A stretch of DNA of 64,000 nt from Aestuariirhabdus litorea (GTDB lineage Bacteria > Pseudomonadota > Gammaproteobacteria > Pseudomonadales > Aestuariirhabdaceae), in NCBI RefSeq assembly GCF_003864255.1, contig NZ_QWEZ01000002.1, positions 930,001 to 994,000 on the forward strand, in the 5' to 3' direction. Positions 1-64,000 of this stretch are shown in pieces. Both the position numbers and the translations under genes were made by a program. The notes below the pieces were generated by a model that worked only from the letters and a program-made list of their open reading frames with translations, searched no databases and was not told the origin of the DNA. Position 1 is the stretch's first letter. Each line of letters starts with the position of its first letter.

Positions 1-1
1 C

Positions 2-1954
2 AGCCGCGGTAACCCGGCCCTGCGCATGGCTATGCAGACCCGCGAGCAGCACATCCGTCGCGAGAAGGCCAACAGTAACATCTGTACCGCCCAGGTCCTG
101 CTGGCCAATATGGCCGCCTTCTACGCGGTCTACCACGGCCCCGAAGGGCTCAAGCGGATCGCCAATCGGGTCCACCGCCTGACCGATATTCTCGCCCGCG
201 GCCTCAAGCAGGGGGGGCTGGCACCGCTCAACAGCAGCTACTTTGATACCCTCAGTCTCGACCTCGGCGAGCGCCGGGAGGCCTTGCTGGCGGCGGCCGA
301 AGCGGCCGGTTACAACCTCTATGCCGGCGATGCCGGCGTGGTCACCCTCTCCCTCAACGAGTGTTGCTCACGGTCCGATGTCGAGACCCTGTGGGAGATT
401 CTGCTGGGCGCCGGCCACGGCCTCAGTGTGGCGGCGCTGGACGCTGAAAGCAGTGCGATTCCTGCAGCCCTCAAGCGGGAGGAGGCGATTCTCACCCACG
501 AGGTGTTCAACCGCTACCACTCCGAAACCGAGATGTTGCGCTACCTCAAACGGCTGGAAAACAAGGACCTGTCGCTAACTCACTCGATGATTGCGCTGGG
601 CTCCTGCACCATGAAGCTTAACGCCACCAGTGAGATGATTCCGGTGACCTGGGCCGAGTTCGGTAACATGCACCCCTTTGCCCCGGCCTCCCAGACCGCA
701 GGCTACCAGCAGATGATCGCGGAATTGGAAGCGATGCTGAAGGAGATCACCGGCTTCGATGCGATCTGCATGCAGCCCAACTCCGGTGCCCAGGGGGAGT
801 ACGCCGGCCTGCTGGCGATCCGCAAATACCACGAGAGCCGTGGCGAAGGGCACCGTAACGTCTGCCTGATCCCCAGCTCTGCCCATGGCACCAACCCCGC
901 CAGCGCCATGATGGCCTCGATGCGAGTGGTGGTGGTGGAGTGTGACAGCAAGGGTAACGTCGATGTCGCCGACCTCAGGGCCAAGGCCGAGGAGCTGTCC
1001 GACAGCCTCTCCTGCCTGATGATCACCTACCCCTCCACCCACGGGGTGTACGAGGAGGAGATCATCGAGATCTGCAACATCATTCACCAGCACGGGGGCC
1101 AGGTGTACATGGATGGCGCCAACCTCAATGCCCAGGTGGGACTCTCCAAGCCGGGACTGATTGGCGCCGATGTCTCCCACATGAACCTGCACAAGACCTT
1201 TGCCATTCCCCACGGGGGTGGCGGTCCCGGTATGGGTCCGATCGGTGTCAAGGCGCACCTCGCCCCCTTCGTGGCCAACCACTCGGTGGTCAAGCTGGAG
1301 GGGCCGAACCCCGATAGCGGGGCGGTGTCGGCCGCGCCCTGGGGCAGCGCCTCCATCCTGCCGATCAGCTGGGCCTACATCCGCATGCTGGGGGCGGAGG
1401 GGCTGCGCACCTCAACCGAAACAGCCATCCTCAACGCCAACTACATGGCCAGGCGCCTGGGCGAGCACTACCCCGTGCTCTACAGCGGGCGCAACGGGCG
1501 TGTCGCCCACGAGTGCATCATCGACCTGCGGCCGTTGAAGGCGGTTTCCGGTATCAGTGAGGAGGATGTGGCCAAGCGCCTGATCGACTTCGGCTTCCAT
1601 GCCCCCACCATGAGCTTCCCGGTGGCCGGTACTCTCATGATCGAGCCCACCGAGAGTGAGTCCAAGGCGGAGCTGGATCGCTTTGTGGATGCCATGATCG
1701 CCATCCGCAGCGAGATCGCCCAGGTGGAGGCCGGCACCCTCGATGCCGACAACAACATGCTCAAGAACGCCCCCCATACCCTCGCTGATATCATGGATGA
1801 GAACTGGGATCGTCCCTACAGCAAGCAGCAGGGGGCCTACCCCCTGAGCTGGGTGGCCGAAGGCAAGTTCTGGCCCAGCGTCAACCGTATCGACAACGTT
1901 TATGGGGATCGCAATCTCCATTGCAGCTGCCCGACCACCGACAGCTATCGCTAG
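2..1954 (+). CDS. gcvP: Glycine dehydrogenase (decarboxylating), P-protein, C-terminal part
   Basis: P-protein of the glycine cleavage system. It decarboxylates glycine with PLP and passes the aminomethyl group to the lipoyl H-protein. The frame is open from the first bases of the window, so the start lies outside; about 650 of the usual ~955 residues are present. The PLP-lysine motif [14 protein letters not shown] is intact, with the lysine codon at 1193-1195, and the C-terminal part runs to a normal stop. A hairpin terminator follows at once, so this is the last gene of its transcript. A GcvR-like regulator lies at 36.6 kb. Identity is very secure. Confidence 0.97.
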
Positions 1955-1980
1955 GGGTAACTCGCAGCGGCGATACAGAG

Positions 1981-2003
1981 GCGGGCCATAGGGCCCGCTT
2001 TCT
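1981..2003 (+). terminator. Rho-independent terminator after gcvP
   Basis: A perfect 7-bp stem (GCGGGCC / GGCCCGC) with loop ATAG is followed by TTTCTGTT. It lies 26 bases after the gcvP stop. The T-run is imperfect, so efficiency is uncertain. Confidence 0.7.
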
Positions 2004-2100
2004 GTTGGGTATTCACAACCCTGATAGCAGTCGCAGTTGTGGAAGAAAGGCTCACAATTCGGGTAGACGCCACCGTTGAATCCCCTATGCAGGAGTCCCC

Positions 2101-3234
2101 ATGAACCGATCCCCAGCCCCCTCCACCCAGCAGCGAACCTTTGTGGTGAACCGTCGCCACTTCGAGCAGAGCCGGCAGCTGAGTGCTCCCGCCCCGACCC
2201 CGGAACAGCTGCAACCGGGCCAGCTGTTGCTGGCGGTTGACCGTTTCGCATTTACCGCCAACAACATCACCTACGCGGCCATGGGCAAGGCGCTGCGCTA
2301 CTGGGAGTTTTTCCCGGCCGAGGGCGAGGAAGGGATCATACCCGTGTGGGGCTTTGCCGATGTCATCGCCTCCCGTTGCGAGGGGATCGAGGTGGGAGAG
2401 CGCATCTACGGCTACTACCCCATGGCCTCCCACCTGCGGGTGGAACCGGTGCAGGTCAGCGATGCCAGTTTTGTGGATGGCAGCGAGCACCGACGCAGCC
2501 TGCCGGTGATCTATAACCAGTACATCCGCTCGGCGGTGGACCCCATCTACCGCGCCGATACCGAAGCACTGCAGATGCTGCTGCGCCCCCTCTTTACCAC
2601 CTCCTTTTTGCTGGATGACTTCTTTATCGACAACCAGTTGTTCGGCGCCCGCTCCCTGGTGCTGACCAGCGCCTCCAGCAAGACGGCGCTGGGGATGGCC
2701 TTTCTGCTGAGCCAGCAGCGTGACCAGCGCACGCTGGACTATGAGGTGGTCGGCCTGACCTCAGCCCGAAACCGCGCCTTTGTCGAGTCACTCGGCTGTT
2801 ACGATCGCGTGCTGGAGTACGGAGCGGTGGAGAGCCTGGACCCCGGGGTGGCCACCGCGATCGTCGACTTTGCCGGCATGGGCGAGCTGCTGGGTCGGCT
2901 CCACCGCCACTTCGATACCCAGTTGACCTACAGCTGCCTGGTGGGTGCCGCCCACTGGGACGCCCGCGCGGGGGCCCCCGCCGAACTGCCCGGAGCGGCA
3001 CCGGAGATGTTCTTTGCCCCCACCCAGGCTCAAAAACGCCTCAAGGAGTGGGGAGGCGCCGCCTTCCAGCAGAGGGTCGCCACTGCCTGGGCAACCTTCC
3101 TGGACTTTGTGGGGGGCTGGATGCGGGTGGAGGAGGCGCTCGGTGGCGAGGCCGCCGAACGGGTGTACCAGCAGACCCTGGCCGGTGATATCGACCCGCA
3201 AACCGGCTATATTCTGTCGTTACGACAGGACTAG
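2101..3234 (+). CDS. DUF2855 family protein
   Basis: A 377-residue protein that resembles the DUF2855 family, whose members look like medium-chain reductase relatives of unknown substrate. The N-terminal half carries the conserved NNITYA segment and a VWGFADV stretch. The central part (about residues 190-260) reads like a Rossmann nucleotide-binding region (VLTSASSKTALG, VVGLTSARN). There is no signal peptide. The ATG start is preceded by CAGGAG. It stands between the gcvP terminator and a glyoxalase-like gene, which give no functional hint. Family assignment is fairly secure; the reaction is unknown. Confidence 0.75.
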   Translation: MNRSPAPSTQQRTFVVNRRHFEQSRQLSAPAPTPEQLQPGQLLLAVDRFAFTANNITYAAMGKALRYWEFFPAEGEEGIIPVWGFADVIASRCEGIEVGERIYGYYPMASHLRVEPVQVSDASFVDGSEHRRSLPVIYNQYIRSAVDPIYRADTEALQMLLRPLFTTSFLLDDFFIDNQLFGARSLVLTSASSKTALGMAFLLSQQRDQRTLDYEVVGLTSARNRAFVESLGCYDRVLEYGAVESLDPGVATAIVDFAGMGELLGRLHRHFDTQLTYSCLVGAAHWDARAGAPAELPGAAPEMFFAPTQAQKRLKEWGGAAFQQRVATAWATFLDFVGGWMRVEEALGGEAAERVYQQTLAGDIDPQTGYILSLRQD

Positions 3235-3257
3235 CCTGCGCGGATAAGGAGCCCGCT

Positions 3258-3545
3258 GTGCCGCAACACGAATCGTTCAACTCCCTGGAGTTCCCGGCAC
3301 AGGACCTGGCCGCTCTCAAGGCGCTTTTTAGCGTGCTCTTCGGCTGGCCGTTCGTCGACTACGGGCCGGACTGCTGCGCCTTCACCGGCATTGGTATGGA
3401 GCAAGGCCTCTACCGCTCCGGCCGGGTATCGAGTGCCGCCGGGGGGACGATCCTTAAGTCTGTATTTCGCTTTGCCGATAGAAGCCGATTCCACTTAGCC
3501 GACCCTGTCGGCAATGGATTGGCGCTCTGGTCGGATCGGACGTGA
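3258..3545 (+). CDS. VOC (glyoxalase-fold) protein, internally shortened
   Basis: A 95-residue protein of the vicinal-oxygen-chelate family. The N-terminal half (ESFNSLEFPAQDLAALKALF, GWPFVDYGPDCCAF) and the C-terminal tail (FRFADRSRFHLADPVGN, LALWSD) match the usual small VOC proteins. These are normally about 120 residues. The strand-helix segment that should lie between residues ~60 and 65 is missing, which looks like an in-frame loss of about 25 codons. The start is GTG after AAGGAG. The stop overlaps the start of the next gene in GTGA, so the two are translationally coupled. It may be non-functional or a decayed paralogue. Confidence 0.65.
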   Translation: MPQHESFNSLEFPAQDLAALKALFSVLFGWPFVDYGPDCCAFTGIGMEQGLYRSGRVSSAAGGTILKSVFRFADRSRFHLADPVGNGLALWSDRT

Positions 3546-4855
3546 ATCCGGAATCTTCCTGGCTGCGGCGGGCACCGGGTCTGGCCGGTGCGCTGATCCT
3601 GTGCGGCCTGCTGCTGGTGATGGCCTCATCCCTGGGGCTGGCGGTGCCGCTGGCGCTGGCCAGCATCGTCTATTGGGGCGCGGTTGTGCTGCTCTGGCCG
3701 AGACTCGGAAAGCGCAACCGGGTGCAGACCCTGCTGCTGTTGGCGGCCGGAGGCGGCACCCTGCTCTGGAGCCTGCGGCGGGGGGCTGAGCTGGATCTGC
3801 CCCAGTTGCTGGCAGGCAACAGCAGCCTTATATCGATGCTGGTGGCGGTGAGTTTCCTGGCGCTGATCAGCCGCCCAGAGCAGGAGGCGGGGGAGCGCCT
3901 TCCCCGCGGCAAGCGCGCGGTAGCCTCCACCCTGCTGGCGGTGCATCTGTTTGGGGCGGTGATTAACCTGTCGTCGATTTTCATTATCGGCGACCGCATC
4001 GCACGCCAGCTTCGACTGACGCCGGCCCAGGTGGTGGTGCTGGTGCGGGGCTTCTCCGCAGCGGCCTTCTGGTCTCCCTTTTTTGCCGCCATGGCGGTGG
4101 CGCTGAGCTACGCCCCCGAGGCCAGCCTGCCGAGGCTGTGGCTGGTGGGGATGCCCCTGGCCGCGGCGGCGCTGCTGCTGACCGGCTGGCAGCTGAGCCG
4201 GGGGGACAAGGGGCCGGTGGCGGAGTTTACCGGCTACCCGATGCACTATGGAGGGCTCTGGCTCCCCCTGTCGCTGGCGGCAGCAGTCTTTATCGCCCGG
4301 GTCATCTACCCGGCGCTGTCGGTGTTGACGCTGATCACCCTGCTCGCCCCCCTGCTGGCGCTATTGGTGCTGGTAGCGCGACGCGCTGGCGTGGTCGTGC
4401 GCGTCAGTAATCACTGTCGCCAGAGGCTTCCACAGATGGGCAACGAGTTGGCGTTGTTCCAGGCCGCCGGGGTGTTGGGCTATGGACTTGAGCGGCTCTC
4501 GGGCACTTTCGCCAGTCAGTTTCCGCTGCAGCAGTTTGGTGCGTTGGAGGCCTCCATCGCCTACCTCGGAATCGTACTGGTGTCGATACTCGGGGTGCAC
4601 CCCATCATCAGTATTGCGTTGGTGGGCTCGCTGCTGGCGCCGCTGCAGCCGGACCACAGCCTGCTGGCACTGGTGTTTCTCTCCGCCTGGGCGCTGGGGT
4701 CGGTGGTGGGTCCCCTGTCGGGGATGAACCTGGGGGTGCAGGGGCGCTATGGGGTCGACTCTTTCCAGATCATGCGAATGAACCTGGGCTATACGGTGCT
4801 GATGTCGGCGTTGGTGGTGGTGGCTATCTACTGGCTGGCTCCCTCCGCGCCCTGA
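3542..4855 (+). CDS. Polytopic inner-membrane protein, ion-transporter-superfamily-like
   Basis: A 437-residue, very hydrophobic protein with about 10-12 predicted membrane segments and short basic loops. The C-terminal half has helix-breaking, polar-containing membrane stretches (ILGVHPIISIALVGS and GSVVGPLSGMNLGVQG), a pattern seen in re-entrant loops of anion and sodium-coupled carriers. This suggests a secondary transporter, but I do not recognise the family with certainty and cannot name a substrate. The start is GTG and overlaps the stop of the shortened VOC gene by four bases. No terminator is evident before the lrgA-like gene. Confidence 0.6.
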   Translation: MNPESSWLRRAPGLAGALILCGLLLVMASSLGLAVPLALASIVYWGAVVLLWPRLGKRNRVQTLLLLAAGGGTLLWSLRRGAELDLPQLLAGNSSLISMLVAVSFLALISRPEQEAGERLPRGKRAVASTLLAVHLFGAVINLSSIFIIGDRIARQLRLTPAQVVVLVRGFSAAAFWSPFFAAMAVALSYAPEASLPRLWLVGMPLAAAALLLTGWQLSRGDKGPVAEFTGYPMHYGGLWLPLSLAAAVFIARVIYPALSVLTLITLLAPLLALLVLVARRAGVVVRVSNHCRQRLPQMGNELALFQAAGVLGYGLERLSGTFASQFPLQQFGALEASIAYLGIVLVSILGVHPIISIALVGSLLAPLQPDHSLLALVFLSAWALGSVVGPLSGMNLGVQGRYGVDSFQIMRMNLGYTVLMSALVVVAIYWLAPSAP

Positions 4856-5000
4856 GCCCCGCCTTCCACCCTGTGGAAACGCCGTCAGGGGCCAGTGTCG
4901 ATGGGGGCTGTTGGGCGCTCTATACTGAAGGAGGGGCGCCAGGGGCGATCCCTTTCTGCTCATTGCCATCAGGGTTGTCGGACCCTCTGCGAGGTGCGCC

Positions 5001-5369
5001 ATCGCGTTTCTAAACGGAATCACACTGTTACTGCTGTGCCAGCTGGCGGGCGAGGTATCGGTGCGGCTGCTCGCGCTGCCGGTACCCGGCCCGGTGGTGG
5101 GCATGTGTTTATTGCTGCTGTGGCTGCTGGCGCGGGGGGAGGTACTGCCCTCGGTCGATACCGCCGCCGGCGCGCTGCTTGCCCACCTGTCGCTGCTGTT
5201 TGTACCCGCCGGGGTAGGGCTGATGGCCCACTTTACCCGCCTGGGGAGCGAGTGGATGCCGCTGCTGGTAGCGCTGGTGGCCAGTACCCTGATTGGTATG
5301 GTGACCACGGCGCTGGTGATGCAGTGGTTGATGAAAGGCAGAGTGCGACGGGGTGATGAACATGATTGA
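5001..5369 (+). CDS. CidA/LrgA family membrane protein, probable ATC start
   Basis: A small holin-like membrane protein of the CidA/LrgA family, partner of LrgB. The family core is clear (LALPVPGPVVGM, then FVPAGVGLM). The first ATG/GTG/TTG in frame is GTG at 5061, but starting there would remove the first membrane helix. The frame upstream encodes FLNGITLLLLCQLAGE, a good family match. No ATG, GTG or TTG occurs in frame back to the stop at 4926. ATC at 5001 has GAGG at 4991-4994, six bases ahead, and gives 122 residues, a normal family length. The end overlaps lrgB. The start is an inference. Confidence 0.7.
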   Translation: MAFLNGITLLLLCQLAGEVSVRLLALPVPGPVVGMCLLLLWLLARGEVLPSVDTAAGALLAHLSLLFVPAGVGLMAHFTRLGSEWMPLLVALVASTLIGMVTTALVMQWLMKGRVRRGDEHD

Positions 5370-6084
5370 GCCCGATTTGATGGAAATCTGGGTCTACCTC
5401 AGTGCCACTCCGCTGCTGGGGCTGACGCTGACGCTGGTGGCCTACAGCCTGGCCTACCGGCTCTACCAGCGTTCGGGTGGGCGACCGCTGCTCAACCCGG
5501 TGGTGACCAGTGTGGCGCTGTTGATTGCGGTGCTGATGGCCACAGGCACCCGCTACGAAACCTATTTTGAAGGGGGGCAGTTCGTCCACTTCCTGCTGGG
5601 GCCGGCCACGGTGGCGCTGGCGGTGCCGCTCTATCAGCAGTGGGCGCGCCTGCGGCGCATCTGGTGGCCGCTGCTGGCGGGGCTGTTGGCGGGCAGTGTC
5701 ACCGGCGCACTCAGCGCCCTGTTGATTGCCCGTGGACTGGGGGCCAGCCTCGAAGGGCAGCTGTCGCTGGCCCCCAAGTCGGTGACCGCGCCGGTGGCCA
5801 TGGGGATATCGGAGCAGATCGGTGGTATCCCCTCGCTGACAGCGGTGCTGGTGGTCAGTACGGGCATTCTGGGGGCGGTGGCGGGAACCCGGTTGCTTAG
5901 CCTGATCGGGATTCGTGATGACAGCGTCAAGGGGGTTGCCATGGGAGTGGCCGCCCACGGCATTGGCACCGCCCGCGCCTTTCAGGTCAGCCAGCAGATG
6001 GGGGCTTTTTCCGGACTGGCGATGGCGTTGTCAGCGGCGATCACGGCCTTGATTCTGCCGCCGTTACTGAGCCTGTTCGGCTGA
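5353..6084 (+). CDS. LrgB family membrane protein
   Basis: A 243-residue integral membrane protein of the LrgB/CidB family, with about seven hydrophobic segments. Conserved stretches include LLGPATVALAVPLY, SLAPKSVTAPVAMG and GVAAHGIGTARAF. LrgAB pairs are linked to murein hydrolase control, and in some bacteria and plastids to pyruvate or glycolate transport. The start is GTG at 5353, with ATG alternatives at 5356 and 5362. All of them lie inside the 3' end of the lrgA-like gene, so the pair is an overlapping two-gene operon. Confidence 0.88.
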   Translation: MMNMIEPDLMEIWVYLSATPLLGLTLTLVAYSLAYRLYQRSGGRPLLNPVVTSVALLIAVLMATGTRYETYFEGGQFVHFLLGPATVALAVPLYQQWARLRRIWWPLLAGLLAGSVTGALSALLIARGLGASLEGQLSLAPKSVTAPVAMGISEQIGGIPSLTAVLVVSTGILGAVAGTRLLSLIGIRDDSVKGVAMGVAAHGIGTARAFQVSQQMGAFSGLAMALSAAITALILPPLLSLFG

Positions 6085-6154
6085 CCCTGTTGCCATAGCC
6101 GAGCACTTCTCATTTCTGTGGGTGTTGCCGGGCCGTTGCGGCCCCCCCCTTCGC

Positions 6155-6182
6155 TTGACTCCCGGGGGCAGGGGCATAGACT
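6155..6182 (+). promoter_or_regulatory. Sigma-70-type promoter for the peroxiredoxin gene
   Basis: TTGACT at 6155-6160 and TAGACT at 6177-6182 are separated by 16 bases and lie 51 bases before the peroxiredoxin start. Both boxes match consensus in four to five positions. No dyad for an oxidative-stress regulator was recognised beside it. Confidence 0.55.
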
Positions 6183-6232
6183 GTTTGGACGGTGCACCAT
6201 CGCACCCTCAAGGATAACCAAAGGGGCAAGTT

Positions 6233-6709
6233 ATGAGCGTACAGATAGGCGATCGAATTCCCTCCGTCAGTCTGCGGGTGATGGGGCCCGAGGGGCCGGA
6301 GCCGGTGACCACCGATGAGCTGTTTGCGGGCAAGCGGGTGGTGATGTTTGCGGTACCCGGCGCTTTCACTCCGGGCTGCTCCCGTACCCACCTGCCGGGC
6401 TTTGTGGTGCAGGCGGATGCCATCAGGGCCAAGGGGGTGGATAGCATCATCTGTACCTCGGTCAATGATGCCTTCGTGATGGCCGCCTGGGGCCAGGCCC
6501 AGAACGCTGAGGCGATCATCATGCTGGCCGATGGCAACGCCGAGCTGGCCTCGGCGCTGGGGCTCACCAAGGACGCCTCGGCCTTTCAAATGGGTACCCG
6601 CAGCCAGCGCTACGCGATGATCGTCAATGATGGCGTCATCGAGTTGTTGAATGTGGACGAGAAGGGGATCGACCTCAGCAGCGCCGAAACCATTTTGAAT
6701 GCGCTCTAG
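6233..6709 (+). CDS. Peroxiredoxin, Prx5 type
   Basis: A 158-residue thioredoxin-fold peroxidase that reduces hydrogen peroxide and organic peroxides. The peroxidatic site PGAFTPGC lies at residues 42-49, with Cys49 as nucleophile and the downstream SRTHLPG typical of the Prx5/AhpE-like atypical class. NDAFVMAAWG is also family-typical. Length is normal for the short form; the glutaredoxin domain found fused in some gammaproteobacteria is absent. It has its own promoter and a SD-like AAGGGG. Confidence 0.92.
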   Translation: MSVQIGDRIPSVSLRVMGPEGPEPVTTDELFAGKRVVMFAVPGAFTPGCSRTHLPGFVVQADAIRAKGVDSIICTSVNDAFVMAAWGQAQNAEAIIMLADGNAELASALGLTKDASAFQMGTRSQRYAMIVNDGVIELLNVDEKGIDLSSAETILNAL

Positions 6710-6736
6710 CGCGACCATCGTAAAGCAGGAGAGAGA

Positions 6737-7384
6737 ATGAACAGCATTGGACGCGCGGCCCTGGTCCTCGCCGCCCTGTTATTGGCCGGTTGCCAGAGTG
6801 CCTATTACAGCGCCATGGAGCAGGTGGGTATCCACAAACGCGATATCATGGCCGACCGGGTCGAGGAGGCCCGCGATGCCCAGGGGGAGGCGCGCGACCA
6901 GTTCAAATCGGCGCTGGAGCGCTACCGCTCGGTGGTGACTGTCGAGGATCAGCCGCTGGCCGATAAGTACGATGAGCTGAACAGCGAGTATGAAGCCAGC
7001 CGCGATGCGGCGACCGAGGTGAGCGATCGCATCGCCGCGGTGGAGTCGGTTTCCGAGGCGCTGTTCGATGAGTGGCGCGAGGAGCTGAAACTCTACTCCA
7101 ACGCCAGCCTGCGCAAGCAGAGCCAAAGCAAACTGGTGGCCACCGAACGCAAATACCAGAGCCTGATCAAGGCGATGCGACGCTCGGAAGCCAGAATGCA
7201 ACCGGTATTGTCGGTGCTGCAGGATCAGGTGCTGTTCCTCAAGCACAACCTCAATGCCCGTGCCATCGACGCCCTCAAGGGGGAGTTGAAAACCATCCAG
7301 ACCGATGTCGGCCGCCTGGTGGCAGAGATGGAGCGATCCATTGCGGAGTCGGAGGCATTCCTCAAAACCTTGCAGGAGGGATAG
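6737..7384 (+). CDS. DUF2959 family lipoprotein
   Basis: A 215-residue predicted lipoprotein. The signal peptide ends in the lipobox LLAGC, with Cys19 as lipidation site. The mature part is almost entirely charged helix (residues ~35-215) and likely forms coiled coil. The YYSAMEQVGIHKRDIM segment after the lipobox is the hallmark of the DUF2959 family. Function is unknown in the family. It follows the peroxiredoxin by 27 bases and is followed directly by the thiamine-binding-like gene. Confidence 0.82.
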   Translation: MNSIGRAALVLAALLLAGCQSAYYSAMEQVGIHKRDIMADRVEEARDAQGEARDQFKSALERYRSVVTVEDQPLADKYDELNSEYEASRDAATEVSDRIAAVESVSEALFDEWREELKLYSNASLRKQSQSKLVATERKYQSLIKAMRRSEARMQPVLSVLQDQVLFLKHNLNARAIDALKGELKTIQTDVGRLVAEMERSIAESEAFLKTLQEG

Positions 7385-7386
7385 TG

Positions 7387-7641
7387 ATGGAACTGTCGGT
7401 AGAGATCAGTTTTTATCCGCTACAGGACGAGTACAAGCGGCCGATACTGGCGCTGATCGATGAGCTCGCCCGTGAACCGGGGCTGGAGGTGATTCCCAAT
7501 CGAATGAGCACCCAGCTGTTTGGGGACTACGATCTGCTGATGGCGGCCCTGACGCGGCTGATGAAACGCTCCTTCGAACTCCACGGCACCGCCGTGTTTG
7601 TCGCCAAGTTTATCAACAGCGACCGTCGCCCCAGGGGCTGA
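7387..7641 (+). CDS. Small YkoF/MTH1187-like (thiamine-binding fold) protein
   Basis: An 84-residue cytosolic protein. The sequence SVEISFYPL near the N-terminus, NRMSTQLFGDYD in the middle and VFVAKFINSDR at the end fit the MTH1187/YkoF ferredoxin-like domain, in which relatives bind thiamine or HMP. ATG at 7387 sits two bases after the stop of the DUF2959 gene; GTG at 7384 would overlap it by one base. A strong terminator follows, so the two genes form the end of one transcript. The ligand is not known. Confidence 0.65.
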   Translation: MELSVEISFYPLQDEYKRPILALIDELAREPGLEVIPNRMSTQLFGDYDLLMAALTRLMKRSFELHGTAVFVAKFINSDRRPRG

Positions 7642-7665
7642 TCAGGCGCGTGCCTCCGAGGGTCA

Positions 7666-7692
7666 AAGGGCTTGCTTGCAGGCCCTTTTTTT
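7666..7692 (+). terminator. Rho-independent terminator
   Basis: A stem of AAGGGCTTGC with GCAGGCCCTT (one G-T pair) is followed by seven T, directly downstream of the small thiamine-binding-like gene. Confidence 0.85.
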
Positions 7693-7761
7693 GCGGCTGC
7701 GTTATAGTGAATAAAGGCAGTGGTGGAGGGGCGAAGGCATGTGGGTGACCAGGGAGGGTCG

Positions 7762-8217
7762 ATGACGGAGCGGGAGAAGGGGGTCGAGGAGGTCCGTGTG
7801 TTTGAGGCTTTTGTACGCGCCTCGGGGCTGCCGGTTGCCCTCCATAGCGTGCGCAAATGTTACCCCCCCAAACCTGATATACGCTGCCAGTACCTTAACG
7901 GTGACTGGGTCTACTTCGAGTTGACCGAGTTGTGCGATGAACGCCTCTTCAAACCGGATGCGGTGGCTATCGAGCGCCGCGGCGAGCCCCGTGCCACGGA
8001 GGCGGTCGAACGTATCGTGCACAACAAACTGGGCAAACAGTATCCGGTTGAGCTGCCGGTGGAACTGCTCTGTTATACCCAGGGGAGGCTGGGGGTTGAG
8101 GACGGCGCACTGGAGGCTCAGGTTCGCGCCCTGGTGGCGGCGGACCCAGGCCCCTTTGTGCGGGTCTGGTTCCTCGGTGAGCAGCGGGTGGATCAGGTTT
8201 GGCCCCCCGCCGGGTAA
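7762..8217 (+). CDS. Hypothetical protein, possible nuclease-like fold
   Basis: A 151-residue protein I do not recognise. ATG at 7762 is preceded by AGGGAGGG; an upstream in-frame start at 7720 has no such site. The segment PDIRCQYLNGDWVYFELTEL (residues ~35-55) has the spacing of a PD-(D/E)XK core: Pro-Asp, then a beta strand ending in an acidic residue. The usual lysine is replaced (ELT), so this is only a resemblance. There is no signal peptide or membrane segment. It is followed closely by a GNAT gene. Confidence 0.55.
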   Translation: MTEREKGVEEVRVFEAFVRASGLPVALHSVRKCYPPKPDIRCQYLNGDWVYFELTELCDERLFKPDAVAIERRGEPRATEAVERIVHNKLGKQYPVELPVELLCYTQGRLGVEDGALEAQVRALVAADPGPFVRVWFLGEQRVDQVWPPAG

Positions 8218-8249
8218 CGGCGACGGTAAGGCGATACAGGTGTCAGGCA

Positions 8250-8819
8250 TTGATTGAGCGACTGACCAGTGAGCGGTTAGAGATCACCCCCCTGCGGCTG
8301 GCGGACGCCGGGGATATCCTGCGGCTGCTCAACGACGCCGACTTCCTGCGTTTTATCGGCGATCGAGGGGTGCGCACCCTGGAGGACGCCTGCGATTACC
8401 TTCGCCGGGGCCCGCTGCAGAGCTATAGCCGGCACGGCATTGGACTGTGGCGGGTGGGGTTGCGGCAGACGGGAGCGATGATAGGGGTCTGCGGCCTCCT
8501 GTGTCGTGAGCCGTTGGAGATGCCGGATCTGGGGTATGCCCTGCTGATGGAGTTTCGTCACCAGGGGTATGCCCGCGAGGCCAGCCAAAGGGTGCTCGAC
8601 TACGCCCGTGACGGGTTGCAGTTGCCGCGGGTGCTGGCGTTGGTGGACCCGCTCAATGAGGACTCCATTGGCCTGCTTAACCGGCTTGGTTTCCGCCCCC
8701 TCAAACAGCTGCAGTTGGAAGCGCAGGGACCCTCACTGTTGCTGCTGGTCAAGCGGCTGGCGCCGCGGTCAGGACCTCTTAGAGTAACTCCGGCTCCGTC
8801 CCGAGGCGGCGCGTGCTAG
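8250..8819 (+). CDS. GNAT acetyltransferase, RimJ/RimL type
   Basis: A 189-residue N-acetyltransferase. SERLEITPLRLADAGDI is the typical RimJ/RimL-type opening, GYALLMEFRHQGYAREA is the acetyl-CoA-binding motif, and NEDSIGLLNRLGF is the C-terminal strand-helix. Acceptor substrate unknown. The best-placed start is TTG at 8250; TTG at 8199 would overlap the upstream gene by 19 bases and add a basic tail outside the domain. No strong ribosome site marks either, so the start is uncertain. Confidence 0.8.
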   Translation: MIERLTSERLEITPLRLADAGDILRLLNDADFLRFIGDRGVRTLEDACDYLRRGPLQSYSRHGIGLWRVGLRQTGAMIGVCGLLCREPLEMPDLGYALLMEFRHQGYAREASQRVLDYARDGLQLPRVLALVDPLNEDSIGLLNRLGFRPLKQLQLEAQGPSLLLLVKRLAPRSGPLRVTPAPSRGGAC

Positions 8820-8892
8820 CCCCTTTGCTGGCGCTTACGCCGGGATGGGGGTAGGCTGACTTCGCCTTTCCATTCGTTTCAGGAGCCTCCCT

Positions 8893-9558
8893 ATGGTTGT
8901 GCTGCATCACCTCAATAACTCGCGATCCCAGCGTATCCTCTGGCTGCTCGAAGAGCTGGAGATTCCCTATGAGGTAAAACGTTATGAGCGTGATCGGGTC
9001 ACCCGGCTGGCGCCGGAGGCGCTGCGCAAGCTGCATCCGCTGGGGAAGTCGCCGGTGATTACCGAGGGTAAGGTGACGGTGGCGGAGTCGGGTGCCATCA
9101 TCGAGTACCTGCTGGAGCAGCATGGACAGGGGCGCCTGCAACCCGAGGGTGAGGCAGAGCGCTTGCAGAGTCGCTATTGGCTGCATTACGCCGAGGGGTC
9201 CCTGATGCCCTTTATGGTGATGAAACTGGTGCTGGATAGCATGGCAACGGCGCCCATGCCCTTCTTTATCCGGCCCGTAGCGAAGATGATCGTCGGCAAG
9301 GCGGTGGCGGGGTACATCGCGCCTAACCTGAGTACCCACCTGGATTTTATTGAGCAGCACCTGGCGAAGAATTGCTGGTTTGCCGGTGACCGGATCACCC
9401 TCGCGGATATCCAGATGAGCTTTCCGCTGGAGGCGAGCCGCGCCCGCGGCGCGCTGGGCGACCGGCACCCCCATATCTCCGCCTGGGTGGAGCGGGTGCA
9501 TCAACGACCCGCCTACCAGCGGGCCCTCAGGGCCGGAGGAGCGTACGATTACGCCTAA
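8893..9558 (+). CDS. Glutathione S-transferase family protein
   Basis: A 221-residue GST. The N-terminal thioredoxin-like domain contains NSRSQRILWLLEE, the cis-proline motif SPVI and AESGAIIEYL, which binds the gamma-glutamyl part of glutathione. The helical domain (about residues 90-215) ends with FAGDRITLADI, the N-capping motif of GSTs. The serine in NSRSQ is the likely thiol-activating residue. The start ATG is preceded by CAGGAG. It probably detoxifies electrophiles; the substrate cannot be read from sequence. Confidence 0.9.
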   Translation: MVVLHHLNNSRSQRILWLLEELEIPYEVKRYERDRVTRLAPEALRKLHPLGKSPVITEGKVTVAESGAIIEYLLEQHGQGRLQPEGEAERLQSRYWLHYAEGSLMPFMVMKLVLDSMATAPMPFFIRPVAKMIVGKAVAGYIAPNLSTHLDFIEQHLAKNCWFAGDRITLADIQMSFPLEASRARGALGDRHPHISAWVERVHQRPAYQRALRAGGAYDYA

Positions 9559-9618
9559 GGCAAGGGGGGCAGGAATCGGGTAAACTGCGGTTTGCCCCAA
9601 CCATTGATGGACTCTGTC

Positions 9619-10401
9619 ATGCTAACCAAGTTGATGCGCTTGCTGACCTTTACCCTCTGTGCGCACCTAAGCCTGTCGGCCGCCGCCGCCACCATACTGG
9701 TGGATGAGGGACACGGGCAGCGCTTCTCGGTGACGCGTGAGGGCGAGCTGCAGCTCAGCGGCCTCGCCGCACTGATCGAGGGTGCCGGCCACCGGCTGCA
9801 GACCCACCATCGACAGTTGAACGAGGCCGATCTGGCGACGGCCGATGGCCTGATCATCTCCGGCGCCTTTTCCGCTTACTCCGACCAGGAGATCCGCGCG
9901 ATTCGCCAGTTTGCCCATGGCGGAGGGCGGGTAGCGATCCTGATCCACGTCGGCCCCCTCAACGGCCCCCTGCTGGCGGGGCTGGGGGTGCTGGTTTCCA
10001 ACAGTGTGTTGTTCGATATGGATAACAGCGTAGGGCAGAACGGGCTCGATTTTTCGGTGCGCAGCCTCAGCGATCACCCCCTGTTTGAGGGGATCGACAG
10101 TTTCAACCTTTACGGCGCCTGGGCGCTGAACGCCTCGGCGGTGACCGCCACCAACATCGCCTTTACCGGTGAACAGGCCTGGATCGACCTCGAGGGGCGC
10201 CGTGCGCCGGAGCATAACCCGGTGGGCGTTTGGCCGGTGGCGGTATCGGTCAGTATGGGGTTGGGTGAGATCGTGGTGTTTGGCGACGACGCCATCTTCC
10301 AGAACCGGTTCCTGAAGGAGAACAACCGCCGCCTGGCCGATAACCTGGTCAACTGGCTGGTGGGGGGGCGCCTGCCACGTGGGCAGACCGCCTCCCTCTA
10401 G
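9619..10401 (+). CDS. Secreted DUF4350-like (glutamine-amidotransferase-fold) protein
   Basis: About 260 residues with an N-terminal signal peptide (MLTKLMRLL, cleavage likely near AAAATIL). The mature part resembles DUF4350 domains, a Rossmann-like fold related to class I glutamine amidotransferases: ILVDEGHGQRF, DGLIISGAFSAYSDQE, then HGGGRVAILIH. No catalytic Cys is visible. Starts at 9607 or 9592 are possible but would put extra residues before the signal peptide. It is convergent with the carboxyltransferase gene, four bases apart. Function unknown. Confidence 0.65.
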   Translation: MLTKLMRLLTFTLCAHLSLSAAAATILVDEGHGQRFSVTREGELQLSGLAALIEGAGHRLQTHHRQLNEADLATADGLIISGAFSAYSDQEIRAIRQFAHGGGRVAILIHVGPLNGPLLAGLGVLVSNSVLFDMDNSVGQNGLDFSVRSLSDHPLFEGIDSFNLYGAWALNASAVTATNIAFTGEQAWIDLEGRRAPEHNPVGVWPVAVSVSMGLGEIVVFGDDAIFQNRFLKENNRRLADNLVNWLVGGRLPRGQTASL

Positions 10402-10405
10402 CGTC

Positions 10406-12226
10406 TCACCCCCGTCCGCTGGCGCCACTGGCCAGCGCCCGGATCACCACCTGCCGGGTGTGGGCCGGGTCGATCACCGCATCGATCTCCAGGAACGCGG
10501 CCGCCTCGGTGGCCTTGCCGTTTTCGTAGAGTTTATCCAGCAGGCTGTTAAAGAGGGCTTCGCGCTGTGCAGGGTCCGTCTCGGCCGCCAGCTCCTTGCG
10601 AAAGCCTAGCTGTACCGCCCCCTCCAGCCCCATGCCGCCAAATTCCCCCTGAGGCCAGGCGGCGGTGTAGATCGGCCGGTGAAAGCTGCCCCCCGCCATT
10701 GCCATGGCCCCCAGCCCGTACCCCTTGCGCAGGACAATGCAGGCCAGTGGTGGCCGGAAGCGGGCGCCGGCACTGAACAGACTGGCCAGGCGGCGCACCG
10801 CCCCCTGGGCCTCGCTGTCGGGGCCCACCATGAAACCGGGAGTGTCGCAGAGGGAGAGCAGTGGAATGGAGAAGCGATCACAGAGTTCGATAAAGCGGGC
10901 CGCCTTTTCCCCGGCCTCGCTGTCAATGGCGCCGCCCAGCACGCCGCAGTCGTTGGCGATCAGGCCGACCGGTTTGCCCTCGAGGCGAATGAAAGCGGTG
11001 ATGAGGGCGCGCCCAAACGAGGCCCGCAGCTCCAGCACGCTGTCTCGATCGGCCAGGGTGTGAATGAGGTCGCGCACCTTATAGGCAAAACGTCGGTTCT
11101 CCGGCATCAGGCTGCCGATCGACTCCTGGGGAGGGGCGCTCCACTCAGGCCGTGTTCCCTGGAAGTAGCCCAACAGTTGCTGGGCGGTGCGGGTCGCCTC
11201 TGCTTCGTCGTCGACCAGGATATCGATGACGCCATTGGTACACTGCACCTCGGCAGGGCCCACTTCGGAGGCCTCGAAGCGCCCCAGCCCGCCCCCCTCG
11301 ATCATCGCCGGGCCCGCCATGCCAATGGAGCTGCTGCGGGTGGCAATGGTGAGGTCGGCGCAGCCGAACAGGGCGGCGCTGCCGGCAAAGCAGTAGCCGT
11401 TGTTGATGGCGATGCGGGGCACCAGCCCCTCGAGCCCCGCCCACAGGGCAAAGGTTTGCAGGTGCAGGCCGGCAATCATGGTGTGGATGTCGGTATCGCC
11501 GGGACGCCCGCCACCCCCTTCGGTAAACATCACCACCGGCAGGCGGTTCTGGCGAGCCAGGGTGAGGATGCGGTCGAGCTTGTGGTGGTGGAAGTAGCCC
11601 TGGGTGCCGGCCAGTACCGAATAATCGTTGACCACCACCGCCACCTGGCTGCTGGCTGCACCAAAATGGTCCGCGTTGATGGTGGCGAGACCGGTAATCA
11701 CCCCGTCGGCGGCGGTATCGGTGCGCAGCTTGTCGAGGCTGTGGCGCTGGCGCTGGGCGGCAATCGCCAACTGCCCGTGCTCGATAAAGGAGCCGGCATC
11801 GCAGAGCTCGGCCAGGTTCTCCCGCGCACTGCGGTAACCCTGCCGGTGGCGTTTCTCCACCGCCTCGGTGCGGGCCCCGTCGAGGGTATTGCTCAGGCGC
11901 TGCTGCAGCTCCTCGAGGGCGCGGCAGGGGGCAATGGGCGCCTGCACCGCGCCAGTCTCCGGCGGGTGTCCCATCGATTCCCCCTCCCGTACCTGCTGGA
12001 TGTGCGCCAGAAGGGTGCTTTTCTGGATGGTGTCGCCCACACCGACGTGTAGTTCTGTAAGGGTTCCACTGCAGGGGGCATCGACCCGGAACTGGGTTTT
12101 CATCGACTCGAGGGTGATCAGCTGCTGTCCGGCGTTGACCCGCTCGCCCGGGGCAACGTGAAGCTCGACGATGGCGGCGGCCACCGGCGCGCTGACAGGG
12201 ATGGATGTGCAGGATGAATCTGGCAT
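10406..12226 (-). CDS. Biotinyl domain fused to acyl-CoA carboxyltransferase
   Basis: A 606-residue fusion. Residues 1-75 form a biotinyl/lipoyl domain with ESMKTQF (Lys43 the likely biotin site; most biotin enzymes have MKM). Residues ~90-606 form a complete carboxyltransferase of the propionyl/methylcrotonyl-CoA carboxylase beta type: FTEGGGGRPGD, AINNGYCFAGSAALFG, CDTPGFMVG, KGYGLGAMAMAGG. Such enzymes move CO2 from carboxybiotin to an acyl-CoA. No biotin carboxylase gene lies anywhere in the window, so the carboxylating partner must be elsewhere. The start has GAGG upstream. Substrate unknown. Confidence 0.85.
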   Translation of the reverse strand: MPDSSCTSIPVSAPVAAAIVELHVAPGERVNAGQQLITLESMKTQFRVDAPCSGTLTELHVGVGDTIQKSTLLAHIQQVREGESMGHPPETGAVQAPIAPCRALEELQQRLSNTLDGARTEAVEKRHRQGYRSARENLAELCDAGSFIEHGQLAIAAQRQRHSLDKLRTDTAADGVITGLATINADHFGAASSQVAVVVNDYSVLAGTQGYFHHHKLDRILTLARQNRLPVVMFTEGGGGRPGDTDIHTMIAGLHLQTFALWAGLEGLVPRIAINNGYCFAGSAALFGCADLTIATRSSSIGMAGPAMIEGGGLGRFEASEVGPAEVQCTNGVIDILVDDEAEATRTAQQLLGYFQGTRPEWSAPPQESIGSLMPENRRFAYKVRDLIHTLADRDSVLELRASFGRALITAFIRLEGKPVGLIANDCGVLGGAIDSEAGEKAARFIELCDRFSIPLLSLCDTPGFMVGPDSEAQGAVRRLASLFSAGARFRPPLACIVLRKGYGLGAMAMAGGSFHRPIYTAAWPQGEFGGMGLEGAVQLGFRKELAAETDPAQREALFNSLLDKLYENGKATEAAAFLEIDAVIDPAHTRQVVIRALASGASGRG

Positions 12227-12355
12227 GGGGCCTCGCAGGGATCTTCTGTGGTTGTCCTGTCGCCCACCGCAGCCGGTGAGCAGTCAGGCTCAACAGTAAC
12301 AGGAATCCCGGTGGTGACCGAGAGGTGGGGCCCTGATATAAAGCGGATGAATAGC

Positions 12356-12375
12356 GGGGGTGCCGGATCACCCCC
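12356..12375 (-). terminator. Possible terminator hairpin after the tartrate dehydrogenase gene
   Basis: A perfect 7-bp inverted repeat (GGGGGTG / CACCCCC, 6-base loop) lies 19 bases beyond the stop of the minus-strand dehydrogenase gene. No T-run follows on that strand, so termination is only suggested. Confidence 0.4.
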
Positions 12376-12394
12376 GGTGGTGTGTGCGGCGGGG

Positions 12395-13480
12395 TTAGTG
12401 GCTTGCGATGGTGTTGGCGATCGCGTTCCCAACCGCTTCGGTGGTGGCGCTGCCGCCCAGGTCCGGGGTGTGAGGGCCCGCCAGCAGGCTGGCTTCGATG
12501 GCGCTGAGGATGGCGTCGTGGGCTTGTCGGTAGCGGGGTTCGCCGTTGCCGAGGAAGTCGAGCATCATCGCCCCGGACCAGATGGTGGCAATGGGGTTGG
12601 CGATCCCCTGGCCGAAGATATCGGGGGCAGAGCCGTGCACCGGTTCAAACAGCGAGGGGGTGGTGCGTTCGGGGTTGAGGTTGGCGGAGGGGGCAATGCC
12701 GATGGTGCCGGCGCAGGCGGGGCCGAGGTCGGAGAGGATGTCCCCGAACAGGTTGGAGGCCACCACTACGTCAAAGCGCTCGGGGCTAAGCACAAAGCGG
12801 GCCGCCAGGATGTCGATGTGGTATTGGTCGACCCGTACCTCGGGAAAGGCCCGGGCGTTTTCGGCCATGCGCTGGTCCCAGTAAGGCATGCTGATCGCCA
12901 TGCCGTTGGATTTGGTGGCGGAGGTGAGGTGTTGTTTGGGGCGCTGGCGCGCCAGCTCCAGGGCGAAGCGCTGCACGCGATCGACCCCAAGCCGGGAGAA
13001 GCTGGACTGCTGGATCGCCACCTCCCGTTCGGTACCGGGATAGAGGATGCCGCCCACATCGGAGTACTCCCCTTCGGTGTTTTCCCGCACCACCAGGAAG
13101 TCGATATCCTCCGGTTTCTTGCCCGCCAGTGGGCAGGGCACGCCGGGCATCAGTTTGACCGGGCGCAGGTTGATGTACTGGTCGAACTCGCGGCGAAAGC
13201 GCAGCAGCGAGCCCCACAGCGAGATGTGGTCCGGCACCACCTCGGGCCAGCCGACGGCGCCGAAGAAGATCGCCTCGAACTGACTGAGGGTGGTGAACCA
13301 GTCCGGCGGCAGCATCTCGCCGTGGCGTTGGTAGAAGTCGGCGCAGGCCCAGTCGAAGTGGGTCCACTCGATCTCGATATCAAAGGCGGCGGCGGCGGCC
13401 TCCACCGCGCGAATGCCTTCGGGCATCACCTCTTGTCCAATACCGTCGCCGGCGATTACGGCAATCTTGTGGGCGGGCAT
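12395..13480 (-). CDS. Tartrate dehydrogenase / D-malate dehydrogenase family
   Basis: A 361-residue NAD-dependent beta-decarboxylating dehydrogenase (TtuC/DmlA type). IAVIAGDGIGQEV opens the Rossmann-like domain; RENTEGEYSDVGG, SATKSNGM and NLFGDILSDLGPACAGTIG are the family catalytic and metal-binding segments. Members oxidise or decarboxylate D-malate, meso- or L-tartrate. A ribosome site decides the start: AAGGAG touches the ATG at 13486 but sits six bases before the ATG at 13480. The reading frame stays open far upstream, but that part is antisense to the acetyltransferase gene and not coding. Confidence 0.9.
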   Translation of the reverse strand: MPAHKIAVIAGDGIGQEVMPEGIRAVEAAAAAFDIEIEWTHFDWACADFYQRHGEMLPPDWFTTLSQFEAIFFGAVGWPEVVPDHISLWGSLLRFRREFDQYINLRPVKLMPGVPCPLAGKKPEDIDFLVVRENTEGEYSDVGGILYPGTEREVAIQQSSFSRLGVDRVQRFALELARQRPKQHLTSATKSNGMAISMPYWDQRMAENARAFPEVRVDQYHIDILAARFVLSPERFDVVVASNLFGDILSDLGPACAGTIGIAPSANLNPERTTPSLFEPVHGSAPDIFGQGIANPIATIWSGAMMLDFLGNGEPRYRQAHDAILSAIEASLLAGPHTPDLGGSATTEAVGNAIANTIASH

Positions 13481-13540
13481 AGCCATCTCCTTGCTGGGGG
13501 GAGCCCTATCATAGCGAATAGCGTGTAAGGGGGGGAGGGG

Positions 13541-13569
13541 TTGGTGGGGTGCAAAGGCGCAGGTACAAT
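13541..13569 (+). promoter_or_regulatory. Sigma-70-type promoter of the hexapeptide acetyltransferase gene
   Basis: TTGGTG at 13541-13546 and TACAAT at 13564-13569 are 17 bases apart, in the divergent region with the dehydrogenase gene and 34 bases before the acetyltransferase start. Confidence 0.55.
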
Positions 13570-13603
13570 GCGTGCCACTTATCAGCCGTCGCGGGAGCCG
13601 GGG

Positions 13604-14149
13604 ATGTCGACCCTCAGGGATTATTTTCACGCCGAGATCATTGGTGGCAAGGAGAAGCGCTTCTCGTGGTGGAAGGTGCTGCGTCGCGCCCGGCGCAGCA
13701 AGCGCTGCAACTACCTGTTCTGGTTTCGCATCGCCAACCAGCTGCACGGCAGTAAAAACCGTACCCTCAAATCCCTCGGCAACAGCATCGGTGACTGGCT
13801 GGTGCGGCGCTACAGCATTGAGATTATGCTCGGTGCCGAGATCGGTGAGGGGCTGATGATCGGGCACAATGTGGGTATCGTGATCACTAAACAGGTGCGG
13901 ATCGGTAAGAACTTCATGATCCTGCAGAACACCACCATTGGCACCGACAACAAGAGCAGCGACCCCATCGTCATTGGTGACAATGTGAGCGTGGGTGCCA
14001 ATAGCTGTATTATTGGCTCCGGTATGCGTATCGGTGATAACGTGACCATCGGGGCGATGAGCTTTGTGCATCGGGATATTCCCGACAACCATACCTTTAT
14101 CACCGAGAAAACGTCGCGCTGCTGGGTGACCCCCAACGCTGAAGGTTAA
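13604..14149 (+). CDS. Hexapeptide-repeat (serine acetyltransferase-like) acetyltransferase
   Basis: A 181-residue left-handed beta-helix acetyltransferase. The N-terminal ~80 residues are basic and helical. From residue ~85 the hexapeptide repeats start: [15 protein letters not shown], then [16 protein letters not shown] and [15 protein letters not shown]. The His in IGHNVG aligns with the catalytic His of CysE-type serine acetyltransferases. The N-terminal oligomerisation domain of true CysE is missing, so the acceptor may be another hydroxyl, for example in surface polysaccharide. The ATG follows GGGAGCCGGGG. Confidence 0.8.
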
Positions 14150-14232
14150 CACCGGCACTCGCTGCCGACGGTCACCCTCTCCCTCTGGGGCAGGGCGCTT
14201 TCTCTACTATTTCAACACAAGGTCAAACTAAG

Positions 14233-14721
14233 GTGAAACGCGTGGTCAATATTCTGCTTGGGATCGCCATCGTGGCGGCGGCGTTCTTTTTAATCCAGTC
14301 GGTAACCTCCAAAAACCAGAAGGCGGCTGCCGAGAATGTGCGCGCCGGCGAAGCCTTCCTGGTGGACAATGCCAAACAGGAAGGGGTGCAGACCACCGCC
14401 TCAGGCCTCCAGTTCAAGGTGTTGCAGGCGGGTACCGGCAGCGAGCATCCCGGAGCGACAGACCGGGTGCGGGTGCATTATCACGGTACCCTGATTGACG
14501 GCTCGGTGTTTGACAGCTCCGTGGAGCGTGGCGAGCCCATCAGCTTTGGTCTCAACCAGGTGATTCCCGGCTGGACCGAGGGGGTTCAGTTGATGGTGGT
14601 GGGGGAGAAGACCCGCTTCTTTATCCCCAGCGCCCTGGGCTACGGCAATCGCTCCGCGGGCTCGATCCCGCCGGGTTCGGTGCTGGTCTTCGATGTCGAG
14701 CTGCTGGGCATCAACGAGTAA
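14233..14721 (+). CDS. FKBP-type peptidyl-prolyl isomerase, membrane-anchored
   Basis: A 162-residue PPIase. Residues 7-25 form a hydrophobic N-terminal anchor or uncleaved signal, so the enzyme likely acts in the periplasm. The FKBP domain covers residues ~55-162: [41 protein letters not shown] and [14 protein letters not shown] are all canonical. The start is GTG. It is followed after 12 bases by a small zinc-finger gene. Confidence 0.92.
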
Positions 14722-14733
14722 ACGGACGGATCC

Positions 14734-14925
14734 GTGAATCCCCTCGACTGTTACGGCTGCACTTGTCCCTGGTGTGGTGAAGCGATCTCCCTGTGGGTTG
14801 AGGTCACCCAGCTGGAGCAGCAGTGGAGCGAGGATTGCCCGGTCTGTTGCCAGCCGATGGAGCTGCGGGCGACCCTTACCCCCGAGGGGCAGCTAGAGCT
14901 GGTGGCGGAGCGCGATAACCCCTAG
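14734..14925 (+). CDS. CPXCG motif cysteine-rich protein
   Basis: A 63-residue protein of the small CPXCG family. CPWCG (residues 11-15) and CPVC (35-38), plus Cys6, Cys9 and Cys39, form a likely zinc-ribbon. The start is GTG, 12 bases after the FKBP gene, suggesting co-transcription. No function is established for the family. Confidence 0.85.
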   Translation: MNPLDCYGCTCPWCGEAISLWVEVTQLEQQWSEDCPVCCQPMELRATLTPEGQLELVAERDNP

Positions 14926-14975
14926 GTGTTTCCGCAAGGGGCGCTATCAAGCCCCCCGTTGCCAATTTCGCCAAA

Positions 14976-14996
14976 CTGATAAAAAATAGTTATCAG
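14976..14996. promoter_or_regulatory. Perfect dyad, candidate LysR operator of the 5-oxoproline operon
   Basis: CTGATAA and TTATCAG are perfect 7-bp arms around a 7-base AT-rich centre, about 100 bases before the DUF1445 gene. The inner part fits T-N11-A, the LysR box. The operon ends in its own LysR gene. A related half-site, CTATCAGTG, occurs at 15897-15905 before pxpA. Binding is inferred. Confidence 0.5.
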
Positions 14997-15097
14997 TGGT
15001 GTCAACAACTATCCATTGGACAGCCCCGTCTGAGCGGGAGACACTGCGCTTTTCGTGTGGCTATTCGGCACTGCTGCCGACCTTCAGGAGTTCTCTT

Positions 15098-15886
15098 ATG
15101 TCCCAATCCATCAGTGCGCAGGAGCTGCGTCACCGTATCCGCCGTGGTGAACACACCGGCAACACCTCGGGGTTTGCGCCCGGCTTTGTGCAGGGCAACC
15201 TCTGCATCCTGCCCCGCGACTGGGCCAATGAGTTCCTGCAGTTCTGCCAGCTCAACCCCAAGCCCTGCCCGCTGGTGGGGATGGCGGCCAACCCCGGAGA
15301 GTATCGCCTGCCGAGCCTGGGGGCGGATCTGGATATCCGCACCGATATCCCCAGTTACCGCATCTTCCGCGACGGCAAGCTGGTGGAGGAGGTCACCGAT
15401 ATCAGGAGCCAGTGGCGCGATGACCTGGTCACCTTCGTTCTGGGGTGCTCCTTCTCCTTCGAGGAGGCGCTGCTGGCCGATGGCCTGGAGGTGCGTAACG
15501 TCACCGAAGGGGTGAATGTGCCCATGTACCGTACCAACATTGCTTGCCAGGGCGCGGGCCGCTTCAGTGGCTCCATGGTGGTCAGCATGCGGCCGATGAA
15601 GGCGGCCGATGCCATTCGTGCGGTACAGATCTGCACCCGCTTCCCCTCCGTCCACGGTGCCCCGGTGCACCTGGGCGACCCACAGCTGATAGGGGTGGCG
15701 GATATCAACCGCCCCGACTTTGGCGATGCCGTCACCATCCAGCCTGGTGAGCTGCCGGTGTTCTGGGCCTGCGGGGTGACCCCTCAGGTGGCGCTGGAGC
15801 AGGCGCGACCTCCCTTCTGCATTACCCACAGCCCCGGCTGCATGCTGGTGACCGACCTGCCCAACAGCCGCCTGGCGGTGATGTAA
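15098..15886 (+). CDS. DUF1445 putative hydro-lyase (D-glutamate cyclase N-terminal-half homologue)
   Basis: A 262-residue protein of the DUF1445 family (Bacillus YcsI). Conserved stretches include [48 protein letters not shown] and [13 protein letters not shown]. In vertebrates the same domain is fused to a DUF4392 domain in mitochondrial D-glutamate cyclase; here the DUF4392 partner is encoded four genes downstream. CAGGAG seven bases before ATG 15098 fixes the start; a GTG at 14996 would place the operator dyad inside the gene. It is the first gene of a six-gene operon. Confidence 0.88.
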
Positions 15887-15904
15887 AAACAGTAATCTAT
15901 CAGT

Positions 15905-15922
15905 GTAACGCCCAGGCGTTAC
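15905..15922 (+). other. Intercistronic hairpin before pxpA
   Basis: GTAACGCC and GGCGTTAC form a perfect 8-base inverted repeat with a two-base centre, just ahead of the pxpA ribosome site. No T-run follows. It may act in mRNA processing or stability rather than termination. Confidence 0.45.
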
Positions 15923-15934
15923 CGGGAGTCGACG

Positions 15935-16663
15935 ATGTTACGTTTGAATTGCGATCTGGGTGAGAGCTTTGGTGCCTGGACCATGGGCATGGATGCGATG
16001 GTGATGCCCCATATCGATCAGGCCAATATCGCCTGCGGTTTCCACGCCGGGGATCCGGTGGTGATGCAACAGACCCTGGCCCTGGCCAAGCAGCACGGTG
16101 TGATGGTGGGGGCTCACCCCGGCTACCACGACCTGGTGGGGTTTGGCCGCCGCTCGATGAACTGTCAGCCCCACGAAATCGAGGCGCTGCTGATGTATCA
16201 GGTGTCGGCCCTCGACGGCATGGCGCGGGTGCAGGGGATGGAGCTGGAGTACGTCAAGCCCCACGGCGCCCTCTACAACGACATGATGGCCAACGAAGGG
16301 GTGCGGGCGGCCATCATGGGTGCCATCGCCAGCTACCATCGCCCCCTGGTGCTGATGTTGCAGGCGACGCCGCAGGCGGAGCTGCACCGGGAGGAGGCCG
16401 AGCGCAAGGGGATCAAGCTCTGGTTTGAGGCCTTTGCTGATCGCTGTTACGACGACGATGGACGCCTGCTGGCCCGGACTCGCACCGGCGCGGTGCACAG
16501 CCGCGAGCGGATGCTGGAGCAGGTACAGCAGCTGGCCGAGGAGCAGACGGTTACCACGGTCAGTGGCCACCGCCTGTCGCTTAGCGTCGACACTCTCTGT
16601 GTGCACGGGGATAACGCCGAGGGGGTGGCGGCCATCGAAGCGATTCGGGAGGCGATCTCCTGA
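15935..16663 (+). CDS. pxpA: 5-oxoprolinase subunit A
   Basis: A 242-residue LamB/YcsF family protein. With PxpB and PxpC it hydrolyses 5-oxo-L-proline to L-glutamate using ATP. LNCDLGESFGAW at the N-terminus and QANIACGFHAGDP, HPGYHDLVGFGRR, YVKPHGALYN and LCVHGDN are family signatures. Length is normal. ATG follows GGGAG. The stop shares one base with the start of pxpB (TGATG), a tight coupling. Confidence 0.96.
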   Translation: MLRLNCDLGESFGAWTMGMDAMVMPHIDQANIACGFHAGDPVVMQQTLALAKQHGVMVGAHPGYHDLVGFGRRSMNCQPHEIEALLMYQVSALDGMARVQGMELEYVKPHGALYNDMMANEGVRAAIMGAIASYHRPLVLMLQATPQAELHREEAERKGIKLWFEAFADRCYDDDGRLLARTRTGAVHSRERMLEQVQQLAEEQTVTTVSGHRLSLSVDTLCVHGDNAEGVAAIEAIREAIS

Positions 16664-17352
16664 TGCGTGTCGAGATTGCGGGCGAGAGCGCCCTGATCCT
16701 CTACTTTGGCGAGCAGGCCACGCCGGCGGTGTCGGCGCGGGTGCAGCAGGTGGCGCAGGCACTGCGGGAGCGGCTGGGGGAGACCCTGGTGGACCTGGTG
16801 CCCTCCTACGCCTCTCTGCTGGTGATCTACGATCCGCTGAAAACCGACCACTTCGCGGTGCGGGCGGCGATCCATGGTCTGCCCGCCGCGGGGGAGACGG
16901 TCGCCAGTGGCGAGGGTCGGCTGGTGACCCTGCCGGTCTACTACGCCGAGGAGGCGGGCCCGGACCTGGCTGCGCTGGCGCAGCGGGCGGAGCTCAGCAT
17001 CGACGAGGTGGTGCGGCTGCACCAGCAGACCGAGTACCGGGTCTATGCCATCGGTTTCGCCCCCGGCTTTGCCTATCTGGGGGAGGTTGATCCCCGCATC
17101 GCCGCGCCTCGCCTGGCCACCCCCCGCCAGCGGGTACCCCGCGGTGCTGTGGCCATTGCGGACCGGCAGACGGCGGTCTACCCGGCGGTCTCGCCAGGTG
17201 GCTGGAACCTGATTGGTCTCTGTCCCCAGCGGATGTTTGATCCCGATGCGCAGCCCAGCATGCCGGTGGCGGTGGGGGACCGGGTTCGATTTGAAGCCAT
17301 TGACCGCGAGCGCTTCCTAGCGCTCGGTGGCGAGTTGGGGGAGGTCGTATGA
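16663..17352 (+). CDS. pxpB: 5-oxoprolinase subunit B (KipI family)
   Basis: A 229-residue KipI-type protein, second subunit of the ATP-dependent 5-oxoprolinase. The cyclophilin-like domain holds YAIGFAPGFAYLG, ATPRQRVPRGAVAIA and AVSPGGWNLIG, all canonical. In Bacillus the same protein inhibits the sporulation kinase KinA, a side role not expected here. It overlaps pxpA by one base and pxpC by four, so subunits are made together. Confidence 0.95.
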   Translation: MRVEIAGESALILYFGEQATPAVSARVQQVAQALRERLGETLVDLVPSYASLLVIYDPLKTDHFAVRAAIHGLPAAGETVASGEGRLVTLPVYYAEEAGPDLAALAQRAELSIDEVVRLHQQTEYRVYAIGFAPGFAYLGEVDPRIAAPRLATPRQRVPRGAVAIADRQTAVYPAVSPGGWNLIGLCPQRMFDPDAQPSMPVAVGDRVRFEAIDRERFLALGGELGEVV

Positions 17353-18284
17353 GTGCGTTGGTGGTCAAGCAACCGGGCCTGCTGAGCCTGCTGCAGGACA
17401 GTGGCCGTTTCGGGGCCCACGGCGTAGGCCTCACCTGTGGCGGTCCCCTCGACCCATGGGCGTTTCGGGTGGCCAACCGGTTGTGCGGCAATAGCGACGG
17501 GGCCACCGCTCTGGAGGTAGGGTTTGGCGGCCTGGTGCTGGAGTCCGAAGGGGACGGGGTGATTGCCGTGACCGGGGCCGAGCTGGATCTCAAGATAAAT
17601 GGCCAGCGGGCTAGCCAGTGGCGCAGCCACCGCATCGCTGTCGGCGATCGCATCGAGCTGGGCTACGCCCGCACAGGAACCCGCGCCTACCTGGCGATTG
17701 CCGGTGGCTTTGATGTGGCGCCCCGTTTTGGCAGTACCGCAACCGTGGTGCGCGAAGGGGTGGGCGGGCTCAATGGCGGCCCCCTCAAGCCCGGCGATCG
17801 CCTGCCGTTTACGGTGCCCCACAGCGTCGAGCTGTGGCAGTTGCCTCAGGCGCTGCGCCCCCGCTACGGCGACGCCGCTACTCTCAGGGTGGTGCTGGGT
17901 TACCAGCAAGCCGCCTTTAGCCGTGAGCAGCAGCTGCGCTTCTTTCAGGGGGAGTACCGGGTGACGGATCGCTCCGACCGGATGGGGTTTCGACTCGAGG
18001 GGCCGGCGATCGCCTCCTCCCTGGACGGTATCCTCTCCGAGGGGATCTGTCACGGGGCGATCCAGGTGCCGGCCGACGGCCAGCCCATTGTGTTGATGAA
18101 CGACCGGCAGACCATTGGCGGCTACCCCAAACTGGGGTCAGTGATTGCCCTGGATACCGCGCGCCTTGCCCAGCTTGCTCCGGGGGCCATCGTGCGCTTT
18201 GAAGCGATCAGCCAGGAGCAGGCTCACAATCTTAATGCGTTGGCGGCGGCCCGCTGGCAGCGGCTGACCCTTGACCCGGTTTGA
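17349..18284 (+). CDS. pxpC: 5-oxoprolinase subunit C (KipA family, biotin-dependent carboxylase-like fold)
   Basis: A 311-residue KipA/AHS2 domain protein, third subunit of 5-oxoprolinase. LLQDSGRFGAHGVGLTCGGPLD, FRVANRLCGN and GAIQVPADGQPIVLMNDRQT are the family signatures. The related domain occurs in urea carboxylase, so automatic annotation often says allophanate hydrolase; the complete PxpABC set argues for 5-oxoprolinase. ATG overlaps the pxpB stop in ATGA. The DUF4392 gene starts 14 bases after its stop. Confidence 0.95.
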   Translation: MSALVVKQPGLLSLLQDSGRFGAHGVGLTCGGPLDPWAFRVANRLCGNSDGATALEVGFGGLVLESEGDGVIAVTGAELDLKINGQRASQWRSHRIAVGDRIELGYARTGTRAYLAIAGGFDVAPRFGSTATVVREGVGGLNGGPLKPGDRLPFTVPHSVELWQLPQALRPRYGDAATLRVVLGYQQAAFSREQQLRFFQGEYRVTDRSDRMGFRLEGPAIASSLDGILSEGICHGAIQVPADGQPIVLMNDRQTIGGYPKLGSVIALDTARLAQLAPGAIVRFEAISQEQAHNLNALAAARWQRLTLDPV

Positions 18285-18298
18285 ACTGGAACTAAAAA

Positions 18299-19195
18299 AT
18301 GACAAATGCTCGTCTTGATGGAAAAAAACTGAGTGCGGATGAAGAGTTGGCGCTCAGTCTCCGTATCGAGGATCTGCTGGTGGCGCGCAACCTGCGCGGC
18401 ATGAAAACCGTTCAACCGGCGCTGGAGCCCGGCTACTGCCTGCGGGCGGCACAGATGCTGCGGGGGTGTCGGGGAGTCGTACTGATCGGCACCGGGTTTC
18501 CTGTGGTGGATACCTTCGAGACCGACGGGCCGGTGGGTGCCCTGGCTCTCTACCACAGTCTGGAGGCGTTGGGGGCGGAGCCGGTGATCGTGTGCGGTCC
18601 ACCCATCTCCCGCGCGCTGGCGGCCAAATACCGGGTGCACGAGATCCGTGTCGGCGATCACGATGAGCGCGAGGAGGAGGCGAAAAAGGCGCTGCAGTAT
18701 TTCCAGCCCGAGGCGATTATCTCTATCGAGCGCCCCGGTATGGCGAGCGATGGCGGCTATTACAACATGCGCGGGGAGAGCATCAGTGCCCGCACCGCCT
18801 GCTTCGACACCTTCCTGCTGCAGGGTAGCTGTCCCACCATCGCCATCGGCGATGGTGGTAACGAGATCGGCATGGGCAACGTCAGCGATGCACTCAAGGC
18901 ACTGGATATTGTGCCGGCGGCCACCGGCTGTGACGAGCTGATCCTGGCGGATGTCTCCAACTGGGGTGCCTACGGCATTATCTCCTTCCTCTCCCTGTGG
19001 AGCGGGGTGGACCTGCTGGCGATGATCAAGCCGTTGCAGATCCTGCAGTACCTGTCCGCGTTGGGAAGCGTCGATGGCGTGACCCGGGTGAACGAGCTCA
19101 CCGAGGATGGGCTAGCGGTGGAGGAGGGGGAGTCCCTGCTGCTGCAGCTACGCCGGGTAAGTGGCTTCGAACCGGCTGACGATGCGGATTCGTAA
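18299..19195 (+). CDS. DUF4392 protein (D-glutamate cyclase C-terminal-half homologue)
   Basis: A 298-residue protein of the DUF4392 family. RGVVLIGTGFPVVDTFETDGP, IVCGPPISRAL, SIERPGMASDGGYYNMRG and AIGDGGNEIGMGN are typical; the glycine-rich GTGFP and GDGGNEIGMG loops probably bind substrate or phosphate. In vertebrates this domain is the C-terminal half of D-glutamate cyclase, which turns D-glutamate into 5-oxo-D-proline. Its N-terminal-half homologue is the first gene of the same operon. The end overlaps the LysR gene by 14 bases in another frame. Confidence 0.88.
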   Translation: MTNARLDGKKLSADEELALSLRIEDLLVARNLRGMKTVQPALEPGYCLRAAQMLRGCRGVVLIGTGFPVVDTFETDGPVGALALYHSLEALGAEPVIVCGPPISRALAAKYRVHEIRVGDHDEREEEAKKALQYFQPEAIISIERPGMASDGGYYNMRGESISARTACFDTFLLQGSCPTIAIGDGGNEIGMGNVSDALKALDIVPAATGCDELILADVSNWGAYGIISFLSLWSGVDLLAMIKPLQILQYLSALGSVDGVTRVNELTEDGLAVEEGESLLLQLRRVSGFEPADDADS

Positions 19196-20081
19196 CCTCA
19201 ACAGCTTTATCAAGGTCGCCAGCCTCGGCAGTTTCCACGCGGCGGCGCAGCAGCTGCATGCTTCCCAGCCGGCGATCTCGGCCCGCATCGCCAGCCTGGA
19301 GGAGGAGCTGGGGGTGCAGCTCTTCCAACGGGACAAGAGTGGTACCCGGCTGACGGCCAGGGGGATGCAGCTGCTCCCCTTTGCCCGCAAGCTGGTGGCG
19401 GTGCACGAAGAGATGAAGGCCCAGCTGCGGGATAGCGCCCCCCAGCGAGGAGTGGTTCGGGTCGGGGTGGCTGATACCCTGGCACAGCTATGGATGGCGC
19501 CGCTGCTCAAGCGCTGGCAGCGGCAGTTTCCGCTGCTGCAGTTCGAGTTCAGTGTCGACCTCTCCCACGAGCTGTGGCGGGCCCTGCATGAACACGAGCT
19601 GGACCTGGCGCTGATGGTAAGCGAGCAGGCCAGTGGCGAACTGGTGGTAGAGCCACTGAGCGCCTGCCAGCAGTGCTGGGTGGCCTCACCGGCCTTGGGG
19701 CTTAAGGGCGAGGCTGCACTCGAGACCCTGCTGCGCCACCCGATCCTCAGTTTTCCCCGTAACACCCGCCCCTGGCGTTATCTGCAGGGGTTGCTGGCCC
19801 CCCTTGCCGAGCAAACGGAGGCGGCAGAGCCGATTCTTTACACCTGTAGCTCGGTGGCCAACCTGATGACGCTGGCGGAGCAGGGGTGCGGTGTGGCCCT
19901 GCTGCCGGAGCCCCTCGTGAGAGCGGCGTTGGAGCGGGGGGTATTGCAGCGGATCGGTCTCGACCCCGAGCCGCCGTTGCTGGAGTTCTGCTGTGCCTGG
20001 CGGTTGGACGATGAGCGCTTGCTGCCTCGCCTGCTGGCGGAGGAGGGGCGACGACTGATGGAGGGGGCTGCGGACGGTTAG
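19182..20081 (+). CDS. LysR-type transcriptional regulator of the 5-oxoproline operon
   Basis: A 299-residue LTTR. The winged helix-turn-helix fills residues ~1-60 (NSFIKVASLGSFHAAAQQLHASQPAISARI), and the periplasmic-binding-like effector domain follows from residue ~90. ATG at 19182 gives the normal LTTR start; GTG at 19161 would add seven residues. It lies inside the 3' end of the DUF4392 gene, so it is co-transcribed as the last cistron, an unusual place for an LTTR, which most often is divergent. Autoregulation through the dyad at 14976-14996 is a reasonable inference. Confidence 0.9.
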   Translation: MRIRNLNSFIKVASLGSFHAAAQQLHASQPAISARIASLEEELGVQLFQRDKSGTRLTARGMQLLPFARKLVAVHEEMKAQLRDSAPQRGVVRVGVADTLAQLWMAPLLKRWQRQFPLLQFEFSVDLSHELWRALHEHELDLALMVSEQASGELVVEPLSACQQCWVASPALGLKGEAALETLLRHPILSFPRNTRPWRYLQGLLAPLAEQTEAAEPILYTCSSVANLMTLAEQGCGVALLPEPLVRAALERGVLQRIGLDPEPPLLEFCCAWRLDDERLLPRLLAEEGRRLMEGAADG

Positions 20082-20357
20082 CGTAAAGACGGTGCAGGCA
20101 ACAGCACGGGCTTTATATCGTGTGTTTTTCTATTTTCCGAATTATTATCTGCTAATGAGCGAATTACAGAGAATAATTCTCTGGAATTCAAAGTATTCTG
20201 TCCGGCCGAATCGGTGCCTCGTCTCCACAGGCCGGGCCCAGCACGACGCTATAAGAAAGGGGGCAGGGAGCCACCCGACCAAGCTGTCCCGGGAGCGGGA
20301 TCGTACCGGCAACGCCGGTGTCGAAACAGACTAACCATCGACTGTGAGTGCTTTTGT
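20082..20357 (+). promoter_or_regulatory. AT-rich region and GC-hairpin leader before the D-aminotransferase gene
   Basis: No convincing gene is present. The first ~120 bases are AT-rich and include a perfect 17-base palindrome, CAGAGAAT-A-ATTCTCTG, at 20167-20183. The remaining ~150 bases are GC-rich and contain hairpins such as TCCCG-GGAG-CGGGA and ACCGGC-AAC-GCCGGT shortly before the start codon. The aminotransferase start has only a weak ribosome site. This looks like an operator followed by a structured leader, but it matches no riboswitch class I know. Confidence 0.45.
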
Positions 20358-21215
20358 ATGAGTATTGTTTACCTGAATGGATCCTATCTGCCTATCGAAG
20401 AGGCGCGTATTTCTCCGTTGGACCGGGGCTTCCTGTTTGGCGATGGCATCTACGAGGTGATCCCCTCCTACGAGGGGCGGATGGTTGGCTTTGGCCCCCA
20501 TATTGACCGTATGCAGAACGGCCTGGCCGCACTGGGGATTCAGTTGGGATGGGACCACGCCCGCTGGCGCGAGCTGTGCGACGCCCTGATTGAGCGCAAC
20601 GGCGGTGGTAATCTGGGCATCTATCTGCACGTCAGCCGCGGCGCCGATACCAAGCGTTTCCATGCGTTCCCGGAGGGGGTGGAGCCGACTGTGTTCTGCA
20701 TGGCGTTCGAGATTCCGCTGCCGCAAAAGGCCGACCGCACCACGGCCCATGGCTACAAGGTGTCGGTGGGTGAGGATCTGCGCTGGAAACGCTGCAACAT
20801 CAAGTCGACGGCGCTGCTGGGTAACGTGCTCCACTTTCAGGAGGGCTACGCCGCCGGCAACAACGAGATCCTGCTGTTCAATGCCGATGGTTTCTTGACC
20901 GAGGCGGGTGCCTGCAACGTCTTTATTGTCAAGGACGGGGTGGTCATTACCCCCAAGCTGGACAACCAGATCCTGCCCGGCATTACCCGTTTAATGATTC
21001 TCGACATACTGCGCAAGGATGGATCCATCCCGGTGGAAGAGCGCGATGTCAGTCGTGATGAAGTGATGAACGCCGATGAGGTGTGGATCACCAGCTCCTC
21101 CAAGGAGATGGCACCTGTCATCGAAGTGGATGGCAAGCCGGTAGGTGACGGTCGTGTAGGCTCTGTTTGGGAACAGGCGACCAAGCTCTACAGCGCTGCC
21201 AAGTTCGACTACTGA
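20358..21215 (+). CDS. D-amino acid aminotransferase (class IV, D-alanine transaminase-like)
   Basis: A 285-residue fold-type IV PLP enzyme. SPLDRGFLFGDGIYEVI, the PLP-lysine region NIKSTALLGNVL and TEAGACNVFIVKDG are diagnostic; the pattern fits D-alanine transaminase better than branched-chain or aminodeoxychorismate enzymes. The usual reaction is D-Ala + 2-oxoglutarate to pyruvate + D-Glu, and reverse. It sits between a D-glutamate cyclase-type operon and alanine racemase, which fits this role. A perfect terminator ends the transcript. Side-chain range cannot be read from sequence. Confidence 0.88.
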   Translation: MSIVYLNGSYLPIEEARISPLDRGFLFGDGIYEVIPSYEGRMVGFGPHIDRMQNGLAALGIQLGWDHARWRELCDALIERNGGGNLGIYLHVSRGADTKRFHAFPEGVEPTVFCMAFEIPLPQKADRTTAHGYKVSVGEDLRWKRCNIKSTALLGNVLHFQEGYAAGNNEILLFNADGFLTEAGACNVFIVKDGVVITPKLDNQILPGITRLMILDILRKDGSIPVEERDVSRDEVMNADEVWITSSSKEMAPVIEVDGKPVGDGRVGSVWEQATKLYSAAKFDY

Positions 21216-21256
21216 GTTGACCCTTTAGGCACACGGAAGCCCCGGGTTTCCGTTTT

Positions 21257-21285
21257 ACCGGCGCAGCTCGCTGCGCCGGTTTTTT
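21257..21285 (+). terminator. Rho-independent terminator after the D-aminotransferase gene
   Basis: ACCGGCGCAG and CTGCGCCGGT form a perfect 10-bp stem with loop CTCG, followed by six T. A weaker hairpin (CGGAAGCCC / GGGTTTCCG) lies just before it. Confidence 0.93.
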
Positions 21286-21323
21286 ATCCATTTTTCTTCC
21301 CTGGCCCGATCTGGAGGTTACCC

Positions 21324-22415
21324 ATGGGACGCCCCGCCAAAGCCTCAATAGACCTCAATGCCCTGCGGGCCAACTATCGGCTGGCGCAGGAGGTGGCTCC
21401 CCACTCGCAGAGTCTCGCCGTGGTGAAAGCCAATGCCTATGGGCATGGTGCGGTGGCTTGCGCCCGGGCGCTGGAATCCCTGGCCCCTGCGTTTGGGGTG
21501 GCCTGCATCGAGGAGGCGCTTAAGCTGCGGGCGGCGGGGATCAGCAAGCCTATCCTGCTGCTGGAGGGGAGCTTTACCGCCGATGAGGTGGCGATTGCTG
21601 CCCGCGAAAACTTCTGGCTGATGGTGGAGAACGAGCAGCATATCGAACAGATTCGCGCCAGCCACCCGGATCACCCGGTGCAGGTATGGATCAAGGTGGA
21701 TACCGGTATGCACCGGCTGGGGATGGAGCCCGCACAGCTGCCAGCGGTCTATGAGACCCTGAAGGGCTTGCCCCAGGTAATGGATGAGATGGTCATCGCC
21801 ACACACTTCTCCAGTGCCGACAGCCTGGACGACCCCACCACGCGTCTCCAGATCAAGACTTTTTCCCGCGCCTGCGAAGGGCTGGAAGCGCCCCGTAGCC
21901 TGGCTAACTCAGCGGGCCTGATGGCCTGGGCCGATGCCCGTGCCCAGTGGAACCGGCCGGGCTTTATGCTCTATGGCGCCTCCCCCTTCGACCGCCCCCA
22001 GGCGGTTGCAGACCGGTTGCGGCCGGTGATGACCCTCAGCAGTGGGGTGATCGGCTTGCGACAGGTAGCGGCGGGGGAAGCCGTGGGCTACGCCCGTAGC
22101 TGGGTGGCCCAGCGCCCCTCCACCATCGCGACGGTGGCGATCGGCTACGGGGATGGATACCCCCGTCATGCACCCAGCGGCACCCCGGTGCTGGTCAACG
22201 GCCAGCGGGCACCGCTGGTGGGGCGCGTTTCCATGGATATGATCACCGTCGATGTGACCGACCTGCCGCCGGTATCGCTCAACGACCCGGTGGTGCTGTG
22301 GGGCGCGGAGCTGCCGGTGAATGAGATCGCCGCCTGCGCCGGCACCATCGGCTACGAGTTGCTGACCCGCATGACGGGGCGGGTCCCCTTAAGTTATCGG
22401 GGCGGTGACGAGTAG
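21324..22415 (+). CDS. alr: Alanine racemase
   Basis: A 363-residue PLP enzyme that interconverts L- and D-alanine for peptidoglycan. The PLP lysine is Lys35 in AVVKANAYGHG. The second catalytic base, Tyr, lies in IGYGDGYPRHAPSGTPV, and VGRVSMDMITVDVTD is the family signature. Length is normal. ATG follows CTGGAGGTT. It has its own transcript after the terminator but is next to the D-aminotransferase, which can use its product. Confidence 0.96.
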   Translation: MGRPAKASIDLNALRANYRLAQEVAPHSQSLAVVKANAYGHGAVACARALESLAPAFGVACIEEALKLRAAGISKPILLLEGSFTADEVAIAARENFWLMVENEQHIEQIRASHPDHPVQVWIKVDTGMHRLGMEPAQLPAVYETLKGLPQVMDEMVIATHFSSADSLDDPTTRLQIKTFSRACEGLEAPRSLANSAGLMAWADARAQWNRPGFMLYGASPFDRPQAVADRLRPVMTLSSGVIGLRQVAAGEAVGYARSWVAQRPSTIATVAIGYGDGYPRHAPSGTPVLVNGQRAPLVGRVSMDMITVDVTDLPPVSLNDPVVLWGAELPVNEIAACAGTIGYELLTRMTGRVPLSYRGGDE

Positions 22416-22495
22416 GGTTCGCAAGTCGTTGCGCAGGGTCATTGCGCTCGGCTAGCATAGGCTACTACCGTCCCCGCCTTTGCAAGGAGTCCGTT

Positions 22496-22852
22496 ATGCC
22501 GACCTACCAAGGCAGCTGCCATTGTGGTGCTGTGCGCTTCAGTTTTGAGCATCCTCCGATCGAGCGAGGGCTGCGCTGCAACTGCTCATACTGTGCCCGT
22601 AAGGGCGCCCTGATGACTCCGGAGGTGATTGCCCGTGAGGCGTTGCGGATCGAAGCCGACGACGAGGTGTTGGGCCTCTACCAGTTTGGCAGCGGTGTCG
22701 CCAAGCACTACTTCTGCAAGCAGTGTGGTATCTATACCTTCAATGAGACGCTGCGCAAACCAGGGTTTTTCCGCGCCAACCTGGGGTGCCTGGAGGGGGT
22801 GGATACCGAATCCTTGCCAGCGGACCTGTTCGATGGGCGCCACATGCTCTGA
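22496..22852 (+). CDS. GFA family (CENP-V/GFA domain) protein
   Basis: A 118-residue zinc protein of the GFA family. GSCHCGAVRF (Cys8, Cys10) and RCNCSYCARKG (Cys28, Cys30, Cys33) plus FCKQCGIY supply the zinc-binding cysteines. Members are often called glutathione-dependent formaldehyde-activating enzymes, a role not established for most. AAGGAG lies six bases before the ATG. The end overlaps the following GNAT gene by 20 bases. Confidence 0.88.
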   Translation: MPTYQGSCHCGAVRFSFEHPPIERGLRCNCSYCARKGALMTPEVIAREALRIEADDEVLGLYQFGSGVAKHYFCKQCGIYTFNETLRKPGFFRANLGCLEGVDTESLPADLFDGRHML

Positions 22853-23360
22853 CCTTTCCCTGCGCATCCGGCCTTATCGGCCCGAGGATGCCGCCTCCCT
22901 GGTGAGTCTCTTTCATCGGGCGGTGCATGGGATTGGTGATGAACTCTACAGCGCAAAACAGCGAGAGGCCTGGGCGCCGACGCCCCCCGATGGCGACTGG
23001 TGGCGGGAGCGGTTGGCTCGGATGCAGCCCGAGGTGGCCTGGGTCGGCGCACGGGTGGTTGGTTTTGCCTCGTTGTTGGTCACTGTGAGCGGCTCGCCCC
23101 GGTCGAGCCTTCATCAGGGTCATATCGATTGTCTCTTTACCCACCCGGCGTTCCAGGGGCAGGGAGTCGCCAGTGCCCTGCTCGGGCAGTTGACCCAGCA
23201 GGCCCGGGCAAAGGCCGTTGCTCTCCTTACCGTTGATGCCAGTCGGGTGGCGCAACCCTTTTTTGCCGCCAGGGGCTTTGAGGTGGTTTGCTACAACCGG
23301 GTGCCGCTGCGGGGGGAGGTGCTTGAAAACTGTTCGATGCGACGGCGGCTGACCCGCTGA
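22833..23360 (+). CDS. GNAT family N-acetyltransferase
   Basis: A 175-residue acetyltransferase. LRIRPYRPEDAASLVSLF opens the fold, HPAFQGQGVASALL is the acetyl-CoA pyrophosphate-binding motif, and the end AQPFFAARGFEVV is typical of the YhbS/ElaA-like group. The most plausible start is ATG 22833 inside the GFA gene, giving a 20-base overlap in another frame. Substrate unknown. Confidence 0.82.
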   Translation: MGATCSDLSLRIRPYRPEDAASLVSLFHRAVHGIGDELYSAKQREAWAPTPPDGDWWRERLARMQPEVAWVGARVVGFASLLVTVSGSPRSSLHQGHIDCLFTHPAFQGQGVASALLGQLTQQARAKAVALLTVDASRVAQPFFAARGFEVVCYNRVPLRGEVLENCSMRRRLTR

Positions 23361-23450
23361 GTTGCGCCGGGGAGCGGCCCCGAAGCGGTCTGGTTAACTG
23401 GCCGGGATCAAAGGCCTGAGGTGTTGCGCCTCACCCGTTGGAGGTTAGGG

Positions 23451-23849
23451 ATGCTAAGAGGAAGCTGTTTGTGTAAAGGGGTGGTCTACGAGGTGGAGCA
23501 ACTGGATTCAGCGATCCAGCACTGCTCCTGCCTGAGCTGCCAGAAAGCCCACAGCGCGGCCTTCAACACGGCTGCGGCGGTTGAAGATCGCCATTTTCAC
23601 TGGGTGCAGGGGCAGGAGCTGCTGCGTAGCTTTGAGTCCTCGGCGGGCAAATGGCGCTACTTTTGTGGCCGGTGTGGCTCGCAGCTGGTGGCGCGGCGCG
23701 AGGGTCAGCCCTGGGTGCTGCGGGTGGCCTCCCTTGATGATGACCCCGGGGTGCGGCCGGTTCAGCGTATCTGGGACAGCCATCGACGCCCCTGGCTGGC
23801 GGACAGCGATGAGCTGGTGGGCTACCCGGAGTGGGAGCCGGGGCATTAA
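23451..23849 (+). CDS. Second GFA family protein
   Basis: A 132-residue GFA-domain protein. GSCLCKGVVYEV (Cys6, Cys8), HCSCLSCQKAHSAAF and FCGRCGSQL hold the zinc-binding cysteines. It is only distantly like the GFA protein 1 kb upstream, so this is not a recent duplication. ATG has GGAGG ahead. Function unknown. Confidence 0.87.
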   Translation: MLRGSCLCKGVVYEVEQLDSAIQHCSCLSCQKAHSAAFNTAAAVEDRHFHWVQGQELLRSFESSAGKWRYFCGRCGSQLVARREGQPWVLRVASLDDDPGVRPVQRIWDSHRRPWLADSDELVGYPEWEPGH

Positions 23850-23909
23850 GGGGTTTCTGGCGCTGGCAGTGAAATCATGGTGTTCGACGTAGAGTTTTAA
23901 GGAGAGGTT

Positions 23910-24533
23910 GTGGTCGAGTTGTCGGTGTTGCTGGTCTTTATTCCCACTTTTTTTCTGGTCTCCATCACCCCGGGGATGTGCATGACCCTGGCGATGACCA
24001 TGGGTATGACCATCGGTGTGCGGCGTACCCTGTGGATGATGTGGGGGGAGCTGCTGGGCGTTGGCCTGGTGTCCGTGGCGGCGGTGATTGGTGTGGCGGC
24101 GATCATGCTCAACTACCCGAGCCTGTTTCTGCTGCTAAAGTATGGCGGGGGGGGCTATCTGGTGTGGTTGGGTATCCAGATGTGGCGCTCACGGGGCAAG
24201 ATGGTGATCAGAGAGCAGGTCGAGGAGCTGCCTCCGGTGCCGGGTCGGGTGCTCTTTATGCAGGGCTTCGTGACCGCCATCGCTAACCCCAAGGGGTGGG
24301 CGTTCATGATCTCCCTGCTGCCCCCCTTTGTGAACTCCCAGGCCGAGTTGTTGCCCCAGCTGATGGTGTTGGTGGGTATCATTCTCTGCAGCGAGTTCAT
24401 CTGTATGCTGGGTTATGCCAGTGGCGGACGCCAGCTGCGTCGTTTCCTGCAAAAAAGCGGTAATGTGCGCCTGTTGAACCGTATTGCCGGTAGCCTGATG
24501 ATCGGGGTGGGGGTATGGCTGGCGTCGGGTTGA
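23910..24533 (+). CDS. LysE family amino-acid exporter
   Basis: A 207-residue integral membrane protein with about six hydrophobic segments. FFLVSITPGMCMTLAMTMG is the family N-terminal motif (P-G-P/M with small polar residues), followed by YGGGGYLVWLGIQMWR and FVTAIANPKGWAFMISLLP. Members export amino acids or homoserine lactones. The start is GTG after AAGGAGAGG. The exported compound is unknown; an amino-acid export role would fit the racemase and D-aminotransferase nearby, but this is not shown. Confidence 0.9.
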   Translation: MVELSVLLVFIPTFFLVSITPGMCMTLAMTMGMTIGVRRTLWMMWGELLGVGLVSVAAVIGVAAIMLNYPSLFLLLKYGGGGYLVWLGIQMWRSRGKMVIREQVEELPPVPGRVLFMQGFVTAIANPKGWAFMISLLPPFVNSQAELLPQLMVLVGIILCSEFICMLGYASGGRQLRRFLQKSGNVRLLNRIAGSLMIGVGVWLASG

Positions 24534-24562
24534 TGGGCCAGAATGGATGAGGAGGTGGAGCC

Positions 24563-25102
24563 ATGCTGCAGCGGAATGATACCGCACTGCTTTTTATCGA
24601 TGTGCAGGGCAACCTGGCCACACGGGTTGCCCGGCCTGAGGCACTGTTTCAGCGCCTGGAACAGCTGCTCCGTGGATCATTGATTCTGCGTCTGCCGGTG
24701 ATCTGGATGGAGCAGAACCCCAAGGGGCTGGGGGGGACACTGCCGCGCTTTGTAGAACTTTTGGAGGGGCGGAGCCCGCTGGCCAAGCAGAGCTTCAGCG
24801 GCTGGGCCGAGCCGGAGATTCGGTCGGCGATAGAGGCCTCCGGGGCGAGCCAGTTGCTGTTGTGCGGTATCGAGGCTCATGTCTGCGTTTACCAGACGGC
24901 GCGGGATCTGCTGGCGGCGGGGTACGCTGTGCATCTGGTGACCGATGCCGTTTCCTCCCGCGATCCAGCCAATAGCCAGATAGCCATAGAGCGACTGGTT
25001 TGTGAAGGGGCTCGATTGACCAGTGTCGAGATGGCGTTGTTTGAGTTAGTCGGGCGGGCGGACGACCCCTGTTTCCGGCAACTGCTAAGGGTAATCAAAT
25101 AG
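24563..25102 (+). CDS. Isochorismatase-like cysteine hydrolase
   Basis: A 179-residue hydrolase of the isochorismatase superfamily. The catalytic triad is complete: Asp13 in LFIDVQGN, Lys75 in LAKQSFSG and Cys108 in IEAHVCVYQT. The cis-peptide motif GIEAHV is conserved. It most resembles the YcaC-like hydrolases of unknown substrate. ATG follows GAGGTGGAG. Confidence 0.9.
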   Translation: MLQRNDTALLFIDVQGNLATRVARPEALFQRLEQLLRGSLILRLPVIWMEQNPKGLGGTLPRFVELLEGRSPLAKQSFSGWAEPEIRSAIEASGASQLLLCGIEAHVCVYQTARDLLAAGYAVHLVTDAVSSRDPANSQIAIERLVCEGARLTSVEMALFELVGRADDPCFRQLLRVIK

Positions 25103-25127
25103 AGGCCTGAGAGGCGGGGGAGCTATT

Positions 25128-25529
25128 GTGGAAGAGGTGATTGATGAGCTGCGTGAGTTGGCCGAAAGCGTGCCGGTTCCGTTGGAGTTGCCCACTGAGG
25201 ATGAGCTGGTGGAGGTGGAGGAGCAGATCCTTATCCCGCTGCCCTATGAACTGAGGCGCTTTCTGCTGACCGCCAGCGATATCGTCTATGGCACACTGGA
25301 ACCGGTCACCGCCAGTGACCCCCAACTGCATACCTATCTGCCGGAAGTGGCGTCTGTAGCCTGGTCGCTGGGGCTACCGCGAGAGTATGTACCGCTGTGC
25401 GAGGATCGTGGGCGTTACTATGCGGTGGATGCGCAGGGAGAGGTGCTGCTATGGACGGAGGAGGGGATCGATGAGGAGCGTTGGGAGTCGGTATGGCACT
25501 GGGTGCGCGATATCTGGATGGAAAGCTAA
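25128..25529 (+). CDS. SMI1/KNR4 family protein
   Basis: A 133-residue protein of the SMI1/KNR4 (SUKH) superfamily. LPTEDELVEVEEQILIPLP and YELRRFLLTASDIVYG are the typical first half; FVPLCEDRGRYYAVD-like text (YVPLCEDRGRYYAVD) and VLLW the second. In bacteria many SUKH proteins are immunity proteins next to contact-dependent toxins; no toxin gene is visible nearby. The start is GTG. It overlaps the next gene's start (TAATG). Confidence 0.85.
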   Translation: MEEVIDELRELAESVPVPLELPTEDELVEVEEQILIPLPYELRRFLLTASDIVYGTLEPVTASDPQLHTYLPEVASVAWSLGLPREYVPLCEDRGRYYAVDAQGEVLLWTEEGIDEERWESVWHWVRDIWMES

Positions 25530-26185
25530 TGCGTTTCGCTGGGCGTCGCCTGGGGCTGACCGCGATGCTGCTGTTGGGGGGCTGTAGCCTGCTGCCTGCG
25601 GCTGATCCGGGTTGGAGCCAGCCAGCGGCGGCCAATAATACCTGGGTCTATCGTTGCGATCAGGGGCTGGAGGCGGTTGCACGGGCAGAGGGGGAGCGTT
25701 TGTGGTTGTTCTTGCCCCGCCAGACCCTCTCGCTGGAGCGGGTCGGTGGGAGCCAGGAAAGTCGTTTTCAAAGCGAGTCGGTGACGCTCTTACGCACCAC
25801 GACGGGGGCGCAACTCAGGGTTGGAGAGCAGAGCTACCAGTGTGTTAATGATCCTCGAGCGGCTGTCTGGGAAGCGTCTAAGCTGAACGGCTTCGATTTT
25901 CGAGGGGTTGGCAATGAGCCCGGTTGGTATCTGGAGATCGGCCGGGGAGTCCCTTCGCAACTGGTCACAGATTACGGGTCTACGCGGTTGGTGTTTGACC
26001 TGCCCGAAGCTGAAACAGAGAGCACTGCAGGCGTAACGCTTTACCGCATACCGCAAGAGAAACTGGCGATTCGAATTGAAGCCTTATCCTGCAACGACAG
26101 CATGAGCGGAGAGGTTTTTTCGTCGCGGGTTGAGGTGGTTTGGGGAGCGCTAAGGCTCAGGGGGTGTGGCCGTCCGCTGCACTAG
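25529..26185 (+). CDS. Lipoprotein with MliC-like domain and COG3650-like domain
   Basis: A 218-residue predicted lipoprotein; the signal ends in LLLGGC with Cys19. Residues ~35-110 look like a MliC lysozyme-inhibitor domain (WVYRCDQGLEAVAR, SVTLLRTTTGAQL, YQCVNDP). Residues ~118-218 resemble the COG3650-type domain (FDFRGVGNEPGWYLEI, then paired cysteines in SCNDSMSG and RGCGRPL). The ATG shares a base with the stop of the SUKH gene. It may protect murein from C-type lysozyme; the role of the second domain is unknown. Confidence 0.75.
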   Translation: MRFAGRRLGLTAMLLLGGCSLLPAADPGWSQPAAANNTWVYRCDQGLEAVARAEGERLWLFLPRQTLSLERVGGSQESRFQSESVTLLRTTTGAQLRVGEQSYQCVNDPRAAVWEASKLNGFDFRGVGNEPGWYLEIGRGVPSQLVTDYGSTRLVFDLPEAETESTAGVTLYRIPQEKLAIRIEALSCNDSMSGEVFSSRVEVVWGALRLRGCGRPLH

Positions 26186-26239
26186 GCGCTGCAGGCAAGG
26201 GCAAGCCAGGAAATTTGACTGGGGTTTGTTGGGGAGGGT

Positions 26240-26263
26240 GCGGCGGGGTATGCACCCCGCCGC
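26240..26263. terminator. Strong hairpin between convergent genes
   Basis: GCGGCGGGGT and ACCCCGCCGC form a perfect 10-bp stem with loop ATGC, between the lipoprotein gene and the convergent cold-shock gene. No T-run follows on either strand, but the position fits a shared terminator. Confidence 0.5.
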
Positions 26264-26283
26264 GACAGAACTGGTCGTTTAGC

Positions 26284-26493
26284 TTAGATAGCTACAACGT
26301 TCTCAGCCTGCAGGCCTTTCTGGCCTTGAGTCACGGTGAACTGTACTTTCTGGCCTTCGGCCAGGGTACGGAAACCTTCTGACTGGATAGCGCTGAAGTG
26401 TACAAACACATCAGGGCCAGACTCTTGCTCGATGAAGCCGAAGCCTTTAGTTTCGTTGAAGAACTTTACGGTACCAGTGGTGGTGTTAGACAT
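26284..26493 (-). CDS. Cold-shock protein, CspA family
   Basis: A 69-residue cold-shock-domain protein. The RNA-binding motifs RNP1 (KGFGFIE, residues 16-22) and RNP2 (VFVHF, 29-33) are intact. It is an RNA chaperone that melts structure in mRNA. A predicted promoter lies about 150 bases upstream (26642-26669), leaving a long leader, as in cold-inducible csp genes. Codon choice is strongly biased, as in highly expressed genes. Confidence 0.96.
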
Positions 26494-26862
26494 TGCTTAA
26501 AATCCTGTAATACAAACACGAATTGCCCCAGGGGGCGTTGTTGCTGAAAAGATGGGGTATTTCTTATGTCTACAGGACGAACTTCTTGGAATGCGTCTTA
26601 CGGTAACCATACAATACAGCCATACCTTCAGGCTGTAATCGAGTTTACACGCTATACGAGTGGCGTCAATCGTTGTCGGGCGATAGTTGTATGAAAATTT
26701 TACGACAGTGGCGCTTCCGGATTCCGGTCGCCGCCGCCCTATCCCTGGTGCCCAGTCTTTAAGGTTTTATATCTCATTGTTTTTGAAGATAAAAATATGG
26801 ATGCCGCAGGGGATTCCCCCAGTGGATGGGGTCGGGTGCAAGCGGATCCAAAAGGAGAGAAA
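26494..26862. other. Divergent region: long csp leader, and upstream of a GNAT gene
   Basis: A 369-base AT-rich region with no gene. The left ~145 bases are the presumed untranslated leader of the cold-shock gene, read on the minus strand. The right side carries a small GGGGATTCCCC hairpin and the AAGGAGAG ribosome site of the GNAT gene. No other element was recognised. Confidence 0.6.
26642..26669 (-). promoter_or_regulatory. Sigma-70-type promoter of the cold-shock gene
   Basis: On the minus strand TTGACG (26669-26664) and TAAACT (26647-26642) are 16 bases apart. Transcription would begin near 26635, giving a leader of about 140 bases. Confidence 0.55.
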
Positions 26863-27339
26863 ATGATTAGAATTCGTCCAGCGGTTGAGGCGGATGTGGA
26901 CACGATTCTGCGTTTTATTGTCGAACTGGCGCGCTATGAAAAGGCGGAGCATGAGGTGAAAACCGATGCCGAGGGGATTCGTCGTTCGCTGTTTGCCGAG
27001 GGCTCTCCCGCCAGCGCCCTGATCTGCGAGCGCGACGGGCGTGCGATCGGTTATGCGGTCTATTTCTATAACTACTCCACCTGGCTTGGGCGCAAGGGTC
27101 TCTATCTGGAGGACCTCTATATCACCCCCGAAGAGCGCGGCGGCGGCGCCGGCAAGGGGTTGTTGCAACAGCTGGCAAGAATGGCGGTTGAACAGGGTTG
27201 CGGGCGCTTCGAATGGAGTGTGCTCGACTGGAATGAACCCGCCATCGGCTTTTACAAGAGTCTGGGCGCCGAACCTCAGGATGAGTGGGTGATCTACCGG
27301 CTTACCGGTGAGGCCCTCAAGCGATTCGCCGCCGGCTAG
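26863..27339 (+). CDS. GNAT acetyltransferase, diamine (SSAT-like) type
   Basis: A 158-residue acetyltransferase like the spermidine/spermine N-acetyltransferase group. FYNYSTWLGRKGLYLEDLYI is the hallmark, followed by the acetyl-CoA motif ERGGGAGKGLL and the catalytic-side NEPAIGFYKSLGA. Bacterial members acetylate diamines, thialysine or related amines. AAGGAG gives the start ATG 26863. A polyamine-type ABC importer lies 12 kb away, too far for an operon. Confidence 0.86.
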   Translation: MIRIRPAVEADVDTILRFIVELARYEKAEHEVKTDAEGIRRSLFAEGSPASALICERDGRAIGYAVYFYNYSTWLGRKGLYLEDLYITPEERGGGAGKGLLQQLARMAVEQGCGRFEWSVLDWNEPAIGFYKSLGAEPQDEWVIYRLTGEALKRFAAG

Positions 27340-27363
27340 CGATCGGCGAATCGGAGGGAGCGG

Positions 27364-28137
27364 TTACTGCTCCACAAAGGCGCGTTCGATCACATAGTGG
27401 GCGGCCTCGCCGTGGCGCGATTCCCGAAAGCCCATACTATCGAGAATGCCGCAGAACTCCTTCAGCATGCTGGGGCTTCCGCACAGCATGAAACGGTCGT
27501 TCTCGGGACTGACCGCAGGAAGGCCCAGCTCGGAGGAGAGCTTACCGCTCACCAGCAGGTCGGTCAGGCGACCGTTATGGCGATACTTCTCCCGAGTGAC
27601 CGTGGGGTAGTAGAGCAGCTTCTCCCTGACCAACTCTCCCAGGTATTCATGGTTGGGCAGCTCCTCGGTGATCATTTGCTGGTAGGCCAGTTCCGACACG
27701 TAGCGAACGCCGTGGGTGAGGATGACACGGTCAAAGTTCTCGTAGATCTCCGGGTCCTTGATGATGCTCAGGAAGGGCGCCAGTCCAGTGCCGGTGCTGA
27801 GCAGGTAGAGGTTGCGGCCCGGCAGCAGATGGTCCTGCACCAGGGTCCCGGTGGGTTTGCGGCTCATGACGATCTCATCGCCCACGCTGAGGTTTTGCAG
27901 GCGCGAGGTGAGGGGGCCATCGGGTACCTTGATGCTGAAAAACTCCAGCTCCTCCTCATGGTTGGCGCTGGCAATGCTGTAGGCGCGCATCAGGGGTTTC
28001 CCCTCCAGCTCAAGGCCGATCATGATGAAGTGGCCGTTTTTGAACCTCAGCCCCGGGCTGCGGGTGGTTTTAAAGCTGAACAGGGTGTTATTCCAGTGCT
28101 GTACATCGGTGACCTGTTCGCGAAGCAGTGCGCTCAT
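27364..28137 (-). CDS. fpr: Ferredoxin--NADP reductase
   Basis: A 257-residue FAD-containing reductase that moves electrons between NADPH and ferredoxin or flavodoxin. RAYSIAS is the FAD-binding motif, LYLLSTGTGLAPFLSII the NADPH-binding loop, and the C-terminal GEAAHYVIERAFVEQ fits the bacterial subclass I of Pseudomonas FprA. Divergent from a LysR gene, as is fprA from finR in Pseudomonas, where it is induced by oxidative stress. Confidence 0.93.
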   Translation of the reverse strand: MSALLREQVTDVQHWNNTLFSFKTTRSPGLRFKNGHFIMIGLELEGKPLMRAYSIASANHEEELEFFSIKVPDGPLTSRLQNLSVGDEIVMSRKPTGTLVQDHLLPGRNLYLLSTGTGLAPFLSIIKDPEIYENFDRVILTHGVRYVSELAYQQMITEELPNHEYLGELVREKLLYYPTVTREKYRHNGRLTDLLVSGKLSSELGLPAVSPENDRFMLCGSPSMLKEFCGILDSMGFRESRHGEAAHYVIERAFVEQ

Positions 28138-28211
28138 AAAGGGGATTCCTGACGCTGTTCATAAGATGTAAAGCACTATAGTCTTGGTTTCCTAAATCGG
28201 TAAAATGGGTA

Positions 28212-28221
28212 TTATCGATAA
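28212..28221. promoter_or_regulatory. Palindrome in the fpr/LysR divergent region
   Basis: TTATCGATAA is a perfect 10-base palindrome, nested in ATTA-N10-TAAT (28211-28228), 21 bases before the LysR start. It is a candidate binding site for the divergent LysR protein at the fpr promoter. Confidence 0.4.
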
Positions 28222-28242
28222 AACTAATCGGAAAACTAGATA

Positions 28243-29133
28243 ATGAGGTACAGCTTTCGCCAGTTGGAGGTGTTTTTGGCGGCCGCCCATACGGAAAACA
28301 TCACACGCGCGGCCGAACGACTCTCCATGTCCCAGTCGGCGGCCAGCAGTGCGTTGCGCGAACTGGAGCAGCAGTTTGATATCCAGCTCTTCGACCGGGT
28401 GGGTAAACGGCTACAGCTGAACGAGCTGGGCCGCCTGCTGCGTCCCCAGGCGGAGGCATTGCTGGAGCAGGCCTCTGAACTGGAGCAGGCGCTGGCTCAG
28501 CACCGCACTCCGGGGGCGCTGCACGTCGGCGCTACCCTGACCATCGGTAATTACCTGGCGGTGGGGATCATGTCTCGCTATATGGGCGAGCAGGCGGGGG
28601 CGCGGGTGGCGCTGGAGGTGGCCAATACCTCCCAGGTGGTGCAGCGGGTGCTTAACTACGAGTTGGATATAGGACTGATTGAGGGCGAGCTGTATCACCC
28701 TGACCTGGAGATTATCCCCTGGCGCGAGGATCACCTGGTGGCCTTTTGCGCCCCTGAACATCGGCTGGCGCGAGTGGGGGTCCTGGATGAGCGGGCGTTG
28801 CGTGAAACCCCCTGGATTTTGCGTGAGCCCGGCTCCGGTACCCGCCAGACTTTTGAGCGGGCGCTCCATGGTCTGGTGTCGGAGCTGGATGTGCGCCTTG
28901 AACTGCAGCACACCGAAGCGATCAAGCGCGCAGTGGAAGCGGGGCTGGGAGTCGGATGCTTGTCGAGGGTGGCGCTAAGGGATGCCTTCCGGCGGGGAAC
29001 CCTGGTCCCGTTGGCGGTTCCTGGACGTGATTTTTCGCGCCACTTCTACTTTATTTTGCACCGCAGCAAGTATCGAAGTGCGGGTATCTCCCGCTGGATC
29101 CAGCTCTGTCAGGAGTACCCTGAGCTACTCTAA
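28243..29133 (+). CDS. LysR-type regulator, FinR-like
   Basis: A 296-residue LTTR. The helix-turn-helix covers residues ~1-60 (RQLEVFLAAAHTENITRAAERL, SQSAASSALRELE), and the effector-binding domain starts near residue 90. Its divergent position beside fpr matches FinR, the activator of fprA under superoxide and nitrosative-type stress in Pseudomonas putida. The call rests mainly on that context; YeiE/CysB-like LTTRs are alternatives. Confidence 0.82.
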   Translation: MRYSFRQLEVFLAAAHTENITRAAERLSMSQSAASSALRELEQQFDIQLFDRVGKRLQLNELGRLLRPQAEALLEQASELEQALAQHRTPGALHVGATLTIGNYLAVGIMSRYMGEQAGARVALEVANTSQVVQRVLNYELDIGLIEGELYHPDLEIIPWREDHLVAFCAPEHRLARVGVLDERALRETPWILREPGSGTRQTFERALHGLVSELDVRLELQHTEAIKRAVEAGLGVGCLSRVALRDAFRRGTLVPLAVPGRDFSRHFYFILHRSKYRSAGISRWIQLCQEYPELL

Positions 29134-29381
29134 TCCTGCTCAGGGACCTGCTTTTGGTAGTGGTGCCATCGCTCGCCCAGAGCCTGGTCGGTGGATGCCT
29201 TGAACGCCAGCAGCGGTGCCGGCTGGGACGGCTCGATCTCCTGCTGCTGATCGGTGGAGTTGGCACTCTCATGCAGCCAAAGGCTAAGCGTTTCGTCACC
29301 CAGTCCAGAGCGACGCAGGGCATCCAGCGTGGTGTTGGATACCTTGAGCGCACCGCTAGTGCCCGCTTTGTCGGCGGGCAC
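29130..29381 (-). CDS. Small hypothetical protein (doubtful)
   Basis: An 83-residue frame, acidic and Gln/Ser-rich, with no recognised domain, signal or membrane segment. Its GTG start lies in one arm of a perfect hairpin (AGTGCCCGC / GCGGGCACT, 29356-29382 region) and follows a TGA directly. The stop overlaps the stop of the convergent LysR gene by two bases. Composition is plausible for a protein, but there is no ribosome site and no homologue comes to mind. It may be a remnant or not coding. Confidence 0.3.
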   Translation of the reverse strand: MPADKAGTSGALKVSNTTLDALRRSGLGDETLSLWLHESANSTDQQQEIEPSQPAPLLAFKASTDQALGERWHHYQKQVPEQD

Positions 29382-29524
29382 TCATTCTCCATCATTGTCG
29401 GCAGTTTGATGGCCAGAGCCTGGAGAGGCTGCGGGGTCTTCTTGCCCTGTTCAACCTAAAGCAGCTCTCGGGTTGTTTAAACGAATCCGGCTCGGATGTG
29501 GATCAAGCATAGGATTTTATATTA
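29382..29524. other. Intergenic sequence
   Basis: Sequence between the doubtful small frame and the YdgA-like gene. If the small frame is not a gene, the gap is 29134-29524. It holds the hairpin named above and an AT-rich patch near 29510; nothing else was recognised. Confidence 0.5.
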
Positions 29525-30844
29525 TCAGTAAGCGATTGCCTGCTGCTCCAGCAGTTCTCGTAGGGGGAAAGGCTGCCCGTTCAACGTTAAAGCCCCTTCC
29601 CTAAGTTCCCCTTTCAGCTGCAGCTGGTTACCGTTACGGGTCAGTAGCCCCTGCTTCAGGTAGAGCTCCATCGTGCCACCCAGAGGGCTCGCTTCAAATA
29701 CCCGTTCATCGGCGCGCACCAGCAGGTCCGCATCCACGGCATCGAGCAGTAGCAACGGATCCTGGATATCCAGCAGGTGCTGCCCATCGGGTACCCCCCG
29801 ATAAAGCAGGTTGAGGTCGGTGACCAGTATCCCGCCATAGGCTTCAATGTGGAGCGTCTGATCGAGGCGGAGGCCAGGCTGGAAGGTGCGACTGATCAGG
29901 GCGCGTACCTCCTGCTCCATACTGTCGGAGGGCTCGGCCAGAGGTTGGTTGACCTGCAGGGCAAGATCACTCCAGAGCTCCAACGCACCGGGATCGAGGT
30001 GGGAGAGCTCAAACCCATAGCTGGCCGCCTGCAGGGGGGGCGGATCAATCGACTCGATGGCGATCCGCTCCTCCAGGTTGAGTTTGCCGTCAATCATCCG
30101 CTGGGCGGTGGTGAGGGTCAGCCCCCGGAGCGTCAGGTTAAGCTGAGGGGCGCTGATCTTAAGTTGCTCCAGTCGCATAAAAAAATCACCCACAACCAGC
30201 GGGGATGTGAGGGTCTGGAAATCAAAGTCTCCACTGCCCTGGCTGAGTTCGAGAGAGCTGCCGTCGCTCTGGATGCTGAGCGGGTTGAGACTGATGGTTC
30301 CCGTTGAACGCTCCTCCAGCAGGTTGGCCTCGATGGTAAATCCGGCTCCGCCAAAATCGAGTTGCCCCTCCGGTACCTGGTAGCGGAAGGGGGCGATACG
30401 GGCATTGGAGTGAAGTACCTGGTCGAAGCCGACCCGGCTGGAAGCGGTCGCCAGCTGCTCGCCCAGGGTCTCCTGTAAAAAGCGCATGAGCGCTTCGGGT
30501 CCTCGTTGCAATGACAGTCTGTCTGAGGAGGCGTACAGGCCGATCGATAGCCCCTCCTGCGTTCGCAGAATGGGGCCATGGGAGAGTTCTGACTCCACCA
30601 GGACCGCAACGGGGGTGTCCATCGGTGATGCCCCCTGTAGGTCAAAGGTTAAGGTGGCGTGGCTACTGAAAAGGCCTCTCTGAAACTGGTGCTGGAGATG
30701 AGCAATGCCCAGGTAGTCGGCCTGCTGCTCGAGTCGGGCAACCTCACGCTGGTAGAGCTTTTCAGCCTCGGTGCCAACCAGGTAAGGGGTGGCAGCGGTG
30801 GCGCCTGCCAGCAGGAGTGCCAGCACCAAAAGAGTCCTTTTCAT
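29525..30844 (-). CDS. DUF945 (YdgA) family protein
   Basis: A 439-residue protein with an N-terminal signal or anchor (residues ~3-22). The following YLVGTEAEKLYQ, LEQQADYLGIAH and FQRGLFSSHATLTF match the start of DUF945/YdgA proteins, and the rest is beta-rich. ATG has AAAGGA six bases ahead. The family is probably periplasmic and membrane-attached; its function is not known. No operon partner. Confidence 0.82.
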   Translation of the reverse strand: MKRTLLVLALLLAGATAATPYLVGTEAEKLYQREVARLEQQADYLGIAHLQHQFQRGLFSSHATLTFDLQGASPMDTPVAVLVESELSHGPILRTQEGLSIGLYASSDRLSLQRGPEALMRFLQETLGEQLATASSRVGFDQVLHSNARIAPFRYQVPEGQLDFGGAGFTIEANLLEERSTGTISLNPLSIQSDGSSLELSQGSGDFDFQTLTSPLVVGDFFMRLEQLKISAPQLNLTLRGLTLTTAQRMIDGKLNLEERIAIESIDPPPLQAASYGFELSHLDPGALELWSDLALQVNQPLAEPSDSMEQEVRALISRTFQPGLRLDQTLHIEAYGGILVTDLNLLYRGVPDGQHLLDIQDPLLLLDAVDADLLVRADERVFEASPLGGTMELYLKQGLLTRNGNQLQLKGELREGALTLNGQPFPLRELLEQQAIAY

Positions 30845-30956
30845 GTTAAATCCTTTGCAACGGTTCGGGGCCGCATGGGCGGAGAGTCTGCATCATAACC
30901 GGCGGGTGCGGCGCAACCAATACGGGAGTGGCCGGCTGTTGAGGAGTGTGACGCGG

Positions 30957-31316
30957 TTAGTCTGCCCGCAGGGCAATGCGCCGGGCTTTGGGTAACCCCT
31001 TAACGACCAGCTCGAAGGAGAGATCGAACAGGCGCATCAGCTCACCCCGTGGCACCGATCCGTCGAGGGTGATGGTGTTCCAGTGTTTCTTGTTCATGTG
31101 GTAGCCGGGTTGGATGGCATCGAACAGATCTCGCAGCGCGAGGGATTGCATCGGCTCACATTTGAGGTTGATGCGTAAAGGGTTCTGGTCGGGGTCGAAC
31201 AGGGCAAATACTTTTTCGGCGACCTTAAACACCCGCACCTGAGGGCCGAAGGGGTAGTCCACATAGGCCCCCGGTTTGGCGAGCAGGTAGTTGGTTACCT
31301 CGGTAGACGTTTGCAT
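30957..31316 (-). CDS. MmcQ/YjbR family DNA-binding-fold protein
   Basis: A 119-residue protein of the MmcQ/YjbR family. YPFGPQVRVFKVAEKVFAL and HMNKKHWNTITLDGSVP are diagnostic. These proteins adopt a double-wing DNA-binding-like fold; function unknown. ATG 31316 (MQTSTEV) is chosen since it matches family length; upstream ATGs at 31361 and 31370 would add residues with no family match. Confidence 0.87.
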   Translation of the reverse strand: MQTSTEVTNYLLAKPGAYVDYPFGPQVRVFKVAEKVFALFDPDQNPLRINLKCEPMQSLALRDLFDAIQPGYHMNKKHWNTITLDGSVPRGELMRLFDLSFELVVKGLPKARRIALRAD

Positions 31317-31513
31317 GCTGACTCTGGCCTCGTGAACGGAGTGGCACCTGGGCAGGGGCATTGACTCCAAGGGTAGCCGGGGGCGGTGATGGGGAGCAAG
31401 TTTGCAGGAGCGAGCTACACTTTCGGAGCGGTGTTAAGCGATCGAAAAGGGCGTTATTTAGGGGAGCCCCAGCAGGTTCGTTGAGTGCGGGCCGAAGCCG
31501 AATCATGGAAAAG

Positions 31514-31527
31514 GTGATGTACATCAT
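31514..31527 (+). promoter_or_regulatory. FNR-like site upstream of frdABCD
   Basis: GTGAT-GTAC-ATCAT matches the FNR consensus TTGAT-N4-ATCAA in 8 of 10 positions and contains a perfect 12-base palindrome. It lies 62 bases before the frdA start codon. A site for an FNR/Anr-type oxygen sensor would suit fumarate reductase. Confidence 0.5.
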
Positions 31528-31589
31528 CCATTTGAGGCTGGCGTAGGTGCATGATGGGGCTTTCTCGGGCATGGAGGGCTGGAGCGAGT

Positions 31590-33383
31590 ATGAATCACAT
31601 AGAAGCGGATGTGTTGGTTATTGGTGCGGGTGGCGGTGGGCTAAGGGCGGCCATTGCGATCGCCGAGAGCGCCCCCGACCTGAGTGTTGCCTTGATCTCG
31701 AAAGTCTACCCGATGCGCAGCCATACGGTAGCGGCCGAAGGGGGCGCGGCCGGGGTGGTGCAAGACCATGACAGTTTCGAATACCACTTTAACGATACGG
31801 TGTCCGGTGCCGACTGGCTGGCGGACCAGGATGTGGTGGAGTTTTTTGTCGAGCAGTGTCCCAAGGAGATGCTGCGGCTAGAGCACTGGGGGTGCCCCTG
31901 GAGCCGGCGCGAGGATGGCCGGATCAACGTACGAGCCTTTGGCGGGATGAAGATAGAGCGCACCTGGTTTGCCGCTGACAAGACCGGCTTCCACATTTTG
32001 CATACGCTCTTCCAGACCTCCATCAAGTATCCGTCAATCAAGCGTTTTGATGAGTATTTTTGCACCGACCTGCTGGTGGATGAGGGCCGGGTTCAGGGGG
32101 TGTTGGCGGTTGATATTGCCAACGGTACCTTTACCCGTTTTCTCGGGCGTTCGGTGGTCATGGCCACCGGCGGGGCTGGCCGGGTGTACCGCTTCAATAC
32201 CAATGGCGGTATTGTCACCGGTGATGGTATGGCGCTCGCCTACCGGGCCGGAGCGCCGCTGCGGGATATGGAGTTTGTGCAGTACCACCCAACTGGCTTG
32301 CCCGGTACCGGAATACTGATGACCGAGGGGTGCCGTGGTGAGGGGGGAATTCTCACCAATCGCGACGGTTACCGCTATCTGCAGGACTATGAGTTGGGAC
32401 CTGAAACGCCGATCGGCCAGCCCCGTAACAAGACCATGGAGCTGGGGCCGCGGGATCGCCTGAGCCAGGCCTTCTGGCACGAAGAGCAGAAGGGGCGGGT
32501 GATCGAAACCTCTCGCGGTACCGCGGTTAACCTGGACCTGCGTCACCTGGGTGCCCAGAAGATCAATGAACGACTGCCCTTTATCCGCGAGCTGGCCAGC
32601 GCCTATCTGGGCATCGACCCCGTCAAGGAGCCGATCCCGGTGCGGCCAACGGTGCACTACACCATGGGGGGGATTGGCACCGATATCCGTGCGCAAACCC
32701 AGCTTCCCGGCCTCTATGCTGTGGGCGAATGCGCCAGCTCGGGGCTGCATGGAGCGAACCGGTTAGGGTCGAACTCCCTGGCCGAGCTTTGCGTGATGGG
32801 ACGGGTGGCCGGTGAGCAGGCCGCCCGGCATGCAAGGGATTCCGGGGCCGTTGATAAGGCACGCATAACCGCCCTGTCCGAGGCGAAAGCCGAGCGGTGG
32901 ATGGCCCTTCGAACCCAAAAAGGCAGCGAAAACCCCGCTCATATCCGGCGTGACCTTGCGGATACGATGGAGGCCGGGGTGGGTATTTACCGGAGCCAGG
33001 AGGGAGTACAGAAAACCTGTGATGCCATTGCTGAGCTTAAACAGCGCTATGAAAAAATAGGCCTTAATGATGGCAGCTCGGTCTTTAATACGGAGTGGCT
33101 GTATGCCATTGAGCTCGGCTTTTTGCTGGATATTGGCGAGGTTATGTCACATTCCGCGCTAATGCGCAAAGAGTCGAGGGGGTCGCATCAGCGGCTGGAC
33201 GAGTTCAATACACGGGATGATGTGAACTATCTTAAGCACTCCCTGGCTTACCGGCAGCAGGACACAGGCCCGCTTATCAAATACCAGGATGTAGTGATCA
33301 CCAAATCGGCGCCGGCAGCGCGTCTGTACGGGGAGGCTGCTGAGCGCAAGGAGTCAGCGCAGGAGGGCAAAGATGGCCAATAA
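31590..33383 (+). CDS. frdA: Fumarate reductase flavoprotein subunit
   Basis: A 597-residue flavoprotein, catalytic subunit of quinol:fumarate reductase. The dinucleotide motif is [10 protein letters not shown] (residues 12-21), the FAD-attached histidine is His45 in [10 protein letters not shown], and substrate residues lie in [22 protein letters not shown] and [14 protein letters not shown]. Text and domain order follow enterobacterial FrdA rather than SdhA. ATG 31590 is the start that matches FrdA. The end overlaps frdB by 11 bases. Confidence 0.95.
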
Positions 33384-34131
33384 CAAATCAATGAGCCTAA
33401 GCGTTCAACGCTATCGGCCTGAGCTGGATGCTGAGCCCTGGTGGCAGGAGTTTAGCGTGCCCTATAACGAGGACACGTCGGTTCTTGAAGCGCTTCAGTT
33501 TATCAAGGACGAGCTGGATTCAAGCCTGAGCTTTCGCTGGTCTTGCCGAATGGCGATCTGTGGAAGCTGCGGCTTTATGGTGAACGATGTCCCCAGACTC
33601 GGGTGCAAGACCTTTTTGCGGGATTACTCGTCGCTGAGGATTGCTGCACTGGATAACTTTCCCATTGAGCGGGACCTGGTGGCCGATATCGCCAGCTTTG
33701 TCGGCAAGCTCGAAGAGGTCAAACCCTATCTTTTCCGCCATGACCCTAAAGAGATGGATACCTCGGTGCCGGTGGAGGAGGAGTATCTGCAAACACCGCA
33801 GCAGGTGTCGCTGTATAAGCAGTTTTCCCAGTGCATCAATTGCGGGCTGTGCTATGCGGCTTGTCCGCAGTTTGGGCGCAACCCGGAGTTCCTGGGTCCT
33901 GCGGCCCTGACCCTGGCGTATCGCTATCTGCGAGACTCGCGGGATCAGGGTGAGGAGGAGCGGATGCCGATGCTTAACTCGGAGCAGGGAGTATGGAGCT
34001 GCACCTTCGTTGGCTATTGCTCGGAAGTCTGTCCCAAACATGTTGACCCGGCAGCGGCGATCAATCAGGGCAAGGCGATGAGTGCGCTGGACTACGTTAA
34101 GCAGGTGTTACCGAAGGGAGGTGACCAATGA
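33373..34131 (+). CDS. frdB: Fumarate reductase iron-sulfur subunit
   Basis: A 252-residue subunit that carries electrons from the membrane anchor to FrdA. The [2Fe-2S] ligands are Cys58, Cys63, Cys66 and Cys78 ([11 protein letters not shown]). The [12 protein letters not shown] motif holds the [4Fe-4S] cluster and [12 protein letters not shown] the [3Fe-4S] cluster. The ATG lies inside the frdA end, and the stop overlaps frdC in ATGA. Confidence 0.95.
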
Positions 34132-34547
34132 TCTCTGAGCACAATACCAACGCGGTGAACCGGCGGCCCTATGTGCGCAAACAATCGGCAGGATGGTGGC
34201 TCGATAAACAGTACTATTTCCTGTACATGCTGCGCGAGGGAACGTCCCTGGTACTGGCTGTCTACGCCATTATGCTGGCGACAGGGGTGATGCGCCTGAT
34301 TCAGGGGCCGTTGGCCTGGCAGGGCTGGGTCGAGACCGTGACCAGCTCGCTGGCGATCCCTTTGCACCTGCTGATGCTGGTGGCCCTGTTTTACCATACC
34401 CTGACCTGGTTTCGCCTGGCTCCGCGTATTGTGGTGATTCGGGTGGGCGGTAAGGCGCTCGACCCTGTACTGGTTGAGCGTGGCCACTGGGTGGCCTGTG
34501 TCGTAACCACCCTGTTGCTGATGTTGTTGTGGGGAGGTGCACAATGA
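34128..34547 (+). CDS. frdC: Fumarate reductase membrane subunit C
   Basis: A 139-residue membrane anchor with three predicted helices. [13 protein letters not shown] at the N-terminus matches enterobacterial FrdC; together with FrdD it binds menaquinol and fixes FrdAB to the cytoplasmic face. Overlaps frdB and frdD by four bases each (ATGA). Confidence 0.93.
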
Positions 34548-34906
34548 AATCGAATTACGTGCGTTCAAACGAGCCTATCGTCTGGAGCCTGTTCGGCGCC
34601 GGCGGCATGGTTGCGGCCTTTTTGCTGCCTGCTGTGGTGCTGATGTTAGGGGTGGCGACACCGCTGGGCTGGGTCAGTGCTGATGTGATCAGTTATCACA
34701 ATGTGATGCTGTTTGCGTCATCCTGGCTGGGTAAGCTGCTGCTGATGGTGGTGATCTGCCTACCGCTCTATCACGCGGCCCACCGCATTCACCACGGCCT
34801 GGTGGATCTGCACCTGCATTTGCCCCATACGCTGTCGCTATTGATCTTCTATGGGGGTAGCACCCTGGTCACCCTGGCGGTGGGCTATTGGCTGCTGCTT
34901 ATCTAG
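34544..34906 (+). CDS. frdD: Fumarate reductase membrane subunit D
   Basis: A 120-residue anchor with three predicted helices. RSNEPIVWSLFGAGGM and HRIHHGLVDLHLH are typical of FrdD. ATG 34544 overlaps the frdC stop; the operon frdABCD is thus fully overlapping. The presence of C and D without haem-ligand histidines of SdhC/D supports the Frd rather than Sdh call. Confidence 0.93.
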   Translation: MKSNYVRSNEPIVWSLFGAGGMVAAFLLPAVVLMLGVATPLGWVSADVISYHNVMLFASSWLGKLLLMVVICLPLYHAAHRIHHGLVDLHLHLPHTLSLLIFYGGSTLVTLAVGYWLLLI

Positions 34907-34948
34907 GCTGCTTTCAAAGCTTGCAGCTGCTGCACCGGAGCGGTTGAT

Positions 34949-35731
34949 GTGAAGCTGGATATCAACGAGCTGGTCCGCAAAAGCGGGGAGGGGGAGTCCC
35001 TGTTGGCAACGGTGGTTGATGGCAATGGCCGGGTTGAGGTGCACCAGTCGGACAGGGTGCGATGGCTGTATGTGGGTGATAACTCGCTGCTATCGTTGAT
35101 GAGCCTGGCATTTCCTGAGCGCATTGAGCTGGCCTATCAGGTGGCGATGCTGGGTGCGCTGGCGGTGCGGCCCTTACCGGGGCGCGTACTGGACCTGGGG
35201 CTGGGGGGCGGTGCCTTCGCCCGCTTTTTCCAGCGTTGGTTTCCCGATGCCCGGATGCTTTCCGTCGAGCGCAGCCCGGTTATGGTCGACCTCGCGCGTC
35301 GCTATTTTGGGTTGCCTGAGAGCTCTGAGGTGGAGGTGTGCTCTGCCGAAAGTTTTATTGAAAAGGATAAGCGGAACTGGGATCTGGTGCTCTGTGACCT
35401 GTTTGAGGGGGAGTGCCAGAGCCCGCTACTCGAGCAGAGAAGCTTTTATCGTGGCCTCGCGTGCCGGCTGGCGCCGGGTGGGGTGTTGGCGATCAACCTG
35501 ATGCCAAAAACCAATGCCCAACTGTTCTCGGTGCTGCTTACCCTGCGCAGCTTCCTGCCCCATATAGCCCTCATTGAGGTGCCAGGCTGCGGCAATATCG
35601 TATTGCTCGCGTCTCGAGAGGGGTTTTCTCCTGCGGAGGATAGCCCGCTTAAAGGGTTGCCGGCAGAGGTGGAGGCAGAGCTCTGTGCTCAGCTTGACCG
35701 CCTACAGTTCATACCGCTGCCTGGTGTATGA
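34949..35731 (+). CDS. Spermidine synthase-like SAM-fold protein
   Basis: A 260-residue protein with a class I methyltransferase fold. RVLDLGLGGGAFARFF is the nucleotide-binding motif I, MLSVERSPVMVDLARRYF motif II, and WDLVLCDLFEGE resembles the polyamine-synthase acid motif. It looks like the spermine/spermidine synthase-like family, but the catalytic Asp-rich loop is changed (CDLF), so aminopropyl transfer is not assured. The start is GTG, 42 bases after frdD, with no terminator between. Confidence 0.75.
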   Translation: MKLDINELVRKSGEGESLLATVVDGNGRVEVHQSDRVRWLYVGDNSLLSLMSLAFPERIELAYQVAMLGALAVRPLPGRVLDLGLGGGAFARFFQRWFPDARMLSVERSPVMVDLARRYFGLPESSEVEVCSAESFIEKDKRNWDLVLCDLFEGECQSPLLEQRSFYRGLACRLAPGGVLAINLMPKTNAQLFSVLLTLRSFLPHIALIEVPGCGNIVLLASREGFSPAEDSPLKGLPAEVEAELCAQLDRLQFIPLPGV

Positions 35732-35748
35732 GTATTTCTTGAAAATGA

Positions 35749-36393
35749 CTAATGCTCGTAATACTCGTAAGCCTCGAAACGTTTGGCAACCCGGCTTTCC
35801 TGTGCCAGGGTAATGTTGTCCTGGTGAACCAGCACCTTGTTGTGTGCATTGACCGCAGGGCTGACCAGATCATTATCAAAGCTCCCCAGGTAGCGGGGTA
35901 TGCCGCTGTTGGGTTCGTAGATAATTCCGGTCACCCCGGGTACATCGGGAATGGCCACCAGGCAGTAACAGCCATGATCCGCCTCAAACAGCCCGGTAAA
36001 GGACTCGTGGTCGAACGCGGACATGTAAGCCGTCTGGTAGAGCGAGAGGTAGCGCCCATTCTCCATGCACATCAATGGCAGGGTGGCGACTACGCTTTTT
36101 TCGGGTGCGCGTTTGAAGCGTCGAATGTGGCGCTCGGCCTGTTTGATGTCGCGGAAATGGCCCAGGTGGTAATAGGTGTGCTCGCGAGCCGCGGTCTGGT
36201 CCTGGGCGATGGCCGCAATGTAGCGCCAGCGGGGGTTGAAACCCACCTCGGCCACCACGGTGTGAAACTGATCGTCCTGATCGTCCCTTAGGAAACGGTG
36301 CTCGACGTAGAGAGGGCGGCTGTTGCCATCCTCGTCGATCTGCTCAACGTTGATCTGGTCAATACCCCAGACTTCGACAGGTGACAGCGGCAT
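35749..36393 (-). CDS. Conserved-looking hypothetical protein
   Basis: A 214-residue cytosolic protein I do not recognise. It is rich in aromatic residues and histidine (HTYYHLGHF, EHRFLRDDQDDQ) and ends in YEYYEH. No signal, membrane helix or known catalytic motif is seen. ATG follows GGGGAG. It is convergent with the spermidine synthase-like gene, 17 bases apart, and upstream of gcvR on the same strand only after a long gap. Confidence 0.6.
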   Translation of the reverse strand: MPLSPVEVWGIDQINVEQIDEDGNSRPLYVEHRFLRDDQDDQFHTVVAEVGFNPRWRYIAAIAQDQTAAREHTYYHLGHFRDIKQAERHIRRFKRAPEKSVVATLPLMCMENGRYLSLYQTAYMSAFDHESFTGLFEADHGCYCLVAIPDVPGVTGIIYEPNSGIPRYLGSFDNDLVSPAVNAHNKVLVHQDNITLAQESRVAKRFEAYEYYEH

Positions 36394-36585
36394 AACGTGA
36401 CTCCCCTGTTGCGGTTGGCCTCAGTTTTAGAATACATAAAATATTGAGGAGGGGAAGGAAAAACGAACCTGGGCGGGAAAAAAGTGGCTGCTAATTAATT
36501 GTTTTGTAAAGAGATTGCAGTTTTTTTCTCAGGGGTGATTTATCAGTATATGCCGCTGGCCGGGCAGGTCAAGGGTGGCCGGGAA

Positions 36586-36612
36586 GAGGTCCGGGACTGT
36601 TCCGAGGACCTC
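36586..36612 (-). terminator. Possible terminator hairpin after the GcvR-like gene
   Basis: GAGGTCC and GGACCTC form a perfect stem with further pairing inside, ten bases beyond the stop of the minus-strand GcvR-like gene. No T-run follows. Confidence 0.45.
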
Positions 36613-36622
36613 TACGCCGGTT

Positions 36623-37141
36623 TCAGGCGCCGGGGTGAGAGACCTCGACGATCAGGTCGTCCGCGAGGGATTCCAGGGTCTCGGTCAGGGTGTCGATATC
36701 AACGTCGGTGGGTACCTGAAGTCGAGCCTGGGCCCGGAACAGCATGTCACTGCTGTGGGGGGCGGGGGTGCACTCGGTGGAGAGCTCCTCGACGTTGATG
36801 TGCTGCCTGGCCAGCAGCTGCGACACCTCACGCACGATACCGGGCCGGTCGTTTCCGACCAGGTTAAGTAGCAGCGCCCGTGTCGCGGGAGCTGACTCAT
36901 CAACGGCCTGTTCGACGATGACTTTCATGCCACGGGTCTGCAGCGCTTCCAGCGCCTCTTGCAGGGAGCTGGAGTGGGGCTCACTGACACTGATCCGCAG
37001 GATTCCGGCGAACTTGCCCGCCATCTGTGCCATGCGGCTTTCCAGCCAGTTACCCTGGTTGTCGACCACGGTTTGGGCGAGGGAGTCAACCAGGCCGGGC
37101 TGGTCGTCGGCGATAATGGAAACTACCAGATCTGTGGACAA
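36623..37141 (-). CDS. gcvR: GcvR-like ACT-domain regulator
   Basis: A 172-residue protein of two ACT domains (about residues 4-80 and 92-168). IIADDQPGLVDSLAQ and VGNDRPGIVREVSQLLARQ are the ACT starts. It fits GcvR, which in enterobacteria binds glycine and holds GcvA in the repressing state; the glycine cleavage gene gcvP lies at the window start. Initiation is at TTG, with AAGGAGG eight bases ahead, which decides the start. No gcvA gene is in the window. Confidence 0.83.
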   Translation of the reverse strand: MSTDLVVSIIADDQPGLVDSLAQTVVDNQGNWLESRMAQMAGKFAGILRISVSEPHSSSLQEALEALQTRGMKVIVEQAVDESAPATRALLLNLVGNDRPGIVREVSQLLARQHINVEELSTECTPAPHSSDMLFRAQARLQVPTDVDIDTLTETLESLADDLIVEVSHPGA

Positions 37142-37206
37142 TGTGATTTCCTCCTTGTAGGAGAGTTAATTATAGGTCGCCCCGGGGCGACAAAGTAAAG
37201 CTGCGA

Positions 37207-37237
37207 TTGATGGGGATGGCTCCACAGAGCGTATAAT
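37207..37237 (+). promoter_or_regulatory. Sigma-70-type promoter of rlmI
   Basis: A perfect TATAAT at 37232-37237 lies 67 bases before the rlmI start. The best upstream box, TTGATG at 37207-37212, is 19 bases away, so the -35 assignment is weak. Confidence 0.5.
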
Positions 37238-37303
37238 AGCCCACCTTTTTTCTTGATCTCCTGCCCGCAAAAATCAGTTAAGGGCTCTGGAGGGGAGTGA
37301 TGT

Positions 37304-38497
37304 ATGAATTTTAATCTGCTGCGCCTTAAACCCAAAGCTGAGCGTCGCCTGAGCGCGGGGCATCTGTGGATCTACAGTAACGAGGTCGACACCAAGGCCA
37401 CCCCGCTTACCCGCTTTGAAGCGGGCGAGCAGGTGGTGGTGGAAACGGCATCGGGCAAGCCGCTGGGGGTTGCCTATGTCAACCCCAACACCCTCATCTG
37501 TGGCCGCATGGTCAGCCGGGACCTCAAGCACGGGCTGAATAAATCCCTGCTGGTGCACCGCATCCAGCGGGCCCTGTCACTGAGGGAGCGGGCCTTCGAA
37601 GACCCCTGCTATCGCCTGGTTTACGGTGACAGTGACGGGCTGCCTGGGTTGGTGGTGGACCGCTTTAACGACCTGCTGGTGGTGCAGATCGCCACGGCCG
37701 GTATGGAGCGGGTGCGGGACGAGGTGGTCACGGCGCTGCAACAGGTGCTCAACCCGGCCGCCATCGTGTTGAAGAACAGCGGCCAGTTGCGCCGTCCGGA
37801 GGCCCTTGATGAGTACACTGAGGTGGTGGTCGGTGAGGTGACGGGCCCGGTTCCCCTGCGGGAAAACGGGGTTAACTTCCTGGCCCCGGTGCTGGATGGG
37901 CAAAAGACCGGTTGGTTTTACGACCACCGCATGAGTCGTGCCCGACTCCAGCACTACGCCCGTGGCCAGCGGGTATTGGACCTGTTCAGCTATATCGGCG
38001 GCTGGGGGGTGCAAGCGGCGGCGGCTGGAGCTGAGGAGGTGGTCTGTGTGGATGCTTCGGCGTCGGCGCTGGAGTATGTGCACGAAAATGCCCGTCTCAA
38101 TGGCCTGGAGGAGCGTGTCTCCACATTGCAGGGGGATGCCTTTGCGGCCCTTAAGCAGTTGCGCGAAGAGCAGCAGCGGTTTGACCTGATTGTGGTGGAC
38201 CCGCCCGCCTTTATCAAAAGGCGCAAGGATATCAAGGCCGGTGAGCAGGCCTACCGTCGCATCAATGAGCAGGCGATGCGACTATTATCCCGCGACGGAG
38301 TGATGGTGTCGGCCTCCTGCTCAATGCATCTGCAGCGCGACAACCTGGTGGATATCCTGCGACTTTCGAGTCGCCATCTGGACCGCCAGTTGCAAATCAT
38401 TGAGCAGGGGCACCAGGGTGCAGACCACCCGATTCATCCGTCCATCCCGGAAACCGAATACCTGAAGGCGATTTTCTGTCGGGTTTGTCTCGCCTGA
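37304..38497 (+). CDS. rlmI: 23S rRNA (cytosine-1962-C5) methyltransferase
   Basis: A 397-residue RNA methyltransferase. The N-terminal PUA domain (residues ~1-80, RRLSAGHLWIYSNEV) binds RNA; an EEHEE-type middle domain follows; the SAM domain starts near residue 215 (LDLFSYIGGWGVQAAAAGA) and VVDPPAFIKRRKD is motif IV. RlmI makes m5C1962 in 23S rRNA. Length is that of E. coli RlmI. A hairpin without T-run lies at 38506-38529. Confidence 0.92.
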   Translation: MNFNLLRLKPKAERRLSAGHLWIYSNEVDTKATPLTRFEAGEQVVVETASGKPLGVAYVNPNTLICGRMVSRDLKHGLNKSLLVHRIQRALSLRERAFEDPCYRLVYGDSDGLPGLVVDRFNDLLVVQIATAGMERVRDEVVTALQQVLNPAAIVLKNSGQLRRPEALDEYTEVVVGEVTGPVPLRENGVNFLAPVLDGQKTGWFYDHRMSRARLQHYARGQRVLDLFSYIGGWGVQAAAAGAEEVVCVDASASALEYVHENARLNGLEERVSTLQGDAFAALKQLREEQQRFDLIVVDPPAFIKRRKDIKAGEQAYRRINEQAMRLLSRDGVMVSASCSMHLQRDNLVDILRLSSRHLDRQLQIIEQGHQGADHPIHPSIPETEYLKAIFCRVCLA

Positions 38498-38771
38498 TAG
38501 ATCGGCGGCCCAGGCACTGTTTTGGGCCGTGCGCCAATTAAGGGGGCGTCGATTCTGTAAGAAATCTTCGTCGTTCACAGGCGCTGCCAAAGTGAACGTG
38601 CTCCACTTTAGTGCTTTGTTGAGAGCTGATCACCATCTGCTCCCCTCATGGGCTGGGGTGGTTGCATTATGGGGCACGATGCTGTTTGATATTTTTAATA
38701 GCCCTGCGGGCCTTTTTTGTTTTGAAGGCTCCATAACTCTAAAGGCGGGACCACCCGCAGCGAAGGATTGA
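38498..38771 (+). other. Intergenic region before the polyamine-type ABC operon
   Basis: Contains a hairpin CGGCCCA / TGGGCCG (38506-38529) after rlmI and a short GCCC-TGC-GGGC hairpin with TTTTTT near 38700-38720, which may terminate transcription before the ABC operon. No gene is evident. The operon's own promoter was not identified. Confidence 0.45.
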
Positions 38772-39866
38772 ATGTCGGACGCGAATGATCGTTACGTCAG
38801 CTTTCAGGACGTACAGAAGACCTATGACGGCGAAAACCTGGTGGTCAAGGGTTTCAACCTTGATATCAAAAAGGGTGAGTTTGTCACCATGCTGGGCCCA
38901 TCGGGTTCCGGGAAAACCACCTGCCTGATGATGCTTGCGGGCTTCGAAACCCCTACCCACGGCGAAATCTTTATCAACGGGTCTGCTGTTAACCGCATCG
39001 CCCCCCATAAGCGCAACATCGGCATGATGTTCCAGAACTATGCGCTGTTTCCCCATATGACGATCGCTGAAAACCTGGCGTATCCCCTGCAGGTGCGCAA
39101 ACTGTCGCGGGCGGATATCGAGGAGAAGGTCAAGCGAGCGCTGGATATGGTGGAATTGAGCGGGTTTGAGCAGCGCCGGCCGAAGCAGCTTTCCGGCGGC
39201 CAGCAGCAGCGGGTGGCGCTGGCGCGGGCCCTGGTTTTTGAACCCACCCTGGTGCTGATGGATGAGCCGTTGGGGGCGCTGGATAAGCAGCTGCGGGAGC
39301 AGATGCAGTATGAGATCAAGCATATTCATGAGCGCCTGGGTGTGACGGTGGTCTATGTGACCCATGATCAGGGAGAGGCTCTGACCATGTCGGACCGCAT
39401 CGCGGTCTTCAATAACGGAGTGGTGCAGCAGCTGGATACGCCCCAGGGCCTTTACGAGCGGCCTATGAACAGTTTTGTGGCGGACTTTATCGGTGAAAAC
39501 AACGTGCTTTTCGGCGAGGTGGAACGCTACGAAAACGGGCGCTGTATCCTGCGGGTTAACGGTGAACCGGTAGTCGCCACGGCGGTTACCGAGCAAGCGC
39601 CCGGCTCAAAAGTGATCGTATCGATCCGGCCGGAGCGGGTAGTGCTTGATACCCAGGGCAATGGGCATGAAAACCACTTCGTGGGCCAGGTCGTGGAACG
39701 CATCTACCACGGCGATCATATTCGGGTACGGGTCGGCTTGCTCGGCCAGGGGCAGTTTATTCTCAAACTGCCCAACAATGCGGCCAACAGTGGCCTCAAA
39801 GAGGGAGATTCTGTGCAGGTGGCCTGGTCATCCAATGACGCCCGTGCACTGGATATTGTGCAGTAG
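38772..39866 (+). CDS. ABC transporter ATP-binding protein, polyamine (PotA) type
   Basis: A 364-residue ATPase. Walker A is GPSGSGKT (residues 42-49), the signature is [15 protein letters not shown], Walker B is LVLMDEP, and the H-loop is [10 protein letters not shown]. The last ~110 residues form a TOBE domain. It powers the importer whose binding protein and permeases follow. The order ATPase, binding protein, permease, permease is common in Pot-type operons. Confidence 0.93.
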
Positions 39867-39950
39867 TAATCGTGCTGTAACAGCGCTGCGCCGGCTGGAT
39901 GGCCGAGCGCTAATCGTTCATAAAAACAAATCCTATCAATGGAGTGGGTT

Positions 39951-41021
39951 ATGACAATGAAAAAACTGGTTACCCGATTGCCCATGGCGGTTGCCGTGGC
40001 AGCGGCTTCAATGACGGCTTCTGCCGAAGATCTCACGGTTGTCTCCTGGGGGGGCGCCTATACCGCCAGTCAGGTAGAGGCCTACCATAAGCCGTTTACC
40101 GCCCAAACAGGCACCAACATTATCTCCGAGAACTACAGCGGTGGTATCGCCGAGATCAAAGCGCAGGTAGAGGCTGGCAATGTCACCTGGGATGTCGTTG
40201 ACCTCGAGAAGGCCGATGTGATCCGTGCCTGCGATGAGGGGCTGCTGGTTGAGATCAACCCCGATGACCTGCCCAAGGGCGATAACGGTGTCGCCGCGGT
40301 TGATGATTTTGTCGCCGGTGGGCTTGAGGATTGCGGTGTGGCCAACATCGTGTGGGGCAAGATCGTGGCGTTCGACGAAAGCCAGTTCTCCGGTAAGAAA
40401 CCAAGCAAGCTGGTTGATTTCTTCAACCTCAAGGAGTTTCCCGGCAAGCGCGGCCTGAAGAAGACCCCCAAGGTTAACCTGGAGCGGGCGCTGATGGCCG
40501 ACGGGGTAGCCGGCGGTGAGGTTTACAATGTGCTGAGCACACCAGAGGGGGTGGAGCGTGCCTTTGCCAAGCTGGATGAGATCAAAGAGCAGGTGGTGTG
40601 GTGGGAAGCCGGCTCGCAGCCCGTTCAGCTGCTGGCCGACGGTGAGGTCAGCATGACCACCGCCTACAATGGTCGTATCTACAATGCATCAGAGGTGGAG
40701 GGCAAGCCCTTCAAGATCATCTGGGACGCGCAGTTTGCCGAGCTGGACTTTTTTGCCATCGTCAAGGGCACCAAGAACCTCGACAAGGCGATGGAGTTCC
40801 TGAAGTTCTCTACCGACACCAAGCGGTTGGCGGACCAGACCAACTACATCTCCTACGCACCGGCACGTAAGTCTTCCATCGCGCTGGTCAGCGACAAGAT
40901 GATGCCGCACATGGCGACCTCGCCGGAGAATTTCGCGACCGCGGTTCCCGTCGATCACGTGTGGTGGGCGGATCACCAGGACGAGCTCAATGAGCGTTTC
41001 AACGCCTGGCTGAATAAGTAA
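39951..41021 (+). CDS. Extracellular solute-binding protein, polyamine-type
   Basis: A 356-residue periplasmic binding protein. Signal peptide MTMKKLVTRLP... ends at ASA-ED. LTVVSWGGAYTASQVEAY, SGGIAEIKAQVEAGNVTWDVVDLE and YNGRIYNASEVEG are typical of the PotD/spermidine-putrescine-like group, whose members also bind other small amines. GGAG six bases before ATG 39951 fixes the start. A perfect terminator follows, ahead of the permease genes. Confidence 0.92.
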   Translation: MTMKKLVTRLPMAVAVAAASMTASAEDLTVVSWGGAYTASQVEAYHKPFTAQTGTNIISENYSGGIAEIKAQVEAGNVTWDVVDLEKADVIRACDEGLLVEINPDDLPKGDNGVAAVDDFVAGGLEDCGVANIVWGKIVAFDESQFSGKKPSKLVDFFNLKEFPGKRGLKKTPKVNLERALMADGVAGGEVYNVLSTPEGVERAFAKLDEIKEQVVWWEAGSQPVQLLADGEVSMTTAYNGRIYNASEVEGKPFKIIWDAQFAELDFFAIVKGTKNLDKAMEFLKFSTDTKRLADQTNYISYAPARKSSIALVSDKMMPHMATSPENFATAVPVDHVWWADHQDELNERFNAWLNK

Positions 41022-41029
41022 GCCCCTGT

Positions 41030-41060
41030 CGGCGGGGGCAATTGGCCCCCGCCGTTTTTT
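41030..41060 (+). terminator. Terminator inside the ABC operon
   Basis: CGGCGGGGGC and GCCCCCGCCG form a perfect 10-bp stem, followed by six T. It stands between the binding-protein gene and the first permease gene, so most transcripts should stop after the binding protein. Confidence 0.92.
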
Positions 41061-41082
41061 CCTGTGAAGAAGATCCGTTTTT

Positions 41083-42336
41083 ATGAGCATGAGTGCCGAT
41101 ACGCCAGCCGATGAACAGGGGATCGACCCCCAGCTCAAGGCGCGCCTACGCAAAGCCGAGCGTTTCCTGAAGATACGCGCGTTGCTGCTGGTGGTGCCCT
41201 TGATGCTGTTTGTGCTGTTCACCTTCGTGATGCCTCTGGCCGAGATGTTATACCGCAGCGTCCACAACCCGGTGCTGGTGGAGGCGATGCCCGAGGTCGC
41301 CCGGTTGATGCAGGAGTGGGACTCCCAAGAGCTGCCCGGAGAGGAGATCTATGCCGCGGTGGGTAAGGCACTGGTTGAAGCCCGCAAGGAGAAAACCATC
41401 GGGCGCATCGCCAACCGGCTCAACTCTGAATACAGCGGTATGCGCAGCCTGCTGACCGGCAGCGCGCGCAAGCTGCAACGATACAAAGGCGATGACTACA
41501 AGAATTTTATGCTCCAGTTGGACCCTGACTGGGGCGAAGCGGAGACATGGGGTGCCTTCAAGGTTCTCAGTAGTGAGTACACGCTGACCCATTACCTCGC
41601 TGCCTTCGATATGCAATACGACAGCAAGGGCAAGATCGTGCCGCAGCCGGAAGAGCGCCAGATCTACGTGGATATGTTGCTCAAAACCCTGAAGCTGTCG
41701 CTGCTGGTGACGGTGTTCTGTGTGCTGCTGGGTTACCCCCTGGCCTACTACCTGTCGATACTGCCGCCCAGCAAGAGCAACCTGTTGATGATCCTGGTGC
41801 TGCTCCCCTTTTGGACCTCATTGCTGGTCCGTACCAGCTCCTGGATCGTGATGCTGCAGGGGCAGGGGGTGGTCAATAGCGTGCTGCTGGGGCTGGGGGT
41901 CATCGGTGAACCGCTGGATATGATGTACAACCAGATCGGCACGGTGGTGGCGATGACCCATATTCTGCTGCCCTTTATGATCCTGCCCACCTACAGCGTC
42001 ATGAAGAGCATCTCGCCGGTCTATATGCGGGCCGCGCGCTCGCTGGGGGCGACCCCGGCCCATGCCTTCATGCGTGTCTATTTCCCGCAGACGGTGCCGG
42101 GGCTGAGTGCAGGCGCCATTCTGGTGTTTATCCTCTCCATTGGTTACTACATTACACCGGCGCTGGTGGGTGGGCGTACCGGGCAGATGATCAGTAACCT
42201 GATCGCCTACCATATGCAGACGTCCCTTAACTGGGGGCTGGGTGCCGCCCTCGCGGGCAGCCTGCTGGTTGTGGTGCTGGTGCTGTACTGGATCTATAAC
42301 CGGCTGGTGGGAGCCAGCCAGATGAAGCTGGGGTGA
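41083..42336 (+). CDS. ABC transporter permease, PotB type with long insert
   Basis: A 417-residue permease. The first membrane helix is at residues ~32-55. About 145 mostly charged residues follow before the next helix near residue 205, an insert absent from short PotB. The last 200 residues hold five helices and the coupling (EAA) loop ARSLGATPAHAFMRVYFP. The start has no strong ribosome site (ATG 41083 or 41089). Confidence 0.88.
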   Translation: MSMSADTPADEQGIDPQLKARLRKAERFLKIRALLLVVPLMLFVLFTFVMPLAEMLYRSVHNPVLVEAMPEVARLMQEWDSQELPGEEIYAAVGKALVEARKEKTIGRIANRLNSEYSGMRSLLTGSARKLQRYKGDDYKNFMLQLDPDWGEAETWGAFKVLSSEYTLTHYLAAFDMQYDSKGKIVPQPEERQIYVDMLLKTLKLSLLVTVFCVLLGYPLAYYLSILPPSKSNLLMILVLLPFWTSLLVRTSSWIVMLQGQGVVNSVLLGLGVIGEPLDMMYNQIGTVVAMTHILLPFMILPTYSVMKSISPVYMRAARSLGATPAHAFMRVYFPQTVPGLSAGAILVFILSIGYYITPALVGGRTGQMISNLIAYHMQTSLNWGLGAALAGSLLVVVLVLYWIYNRLVGASQMKLG

Positions 42337-42340
42337 TAGA

Positions 42341-43189
42341 GTGAGTTTACCGATCCATGCTACCGCGCTTGAGCGAGTCAGTTATTACGGCCTGCGGCTG
42401 TTTTCGGCGCTGGTGCTGTTTTTCCTCATCATCCCGATCCTGGTGATTATCCCCCTCTCCTTCAATGCCGAGCCCTTTTTCACCTTCACCGAGGGGATGC
42501 TCAGGCTGGAGCCGGAGGCCTACTCGCTCCGTTGGTATCGCAATATCTGGGAAAGCCAGGAGTGGATGCTGTCGATCAAGAACAGCATGATCATCGGCGT
42601 CTGTGCCACCCTCCTGGCCATGACCCTGGGAACCCTGGCCGCACTGGGACTGAGTCAGCGCCACATGCCCTTCAAGGGGGCCATCATGGGGCTTTTGATC
42701 TCACCGATGATTGTGCCGGTGATCATCTCGGCCGCGAGTATGTACTTCTTTTTCACCAAGGTGAACCTGGCCCAGACCTACCTAGGGGTGATCATGGCCC
42801 ATGCGGTTCTGGGGATTCCCTTCGTGATCATTACCGTGACCGCCACCCTGGTGGGTTTTGATGACAACCTGACCAAGGCGTCCGCCAGCCTGGGCGCGAA
42901 CCCGCGGACCACTTTTTTCAAGGTCACCTTCCCGCTGATCCGCCCCGGTGTGATCTCCGGTGCCCTGTTCGCCTTCGCCACCTCCTTCGATGAGGTGGTG
43001 GTCGTGCTCTTTGTTGCGGGTACCGATCAACGAACCATTCCGCGGGAGATGTGGGCCGGGATGCGGGAGCAGCTGAGCCCCACTATCCTGGCGGTGGCTA
43101 CCCTGTTGATTGTGCTGTCGGTGATGCTGCTGCTGACGGTTGAACTACTGCGGCGGCGCAGCGATCGCATCCGTGGCGTCACCGAGTAA
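42341..43189 (+). CDS. ABC transporter permease, PotC type
   Basis: A 282-residue permease with six predicted helices. The coupling loop is ASASLGANPRTTFFKVTFP. It pairs with the preceding permease to form the channel of the polyamine-type importer. The start is GTG, four bases after the previous stop. Its last 45 bases overlap the convergent imelysin-like gene. Confidence 0.9.
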   Translation: MSLPIHATALERVSYYGLRLFSALVLFFLIIPILVIIPLSFNAEPFFTFTEGMLRLEPEAYSLRWYRNIWESQEWMLSIKNSMIIGVCATLLAMTLGTLAALGLSQRHMPFKGAIMGLLISPMIVPVIISAASMYFFFTKVNLAQTYLGVIMAHAVLGIPFVIITVTATLVGFDDNLTKASASLGANPRTTFFKVTFPLIRPGVISGALFAFATSFDEVVVVLFVAGTDQRTIPREMWAGMREQLSPTILAVATLLIVLSVMLLLTVELLRRRSDRIRGVTE

Positions 43190-44233
43190 CGCTCCCAGAT
43201 CGCTGGCCAGCTCATTGAACTGAGCCTGCAGCGCCGGGTCGATTTCAGGATTATCGGCAGCGGTGCCGAGGCGGGTCAGCAGCGGCTCAATGCGTTGCTG
43301 GAGTGCCGGAAGCTCCTCCTCCCCGGCCAGCAGCTGCAGCGCCTCCAGCGGTACCAGAAGGCGCTGCCGGTGACGTGTACCACTCTCCTCCTCCTGCAGC
43401 AGCAGGACCTCCTGGCCTAATTCGAGCACTCTTTCCCGCAGCCCCTCGACCAGCAGCAGGCGTTGCTGGTGGGGGTTAAAGCGCGCCAAGCTTTGGGGGA
43501 AGCTTGCCAGCTCCGGATCCCAGCGGGCCACCAAGGCCTTGAGATCGCTACTGTAGAGGGCCCCCAGCAGAGCCAGGTACTCGCGACGCCGCTGCTGGCT
43601 GCTGAAATCGCCAGCCGGTTCGGCCGCTGCGCTTAGCTCTTCCGGAGTCCGGCTGTCATCGGTGCCAAACAGCAGGGTCTCCAGTGGGTAGAGACCGACA
43701 CTGCTCTCGTTGGCGGCGGTGAGCTGGTGTTGCTCCAGCAAGCTGGCACGGCTCAAGGCCAGATCCGGGCTGTTGACCAGTCCGCTGAAGGGGTGCTCCG
43801 GCAGGCTGTCGACGTAGCCGGGGCTGATGGGCCAACTGGCAATACGAGCCGACAGCGGGAAGGGATCCTCGCCAGCGGGGGTGTCCAGCGGGCCGGCATT
43901 ATGGCTGAACAGCGAACAGCGCAGCCAGCTTAGATGGGCTTTCTCCCACTGCGACTGGGCCGCGGCGAGGGCCTCCGGCCCGGTCTGGTCCAGCACTGTC
44001 TCGAGGGAGGCCTGCAGTTGCTGGGCCTCAAACAGGGCAGATGCACATTGGCGGCGCGCCTGCTGCAGGTAGCGCTGGCTAAAGGAGGTCAGCCCTTCTG
44101 CAGGCGCCTCGGGAGCGGGCACCGCCGTCTGCGGCGTGGACAGTGCGGCACTGCCGGTGCCGGCGGGTGCGTCGGTGGAACTGTCACAAGCGACCAGCAG
44201 GAGCAGCCCTGCACCGGCCAGCAGCCGCTTCAT
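43145..44233 (-). CDS. Imelysin-like (M75 family) lipoprotein
   Basis: A 362-residue predicted lipoprotein; lipobox LLLVAC, Cys16. The mature part is helical, with features of imelysin (WEKAHLSWLRCSLFSHN and LYPLETLLFG). Imelysins carry GxHxxE; here the equivalent is GLYPLE (residues 180-185), so the His is replaced by Tyr while the Glu stays. Imelysins are linked to iron uptake. The start overlaps the end of the HAD gene in ATGA, so the two are co-transcribed; its 3' end runs into the convergent permease gene. Confidence 0.75.
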   Translation of the reverse strand: MKRLLAGAGLLLLVACDSSTDAPAGTGSAALSTPQTAVPAPEAPAEGLTSFSQRYLQQARRQCASALFEAQQLQASLETVLDQTGPEALAAAQSQWEKAHLSWLRCSLFSHNAGPLDTPAGEDPFPLSARIASWPISPGYVDSLPEHPFSGLVNSPDLALSRASLLEQHQLTAANESSVGLYPLETLLFGTDDSRTPEELSAAAEPAGDFSSQQRRREYLALLGALYSSDLKALVARWDPELASFPQSLARFNPHQQRLLLVEGLRERVLELGQEVLLLQEEESGTRHRQRLLVPLEALQLLAGEEELPALQQRIEPLLTRLGTAADNPEIDPALQAQFNELASDLGALLGDATDAIAAPPQ

Positions 44234-44892
44234 GGGGCCTCCCGCAGGCTGATCAACGGCCATCCCCGCTCGATGGCAATGGCGCTAAGGCGAGCATCTG
44301 CATCCACTGCGACGGGGTTGTCGACCCGCTCCAGTAGAGGCAGGTCGTTGCAGGAGTCGCTGTAGAAATAGCTGCCCTCCAGGCTGTACGCCTTGTCGGC
44401 CAGCCACTGTTCCAGCCGCTCCACCTTACCCTCCTGGAAGCAGGGAGTACCCGAGATGTCGCCGGTGTAGCGACCATCGAGCAACTCGGGATCGGTGGCC
44501 AGCAGGTCATCGACCCCCAGCCGGCGGGCAATGGGCTCGGTGACAAAACGGTTGGTGGCGGTAATGATCAGCAGGAAGTCACCAGCCTCCCGGTGCTGCT
44601 GCAACAGTGCCTGCGCCTTGGGCAGCATCATGGGTTCGATGCAGCGCTGCATGAACTCCTGGTGCAGCGCGGCCAGCTCCTCCAGGCTGTGTTGGGTGAG
44701 GGGGCGCAGCGCGAAGCTCAGGAACTCGTGGATGTCGAGGGTGCCATTGAGGTAGTGCTGGTAAAAGCGGTCATTGGCCTGCTTGTATTCGGTCGCATCA
44801 ACCACCCCTTTGTTCACCAGGAATTCACCCCAGGAGTGGTCGCTGTCGCCCCCCAGCAGCGTGTTATCGAGATCAAATATTGCCAGTGCCAC
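44230..44892 (-). CDS. HAD-IB family phosphatase (SerB-like)
   Basis: A 220-residue HAD hydrolase of subfamily IB. Motif I is IFDLDNTLLGG (Asp nucleophile and the Thr/Leu pair), motif II is LIITATN, and motif III/IV is YSDSCNDLPLLE. Relatives act on phosphoserine, histidinol phosphate or phospholipids; the exact substrate is unknown. The start is GTG. It is divergent from rppH, a common arrangement in Pseudomonas. Confidence 0.88.
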   Translation of the reverse strand: MALAIFDLDNTLLGGDSDHSWGEFLVNKGVVDATEYKQANDRFYQHYLNGTLDIHEFLSFALRPLTQHSLEELAALHQEFMQRCIEPMMLPKAQALLQQHREAGDFLLIITATNRFVTEPIARRLGVDDLLATDPELLDGRYTGDISGTPCFQEGKVERLEQWLADKAYSLEGSYFYSDSCNDLPLLERVDNPVAVDADARLSAIAIERGWPLISLREAP

Positions 44893-45055
44893 CGCCTACC
44901 TCTCAGTCTATGGGCCCTTGTTGGCGAGCTATGATAGTGACTTTTTCGGGAATATACAGGCGCCGTGCGGCGACGATTGCCGATAATGTGGCAGTTGTGG
45001 AACAATGGAGCGAGTTAACCGTTTGTTTCTCACCGATTTTTAAGGAGCTAGCGCT

Positions 45056-45547
45056 TTGATCGATGCAGATGGCTTCAGGCCTAACGTCGGCATTATCCTC
45101 GCCAACCCCCAGGGTCAGGTACTCTGGGCAAAGCGCATTGGCCAGGATGCGTGGCAGTTCCCCCAAGGGGGGATCAACGACAGCGAAAGCTCAGAACAGG
45201 CGCTTTTCCGGGAGCTGAACGAAGAGGTCGGGCTGGGGGAAAAGGATGTTAATATTATCGCCTGTACCCGCGGCTGGTTGCGTTACCGGTTACCCAAGCG
45301 CCTGGTGCGGCGCAATTCGCACCCGATCTGCGTCGGCCAGAAGCAGAAATGGTTTTTGCTGCAGCTGACCGGGGAGGAGAGCGCGGTGGATGTGGCTAGC
45401 GGCCACAGCCCCGAGTTCGACCACTGGCGTTGGGTCAGTTACTGGTATCCACTGGGGCAGGTGGTCTCCTTCAAGCGCGATGTGTACCGGCGGGCGTTGA
45501 AGGAGCTGGCTCCCAAACTGGCACGTATCCAGGCCCCGCCGGGTTAA
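45056..45547 (+). CDS. rppH: RNA pyrophosphohydrolase
   Basis: A 163-residue Nudix enzyme that removes pyrophosphate from the 5' end of mRNA and so starts decay. The Nudix box runs from Gly38 to Leu60 ([17 protein letters not shown], then NEEVGL). [15 protein letters not shown] matches the E. coli N-terminus. The start is TTG with AAGGAG eight bases ahead. It precedes ptsP, as in Pseudomonas. Confidence 0.95.
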
Positions 45548-45580
45548 CCCCTCAATCGATCAAGGAGACCCCCCCCTTAA

Positions 45581-47857
45581 ATGCTTAACGTACTGCGCGT
45601 GATTGTCCAGAAGGTAAACGCTGCCAAAGACCTCCAGGCGGCGCTGGAGATCATCGTGCACGAGGTCAGGGTGGCGATGAAGACCGAGGTGTGCTCGGTG
45701 TTCCTCTATGACAACGATGAAAACTGCTACACCCTGATGGCCTCCGAGGGGCTTAACCAGTCCGCTATCGGCATGAAGCTGCTGCGTTCGGAGGGGTTGG
45801 TGGGGCAGGTGGGGCTGCGAGAGGAGCCGATTAACCTCCAGGATGCCGCCTCGCATCCAAAATACCGCTACCTCAAGGAATCGGGAGAGGAGCGTTTTCA
45901 CGCTTTTCTCGGGGTTCCCATTATTCATCACCGCGCCATTTTGGGGGTGCTGGTGGTTCAGCAGCAGGAGGTTCGCTTCTTTGATGAGACGGAGGAGTCC
46001 TTCCTGGTCACCATGTCGGCGCAGCTGGCGGCCGTTATTGCCCATGCCGAGGCCTCCGGCTCCCTGACCCGGCAGGAGACCGGGCGCGCCACCAAGGATA
46101 CCCGCTTTGCCGGTGTGGCCGGCGCTCCCGGAGTGGCGATTGGCGAGGCGGTGGTGCTCTCGCCACCTGCCTACCTGAGTGCGGTTCCGGACCGCCCCGC
46201 CGAAGATATCAAGCTGGAGGTCAAACGGCTGCGGCGAGCCCTCAAGGCGGTTCGCAAAGACCTCAAGCACACGGCCAAAAAACTGGCCGCCAGCCTGCCA
46301 CCGGAGGAGATTGCCCTGTTTGATGTCTATCGGGGGATGCTCGATGACAACGCCATCGGCGCCGAGGTGCGAACGATAATCGAGCAGGGGCAGTGGGCCC
46401 AGGGCGCGTTGCGGCAGGTGATCGAGGAGCACGTCAAAACCTTCGAAATGATGGAGGACCCCTACCTGAGCGAGCGCGCCACCGATGTGCGTGACCTCGG
46501 GCGCCGGGTGCTCTCCCACCTGCAGCAGGATGATAACGTTGAGGAGGTGGTCTACCCCGACCAGTGTGTGCTGATCGCCGAGGAGCTGACACCGGCAATG
46601 CTGGGCGAGGTGCCGAGGGACAAGCTGGTGGGCATGGTGTCGGTCAAAGGCTCCGGCAACTCCCATGTGGCCATTCTGGCCCGTGCCATGGGGGTGCCCA
46701 CCGTGATGGGGGCGGTTGACCTGCCCTTTACCCGCATCAGCGGCATTGAACTGATCATCGATGGCAACCTGGGGCGGGTCTACCCCTCCCCCTCGGTGGA
46801 GCTGCGGGGCTACTACCAGGAGGTGGTCGACCAGGAGCGCGAGTTCGTGGCCGGGCTGGAGGTGTTGCGGGACAAACCCTGCATCACCACCGACGAGACC
46901 CGTGTGTCTCTGTGGGTCAACACCGGCCTGATGACCGATGTGGCCCGTTCCCTCGACCGGGGCGCCGAGGGGGTGGGGCTCTATCGCACCGAAGTACCCT
47001 TCATGATTCGTGAGCGCTTCCCCAGCGAAAAGGAGCAGCAGGAGATCTACCGCGAGCAGCTGCAGGCCTTCGCCCCCTTTCCGGTGACAATGCGTACCCT
47101 CGATATCGGTGGTGACAAGGCCCTCAGCTATTTTCCCATCAAGGAGGACAACCCCTTTCTCGGCTGGCGGGGGATCCGCGTTACCCTGGATCACCCGGAG
47201 ATCTTCCTGGTGCAGGTGCGCGCCATGATCAAGGCAAGCCTGGGGCTCAACAACCTGCGCATCATGCTGCCCATGGTCTGCAACGTGGCCGAGGTGGAGG
47301 AGGCGCTACACCTTATCCACCGTGCCCATGGTGAGGTGGTGAGCGAGGGGATGGATGTCAAATTGCCGCCGGTGGGGGTGATGATCGAGGTACCGGCGGC
47401 GGTCTACCTGGTGCGGGATTTTGCGCGCCGGGTCGATTTCCTGTCGATCGGTACCAATGACCTGACCCAGTACCTGCTGGCGGTGGACCGTAACAACCCG
47501 CGGGTGGCAGAGCTCTACCACTCCTTCCATCCAGCGGTATTGGCGGCGCTGGGCTCCATTGTTCGCGATGCCCATGCCGAGGGAGCCGCAGTCAGTATTT
47601 GTGGCGAGATGGCGGGTGATCCGGCCGCCGCGGTGCTGCTGGTGGCCATGGGTTACGATGTGCTGTCGATGAACGCCACCAATCTGCCGCGCATCAAGTG
47701 GGTACTGCGTAATATCAGCGCCCAGTGGGCCCGGGAGCTGTTGGAAAAGGTCGTTACCATGGATAACGCCTTTGTGATCCAGAGTACGATGGAGCTGGAG
47801 ATGCGCAAGGCAGGACTGGGCAAGGTGATGGTGAGCGCCCGCGCCAGCCAGGACTAG
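45581..47857 (+). CDS. ptsP: Phosphoenolpyruvate-protein phosphotransferase, nitrogen PTS enzyme I
   Basis: A 758-residue enzyme I of the nitrogen-related PTS. The N-terminal GAF domain (residues ~1-160) senses small ligands, the next domain binds NPr, the phospho-histidine is His362 in GSGNSHVAILARA, and the PEP-binding barrel carries Cys674 in SICGEMAGDP. It passes phosphate from PEP to NPr and EIIA-Ntr, which are not in this window. Length is that of Pseudomonas PtsP. Confidence 0.95.
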   Translation: MLNVLRVIVQKVNAAKDLQAALEIIVHEVRVAMKTEVCSVFLYDNDENCYTLMASEGLNQSAIGMKLLRSEGLVGQVGLREEPINLQDAASHPKYRYLKESGEERFHAFLGVPIIHHRAILGVLVVQQQEVRFFDETEESFLVTMSAQLAAVIAHAEASGSLTRQETGRATKDTRFAGVAGAPGVAIGEAVVLSPPAYLSAVPDRPAEDIKLEVKRLRRALKAVRKDLKHTAKKLAASLPPEEIALFDVYRGMLDDNAIGAEVRTIIEQGQWAQGALRQVIEEHVKTFEMMEDPYLSERATDVRDLGRRVLSHLQQDDNVEEVVYPDQCVLIAEELTPAMLGEVPRDKLVGMVSVKGSGNSHVAILARAMGVPTVMGAVDLPFTRISGIELIIDGNLGRVYPSPSVELRGYYQEVVDQEREFVAGLEVLRDKPCITTDETRVSLWVNTGLMTDVARSLDRGAEGVGLYRTEVPFMIRERFPSEKEQQEIYREQLQAFAPFPVTMRTLDIGGDKALSYFPIKEDNPFLGWRGIRVTLDHPEIFLVQVRAMIKASLGLNNLRIMLPMVCNVAEVEEALHLIHRAHGEVVSEGMDVKLPPVGVMIEVPAAVYLVRDFARRVDFLSIGTNDLTQYLLAVDRNNPRVAELYHSFHPAVLAALGSIVRDAHAEGAAVSICGEMAGDPAAAVLLVAMGYDVLSMNATNLPRIKWVLRNISAQWARELLEKVVTMDNAFVIQSTMELEMRKAGLGKVMVSARASQD

Positions 47858-47888
47858 AGGGTCGCCCGGCACCCGGTCCGGCAACGGC

Positions 47889-48431
47889 TTACCAGCGCCG
47901 TACCCGCCCGGTATCCAGGTGAATGAAGCCCTGTTCGGGGTAGTAGCCGACACCGCCGCGCCCCAGTTCAATGGCCGCCCTGCGAACCGCCTTCAATGAG
48001 CTGCCCGGCAGCACGATGTCCACCGCTTGCGCTTTGCTGTGCAGGCTGTGGTCCGACACATTGAACCCCTGCTCCCGTAACCGGCGGTTGGTGGCCGGTG
48101 TGCGGTAGGCCGAGATCACCTGGATTTCACTGAAGTTGTCGAGGCGTTGCTGCAAGCGGAAGAGCAGGTCCAGCAGTCGTGGGTCGACGGCCATGCTGAC
48201 GCCGTTGTGGAAGTCCCGCAGCAGATAGCTGAAGTCATTAAGGCTATCGCTCAGGTACTGCCCCTGCTCCCAGAAAGGCTGGCTGAGCCGTTCGCCGGTG
48301 TAGGGGTTATGCAGTTTCAGGTGGCGCGGCAGCTCGCTGCTGGTAACGGCCAGGGAGGGGGTGGCCCAGGCAGGCGCGGCCAGGCAGGCAGCTCCGGCGG
48401 TGAGGGCGTGGAGAAGGGTGCGACGATTCAC
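47889..48431 (-). CDS. DUF882 (YcbK-like) M15-family peptidase, Tat-exported
   Basis: A protein of about 180 residues like YcbK. NRRTLLHALTAGAACLAAPAWA is a Tat-like signal, and the peptidase-like core holds VISAYRTPATN, HSLHSKAQAVDIVLPG and YYPEQGFIHLDTG, with the metal-ligand His/Asp/His pattern of the M15 fold. GTG at 48431 is chosen as it puts the twin arginines near the N-terminus; ATG at 48482 would add 17 residues. It probably acts on peptidoglycan in the periplasm. Confidence 0.83.
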   Translation of the reverse strand: MNRRTLLHALTAGAACLAAPAWATPSLAVTSSELPRHLKLHNPYTGERLSQPFWEQGQYLSDSLNDFSYLLRDFHNGVSMAVDPRLLDLLFRLQQRLDNFSEIQVISAYRTPATNRRLREQGFNVSDHSLHSKAQAVDIVLPGSSLKAVRRAAIELGRGGVGYYPEQGFIHLDTGRVRRW

Positions 48432-48513
48432 TTCGAGTCTCTTGTACTGCAGATTACTGAAGGTGGCGGAAAAGCCGCGCATTATGCCCGCCCTGGCCTA
48501 AGGGGTACAGGAA

Positions 48514-49281
48514 TTATGCGTCGTGCTGCCAGGGTCGCTCGAAGCGCAGGCTGTGGTGGTTGCTATCGAGGGCGATGCCGCGGGAGCCGAAGTGCTGCTC
48601 CTGCAGACTGGTCTGACCATTGGCCTCGATAATCAGGCTGGTGGCGGTACGGGTGCCGTAGTGCTCGCTTTCAATAAAGCAGCTGCTGAGCAGTCGCTCC
48701 CAGCCCAGCCCGATACCGGTATCGGGTAGCGCGGCATCTTCCGGTTTTGCTGGGTCGCGCAGGAGCTGCTGCAGCCGGCTGTGGTTGTGGGCACCATCGA
48801 GCCGCTGTTTGGCGGCGACCAGCTTCGGCCAGGGGGTGTCCAGCAGGTGGTTGCTGAGGCCGTAACGACCGGCCGCAAGGCGGCGAATCCGGTTTTCCCG
48901 GTTGGAAAAGTAGAACAGCCCCTGCGGGTCACCGAGCAGCAGGTTGAAGCCGGGGTACTGGTCGGCCTCCGGCTCGAGCTGTCGAAGGTAGTCGAGGGCC
49001 CCCAGCTCCCCCTTGAGGAACTCAGCTGTCAGCCGTCCCCGCGAGCGGGGCGCCTCGCGGGCGGGCACCTCGCGGAAATTGGTAACGGCGGCGAAGTGAC
49101 CCTGTTCACTGACCCCCAGCCAGGTACCCCCTTTCTCAATGTCTCGCCCGGCCAGCAGGTGTGGTGCCTCCTCCCAGCGGTGGGCCATCTGGCTGGGGCG
49201 TCGGTAGAACTCATCCCGGTTGGCAGCCAGGCGCAAGAGCTGGCGGCTATCGGGATGGTAGTCAAATACGATCAGGCACAC
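48514..49281 (-). CDS. NRDE/TANGO2 family protein
   Basis: A 255-residue protein of the NRDE family, whose human member TANGO2 is linked to Golgi and haem handling. LAANRDEFYRRPS holds the name-giving NRDE, and GGTWLGVSEQGHFAAVTNFRE follows. GTG at 49281 is the start that gives MCLIVFD, so that Cys2 becomes the N-terminal nucleophile as in the Ntn-like fold. Upstream in-frame codons are not family-like. Confidence 0.85.
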   Translation of the reverse strand: MCLIVFDYHPDSRQLLRLAANRDEFYRRPSQMAHRWEEAPHLLAGRDIEKGGTWLGVSEQGHFAAVTNFREVPAREAPRSRGRLTAEFLKGELGALDYLRQLEPEADQYPGFNLLLGDPQGLFYFSNRENRIRRLAAGRYGLSNHLLDTPWPKLVAAKQRLDGAHNHSRLQQLLRDPAKPEDAALPDTGIGLGWERLLSSCFIESEHYGTRTATSLIIEANGQTSLQEQHFGSRGIALDSNHHSLRFERPWQHDA

Positions 49282-49425
49282 AGCGTTCGGGTCTCTTGGC
49301 TGAAATGAAGCGCGTTGCGCCACTGGGCAGCAGGCGATGATTACGGGATAATGGCGGCTTTATGCGTAGCGGACAAGTCCGTTGTGGCCGGTCGGCCGAT
49401 GCCGACGACGAGTAAGGAGCCTCCT

Positions 49426-50316
49426 GTGATCCCATACCCCCATATTGATCCGGTCGCGGTGGCGATAGGGCCCTTCAAGGTCCACTGGTACGGATTGATG
49501 TACCTGGTTGGCTTTGTCGGTGGCTGGTGGCTGGGGCAGTGGCGGGCCCGGCGCTCCGGTGGCCTCTGGCAGGCGGAGCAGGTGGGGGACCTGGTGTTCT
49601 ATATCGCCATGGGGGTGATCCTGGGAGGGCGCTGCGGTTACGTACTCTTCTACAATTTCGACTACTTCCTGCAAGACCCCCTCTGGCTGTTCGCGATCTG
49701 GGAGGGGGGGATGTCGTTCCACGGCGGTCTGCTGGGGGTACTGATCGCGATGCTCCTTTACGGTCGGCGGGTCGGGAAAAGCTTTTTCCAGCTCACCGAT
49801 TTTATCGCCCCGCTGGTGCCGATTGGGCTCGGAGCGGGGCGGATCGGCAACTTTATCGGTGGCGAACTCTGGGGGCGTGCCGCAGAGGTACCCTGGGCGA
49901 TGGTGTTTCCCCGCGACCCCCTGCAGCTGGCGCGGCATCCCTCGCAGCTGTACCAGTTTGCCCTCGAGGGGGTGGTATTGTTTCTGGTGCTCTGGTGGTT
50001 CTCCTCCCGTCCGAGACCGCGGATGGCGGTGTCGGGGCTGTTCCTGGTCTGTTATGGCAGCTTCCGCATCCTGGTGGAGTTCTTCCGTGAGCCCGATACC
50101 CAGCTCGGGTTTATCGCCTTCGACTGGATGACCATGGGGCAGCTGCTGTCGTTGCCGATGGTGCTGGTGGGGGCCGCTTTGATGCTCTGGGGGTACCGTC
50201 GCTACCCGCTGGAGGCGGGGATCAATCGCGACGATGCTTTATGGCTGGAGCAGCAGGTCGCCAGGGAACCGGGCCGCTCCACTTCCACCCAACGAAAGAG
50301 AAAGGGCAAACGATGA
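49426..50316 (+). CDS. lgt: Prolipoprotein diacylglyceryl transferase
   Basis: A 296-residue seven-helix enzyme that adds diacylglycerol to the lipobox Cys. The HGG motif region [13 protein letters not shown], the key [16 protein letters not shown] and RHPSQLYQ are canonical. The start is GTG with TAAGGAG six bases ahead; upstream in-frame codons are not homologous. The stop overlaps thyA in ATGA. Confidence 0.96.
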
Positions 50317-51146
50317 AACAGTATCTTGACCTGATGCGCACCGTGAAAGAGCAGGGCGTGTTCAAGGGTGATCGCACCGGTACCGGTACCTACAGCATTT
50401 TCGGCCACCAGATGCGTTTTGACCTTGCCCAGGGTTTCCCTCTGGTGACCACCAAGAAGTGCCACCTCAAGTCGATCGTCCATGAACTGCTGTGGTTCCT
50501 CGCCGGTGATACCAACATTGATTACCTCAAGCGCAACGGCGTCAGCATCTGGGATGAGTGGGCCACCGAGAGCGGCGAGCTGGGCCCCGTGTATGGCAAA
50601 CAGTGGCGCTCCTGGGAGGGGCCAAACGGCGAGGTGATTGACCAGATCAGCGAGCTGGTCAACGAGATTCGCAACAACCCCACCTCCCGTCGCCTGGTGG
50701 TCAGCGCCTGGAATCCGGTGGTGCTTCCGGACGTCAGCCTCTCCCCCCGGGAGAACGCCGCCCAGGGCAAGCAGGCGCTTCCCCCCTGCCACTGCCTGTT
50801 CCAGTTCTACGTCAGCGAGGGCAAGCTCTCCTGCCAGCTCTACCAGCGCAGCGCTGATATCTTTCTTGGGGTGCCCTTCAATATCGCCTCCTACTCACTG
50901 CTGACCCTGATGCTGGCGCAGGTGTGCGATCTGCAGCCCGGTGAGTTTATCCATACCTTCGGCGATGCCCACCTCTACTCCAACCACATGGAGCAGGTAG
51001 AGCTGCAGCTCTCCAGGGAGCCGCTGCAGCTGCCGACCCTGCGCATCAACCCCGAGGTGAAGGACCTGTTTGCTTTTTGCTTTGAGGATTTCGAACTGGT
51101 GGGTTACCAGAGCCATCCCCATATCAAGGCGCCAGTGGCGGTCTAG
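50313..51146 (+). CDS. thyA: Thymidylate synthase
   Basis: A 277-residue enzyme that makes dTMP from dUMP with methylene-tetrahydrofolate. [20 protein letters not shown] opens it, the nucleophile Cys is in [11 protein letters not shown], and [20 protein letters not shown] and [12 protein letters not shown] follow. ATG overlaps the lgt stop. Normal length for bacterial ThyA. A hairpin lies just downstream. Confidence 0.97.
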
Positions 51147-51153
51147 TGAAGAT

Positions 51154-51178
51154 CACCGATCACTTTTAGTGGTCGGTG
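51154..51178 (+). terminator. Hairpin after thyA
   Basis: CACCGATCA pairs with TGGTCGGTG (one G-T pair), seven bases after the thyA stop. No T-run follows, so it may be a weak terminator or a stabilising 3' hairpin. Confidence 0.45.
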
Positions 51179-51246
51179 GATTAGGATAGCATTTGGGGTT
51201 TGGTCGCGAACGCGACGGGTTCGGTCGTGGAAAGGCAGAGAAATAG

Positions 51247-52806
51247 ATGACAATTCCCACCAACACTACCCCTCGGGTATCGCTGAGGGCGATCAGCAAG
51301 CGCTTTCCCGGCGTGCTGGCCAATGATCAGGTGAACCTTGACATCTACCCCGGTGAGATCCATGCCCTGCTGGGTGAGAACGGGGCCGGCAAAAGCACCC
51401 TGATGAAGATGATCTACGGGGTGATGCAGCCGGACGAAGGTCGCATCTTCTGGGATGGCCTGCCGGTAGAGATCAGCGCCCCCTCTGAGGCCCGCCAGCT
51501 GGGCATCGGCATGGTGTTCCAGCACTTTTCCCTGTTTGAAACCCTGACCGTGGCGGAAAACATCGCCCTCTGCCTGGAGCCTGCCCAGGCCAAGGATATG
51601 ACGGCACTCGGCGAGCGCATCCGCGAGGTTTCCCGGCGCTACGGTATGGCCCTGGAGCCGGACCGCCTGGTGCATACGCTGTCGATCGGCGAGCGCCAGC
51701 GGGTCGAGATCGTGCGCTGCCTGATTCAGAAGATCCGCCTGCTGATCCTCGACGAGCCCACCTCGGTACTGACCCCCCAGGAGGTGGAGGGGCTCTTTAC
51801 CACCCTGCGCCAGTTGGCGGAGGAGGGTTGCAGCATCCTCTTTATCAGCCACAAGCTCAACGAGGTGCAGGCGCTGTGCCATAACGCCACCATCCTGCGG
51901 GGTGGCCAGGTGACCGGCGAGTGCGTGCCGGCCGAAGAGACCGCCGAGAGTATCGCTCGCCTGATGGTGGGGGATGATACCCCGGTCAGTGCCATCCATG
52001 ACCGCGCCACCGGCGGCGAGGAGTACCTCTCCATTCGTAGCCTCGACCTGGTCTCCAAAGACCCCTTCGGGGTCTCCCTCAAGGGGATCAACCTGAGTGT
52101 CAGGGCCGGGGAGATTGTGGGGATTGCCGGGGTGGCCGGTAATGGCCAGGAGGAGCTGCTGGCGGCCTTAAGCGGCGAGTCGCTGGAGACCCACCGTGAA
52201 TCGATCCGCCTGCCCCAGGGCTATATCGCCCATATGTATCCTGGCCAGCGGCGCGAGGAGGGGCTGGCGTTTGTGCCCGAAGAGCGCCTTGGGCGCGGTG
52301 CGGTACCGGACATGAGCCTGGTCGAAAACGGGTTGCTGACGGCAGCCCGCTCGGGGCTGGTTAAACACGGCTTGATCAATTGGCGCAAGACCCGTGCCTT
52401 TGCCCAGCAGATCGTGAGCCAGTTCAACGTCAAGAGCAGTGGCATTGATGCCCCGGCCAAGAGTCTGTCGGGCGGTAACCTGCAAAAATTTATCATGGGG
52501 CGGGAGATTCTCCAGCACCCCACCCTGCTGATCGCCTCCCACCCCACCTGGGGGGTAGATATTGGCGCAGCGGTGGCCATCCATAAAGAGTTGATCAGCC
52601 TGCGCAACAAGGGCGCTGCGATCCTTATCGTATCGGAAGATCTGGATGAGCTGTTCGAGATCAGCGATCGTATCTGCGCCATCTGCCACGGCCGCTTGTC
52701 GCCCATGGCTGACACGGCCAGAGCCTCCATCGCGCAGGTGGGGAGCTGGATGGCGGGCCACTTTGAGCTGGCGTCCGAGGGCGGGGAGGTGACCGATGTC
52801 GCTTAG
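51247..52806 (+). CDS. ABC transporter ATPase, BMP/nucleoside importer type
   Basis: A 519-residue ATPase with two fused ABC domains. The first has GENGAGKSTLMK, LSIGERQRVEIVRCL and LLILDEPTSVLT; the second has degenerate motifs (GVAGNGQEELLAAL, LSGGNLQKFIMG, LLIASHPTWGVD). This is the layout of the YufO/RbsA-like nucleoside and sugar importers. Together with two permeases and a BMP-type binding protein downstream it probably imports purine nucleosides. It overlaps the next gene by 11 bases. Confidence 0.92.
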   Translation: MTIPTNTTPRVSLRAISKRFPGVLANDQVNLDIYPGEIHALLGENGAGKSTLMKMIYGVMQPDEGRIFWDGLPVEISAPSEARQLGIGMVFQHFSLFETLTVAENIALCLEPAQAKDMTALGERIREVSRRYGMALEPDRLVHTLSIGERQRVEIVRCLIQKIRLLILDEPTSVLTPQEVEGLFTTLRQLAEEGCSILFISHKLNEVQALCHNATILRGGQVTGECVPAEETAESIARLMVGDDTPVSAIHDRATGGEEYLSIRSLDLVSKDPFGVSLKGINLSVRAGEIVGIAGVAGNGQEELLAALSGESLETHRESIRLPQGYIAHMYPGQRREEGLAFVPEERLGRGAVPDMSLVENGLLTAARSGLVKHGLINWRKTRAFAQQIVSQFNVKSSGIDAPAKSLSGGNLQKFIMGREILQHPTLLIASHPTWGVDIGAAVAIHKELISLRNKGAAILIVSEDLDELFEISDRICAICHGRLSPMADTARASIAQVGSWMAGHFELASEGGEVTDVA

Positions 52807-53884
52807 TCTTCAACGCCGTGCCCAGGAGTCGCGGCTCATGGCCTACTGCTCGCCGCTGCTGGCCCTGCTGTTGACCCTGGTCACCGGGGCGCTGCTGTTC
52901 TGGGTGCAGGGGCGGGAACCCCTGCAGGGGCTCTACACCTTTTTCGTGCTGCCGGTGTCGGATCTCTATGGCCTTTCGGAGCTGGGGGTCAAGGCGGCCC
53001 CCATTCTGCTTTGCGCCACCGGCCTGGCACTCTGCTACCGAGCCAATGTGTGGAACATCGGCGCCGAGGGCCAGCTGTTGATGGGGGCCCTGATCGGTAG
53101 CGCCCTGGCGCTGCAGTGGTTGGGTTCCGAGTCGGGCTGGGCCCTGCCCCTGGTGCTGGTGACCGGCTCGCTGGCGGGGATGGCCTGGGCGGCGATCCCG
53201 GCGGTGCTGAAGAACCACTTCAACACCAATGAGATCCTCACCACCATCATGCTCAACTACATCGCCCTGAACCTGTTGCTGTTCGCGGTGCACGGTCCTC
53301 TCAAGGACCCGGGGGGCTTCAACTTTCCCGAATCCGCTCTCTTTTCCGACAGCACCCTGTTACCGGTCCTGATGGAGGGCTACCGGTTGCACCTGGGGGC
53401 GCTGCTGGCGCTGTTGGCGGTGGTGGTGGCGTGGGTGATTCTGAGTCGGACCTTTGTGGGGTTCCAGATCCGGGTGCTGGGCCTCGACAGCAGTGCTGCC
53501 CACTACGCCGGCTTTCGCGAGAAGAAACTGGTGATGATGGTGCTGTTGTTCAGCGGTGCCATGGCGGGGCTCGCCGGGGTGTCTGAGGTGACCGGTCCCA
53601 TCGGCCAGCTGGTGCCTACGGTCTCTCCCGGCTACGGCTACTCGGCGATCATCGTCGCCTTCCTGGGGCGCCTGCATCCAGTGGGTATCTTCCTGGCCAG
53701 CCTGTTGATGGCGCTGGTCTATATGGGCAGTGAAATGGGGCAGATCGAAATGGGCTTGCCGCTGGCGTTGGGGGGGCTGTTCCAGGGCGTACTGCTGTTC
53801 TTCCTGTTGGCCTGTGACTTTTTAATCCTCTACCGTGTTCGCTGGGTGCGAGCCGGCAGGGATGCGGCGGCGAGCGAGGCCTGA
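52796..53884 (+). CDS. BMP-type ABC transporter permease 1
   Basis: A 362-residue permease with about ten hydrophobic segments. NIGAEGQLLMGALIGSALAL is the typical BPD_transp_2 motif, followed by NHFNTNEILTTIMLNYIALN and GYGYSAIIVAFLGRLHPVG. It corresponds to YufP of Bacillus. ATG 52796 lies inside the ATPase gene. Confidence 0.92.
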   Translation: MSLSLQRRAQESRLMAYCSPLLALLLTLVTGALLFWVQGREPLQGLYTFFVLPVSDLYGLSELGVKAAPILLCATGLALCYRANVWNIGAEGQLLMGALIGSALALQWLGSESGWALPLVLVTGSLAGMAWAAIPAVLKNHFNTNEILTTIMLNYIALNLLLFAVHGPLKDPGGFNFPESALFSDSTLLPVLMEGYRLHLGALLALLAVVVAWVILSRTFVGFQIRVLGLDSSAAHYAGFREKKLVMMVLLFSGAMAGLAGVSEVTGPIGQLVPTVSPGYGYSAIIVAFLGRLHPVGIFLASLLMALVYMGSEMGQIEMGLPLALGGLFQGVLLFFLLACDFLILYRVRWVRAGRDAAASEA

Positions 53885-53887
53885 TCG

Positions 53888-54814
53888 ATGGATATCGACC
53901 TGATTACCAATATTCTGTTTGCCATGGTCCGTACCGGCACCCCCCTGTTGCTGGTTGCCCTCGGCGAGCTGGTGTGTGAAAAGTCCGGTGTCCTCAACCT
54001 CGGCCAGGAGGGGATGATGCTGATGGGGGCGATGGCCGGCTTCGGGGTCGCCTTTACCACCGGCAACCTCTGGTTTGGTGTGGCGGCAGGCATCTTCGTC
54101 GGCATGCTGATGTCGCTGCTGTTTGGTTTCCTGGCCCTCAACCTGAATGCCAACCAGGTGGCCAGCGGGCTGGCGCTGACCATCTTTGGTGCCGGCCTGA
54201 GCGCCTTTATGGGCAGTGGCTTTGTGGGTAAGCCACTGTCGGGTATGGAAGCCTGGGTGATTCCGGTGCTGAGTGACCTGCCACTGATCGGCAAGGCGCT
54301 GTTTGCCCAGGACCCGCTGGTCTACCTCTCGTTTATCCTTTTTGGCGCAGTATTCCTGGTGATCTACCACAGTCGTCCGGGGCTGATCCTGAAAGCGGTG
54401 GGTGAGTCGCCCGAATCCGCCGTGGCGGTCGGCCTGTCGGTAATGCGGGTGCGCTATCTGGCGGTGTTGTTCGGCGGAGCCATGGCCGGCCTGGCGGGGG
54501 CCTATCTGTCTCTGGCCTATACTCCCCTGTGGTCCGATAACATGACCGCCGGGCGCGGCTGGATTGCCCTGGCGCTGGTGGTATTTGCCAGCTGGCGGGT
54601 CGGTCGGGTGCTGCTGGGGGCCTACCTGTTCGGTGCCGCCAGCATCATGCACCTGGTTATGCAGGGGCTGGGGGTGTCGGTCTCCTCCAACCTGCTCGCC
54701 ACTCTGCCCTATTTGGCAACCATTCTGGTTCTGGTACTGTTATCGAGCAATCAGGCACGGATCAAACTCTTTGCCCCCATGTCCCTGGGCAAACCGTTCC
54801 ACAAGACACAATAA
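53888..54814 (+). CDS. BMP-type ABC transporter permease 2
   Basis: A 308-residue permease with about eight to nine hydrophobic segments. GVLNLGQEGMMLMGAMAGF and NANQVASGLALTIFGAGLSAF are the family motifs, and it corresponds to YufQ. It lies three bases after permease 1. A hairpin (TAGCC-AA-GGCTA) at 54817-54836 separates it from the binding-protein gene. Confidence 0.92.
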   Translation: MDIDLITNILFAMVRTGTPLLLVALGELVCEKSGVLNLGQEGMMLMGAMAGFGVAFTTGNLWFGVAAGIFVGMLMSLLFGFLALNLNANQVASGLALTIFGAGLSAFMGSGFVGKPLSGMEAWVIPVLSDLPLIGKALFAQDPLVYLSFILFGAVFLVIYHSRPGLILKAVGESPESAVAVGLSVMRVRYLAVLFGGAMAGLAGAYLSLAYTPLWSDNMTAGRGWIALALVVFASWRVGRVLLGAYLFGAASIMHLVMQGLGVSVSSNLLATLPYLATILVLVLLSSNQARIKLFAPMSLGKPFHKTQ

Positions 54815-54880
54815 AGCCGCTAGCCAAGGCTAACGGACACAGCGAGAACTAAAGCAACGATCACTCTCAAGGAGATAGCG

Positions 54881-55969
54881 ATGACCAATCGATTTACCCC
54901 GGCGGCCCTGCTTCGTGCGACCGCCTCCCTGCTGCTGGCCGCTGCCCTGTCCGGCCCTGCGCTGGCCGCTGAAAAGCTTAAGGTGGGCTTTGTCTATGTG
55001 GGCCCGGTGGGCGATGCCGGCTGGACCTTCGAGCACGACGAGGGTCGCAAGGAGATGGAAGCGGCACTGGGTGGCCAGGTTGAAACCAGCTACGTGGAGA
55101 GTGTCAGCGAGGGAGCCGACTCCCAGCGGGTGATTCGCCAGCTGGCCCAGAGCCATGACCTGGTGTTTACCACCAGCTTCGGTTACATGAACCCGACCCT
55201 TAAGGTAGCCCAGAGCTTCCCCAAGGTGGCCTTTATGCACGCCACCGGTTACAAGCGCGCCAAGAACGTGGGTACCTACTCCGCACGTTTCTATGAGGGG
55301 CGTTACCTGACCGGCGTCATCGCCGGCCACATGACGAAGAGTAACGTCATCGGTTACGTTGCGGCCTTCCCCATCCCCGAGGTGGTCCAGGGCATCAACG
55401 CCTTCACCCTGGGGCTGCGCAGCGTCAACCCCAAGGCCGAAGTCAAGGTGGTGTGGGTGAACACCTGGTACGATCCGGCCAAGGAGCGTGAAGCTGCCGA
55501 AGCTTTGATCGCCCAGGGTGCCGATATCATCAACCAGCACACCGACTCTCCCGCGCCGGTTCAGGCGGCCGAGGAGAAGGGGGTTTACGCCTTCGGTTAC
55601 GACTCTGACATGACCGCTTTTGGCCCGCGCGCTCACCTGACCGGTAGCGTGGTGCATTGGGGTGGGTTTTACACCCAGACCGCCAAGGCAGTGCTCGATG
55701 GCAGCTGGAAGGCGGATGACACCTGGGGCGGTATCGCCGCCGACATGGTGAAGATGGCCCCCTATAACAGTGCCATCCCCAAGGCGGTAGTGGAGCAGGT
55801 GGAAGGGATCAAGGCGAGCATTGTTGATGGCAGCTTCCACCCTTTCCAGGGCCCCATCAAGGATCAGCAGGGCAAGGTCGTCGTGCCTGAGGGCACCACC
55901 ATGAGCGATGGTGAGATCCTATCCTTCAACTGGTATGTTGAAGGGGTCCAGGGCGAACTGCCCAAATAA
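54881..55969 (+). CDS. BMP family substrate-binding protein
   Basis: A 362-residue periplasmic binding protein of the BMP/PnrA family. The signal peptide ends in ALA-AEK; no lipobox Cys is present, unlike many BMP lipoproteins. LKVGFVYVGPVGDAGWTFEHDEG, VSEGADSQRVIRQLAQ and GVYAFGYDSDMTAFGP are typical; relatives bind purine nucleosides. SD AAGGAG precedes ATG. It is the last gene of the operon and ends in a bidirectional terminator. Confidence 0.93.
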   Translation: MTNRFTPAALLRATASLLLAAALSGPALAAEKLKVGFVYVGPVGDAGWTFEHDEGRKEMEAALGGQVETSYVESVSEGADSQRVIRQLAQSHDLVFTTSFGYMNPTLKVAQSFPKVAFMHATGYKRAKNVGTYSARFYEGRYLTGVIAGHMTKSNVIGYVAAFPIPEVVQGINAFTLGLRSVNPKAEVKVVWVNTWYDPAKEREAAEALIAQGADIINQHTDSPAPVQAAEEKGVYAFGYDSDMTAFGPRAHLTGSVVHWGGFYTQTAKAVLDGSWKADDTWGGIAADMVKMAPYNSAIPKAVVEQVEGIKASIVDGSFHPFQGPIKDQQGKVVVPEGTTMSDGEILSFNWYVEGVQGELPK

Positions 55970-55989
55970 GGGAGAAGGGAGGAAAGCAT

Positions 55990-56018
55990 AAAAAAACCGC
56001 GCCTGGCGCGGTTTTTTT
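55990..56018. terminator. Terminator after the BMP operon
   Basis: CCGCGC and GCGCGG form a stem with a three-base loop, flanked by A7 before and T7 after, so it can work in both directions. Confidence 0.93.
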
Positions 56019-56112
56019 ATGACGGCGTGCACAGGGTGGATGCGTTGCTGGAAACCCGCCGCCAGATCGCCTAGCTTTAGGGTCTGCCGATTGAGGCGTT
56101 AAGGAGCGGTTT

Positions 56113-56466
56113 ATGTCCCTGTATGAAAGGATGGGTGGTGCGCAGGCGGTTGATCGGGCGGTTGACCTGTTTTATCGCAAGGTGCTGGCGGATGAACGCA
56201 TCGCCCCCTTTTTCAGCCAGGTCAATATGCAGTCCCAGGCACGCCGCCAGAAAGCGTTTCTGACCATGGTTTTTGGAGGGCCGGTGGAATACAGCGGCAG
56301 GCAGATGCGAGAGGCGCACGCTCGCCTCAAGCTGGATGAGAGCCACTTTACGGCCGTCACCACCCACCTGCGCGCCACCCTCAGCGAGCTGGGAGTAGCT
56401 GAGGCCGATATTGCCGAGGTGGTTAAGATTGCCCAGAGCCACAAATCGGATGTGTTGAATCGTTAG
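56113..56466 (+). CDS. Group 1 truncated hemoglobin
   Basis: A 117-residue truncated hemoglobin (trHbN type). SLYERMGGAQAVDRAVDLFY opens it; Tyr21 is the B10 residue, His69 in REAHARL is the proximal haem ligand, and Gln46 in RRQKAFL sits at the E7 region. It probably binds O2 or NO, and may detoxify NO. AAGGAG gives the ATG. It stands alone before a LOG-family gene. Confidence 0.9.
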   Translation: MSLYERMGGAQAVDRAVDLFYRKVLADERIAPFFSQVNMQSQARRQKAFLTMVFGGPVEYSGRQMREAHARLKLDESHFTAVTTHLRATLSELGVAEADIAEVVKIAQSHKSDVLNR

Positions 56467-56499
56467 TCGCCCACCGCTGGGCGGGAGACCTTGCTTTTT

Positions 56500-57060
56500 A
56501 TGAGAGTGGCAGTGTTTTGTGGCTCCTCCGCGGGGCGGGATACCGCTTATGCCGAGTCGGCCCGGACCCTCGGGCGCGCTTTGGTGACGGCGGGCCATGA
56601 ACTGGTGTACGGCGGCGGCAATGTGGGTTTGATGGGGTTGGTGGCCGACGCGGTGATCGAGGCCGGCGGATACTCGGTGGGGGTCATGCCCAGGGCCCTG
56701 CGCGAGCGTGAGATCCAGCACCCCGGGTTGAGTGAGCTGCACATAGTGGCGGATATGCACGAACGCAAGGCCACCATGGCCCGGCTGGCCGATGGCTTCG
56801 TGGCGCTGCCCGGAGGGATAGGGACCCTTGAGGAGCTGTTTGAGGTCTGGACCTGGGCCCAGCTGGGGTACCACCTAAAGCCCTGTGCGCTGCTGAATGC
56901 GGGGGCGTACTACGATGGGTTGCTGGGCTTCCTCTCCCACATGGTGGAGGAGGGCTTTATGGGCCCGGCCTACCGCGAGATGCTGATCGTCGAGCGCGAA
57001 CCCGCAGCGCTTTTGGAGGCGATCGCCACCTACTCACCACCACCGGGAAAGTGGGGCTAG
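56500..57060 (+). CDS. LOG family protein (TIGR00730 type)
   Basis: A 186-residue Rossmann-like protein. PGGIGTLEELFEVW carries the PGGxGTxxE motif, and CGSSAGRD and YGGGNVGLMG are also typical. Relatives are nucleotide phosphoribohydrolases that release the base, such as cytokinin LOG enzymes or PpnN-like. ATG 56500 is preferred; TTG at 56491 sits too close to GGGAG. Confidence 0.88.
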   Translation: MRVAVFCGSSAGRDTAYAESARTLGRALVTAGHELVYGGGNVGLMGLVADAVIEAGGYSVGVMPRALREREIQHPGLSELHIVADMHERKATMARLADGFVALPGGIGTLEELFEVWTWAQLGYHLKPCALLNAGAYYDGLLGFLSHMVEEGFMGPAYREMLIVEREPAALLEAIATYSPPPGKWG

Positions 57061-57188
57061 CCTGCATCACTCCGGCTTATTGACTACCATTCAGGCGGAC
57101 GCTGGGGACCGGGATTGCTGGCCCAGGGCGACATCGCCTGAGTACTATGGGTCCCTGTTTCTCCCCCCGAACCTAATAAGGAGTTCCC

Positions 57189-58178
57189 ATGTTGAAAGCC
57201 CAATACAATGCACGTGGACCGGTTCCAGAAGCCTCCATTGAGGCGGTCAGCTTCGAGAAGCCGGTCCTGGATAGCGGCCAGGTACTGATTGAGGTGCTGG
57301 CCGCACCAATCAACCCCTCCGATGTACTGACCCTGACGGGCGAGTACGGCATGTTGCCGCCGCTGCCAGCGGTGGGAGGCAATGAAGGGGTGGGGCGAGT
57401 GGTAGAACAAGGCGCCGGGGTGGATGCACCCGCCGTGGGGCAGACGGTGTTGCTGCCGGTCGGCTGCGGTACTTGGGCCTCCCACGTGGTGGCGAGCGCC
57501 GGGGAGCTGGTTCCGCTGCCCAATGATGCCGATCCCCAGCAGCTGGCGATGATGACCGTGAATCCCCCCACCGCCTCCCTGCTGTTGAGTGAGTTTGTCG
57601 ACCTGGCTGCCGGCGACTGGGTGATCCAGAATGCCGCCAACTCCGGAGTGGGTGGCTACCTGATCCAGCTGGCACGTCTGCGCGGCTACAAGACAGTGAA
57701 TGTGGTAAGGAGGGAGTCAGCGGTCGCGGCGGTTGAGGCCGAGGGGGCCGATGTGGTGCTGGTGGATGGCGATGACCTGCGCCAGCGGGTACTGGAGGCG
57801 ACCGGTGGCGAGATGCCGCGCCTGGCGATCGATGCCGTAGGGGGCGCGGCCACCGACCGCATCGCTGCCTGCCTGGGCGAGGGGGGCATCCTGGTCAACT
57901 ATGGCGCCATGAGCCGAGAGCCCTGCCAGATAGCTCCGTTGAACCTGGTGTTTAAGGATATACAGGTTAAGGGATTCTGGCTGGCGCGCTGGTTTCAGCA
58001 GGCCTCGGCCGAGCAGAAAATGAAGGTGTTCGGTGAGGTGGCCGGCTTGATTGCGGCCGGAAAGCTGCATGCGCGGGTAGCGGCCAGCTTCAGTCTCGAA
58101 CAGATCAAAGAGGCGGTGGCTGCGGCGGCTGCCGGTGAGCGAGAGGGTAAAGTGATGGTGGTCCCCAATCGCTCCTGA
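57189..58178 (+). CDS. MDR-superfamily oxidoreductase (zinc-independent)
   Basis: A 329-residue medium-chain dehydrogenase/reductase. INPSDVLTLTGEYG and GNEGVGRVVEQGAGV are in the catalytic domain, NAANSGVGGYLIQLARLRGYK is the NADP-binding fold. It resembles quinone reductases and 2-enoyl-thioester reductases. Zinc-ligand cysteines are absent. AAGGAG precedes the ATG. Substrate unknown. Confidence 0.88.
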   Translation: MLKAQYNARGPVPEASIEAVSFEKPVLDSGQVLIEVLAAPINPSDVLTLTGEYGMLPPLPAVGGNEGVGRVVEQGAGVDAPAVGQTVLLPVGCGTWASHVVASAGELVPLPNDADPQQLAMMTVNPPTASLLLSEFVDLAAGDWVIQNAANSGVGGYLIQLARLRGYKTVNVVRRESAVAAVEAEGADVVLVDGDDLRQRVLEATGGEMPRLAIDAVGGAATDRIAACLGEGGILVNYGAMSREPCQIAPLNLVFKDIQVKGFWLARWFQQASAEQKMKVFGEVAGLIAAGKLHARVAASFSLEQIKEAVAAAAAGEREGKVMVVPNRS

Positions 58179-58289
58179 CCGGCGCGACCTTTGCGAGCAG
58201 GGGTGGAGGCCGGAGGTCACCGCTCCCATGGGCGAACGCCCCCCGACAGGCTAGAATCAGTCTTCGCGCTTTTTCAGGGAGCAGAGCCG

Positions 58290-59207
58290 ATGCTGGTGAA
58301 CCGTTTAATTGAGACGCTGGGGCATGAGGAGATCAAGGCCCTGGCCCTCAGCCTTCAGGGGTTGGTGGGGCACCACCTGCAGTGGCTGAATCGCATTCAC
58401 CAGGTTTTTATCTGCCAGCAACCGATCGATTATCCATTGGCCCGAGACTATCGAGGTTGCTCCTTCGGCCAGTGGTATTACGGGGTTTCCCAGCGCGAGC
58501 TCAAGCAGGCTCCCGAATTTATTCGCATTGGCCGGCTTCACCAGCAGCTGCACGAGCTGGCGACCGAGATGCTGCTGCAGTATGAGCAGCAGGGGGTGGT
58601 TAATGAAGCACTCTACGGGGAGTTCACCACCATCGAGCAGCGCTTTGTGGCAGAGGTGGAGGCACTGGCCTTCGCCATCGATGACACCACGCGCCAGTTC
58701 GACAGCTTGACCCACCTGCCTACCCGCAGCCTGATGGGTGTCGTGCTGGAAAAAGAGCTTTCACGGGTCAACCGCAGGCGAGGCTCCTGTTCCCTGGTGA
58801 TGGGGGACATCGACCACTTCAAGGAGGTCAATGACCGCTATGGCCACCCGATGGGTGATCGGGTGCTGGAGGCGGTGGCGAGCTACTTCGAGGAGGCCCT
58901 CAGGCGCTACGATGTGGTGTCACGCTATGGAGGGGAGGAGTTTCTCTTCTCGATGCCGGAGACGGACCTGGGCGCGGCTTGCGAGATTGCCGAGCGCTTG
59001 CGCGAGGGGCTGGAGGCCACCCCGATCCCCATGCAGGAGGGGGCAGAGGTGTGGGTGACCGCTTCGTTCGGGGTGGCCGAGATGGAGCCCGGCAAGCCTC
59101 TGGTAGAGGCCATTAGTCGTGCCGACGAGGCGCTCTACAGGGCCAAAAAAAGCGGCCGCAACCGGGTTTGCGGTTGGTCACAAGAGAACCGGGCCGGAGG
59201 TGTTTGA
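58290..59207 (+). CDS. Diguanylate cyclase with zinc-binding CZB domain (DgcZ-like)
   Basis: A 305-residue protein that makes c-di-GMP. The N-terminal CZB domain (residues ~15-130) has the zinc ligands in order: His29, Cys57 (GCSFGQWYYG), His84 and His88. The GGDEF domain starts near residue 137, with the active site GGEEF at 214-218 and the inhibitory RxxD at 205-208. In E. coli DgcZ the same layout is inhibited by zinc. ATG 58290 follows GGGAGCAGAG. Four bases later the ICMT-like gene begins. Confidence 0.92.
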   Translation: MLVNRLIETLGHEEIKALALSLQGLVGHHLQWLNRIHQVFICQQPIDYPLARDYRGCSFGQWYYGVSQRELKQAPEFIRIGRLHQQLHELATEMLLQYEQQGVVNEALYGEFTTIEQRFVAEVEALAFAIDDTTRQFDSLTHLPTRSLMGVVLEKELSRVNRRRGSCSLVMGDIDHFKEVNDRYGHPMGDRVLEAVASYFEEALRRYDVVSRYGGEEFLFSMPETDLGAACEIAERLREGLEATPIPMQEGAEVWVTASFGVAEMEPGKPLVEAISRADEALYRAKKSGRNRVCGWSQENRAGGV

Positions 59208-59211
59208 GATC

Positions 59212-59673
59212 ATGCATTGGCTGGAGATGAAGATTCCCCCACCCCTTTATCTGCTGATGTTTGGTGGCGCCATGTGGTGGCTGGCGGACACGGGTATTGG
59301 GTGGCAGTGGCACGATCCGCTGCTTTTGGTTCTGGGCTGGGGGGTGATCGCGGTCGGGGTGTCACTCGACCTTGGCGGGCTATGGCGATTTGTTCGCGCC
59401 CGCACTACCGTTAACCCCTACCGACCCGAGCACAGTTCGGTGCTGGTGGTGGAGGGCGTCTACCGCTATACCCGTAACCCCATGTACCTGGGTATGTTGC
59501 TGGTGCTGGTGGGCTGGGGCTGTGTGCTGGGGTCGGCGCTGGCGTTGCTGCTTCCGCCGCTGTTTGCCCTGTGCCTGACGCGGGTGCAGATCCTGCCTGA
59601 AGAGCGGGTGCTGGAGAAAACCTTTGGGGCGTCGTATCAGGCGTACCGGCAGCGGGTGCGGCGCTGGTTGTAG
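59212..59673 (+). CDS. Isoprenylcysteine methyltransferase-like membrane protein
   Basis: A 153-residue membrane protein with about four hydrophobic segments, of the ICMT/PEMT-like family. VNPYRPEHSSVLVVEGVYRYTRNPMYLGM is the SAM-binding signature, and PEERVLEKTFGASYQAYRQRV the C-terminal one. Acceptor substrate in bacteria is unknown. It is translated four bases after the diguanylate cyclase gene. Confidence 0.87.
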   Translation: MHWLEMKIPPPLYLLMFGGAMWWLADTGIGWQWHDPLLLVLGWGVIAVGVSLDLGGLWRFVRARTTVNPYRPEHSSVLVVEGVYRYTRNPMYLGMLLVLVGWGCVLGSALALLLPPLFALCLTRVQILPEERVLEKTFGASYQAYRQRVRRWL

Positions 59674-59677
59674 CCGC

Positions 59678-60601
59678 TCAGGGGGTCTTGTGGGCAACCT
59701 GCTGCTGGCCGATCAACTGGCCCGCGCTGACCAGGCTGATGCCCTCGGCTTCCAGCTCTGGAAGTCGTTGCTCCAGCAGGTCAAGGGTCTCTGGGTAGGG
59801 GTGGCCGATCAGTACCGCAGTGCCTGTCTGGCGCGCGATGCGCAAGCCTCGCTCGAAGGCGTCGGCGATCGCTAGCGGATCGCGTTCGTGGTCGAGAAAT
59901 ACCTGTCGGCTCAGATGCGGTACGCCGACCGCCTCGGCGGTACGGGCACCCACCGTATTCGAGCTGGTGCGACTATCGACAAAAAACAGCCCCCGCTCCT
60001 GAAGAACCCCCATGGTCCAGTGCATCTGCTGGGCCTGCTCGGTCATCAGGCTGCCCATATGGTTGTTGACCCCGCGCACAAAGGGGACGCTATCGAGTGA
60101 CTCGGCCAGTTGCTCCGTAAATCCGCTCCGGTCCATGCCCAGGGTGAGGGCACCAGGCCCCAACGCAAGTTGCTGGTGGTTCTCCATGGGGGCGTGCAGC
60201 ATGATCTCCTTGCCCTGCGCATGCCCCAGGGTGGCCAGGTGGGTGGCGTGGGGGGTATAGGGTAGGATCGCGAGATTGAGGGGGCCCGGGAGGCCGGCGC
60301 TGCGCTCCCCCTGCTGAAGGTTGTTGCCGATGTCGTCGATGATGATCACCAGCCGCGGGGCCAGGGGGCGCGTCATGGGTGAGGAGGAGGCCTCAGCCGG
60401 TGTCGGCGGCGTTGCCACGGGGGCTTCAATGGCAGGGGGCGGGTTGAGCGCCAGCCATCGCAGAAGCTGCTCGTGGCGGTCACGGGCGGGCATGGGCAGA
60501 GGGGCGCGCAGGTCACTGCCCGCAAAGGCGGGTGAGCTGCTGGTGCCCCCCAGCATCAAGGGGAGAGCCAGCAGGCACAGGGCGGCCAGCACTCCCCTCA
60601 T
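59678..60601 (-). CDS. yibQ: Divergent polysaccharide deacetylase (YibQ) family protein
   Basis: A 307-residue secreted protein; the signal peptide ends in AFA. After a Pro-rich linker (~residues 28-80) the deacetylase-like domain begins with RLVIIIDDIGNN. LHAPMEN and NNHMGSLMTE follow the family pattern; metal ligands are partly kept. It is the usual third partner after envC and ctpA. ATG overlaps the ctpA stop in ATGA. Confidence 0.88.
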   Translation of the reverse strand: MRGVLAALCLLALPLMLGGTSSSPAFAGSDLRAPLPMPARDRHEQLLRWLALNPPPAIEAPVATPPTPAEASSSPMTRPLAPRLVIIIDDIGNNLQQGERSAGLPGPLNLAILPYTPHATHLATLGHAQGKEIMLHAPMENHQQLALGPGALTLGMDRSGFTEQLAESLDSVPFVRGVNNHMGSLMTEQAQQMHWTMGVLQERGLFFVDSRTSSNTVGARTAEAVGVPHLSRQVFLDHERDPLAIADAFERGLRIARQTGTAVLIGHPYPETLDLLEQRLPELEAEGISLVSAGQLIGQQQVAHKTP

Positions 60602-61935
60602 TGGCTGTCGGGCGCCTCAGTCGTGGAGGTGGCAGGCGCCTGCTGCGGGTAACGGCTGATGTGCAGCCCCTTCAGAAGGCTGAGGGCCTGGTACAGCTGG
60701 TAGTCCTCCTGGGCGAGGTGGCTGCGCGCCTCCTTGAGTTCGCTGCTGGGCTTGTCGGCCCCGCCGTTGCCATTACCCAGGTGGCCCTGCAGGTCCGCCT
60801 CCTTGACCCCTGTGGATCGCTCGGCGGGGGTGAGTGTGGCCCGCTCTACTTCGATATCGGGCACGATACCCTGGGCCTGTATGGAGCGCCCGTTGGGGGT
60901 GTAGTAGAGGGCGGTGGTGAGCTTGAGGGCGCGCTGGTTGGCCAGCGGCAGCACCGTCTGAACCGAGCCCTTGCCGAAGCTGTCGGTGCCCATAATGATG
61001 GCGCGGTGGTGATCCTGTAACGCCCCGGCAACGATCTCCGATGCGGAGGCGGAGCCTCCGTTGATCAACACCACCAGTGGGGTATCGGGGGCGATGCTAC
61101 GGTCGCTGGCGTTGAAGCGCAGCTCCGAGTTGGGGATGCGGCCTTCGGTGTAGACGATCAGCCCCTTCTCGAGGAACAGGTCCGACACATCCACTGCCGC
61201 CTGCAGTACCCCTCCGGGATTGTTGCGCAGGTCGATGACCAGTCCATTGAGGGGATGCTGCTGACGCAGCTTTTCAATGGAGCGGGTCACCTCCTCGCCA
61301 CTGTTGACCTGAAACTGGGTAATGCGCAGATAACCGTAGCCGGGCTCCAGCTCACGGCTTTTGACGCTGGTCACGCGGATCACCGCACGCTTCAGGGTGA
61401 GATCGAAGGGAGCGTCGCTACCGCTGCGCATGATGGTCAGCTCGATCGCCGTGCCCGGTTTGCCTCGCATCAGCTCGACCGCCTCCTGCAGGCTCATCCC
61501 CTTGACCGGTTTCTTGTCCAGCTTAATGATCAGGTCGCCGGCTTCAATACCCGCTTCGGCGGCGGGGGTGTCATCAATGGGGGCCACCACCTTGATAAAG
61601 CCATTCTCCATACCGACCTCGATACCTAGGCCGCCAAACTCTCCGGAGGTGTTGACCTGCAGGTCGTTGAAGGCTTCCGGGTCGAGGTAGGCAGAGTGGG
61701 GGTCGAGCCCGGCCAGCATCCCTTTTATCGCGCTCTCCAGCAGCTCCTGATCCGTCACCTCTTCCACATAGGCGCTGCGAATGCGTTCAAAGATCTCGGT
61801 AAAGGTACGCAGGTCGTCCAGCGGCAGATGAGCCGGGGTACCCTCTTCGGCATGCAGTGGTGCACTCAGGCTCAGGGTAATCGCCAGCGCCGCGCCGGTG
61901 GTCAGGGTGCCGATATGGCGAAAGAGGGGGCCCAT
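60598..61935 (-). CDS. ctpA: Carboxy-terminal processing protease (S41 family, PDZ)
   Basis: A 445-residue periplasmic protease. Signal peptide ends in LHA. A PDZ domain spans residues ~85-165 (GEFGGLGIEVGMENG, VAPIDDTPAAEAGI), and the S41 core has the Ser in GGSASASEIVAGA and the Lys in FGKGSVQ. It trims periplasmic and murein-linked proteins. AAGGAG six bases before ATG 61935 fixes the start. An upstream in-frame stretch overlaps envC and is not coding. Confidence 0.92.
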   Translation of the reverse strand: MGPLFRHIGTLTTGAALAITLSLSAPLHAEEGTPAHLPLDDLRTFTEIFERIRSAYVEEVTDQELLESAIKGMLAGLDPHSAYLDPEAFNDLQVNTSGEFGGLGIEVGMENGFIKVVAPIDDTPAAEAGIEAGDLIIKLDKKPVKGMSLQEAVELMRGKPGTAIELTIMRSGSDAPFDLTLKRAVIRVTSVKSRELEPGYGYLRITQFQVNSGEEVTRSIEKLRQQHPLNGLVIDLRNNPGGVLQAAVDVSDLFLEKGLIVYTEGRIPNSELRFNASDRSIAPDTPLVVLINGGSASASEIVAGALQDHHRAIIMGTDSFGKGSVQTVLPLANQRALKLTTALYYTPNGRSIQAQGIVPDIEVERATLTPAERSTGVKEADLQGHLGNGNGGADKPSSELKEARSHLAQEDYQLYQALSLLKGLHISRYPQQAPATSTTEAPDSQ

Positions 61936-61979
61936 GCATTGCTCCTTGGGTGATGGGTGGGGTACAGATTCTTTATAAC

Positions 61980-63113
61980 CTATTGGCGCGCAAGGCAGCA
62001 ACGCAAAGGGTTCTGGGGCTTGCCCCGGTAGCGGATCTCGAAATAGAGCCCGTTGGCCGGTTGTCCGCCGCTGTTGCCGGCGGTGGCGATGGTCTCTCCG
62101 GCGTCCACCCATTCGCCCAGCTCCTTGAGCAGGCTGCGATTGTGGGCGTAGAGGCTCAGGTAGTCGTTGCCGTGATCGACAATCAACAACAGCCCAAAGC
62201 CGCGTAGCCAGTCAGAGAATACCACGCGACCGTGGTGAATAGCGTTAACCGGCGCACCCTCGCTGGCACTGATATAGATGCCGTTCCAGCGCTGTTTGTT
62301 CCCCTTGCTGCTACCAAAGCGGTGGCGCAGTTTGCCTTTGACCGGCCAGGCCATCTTGTGCAGCTGTTGTTTGAAGGGCTTGCCCGGTACGCTGAGATTG
62401 GCGATGGCGCTCTGCAGCGACTCCAGGATCTGTTGCAGCTCTGCCTGCTGCTGCTGTTTGTCGGCCAGGTCCCGGTCCTTCTGCTGGAGGGTTTGTTGCA
62501 GCCGTTGCATCAAACGCTGGCGCTCAGACTGCTGGGTTAACAGGCGGGCGCGCTGCTGCTGGCGCTGGTCGCGTTGCTGGTTGAGCTGCAGCTGGGTTTG
62601 GGAGATCTGCTGATCGAGCTGCTGCAGCCGGGCCAGCTGCTGGCGGTAGCGGCGGATCTGCTTCCCGTGGGCGCGGTGAAGATAGTCAAAGTAGTGCAGC
62701 ATGCGACCGCTGTGTTGCGGGTCCTGCTGGCTCAGCACCAGTTTCAGGTAAGGCTGCTGGCCGCTACGGTAGAGGGCGCGCAGGGTGTTGGCGATCTGCT
62801 GCTGCTGGCCCTGGATTTCACTGACCAGCTGGCGCTGGTCAGTTTGCAGCTTTTTTAGGCGCTGCTGGCCCTCCTGCAACCGTTGCTCAAGCTGTTTGAT
62901 CTGCTGGTGGAGGTCACCGATCTCCTGCTCCGAGCGCCCCAGCTGCTGCTCGACGCTGCTGCGTTGGCTGCGGATCTTGTTCAGCAGCGCCTGCATCTGC
63001 TGGATATCCTTCTGCAGCTGCTCGAGCTGCTGGCGGGCCTGGGCCTCATCGGTTTCTGCACCAGCGGCCAGGGGCAGCGTGAGCAGCAGTAAAGTCAGGA
63101 ATAATCTGCGCAT
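61980..63113 (-). CDS. envC: EnvC-like murein hydrolase activator
   Basis: A 377-residue periplasmic protein. After a signal peptide (ends near AGA-ETDE) residues ~25-255 form a long Gln-rich coiled coil. The C-terminal LytM/M23 domain (~270-377) has degenerate zinc ligands (WNGIYI in place of the active H-x-G-x-D), so it is an activator of amidases and not a hydrolase. EnvC controls cell-separation amidases. It precedes ctpA by 44 bases. Confidence 0.92.
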   Translation of the reverse strand: MRRLFLTLLLLTLPLAAGAETDEAQARQQLEQLQKDIQQMQALLNKIRSQRSSVEQQLGRSEQEIGDLHQQIKQLEQRLQEGQQRLKKLQTDQRQLVSEIQGQQQQIANTLRALYRSGQQPYLKLVLSQQDPQHSGRMLHYFDYLHRAHGKQIRRYRQQLARLQQLDQQISQTQLQLNQQRDQRQQQRARLLTQQSERQRLMQRLQQTLQQKDRDLADKQQQQAELQQILESLQSAIANLSVPGKPFKQQLHKMAWPVKGKLRHRFGSSKGNKQRWNGIYISASEGAPVNAIHHGRVVFSDWLRGFGLLLIVDHGNDYLSLYAHNRSLLKELGEWVDAGETIATAGNSGGQPANGLYFEIRYRGKPQNPLRCCLARQ

Positions 63114-63132
63114 CGGGGTTCCTAATGATTCG

Positions 63133-64000
63133 CTATCGGGCCGGTTCCTGGCCCAGCAGGCTATGGCCGCTCATCTCGGCGGGTTGCTCCAGCCCCATCA
63201 GTTCAAGCAGGGTGGGAGCGATGTCGGAGAGGATACCACCCTCATTGAGGCTTAGCTTGCGCTCACCCACATAGAGGCAGGGAACCGCCTCGCAGGTATG
63301 CGCTGTGTGGGCCTGACCGGTGCTCTCGTCACGCATCTGTTCAACATTGCCGTGGTCGGCAGTGATCAGGCACTGTCCGCCATTACGTAGCAGGGCGTCG
63401 GTGATCTGGCCAACACACTGGTCGAGGCACTCGACCGCCTTGACCGCGGCATCGAAGTTACCGGTATGGCCCACCATATCGCCGTTGGCGTAGTTGCAGA
63501 CCACCAGGTCGAAGGCGCGGCTGTCGATCGCCGCCACCAGCTTTTCGGTCACCTCGGGTGCGCTCATCTCGGGTTGCTGATCGTAGGTGGCCACCTGGGG
63601 AGAGGCCACCAGGATACGGGTCTCCCCTTCGAAGGGTGCTTCCCGTCCGCCGCTGAAGAAAAAGGTGACGTGGGCGTACTTCTCGGTCTCGGCGATGCGC
63701 AGCTGGGTCTTGCCTTGCGTCTGAATCACCTCCCCCAGGGTGTTGGTCAAGCGCTCGGAGGGGTAGGCGCAAAGGGTGTCGATGTCATCTGCGTACTGGG
63801 TCAGCATGACCATGCCCGCCAGCCGGGGCTGTTGGTTGCGCACAAAGCCGTCGAAACTGGGGTCGACAAAGGCGCGGGTCAGTTGGCGGGCGCGGTCGGC
63901 GCGGAAGTTCATAAAGATGAGGGCATCGCCCTCCTCAAGGGCCGCGTCCGACTCGCCGGCGCCCTGGATGCGGGTGGCGGCCACGAACTCGTCGCTTTCT
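63133..64000 (-). CDS. gpmI: Phosphoglycerate mutase, 2,3-BPG-independent, C-terminal part
   Basis: C-terminal ~289 residues of the ~510-residue enzyme; the start lies beyond the window end. It interconverts 3- and 2-phosphoglycerate with two Mn ions. [44 protein letters not shown] and [10 protein letters not shown] (metal ligands) are canonical. The phospho-serine is in the missing N-terminal half. It leads the gpmI-envC-ctpA-yibQ cluster. Confidence 0.96.

Follow-up and report, generated by a model that had tools for sequence, protein, structure and literature searches.

The genome of Aestuariirhabdus litorea carries a set of genes resembling the fumarate reductase operon of E. coli, which raises the question of whether the enzyme serves fumarate respiration, what controls and supplies it, and how it came to be present in this species. 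The window analysed here is a stretch of 64 kb within the 3.66-Mb genome (hereafter G000); the family is represented by three genomes (G000, G001 and G002) belonging to a single genus. We consider it highly probable that the genes serve a menaquinol-dependent fumarate respiration activated by FNR, which the ancestor of the genus possessed and which one species has lost together with menaquinone synthesis. The enzyme itself is ordinary and of a known type; its coupling with the menaquinone (men) genes is the interesting part, and the co-occurrence and co-absence of the two in a small genus adds a useful twist.

The frd operon and its products

The features of the locus are as follows.

30957..31370, minus strand: YjbR/MmcQ-family gene, flanking frd on the left, retained in the frd-less congener G001
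31514..31527, plus strand: FNR-like site GTGATgtacATCAT, 8/10 to TTGATnnnnATCAA; same-position site in four relatives, one of them decayed
31550..31555, plus strand: -10-like hexamer CATGAT, 4/6 to TATAAT; same offset in 5/5 clade loci
31590..33383, plus strand: frdA, fumarate reductase flavoprotein subunit, 597 aa (profile models, alignment with E. coli)
33373..34131, plus strand: frdB, iron-sulphur subunit, 252 aa (profile models, alignment with E. coli)
34128..34547, plus strand: frdC, membrane anchor, 139 aa (profile models, alignment with E. coli)
34544..34906, plus strand: frdD, membrane anchor, 120 aa (profile models, alignment with E. coli)
34949..35731, plus strand: spermidine-synthase-like/methyltransferase gene, right flank, outside the complex, retained in G001

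The operon is complete on the plus strand (31590-34906), as judged from the open reading frames and profile models. The start of frdA was placed at 31590, the protein aligning with E. coli FrdA from residue 1; an alternative in-frame ATG further upstream (31551) falls within the -10-like hexamer and was rejected. All the joints overlap, by 11 bases between frdA and frdB and by 4 bases each between frdB and frdC and between frdC and frdD. A preliminary description had spoken of an E. coli-type fumarate reductase with fully overlapping genes; the overlaps stand, but in E. coli only frdA and frdB overlap and the remaining joints are 10-base gaps.

The assignment of the operon to the E. coli type was confirmed by the family models, with FrdA, FrdB and FrdD exceeding the NCBIfam cut-offs for fumarate reductase and FrdC that of Pfam. 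FrdA scores 984 bits against a cut-off of 933 (TIGR01176) and 1049 against 854 (NF006686), and stays below the succinate dehydrogenase model sdhA_forward (577 of 727). FrdB scores 395 against 333 bits (NF009051) and also clears a succinate dehydrogenase subfamily model, NF004616, at a lower score (247 against 228). The operon encodes two membrane anchors of the Frd type: FrdC matches PF02300 with 129 bits (Pfam cut-off 24) and reaches 108 of the 143 bits required by NCBIfam, while FrdD matches PF02313 with 127 bits and reaches 126 against an NCBIfam cut-off of 60.

The four subunits occur in the same order as in E. coli FrdABCD (PDB 1KF6), with identities of 65.0, 60.5, 35.2 and 39.8% for FrdA, FrdB, FrdC and FrdD, respectively, and among sequences of solved structure FrdA and FrdC come closest to the E. 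coli Frd chains. Flavin, active-site, Fe-S and quinol-site residues are the same as in E. coli at all the positions checked in the alignment, including the active-site His, Glu and Arg residues, the Fe-S cysteines and a Lys of FrdB, the Arg-Glu and His of FrdC and the Trp of FrdD. FrdA keeps the His and Glu of SHTVAAEGG, whereas the SdhA of G000 carries Gln at the position of this Glu, which here separates FrdA from SdhA. Neither epmA nor ampC adjoins the operon in the window, a difference from the E. coli locus. A separate sdh locus elsewhere in G000 encodes SdhA, SdhB and two Sdh_cyt anchors (confirming sdhCD). Since the family and the residues are of the Frd type and a separate sdh locus carries Gln in SdhA, frdABCD encodes a further complex II besides Sdh, one of the Frd kind, and the operon is predicted to encode a membrane-bound quinol:fumarate reductase as in E. 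coli; the earlier proposal of a dedicated fumarate reductase is thus supported.

The region upstream of frdA and its candidate regulators

The preliminary description had drawn attention to an 8 of 10 match to the FNR consensus upstream of the operon, and a recount of GTGATgtacATCAT against TTGATnnnnATCAA agrees. Sites of equal quality (8/10) number 27 in the 64-kb window against 11.0 expected, so the match alone is no evidence. The centre of the site lies at about -41.5 relative to a putative transcription start near 31562, and CATGAT begins 29.5 bases downstream of the centre, the spacing between site and -10 hexamer of class II FNR promoters. The probability in shuffles of such a site at -95..-65 of frdA is 0.011, for a range that, like the hexamer offset, was fixed after the window site had been seen.

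Comparison with other frd loci is more informative in this respect. The four nearest relatives each have a comparable site that begins 74-86 bases upstream of frdA (GTGATTCATATCAA in G344, ATGATTCATATCAA in G319, ATGACGCATATCAA in G204 and the decayed GTGTCATAGATCAA in G002). The mismatches in the -95..-65 range are 2 for the window, 3 for G002, 1 for G344, 1 for G319 and 2 for G204, a sum matched by 0/5000 shuffle sets; the G002 site by itself is equalled or bettered in 0.21 of the shuffles. Each of the five loci also has a hexamer matching TATAAT at 4/6 positions, and its distance from the site is identical throughout. Of the regions preceding frd in 105 loci, 21 contain a site with no more than 1 mismatch between -300 and the start, against about 3 in shuffles, and 6 have one at -95..-65 against 0.24 expected, the regions being non-independent in both counts. 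In the Halieaceae and G041, which belong to the same FrdA clade, no upstream site better than 4 mismatches was found, and a generic sigma-70 scan upstream of frdA predicted no promoter. The arrangement of site and hexamer fits a class II FNR-activated promoter, the site being good in four loci and weak in G002.

An FNR (L134) is encoded in G000, with 53% identity to E. coli FNR, the four cluster cysteines and a near-identical recognition helix. The other CRP/FNR-family members of the genome are a second FNR-like protein with cysteines and two CRP/DNR-like proteins without them. E. coli FrdABCD likewise has an FNR site upstream, and there FNR acts at a poorer site, TCGATctcgTCAAA, listed at -45.5 (PMC3688515); that of the window is nearer the consensus, with 8 against 6 of 10 positions. 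The conservation of site and spacing among the relatives and the presence of an FNR with four cysteines favour the FNR-type control suggested earlier, and frdABCD is apparently FNR-activated. The best FNR-like match upstream of menF has 3 mismatches in G000 and 2 in G002.

Phylogeny of the reductase and the state of both loci in the genus

FrdA and FrdB trees were inferred quickly, without bootstrap and with long branches flagged, from 74 of 105 rows; 31 near duplicates (Vibrio, Photobacterium, Photorhabdus, Proteus, Serratia and other enterics) were removed by hand. The relatives named are from the best 80 matches of a contig profile search and represent a biased sample. FrdA of the window groups with those of G002, G344, G319, G204, G041 and two Halieaceae (Kineobactrum sediminis, L069, and UBA5044, L051) with an SH-aLRT of 99, and the same eight members group for FrdB (96.8). 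Within this clade FrdA and FrdB of G000 and G002 are mutual nearest rows, and flanking genes are shared with G002 only (loci compared by tblastn or read).

An enterobacterial-type operon, perhaps gained by transfer, had been proposed; the grouping of FrdA and FrdB with members of the order speaks against it, and a grouping of FrdA with 17 enterobacterial rows was rejected (p-AU 7e-6). Family f7 comes next after G001 in RpoB similarity, but placing the genus with it was also rejected (FrdA, p 2e-65; FrdB, p 4e-4). The groups in these tests were chosen with the tree already in view, against which the rule of the test warns. All the 27 FrdA rows of the order as one clade gave a borderline result (p 0.043), with which one early arrival of the gene in the order followed by many losses would be compatible. 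An RpoB sequence was available from 28 of 30 genomes (none from G344 and G083), and since the nearest neighbours by FrdA and RpoB disagree, an older exchange between lineages inside the order is likely, or else deep losses.

The frd operon occupies the same place in two of the three congeners. A genome search found no frdA in G001, where the locus runs from YjbR through a DUF3299 gene into the spermidine-synthase-like gene, followed by the same further genes; the DUF3299 gene (L160) thus occupies the frd position. In G002, a single 6.3-kb contig carries the first part of a DUF945 gene, then a shortened DUF3299, then frdABCD, and last the terminal part of the downstream gene of the window; the shortened copy lies directly upstream of frdA (L110:1980-2270). 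This contig is linked to its neighbours only through near-identical ends, with 90% identity across 394 positions on one side and 96% across 150 on the other, and it may come from a close strain variant in the assembly, with the gene order preserved on one piece.

G001 is nearer to G000, with 94.3% identity in RpoB. The RpoB contig of G002 (L176, G002:C156) is only 78.7% identical to that of G000 and groups with other families; it is probably contamination of the assembly, and as it looks foreign for a member of the same genus, G002 was placed by its flank proteins. These are 76-90% identical to G000 in G001 and 73-83% in G002, leaving aside the fast-evolving DUF945 (51% and 39%, respectively).

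The menaquinone genes follow the same pattern. MenD (TIGR00173) exceeds the cut-off in G000 and G002, while G001 has below-cut-off look-alikes only. The menFDBCE cluster lies between gmk and yicC in G000 and downstream of gmk in G002; in G001 gmk and yicC are adjacent, with no men genes between them. In the G000 cluster menD and menC are over the cut-off, menF is over that of the isochorismate synthase subfamily and below that of MenF, menE has menE as its best match below the cut-off, and menB is 86% identical to a G002 protein clearing the menB cut-off. The cluster adjoins a low-GC stretch (0.448; L144:14280-19001) before yicC, which contains a transposase-like gene, named by eye.

Both frd and men are thus present in G000 and G002, and both loci are empty in G001, with conserved flanks. 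Because G001 is closer to G000 than G002 is, the simplest account is that both loci were ancestral to the genus and were lost together in G001. The gain in the window species suggested earlier is likewise countered by the shared position of frd in two congeners and by a frd-less genome nearer to G000, for which a loss is simpler.

The prenylation step is the weak link of the menaquinone reading, with only a below-cut-off candidate for MenA. MenA exceeds the cut-off in 6 of the 18 genomes tested, and in none of G000, G002 and the four f7 genomes among them. The candidate in G000, a UbiA-family gene beside sucCD, reaches 59 of 102 bits for TIGR00751 and 111 of 264 for NF004751. In G000 and G001 it is the third gene of this family and, below the cut-off, the one that most resembles MenA; in G002 there are five such genes, of which it is one. 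The gene is kept beside sucCD in all three congeners (L237, L239 and L236), including the men-less G001, and its retention there argues for another function or for a loss that lags behind. A UbiA-family gene also adjoins sucD in three f7 genomes (L240, L241 and L232).

Association of frd with menaquinone genes in the order

The presence of frdA was called at E <= 1e-200 across 390 genomes of 142 genera of the order. It was found in 24 genomes and 14 genera, which bears out the earlier remark that such an Frd is uncommon in relatives; G001 offers the matching gene neighbourhood without frd. MenD occurs in 30 genomes and 16 genera, and in 20 of the 24 genomes with frd, against 1.8 genomes expected for the joint occurrence (10 genera against 1.6), counts that are uncorrected for kinship. 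Four genomes have frd without menD (G041, G092 and G160, each at least 99% complete, and G344, 54% complete), and ten have menD without frd. The three near-complete relatives with frd but without menD are counter-examples of note; in G041 and G092 (L115 and L116) frdABCD is present as such, and in G160 a MenA-like UbiA-family gene, below the cut-offs, lies directly upstream of frdA (L122:8597-11314).

On the reading we favour, a fall in oxygen would allow FNR to regain its iron-sulphur cluster and to bind at 31514-31527 as a class II activator beside RNA polymerase, switching on frdABCD. The menFDBCE cluster at the second locus would provide menaquinol or demethylmenaquinol, from which electrons would pass to Frd for the reduction of fumarate to succinate, while SdhCDAB would serve the aerobic direction. 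Enzyme and low-potential quinone would then form one functional module at two loci, together in two species and absent together in the third. The sequences themselves show the gene content, the residues, the conservation of site and spacing, the FNR cysteines and the joint presence or absence of the two loci; promoter use, the identity of the quinone, the catalytic direction and the sequence of losses are inferred from these. Counting against this reading are the MenA candidate below the cut-off, the decayed G002 site, the lack of a comparable site in the Halieaceae and G041, the three near-complete genomes with frd alone, the ten with menD alone, the weak site before menF and the extra CRP/FNR-family proteins.

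The men genes are described as having spread by transfer, with 825 of the 871 Men occurrences falling in five other gammaproteobacterial orders, and a joint gain of fumarate reductase was suggested as something to look for (PMC11707229). The same source reports the futalosine pathway in no Pseudomonadota and rhodoquinone in one gammaproteobacterial species. The frd/men pattern fits, at the scale of a genus, the expectation of a linked gain. The genus represents a small natural experiment, and as frd and men are both present in one and both missing from the other of two close species, the flanks being clean, the menaquinone dependence of fumarate respiration could be tested by simple gene deletions.

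The history of the two loci could also be one of recent horizontal gain, frd (and men) having been acquired separately by A. litorea and G002 with G001 in the original state. Such a course would agree with the patchy distribution of frd and menD in the order, the reported transfer of men clusters in Pseudomonadota (PMC11707229), the low-GC border of the G000 men cluster with its transposase-like gene and the conflict between FrdA and RpoB neighbours. It would, however, require each of the two loci to have received its insertion twice, once in G000 and once in G002, whose FrdA and FrdB are nearest to each other; the DUF3299 gene of G001 and its shortened counterpart in G002 indicate a shared ancestral neighbourhood, and the GC content of frd (0.586, window mean 0.618, sd 0.024) gives no sign of recent transfer into the window species. 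We regard separate gains as unlikely.

Two further alternatives concern function. Binding of the frdA site by another CRP/FNR-family protein, DNR-like or CRP, would make the operon answer to nitric oxide or carbon supply; in its favour, the genome encodes four proteins of this family, of which two lack the N-terminal cysteines, and the outer bases of the site deviate from the FNR consensus. The sites of G344, G319 and G204 are nevertheless at or nearer TTGAT-N4-ATCAA (1, 1 and 2 mismatches), the class II spacing is maintained and in E. coli an even poorer frdA site suffices for FNR (PMC3688515), which leaves this a quite improbable explanation. That the complex is mainly a succinate dehydrogenase or a ubiquinone redox valve, rather than an anaerobic terminal reductase, would be in keeping with the uncertain MenA and with the relatives having frd without menD; set against the separate sdh locus, the Glu retained in FrdA, the strong frd-menD association and the FNR-type promoter before frdA, we find it very improbable.

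The closest coupling of the two gene sets was observed in family f36, where both the genomes with frd, G329 (L120:296-14175) and G073 (L121:3502-17244), carry frdABCD embedded in a complete men operon. The order is menF, menD, menH, a divergent DASS transporter, frdABCD, menB, menC and menE, with a divergent menA at the far end. The enzyme and the quinone pathway are the same as in the window genome; the difference is that frdABCD lies between menH and menB at one locus, with the DASS-type transporter and menA, while in the window genome frd and men are at separate loci, and the f36 FrdA forms a separate, long branch in the tree. In a scan of 104 frd loci, for which the available flanks were in part short (only 1.5 kb for many loci from this order), a men set was found at the two f36 loci only, and two further loci have weak menB-like matches only. 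No paper on a men-frd operon was found in the open-licence PMC literature. Whether frd and men constitute one evolutionary unit in the order, mostly at separate loci but co-gained, co-lost, fused in one family and co-deleted in one species of the genus, is in our judgement evenly balanced. The frame of the DASS-type transporter is broken in the G073 sequence.
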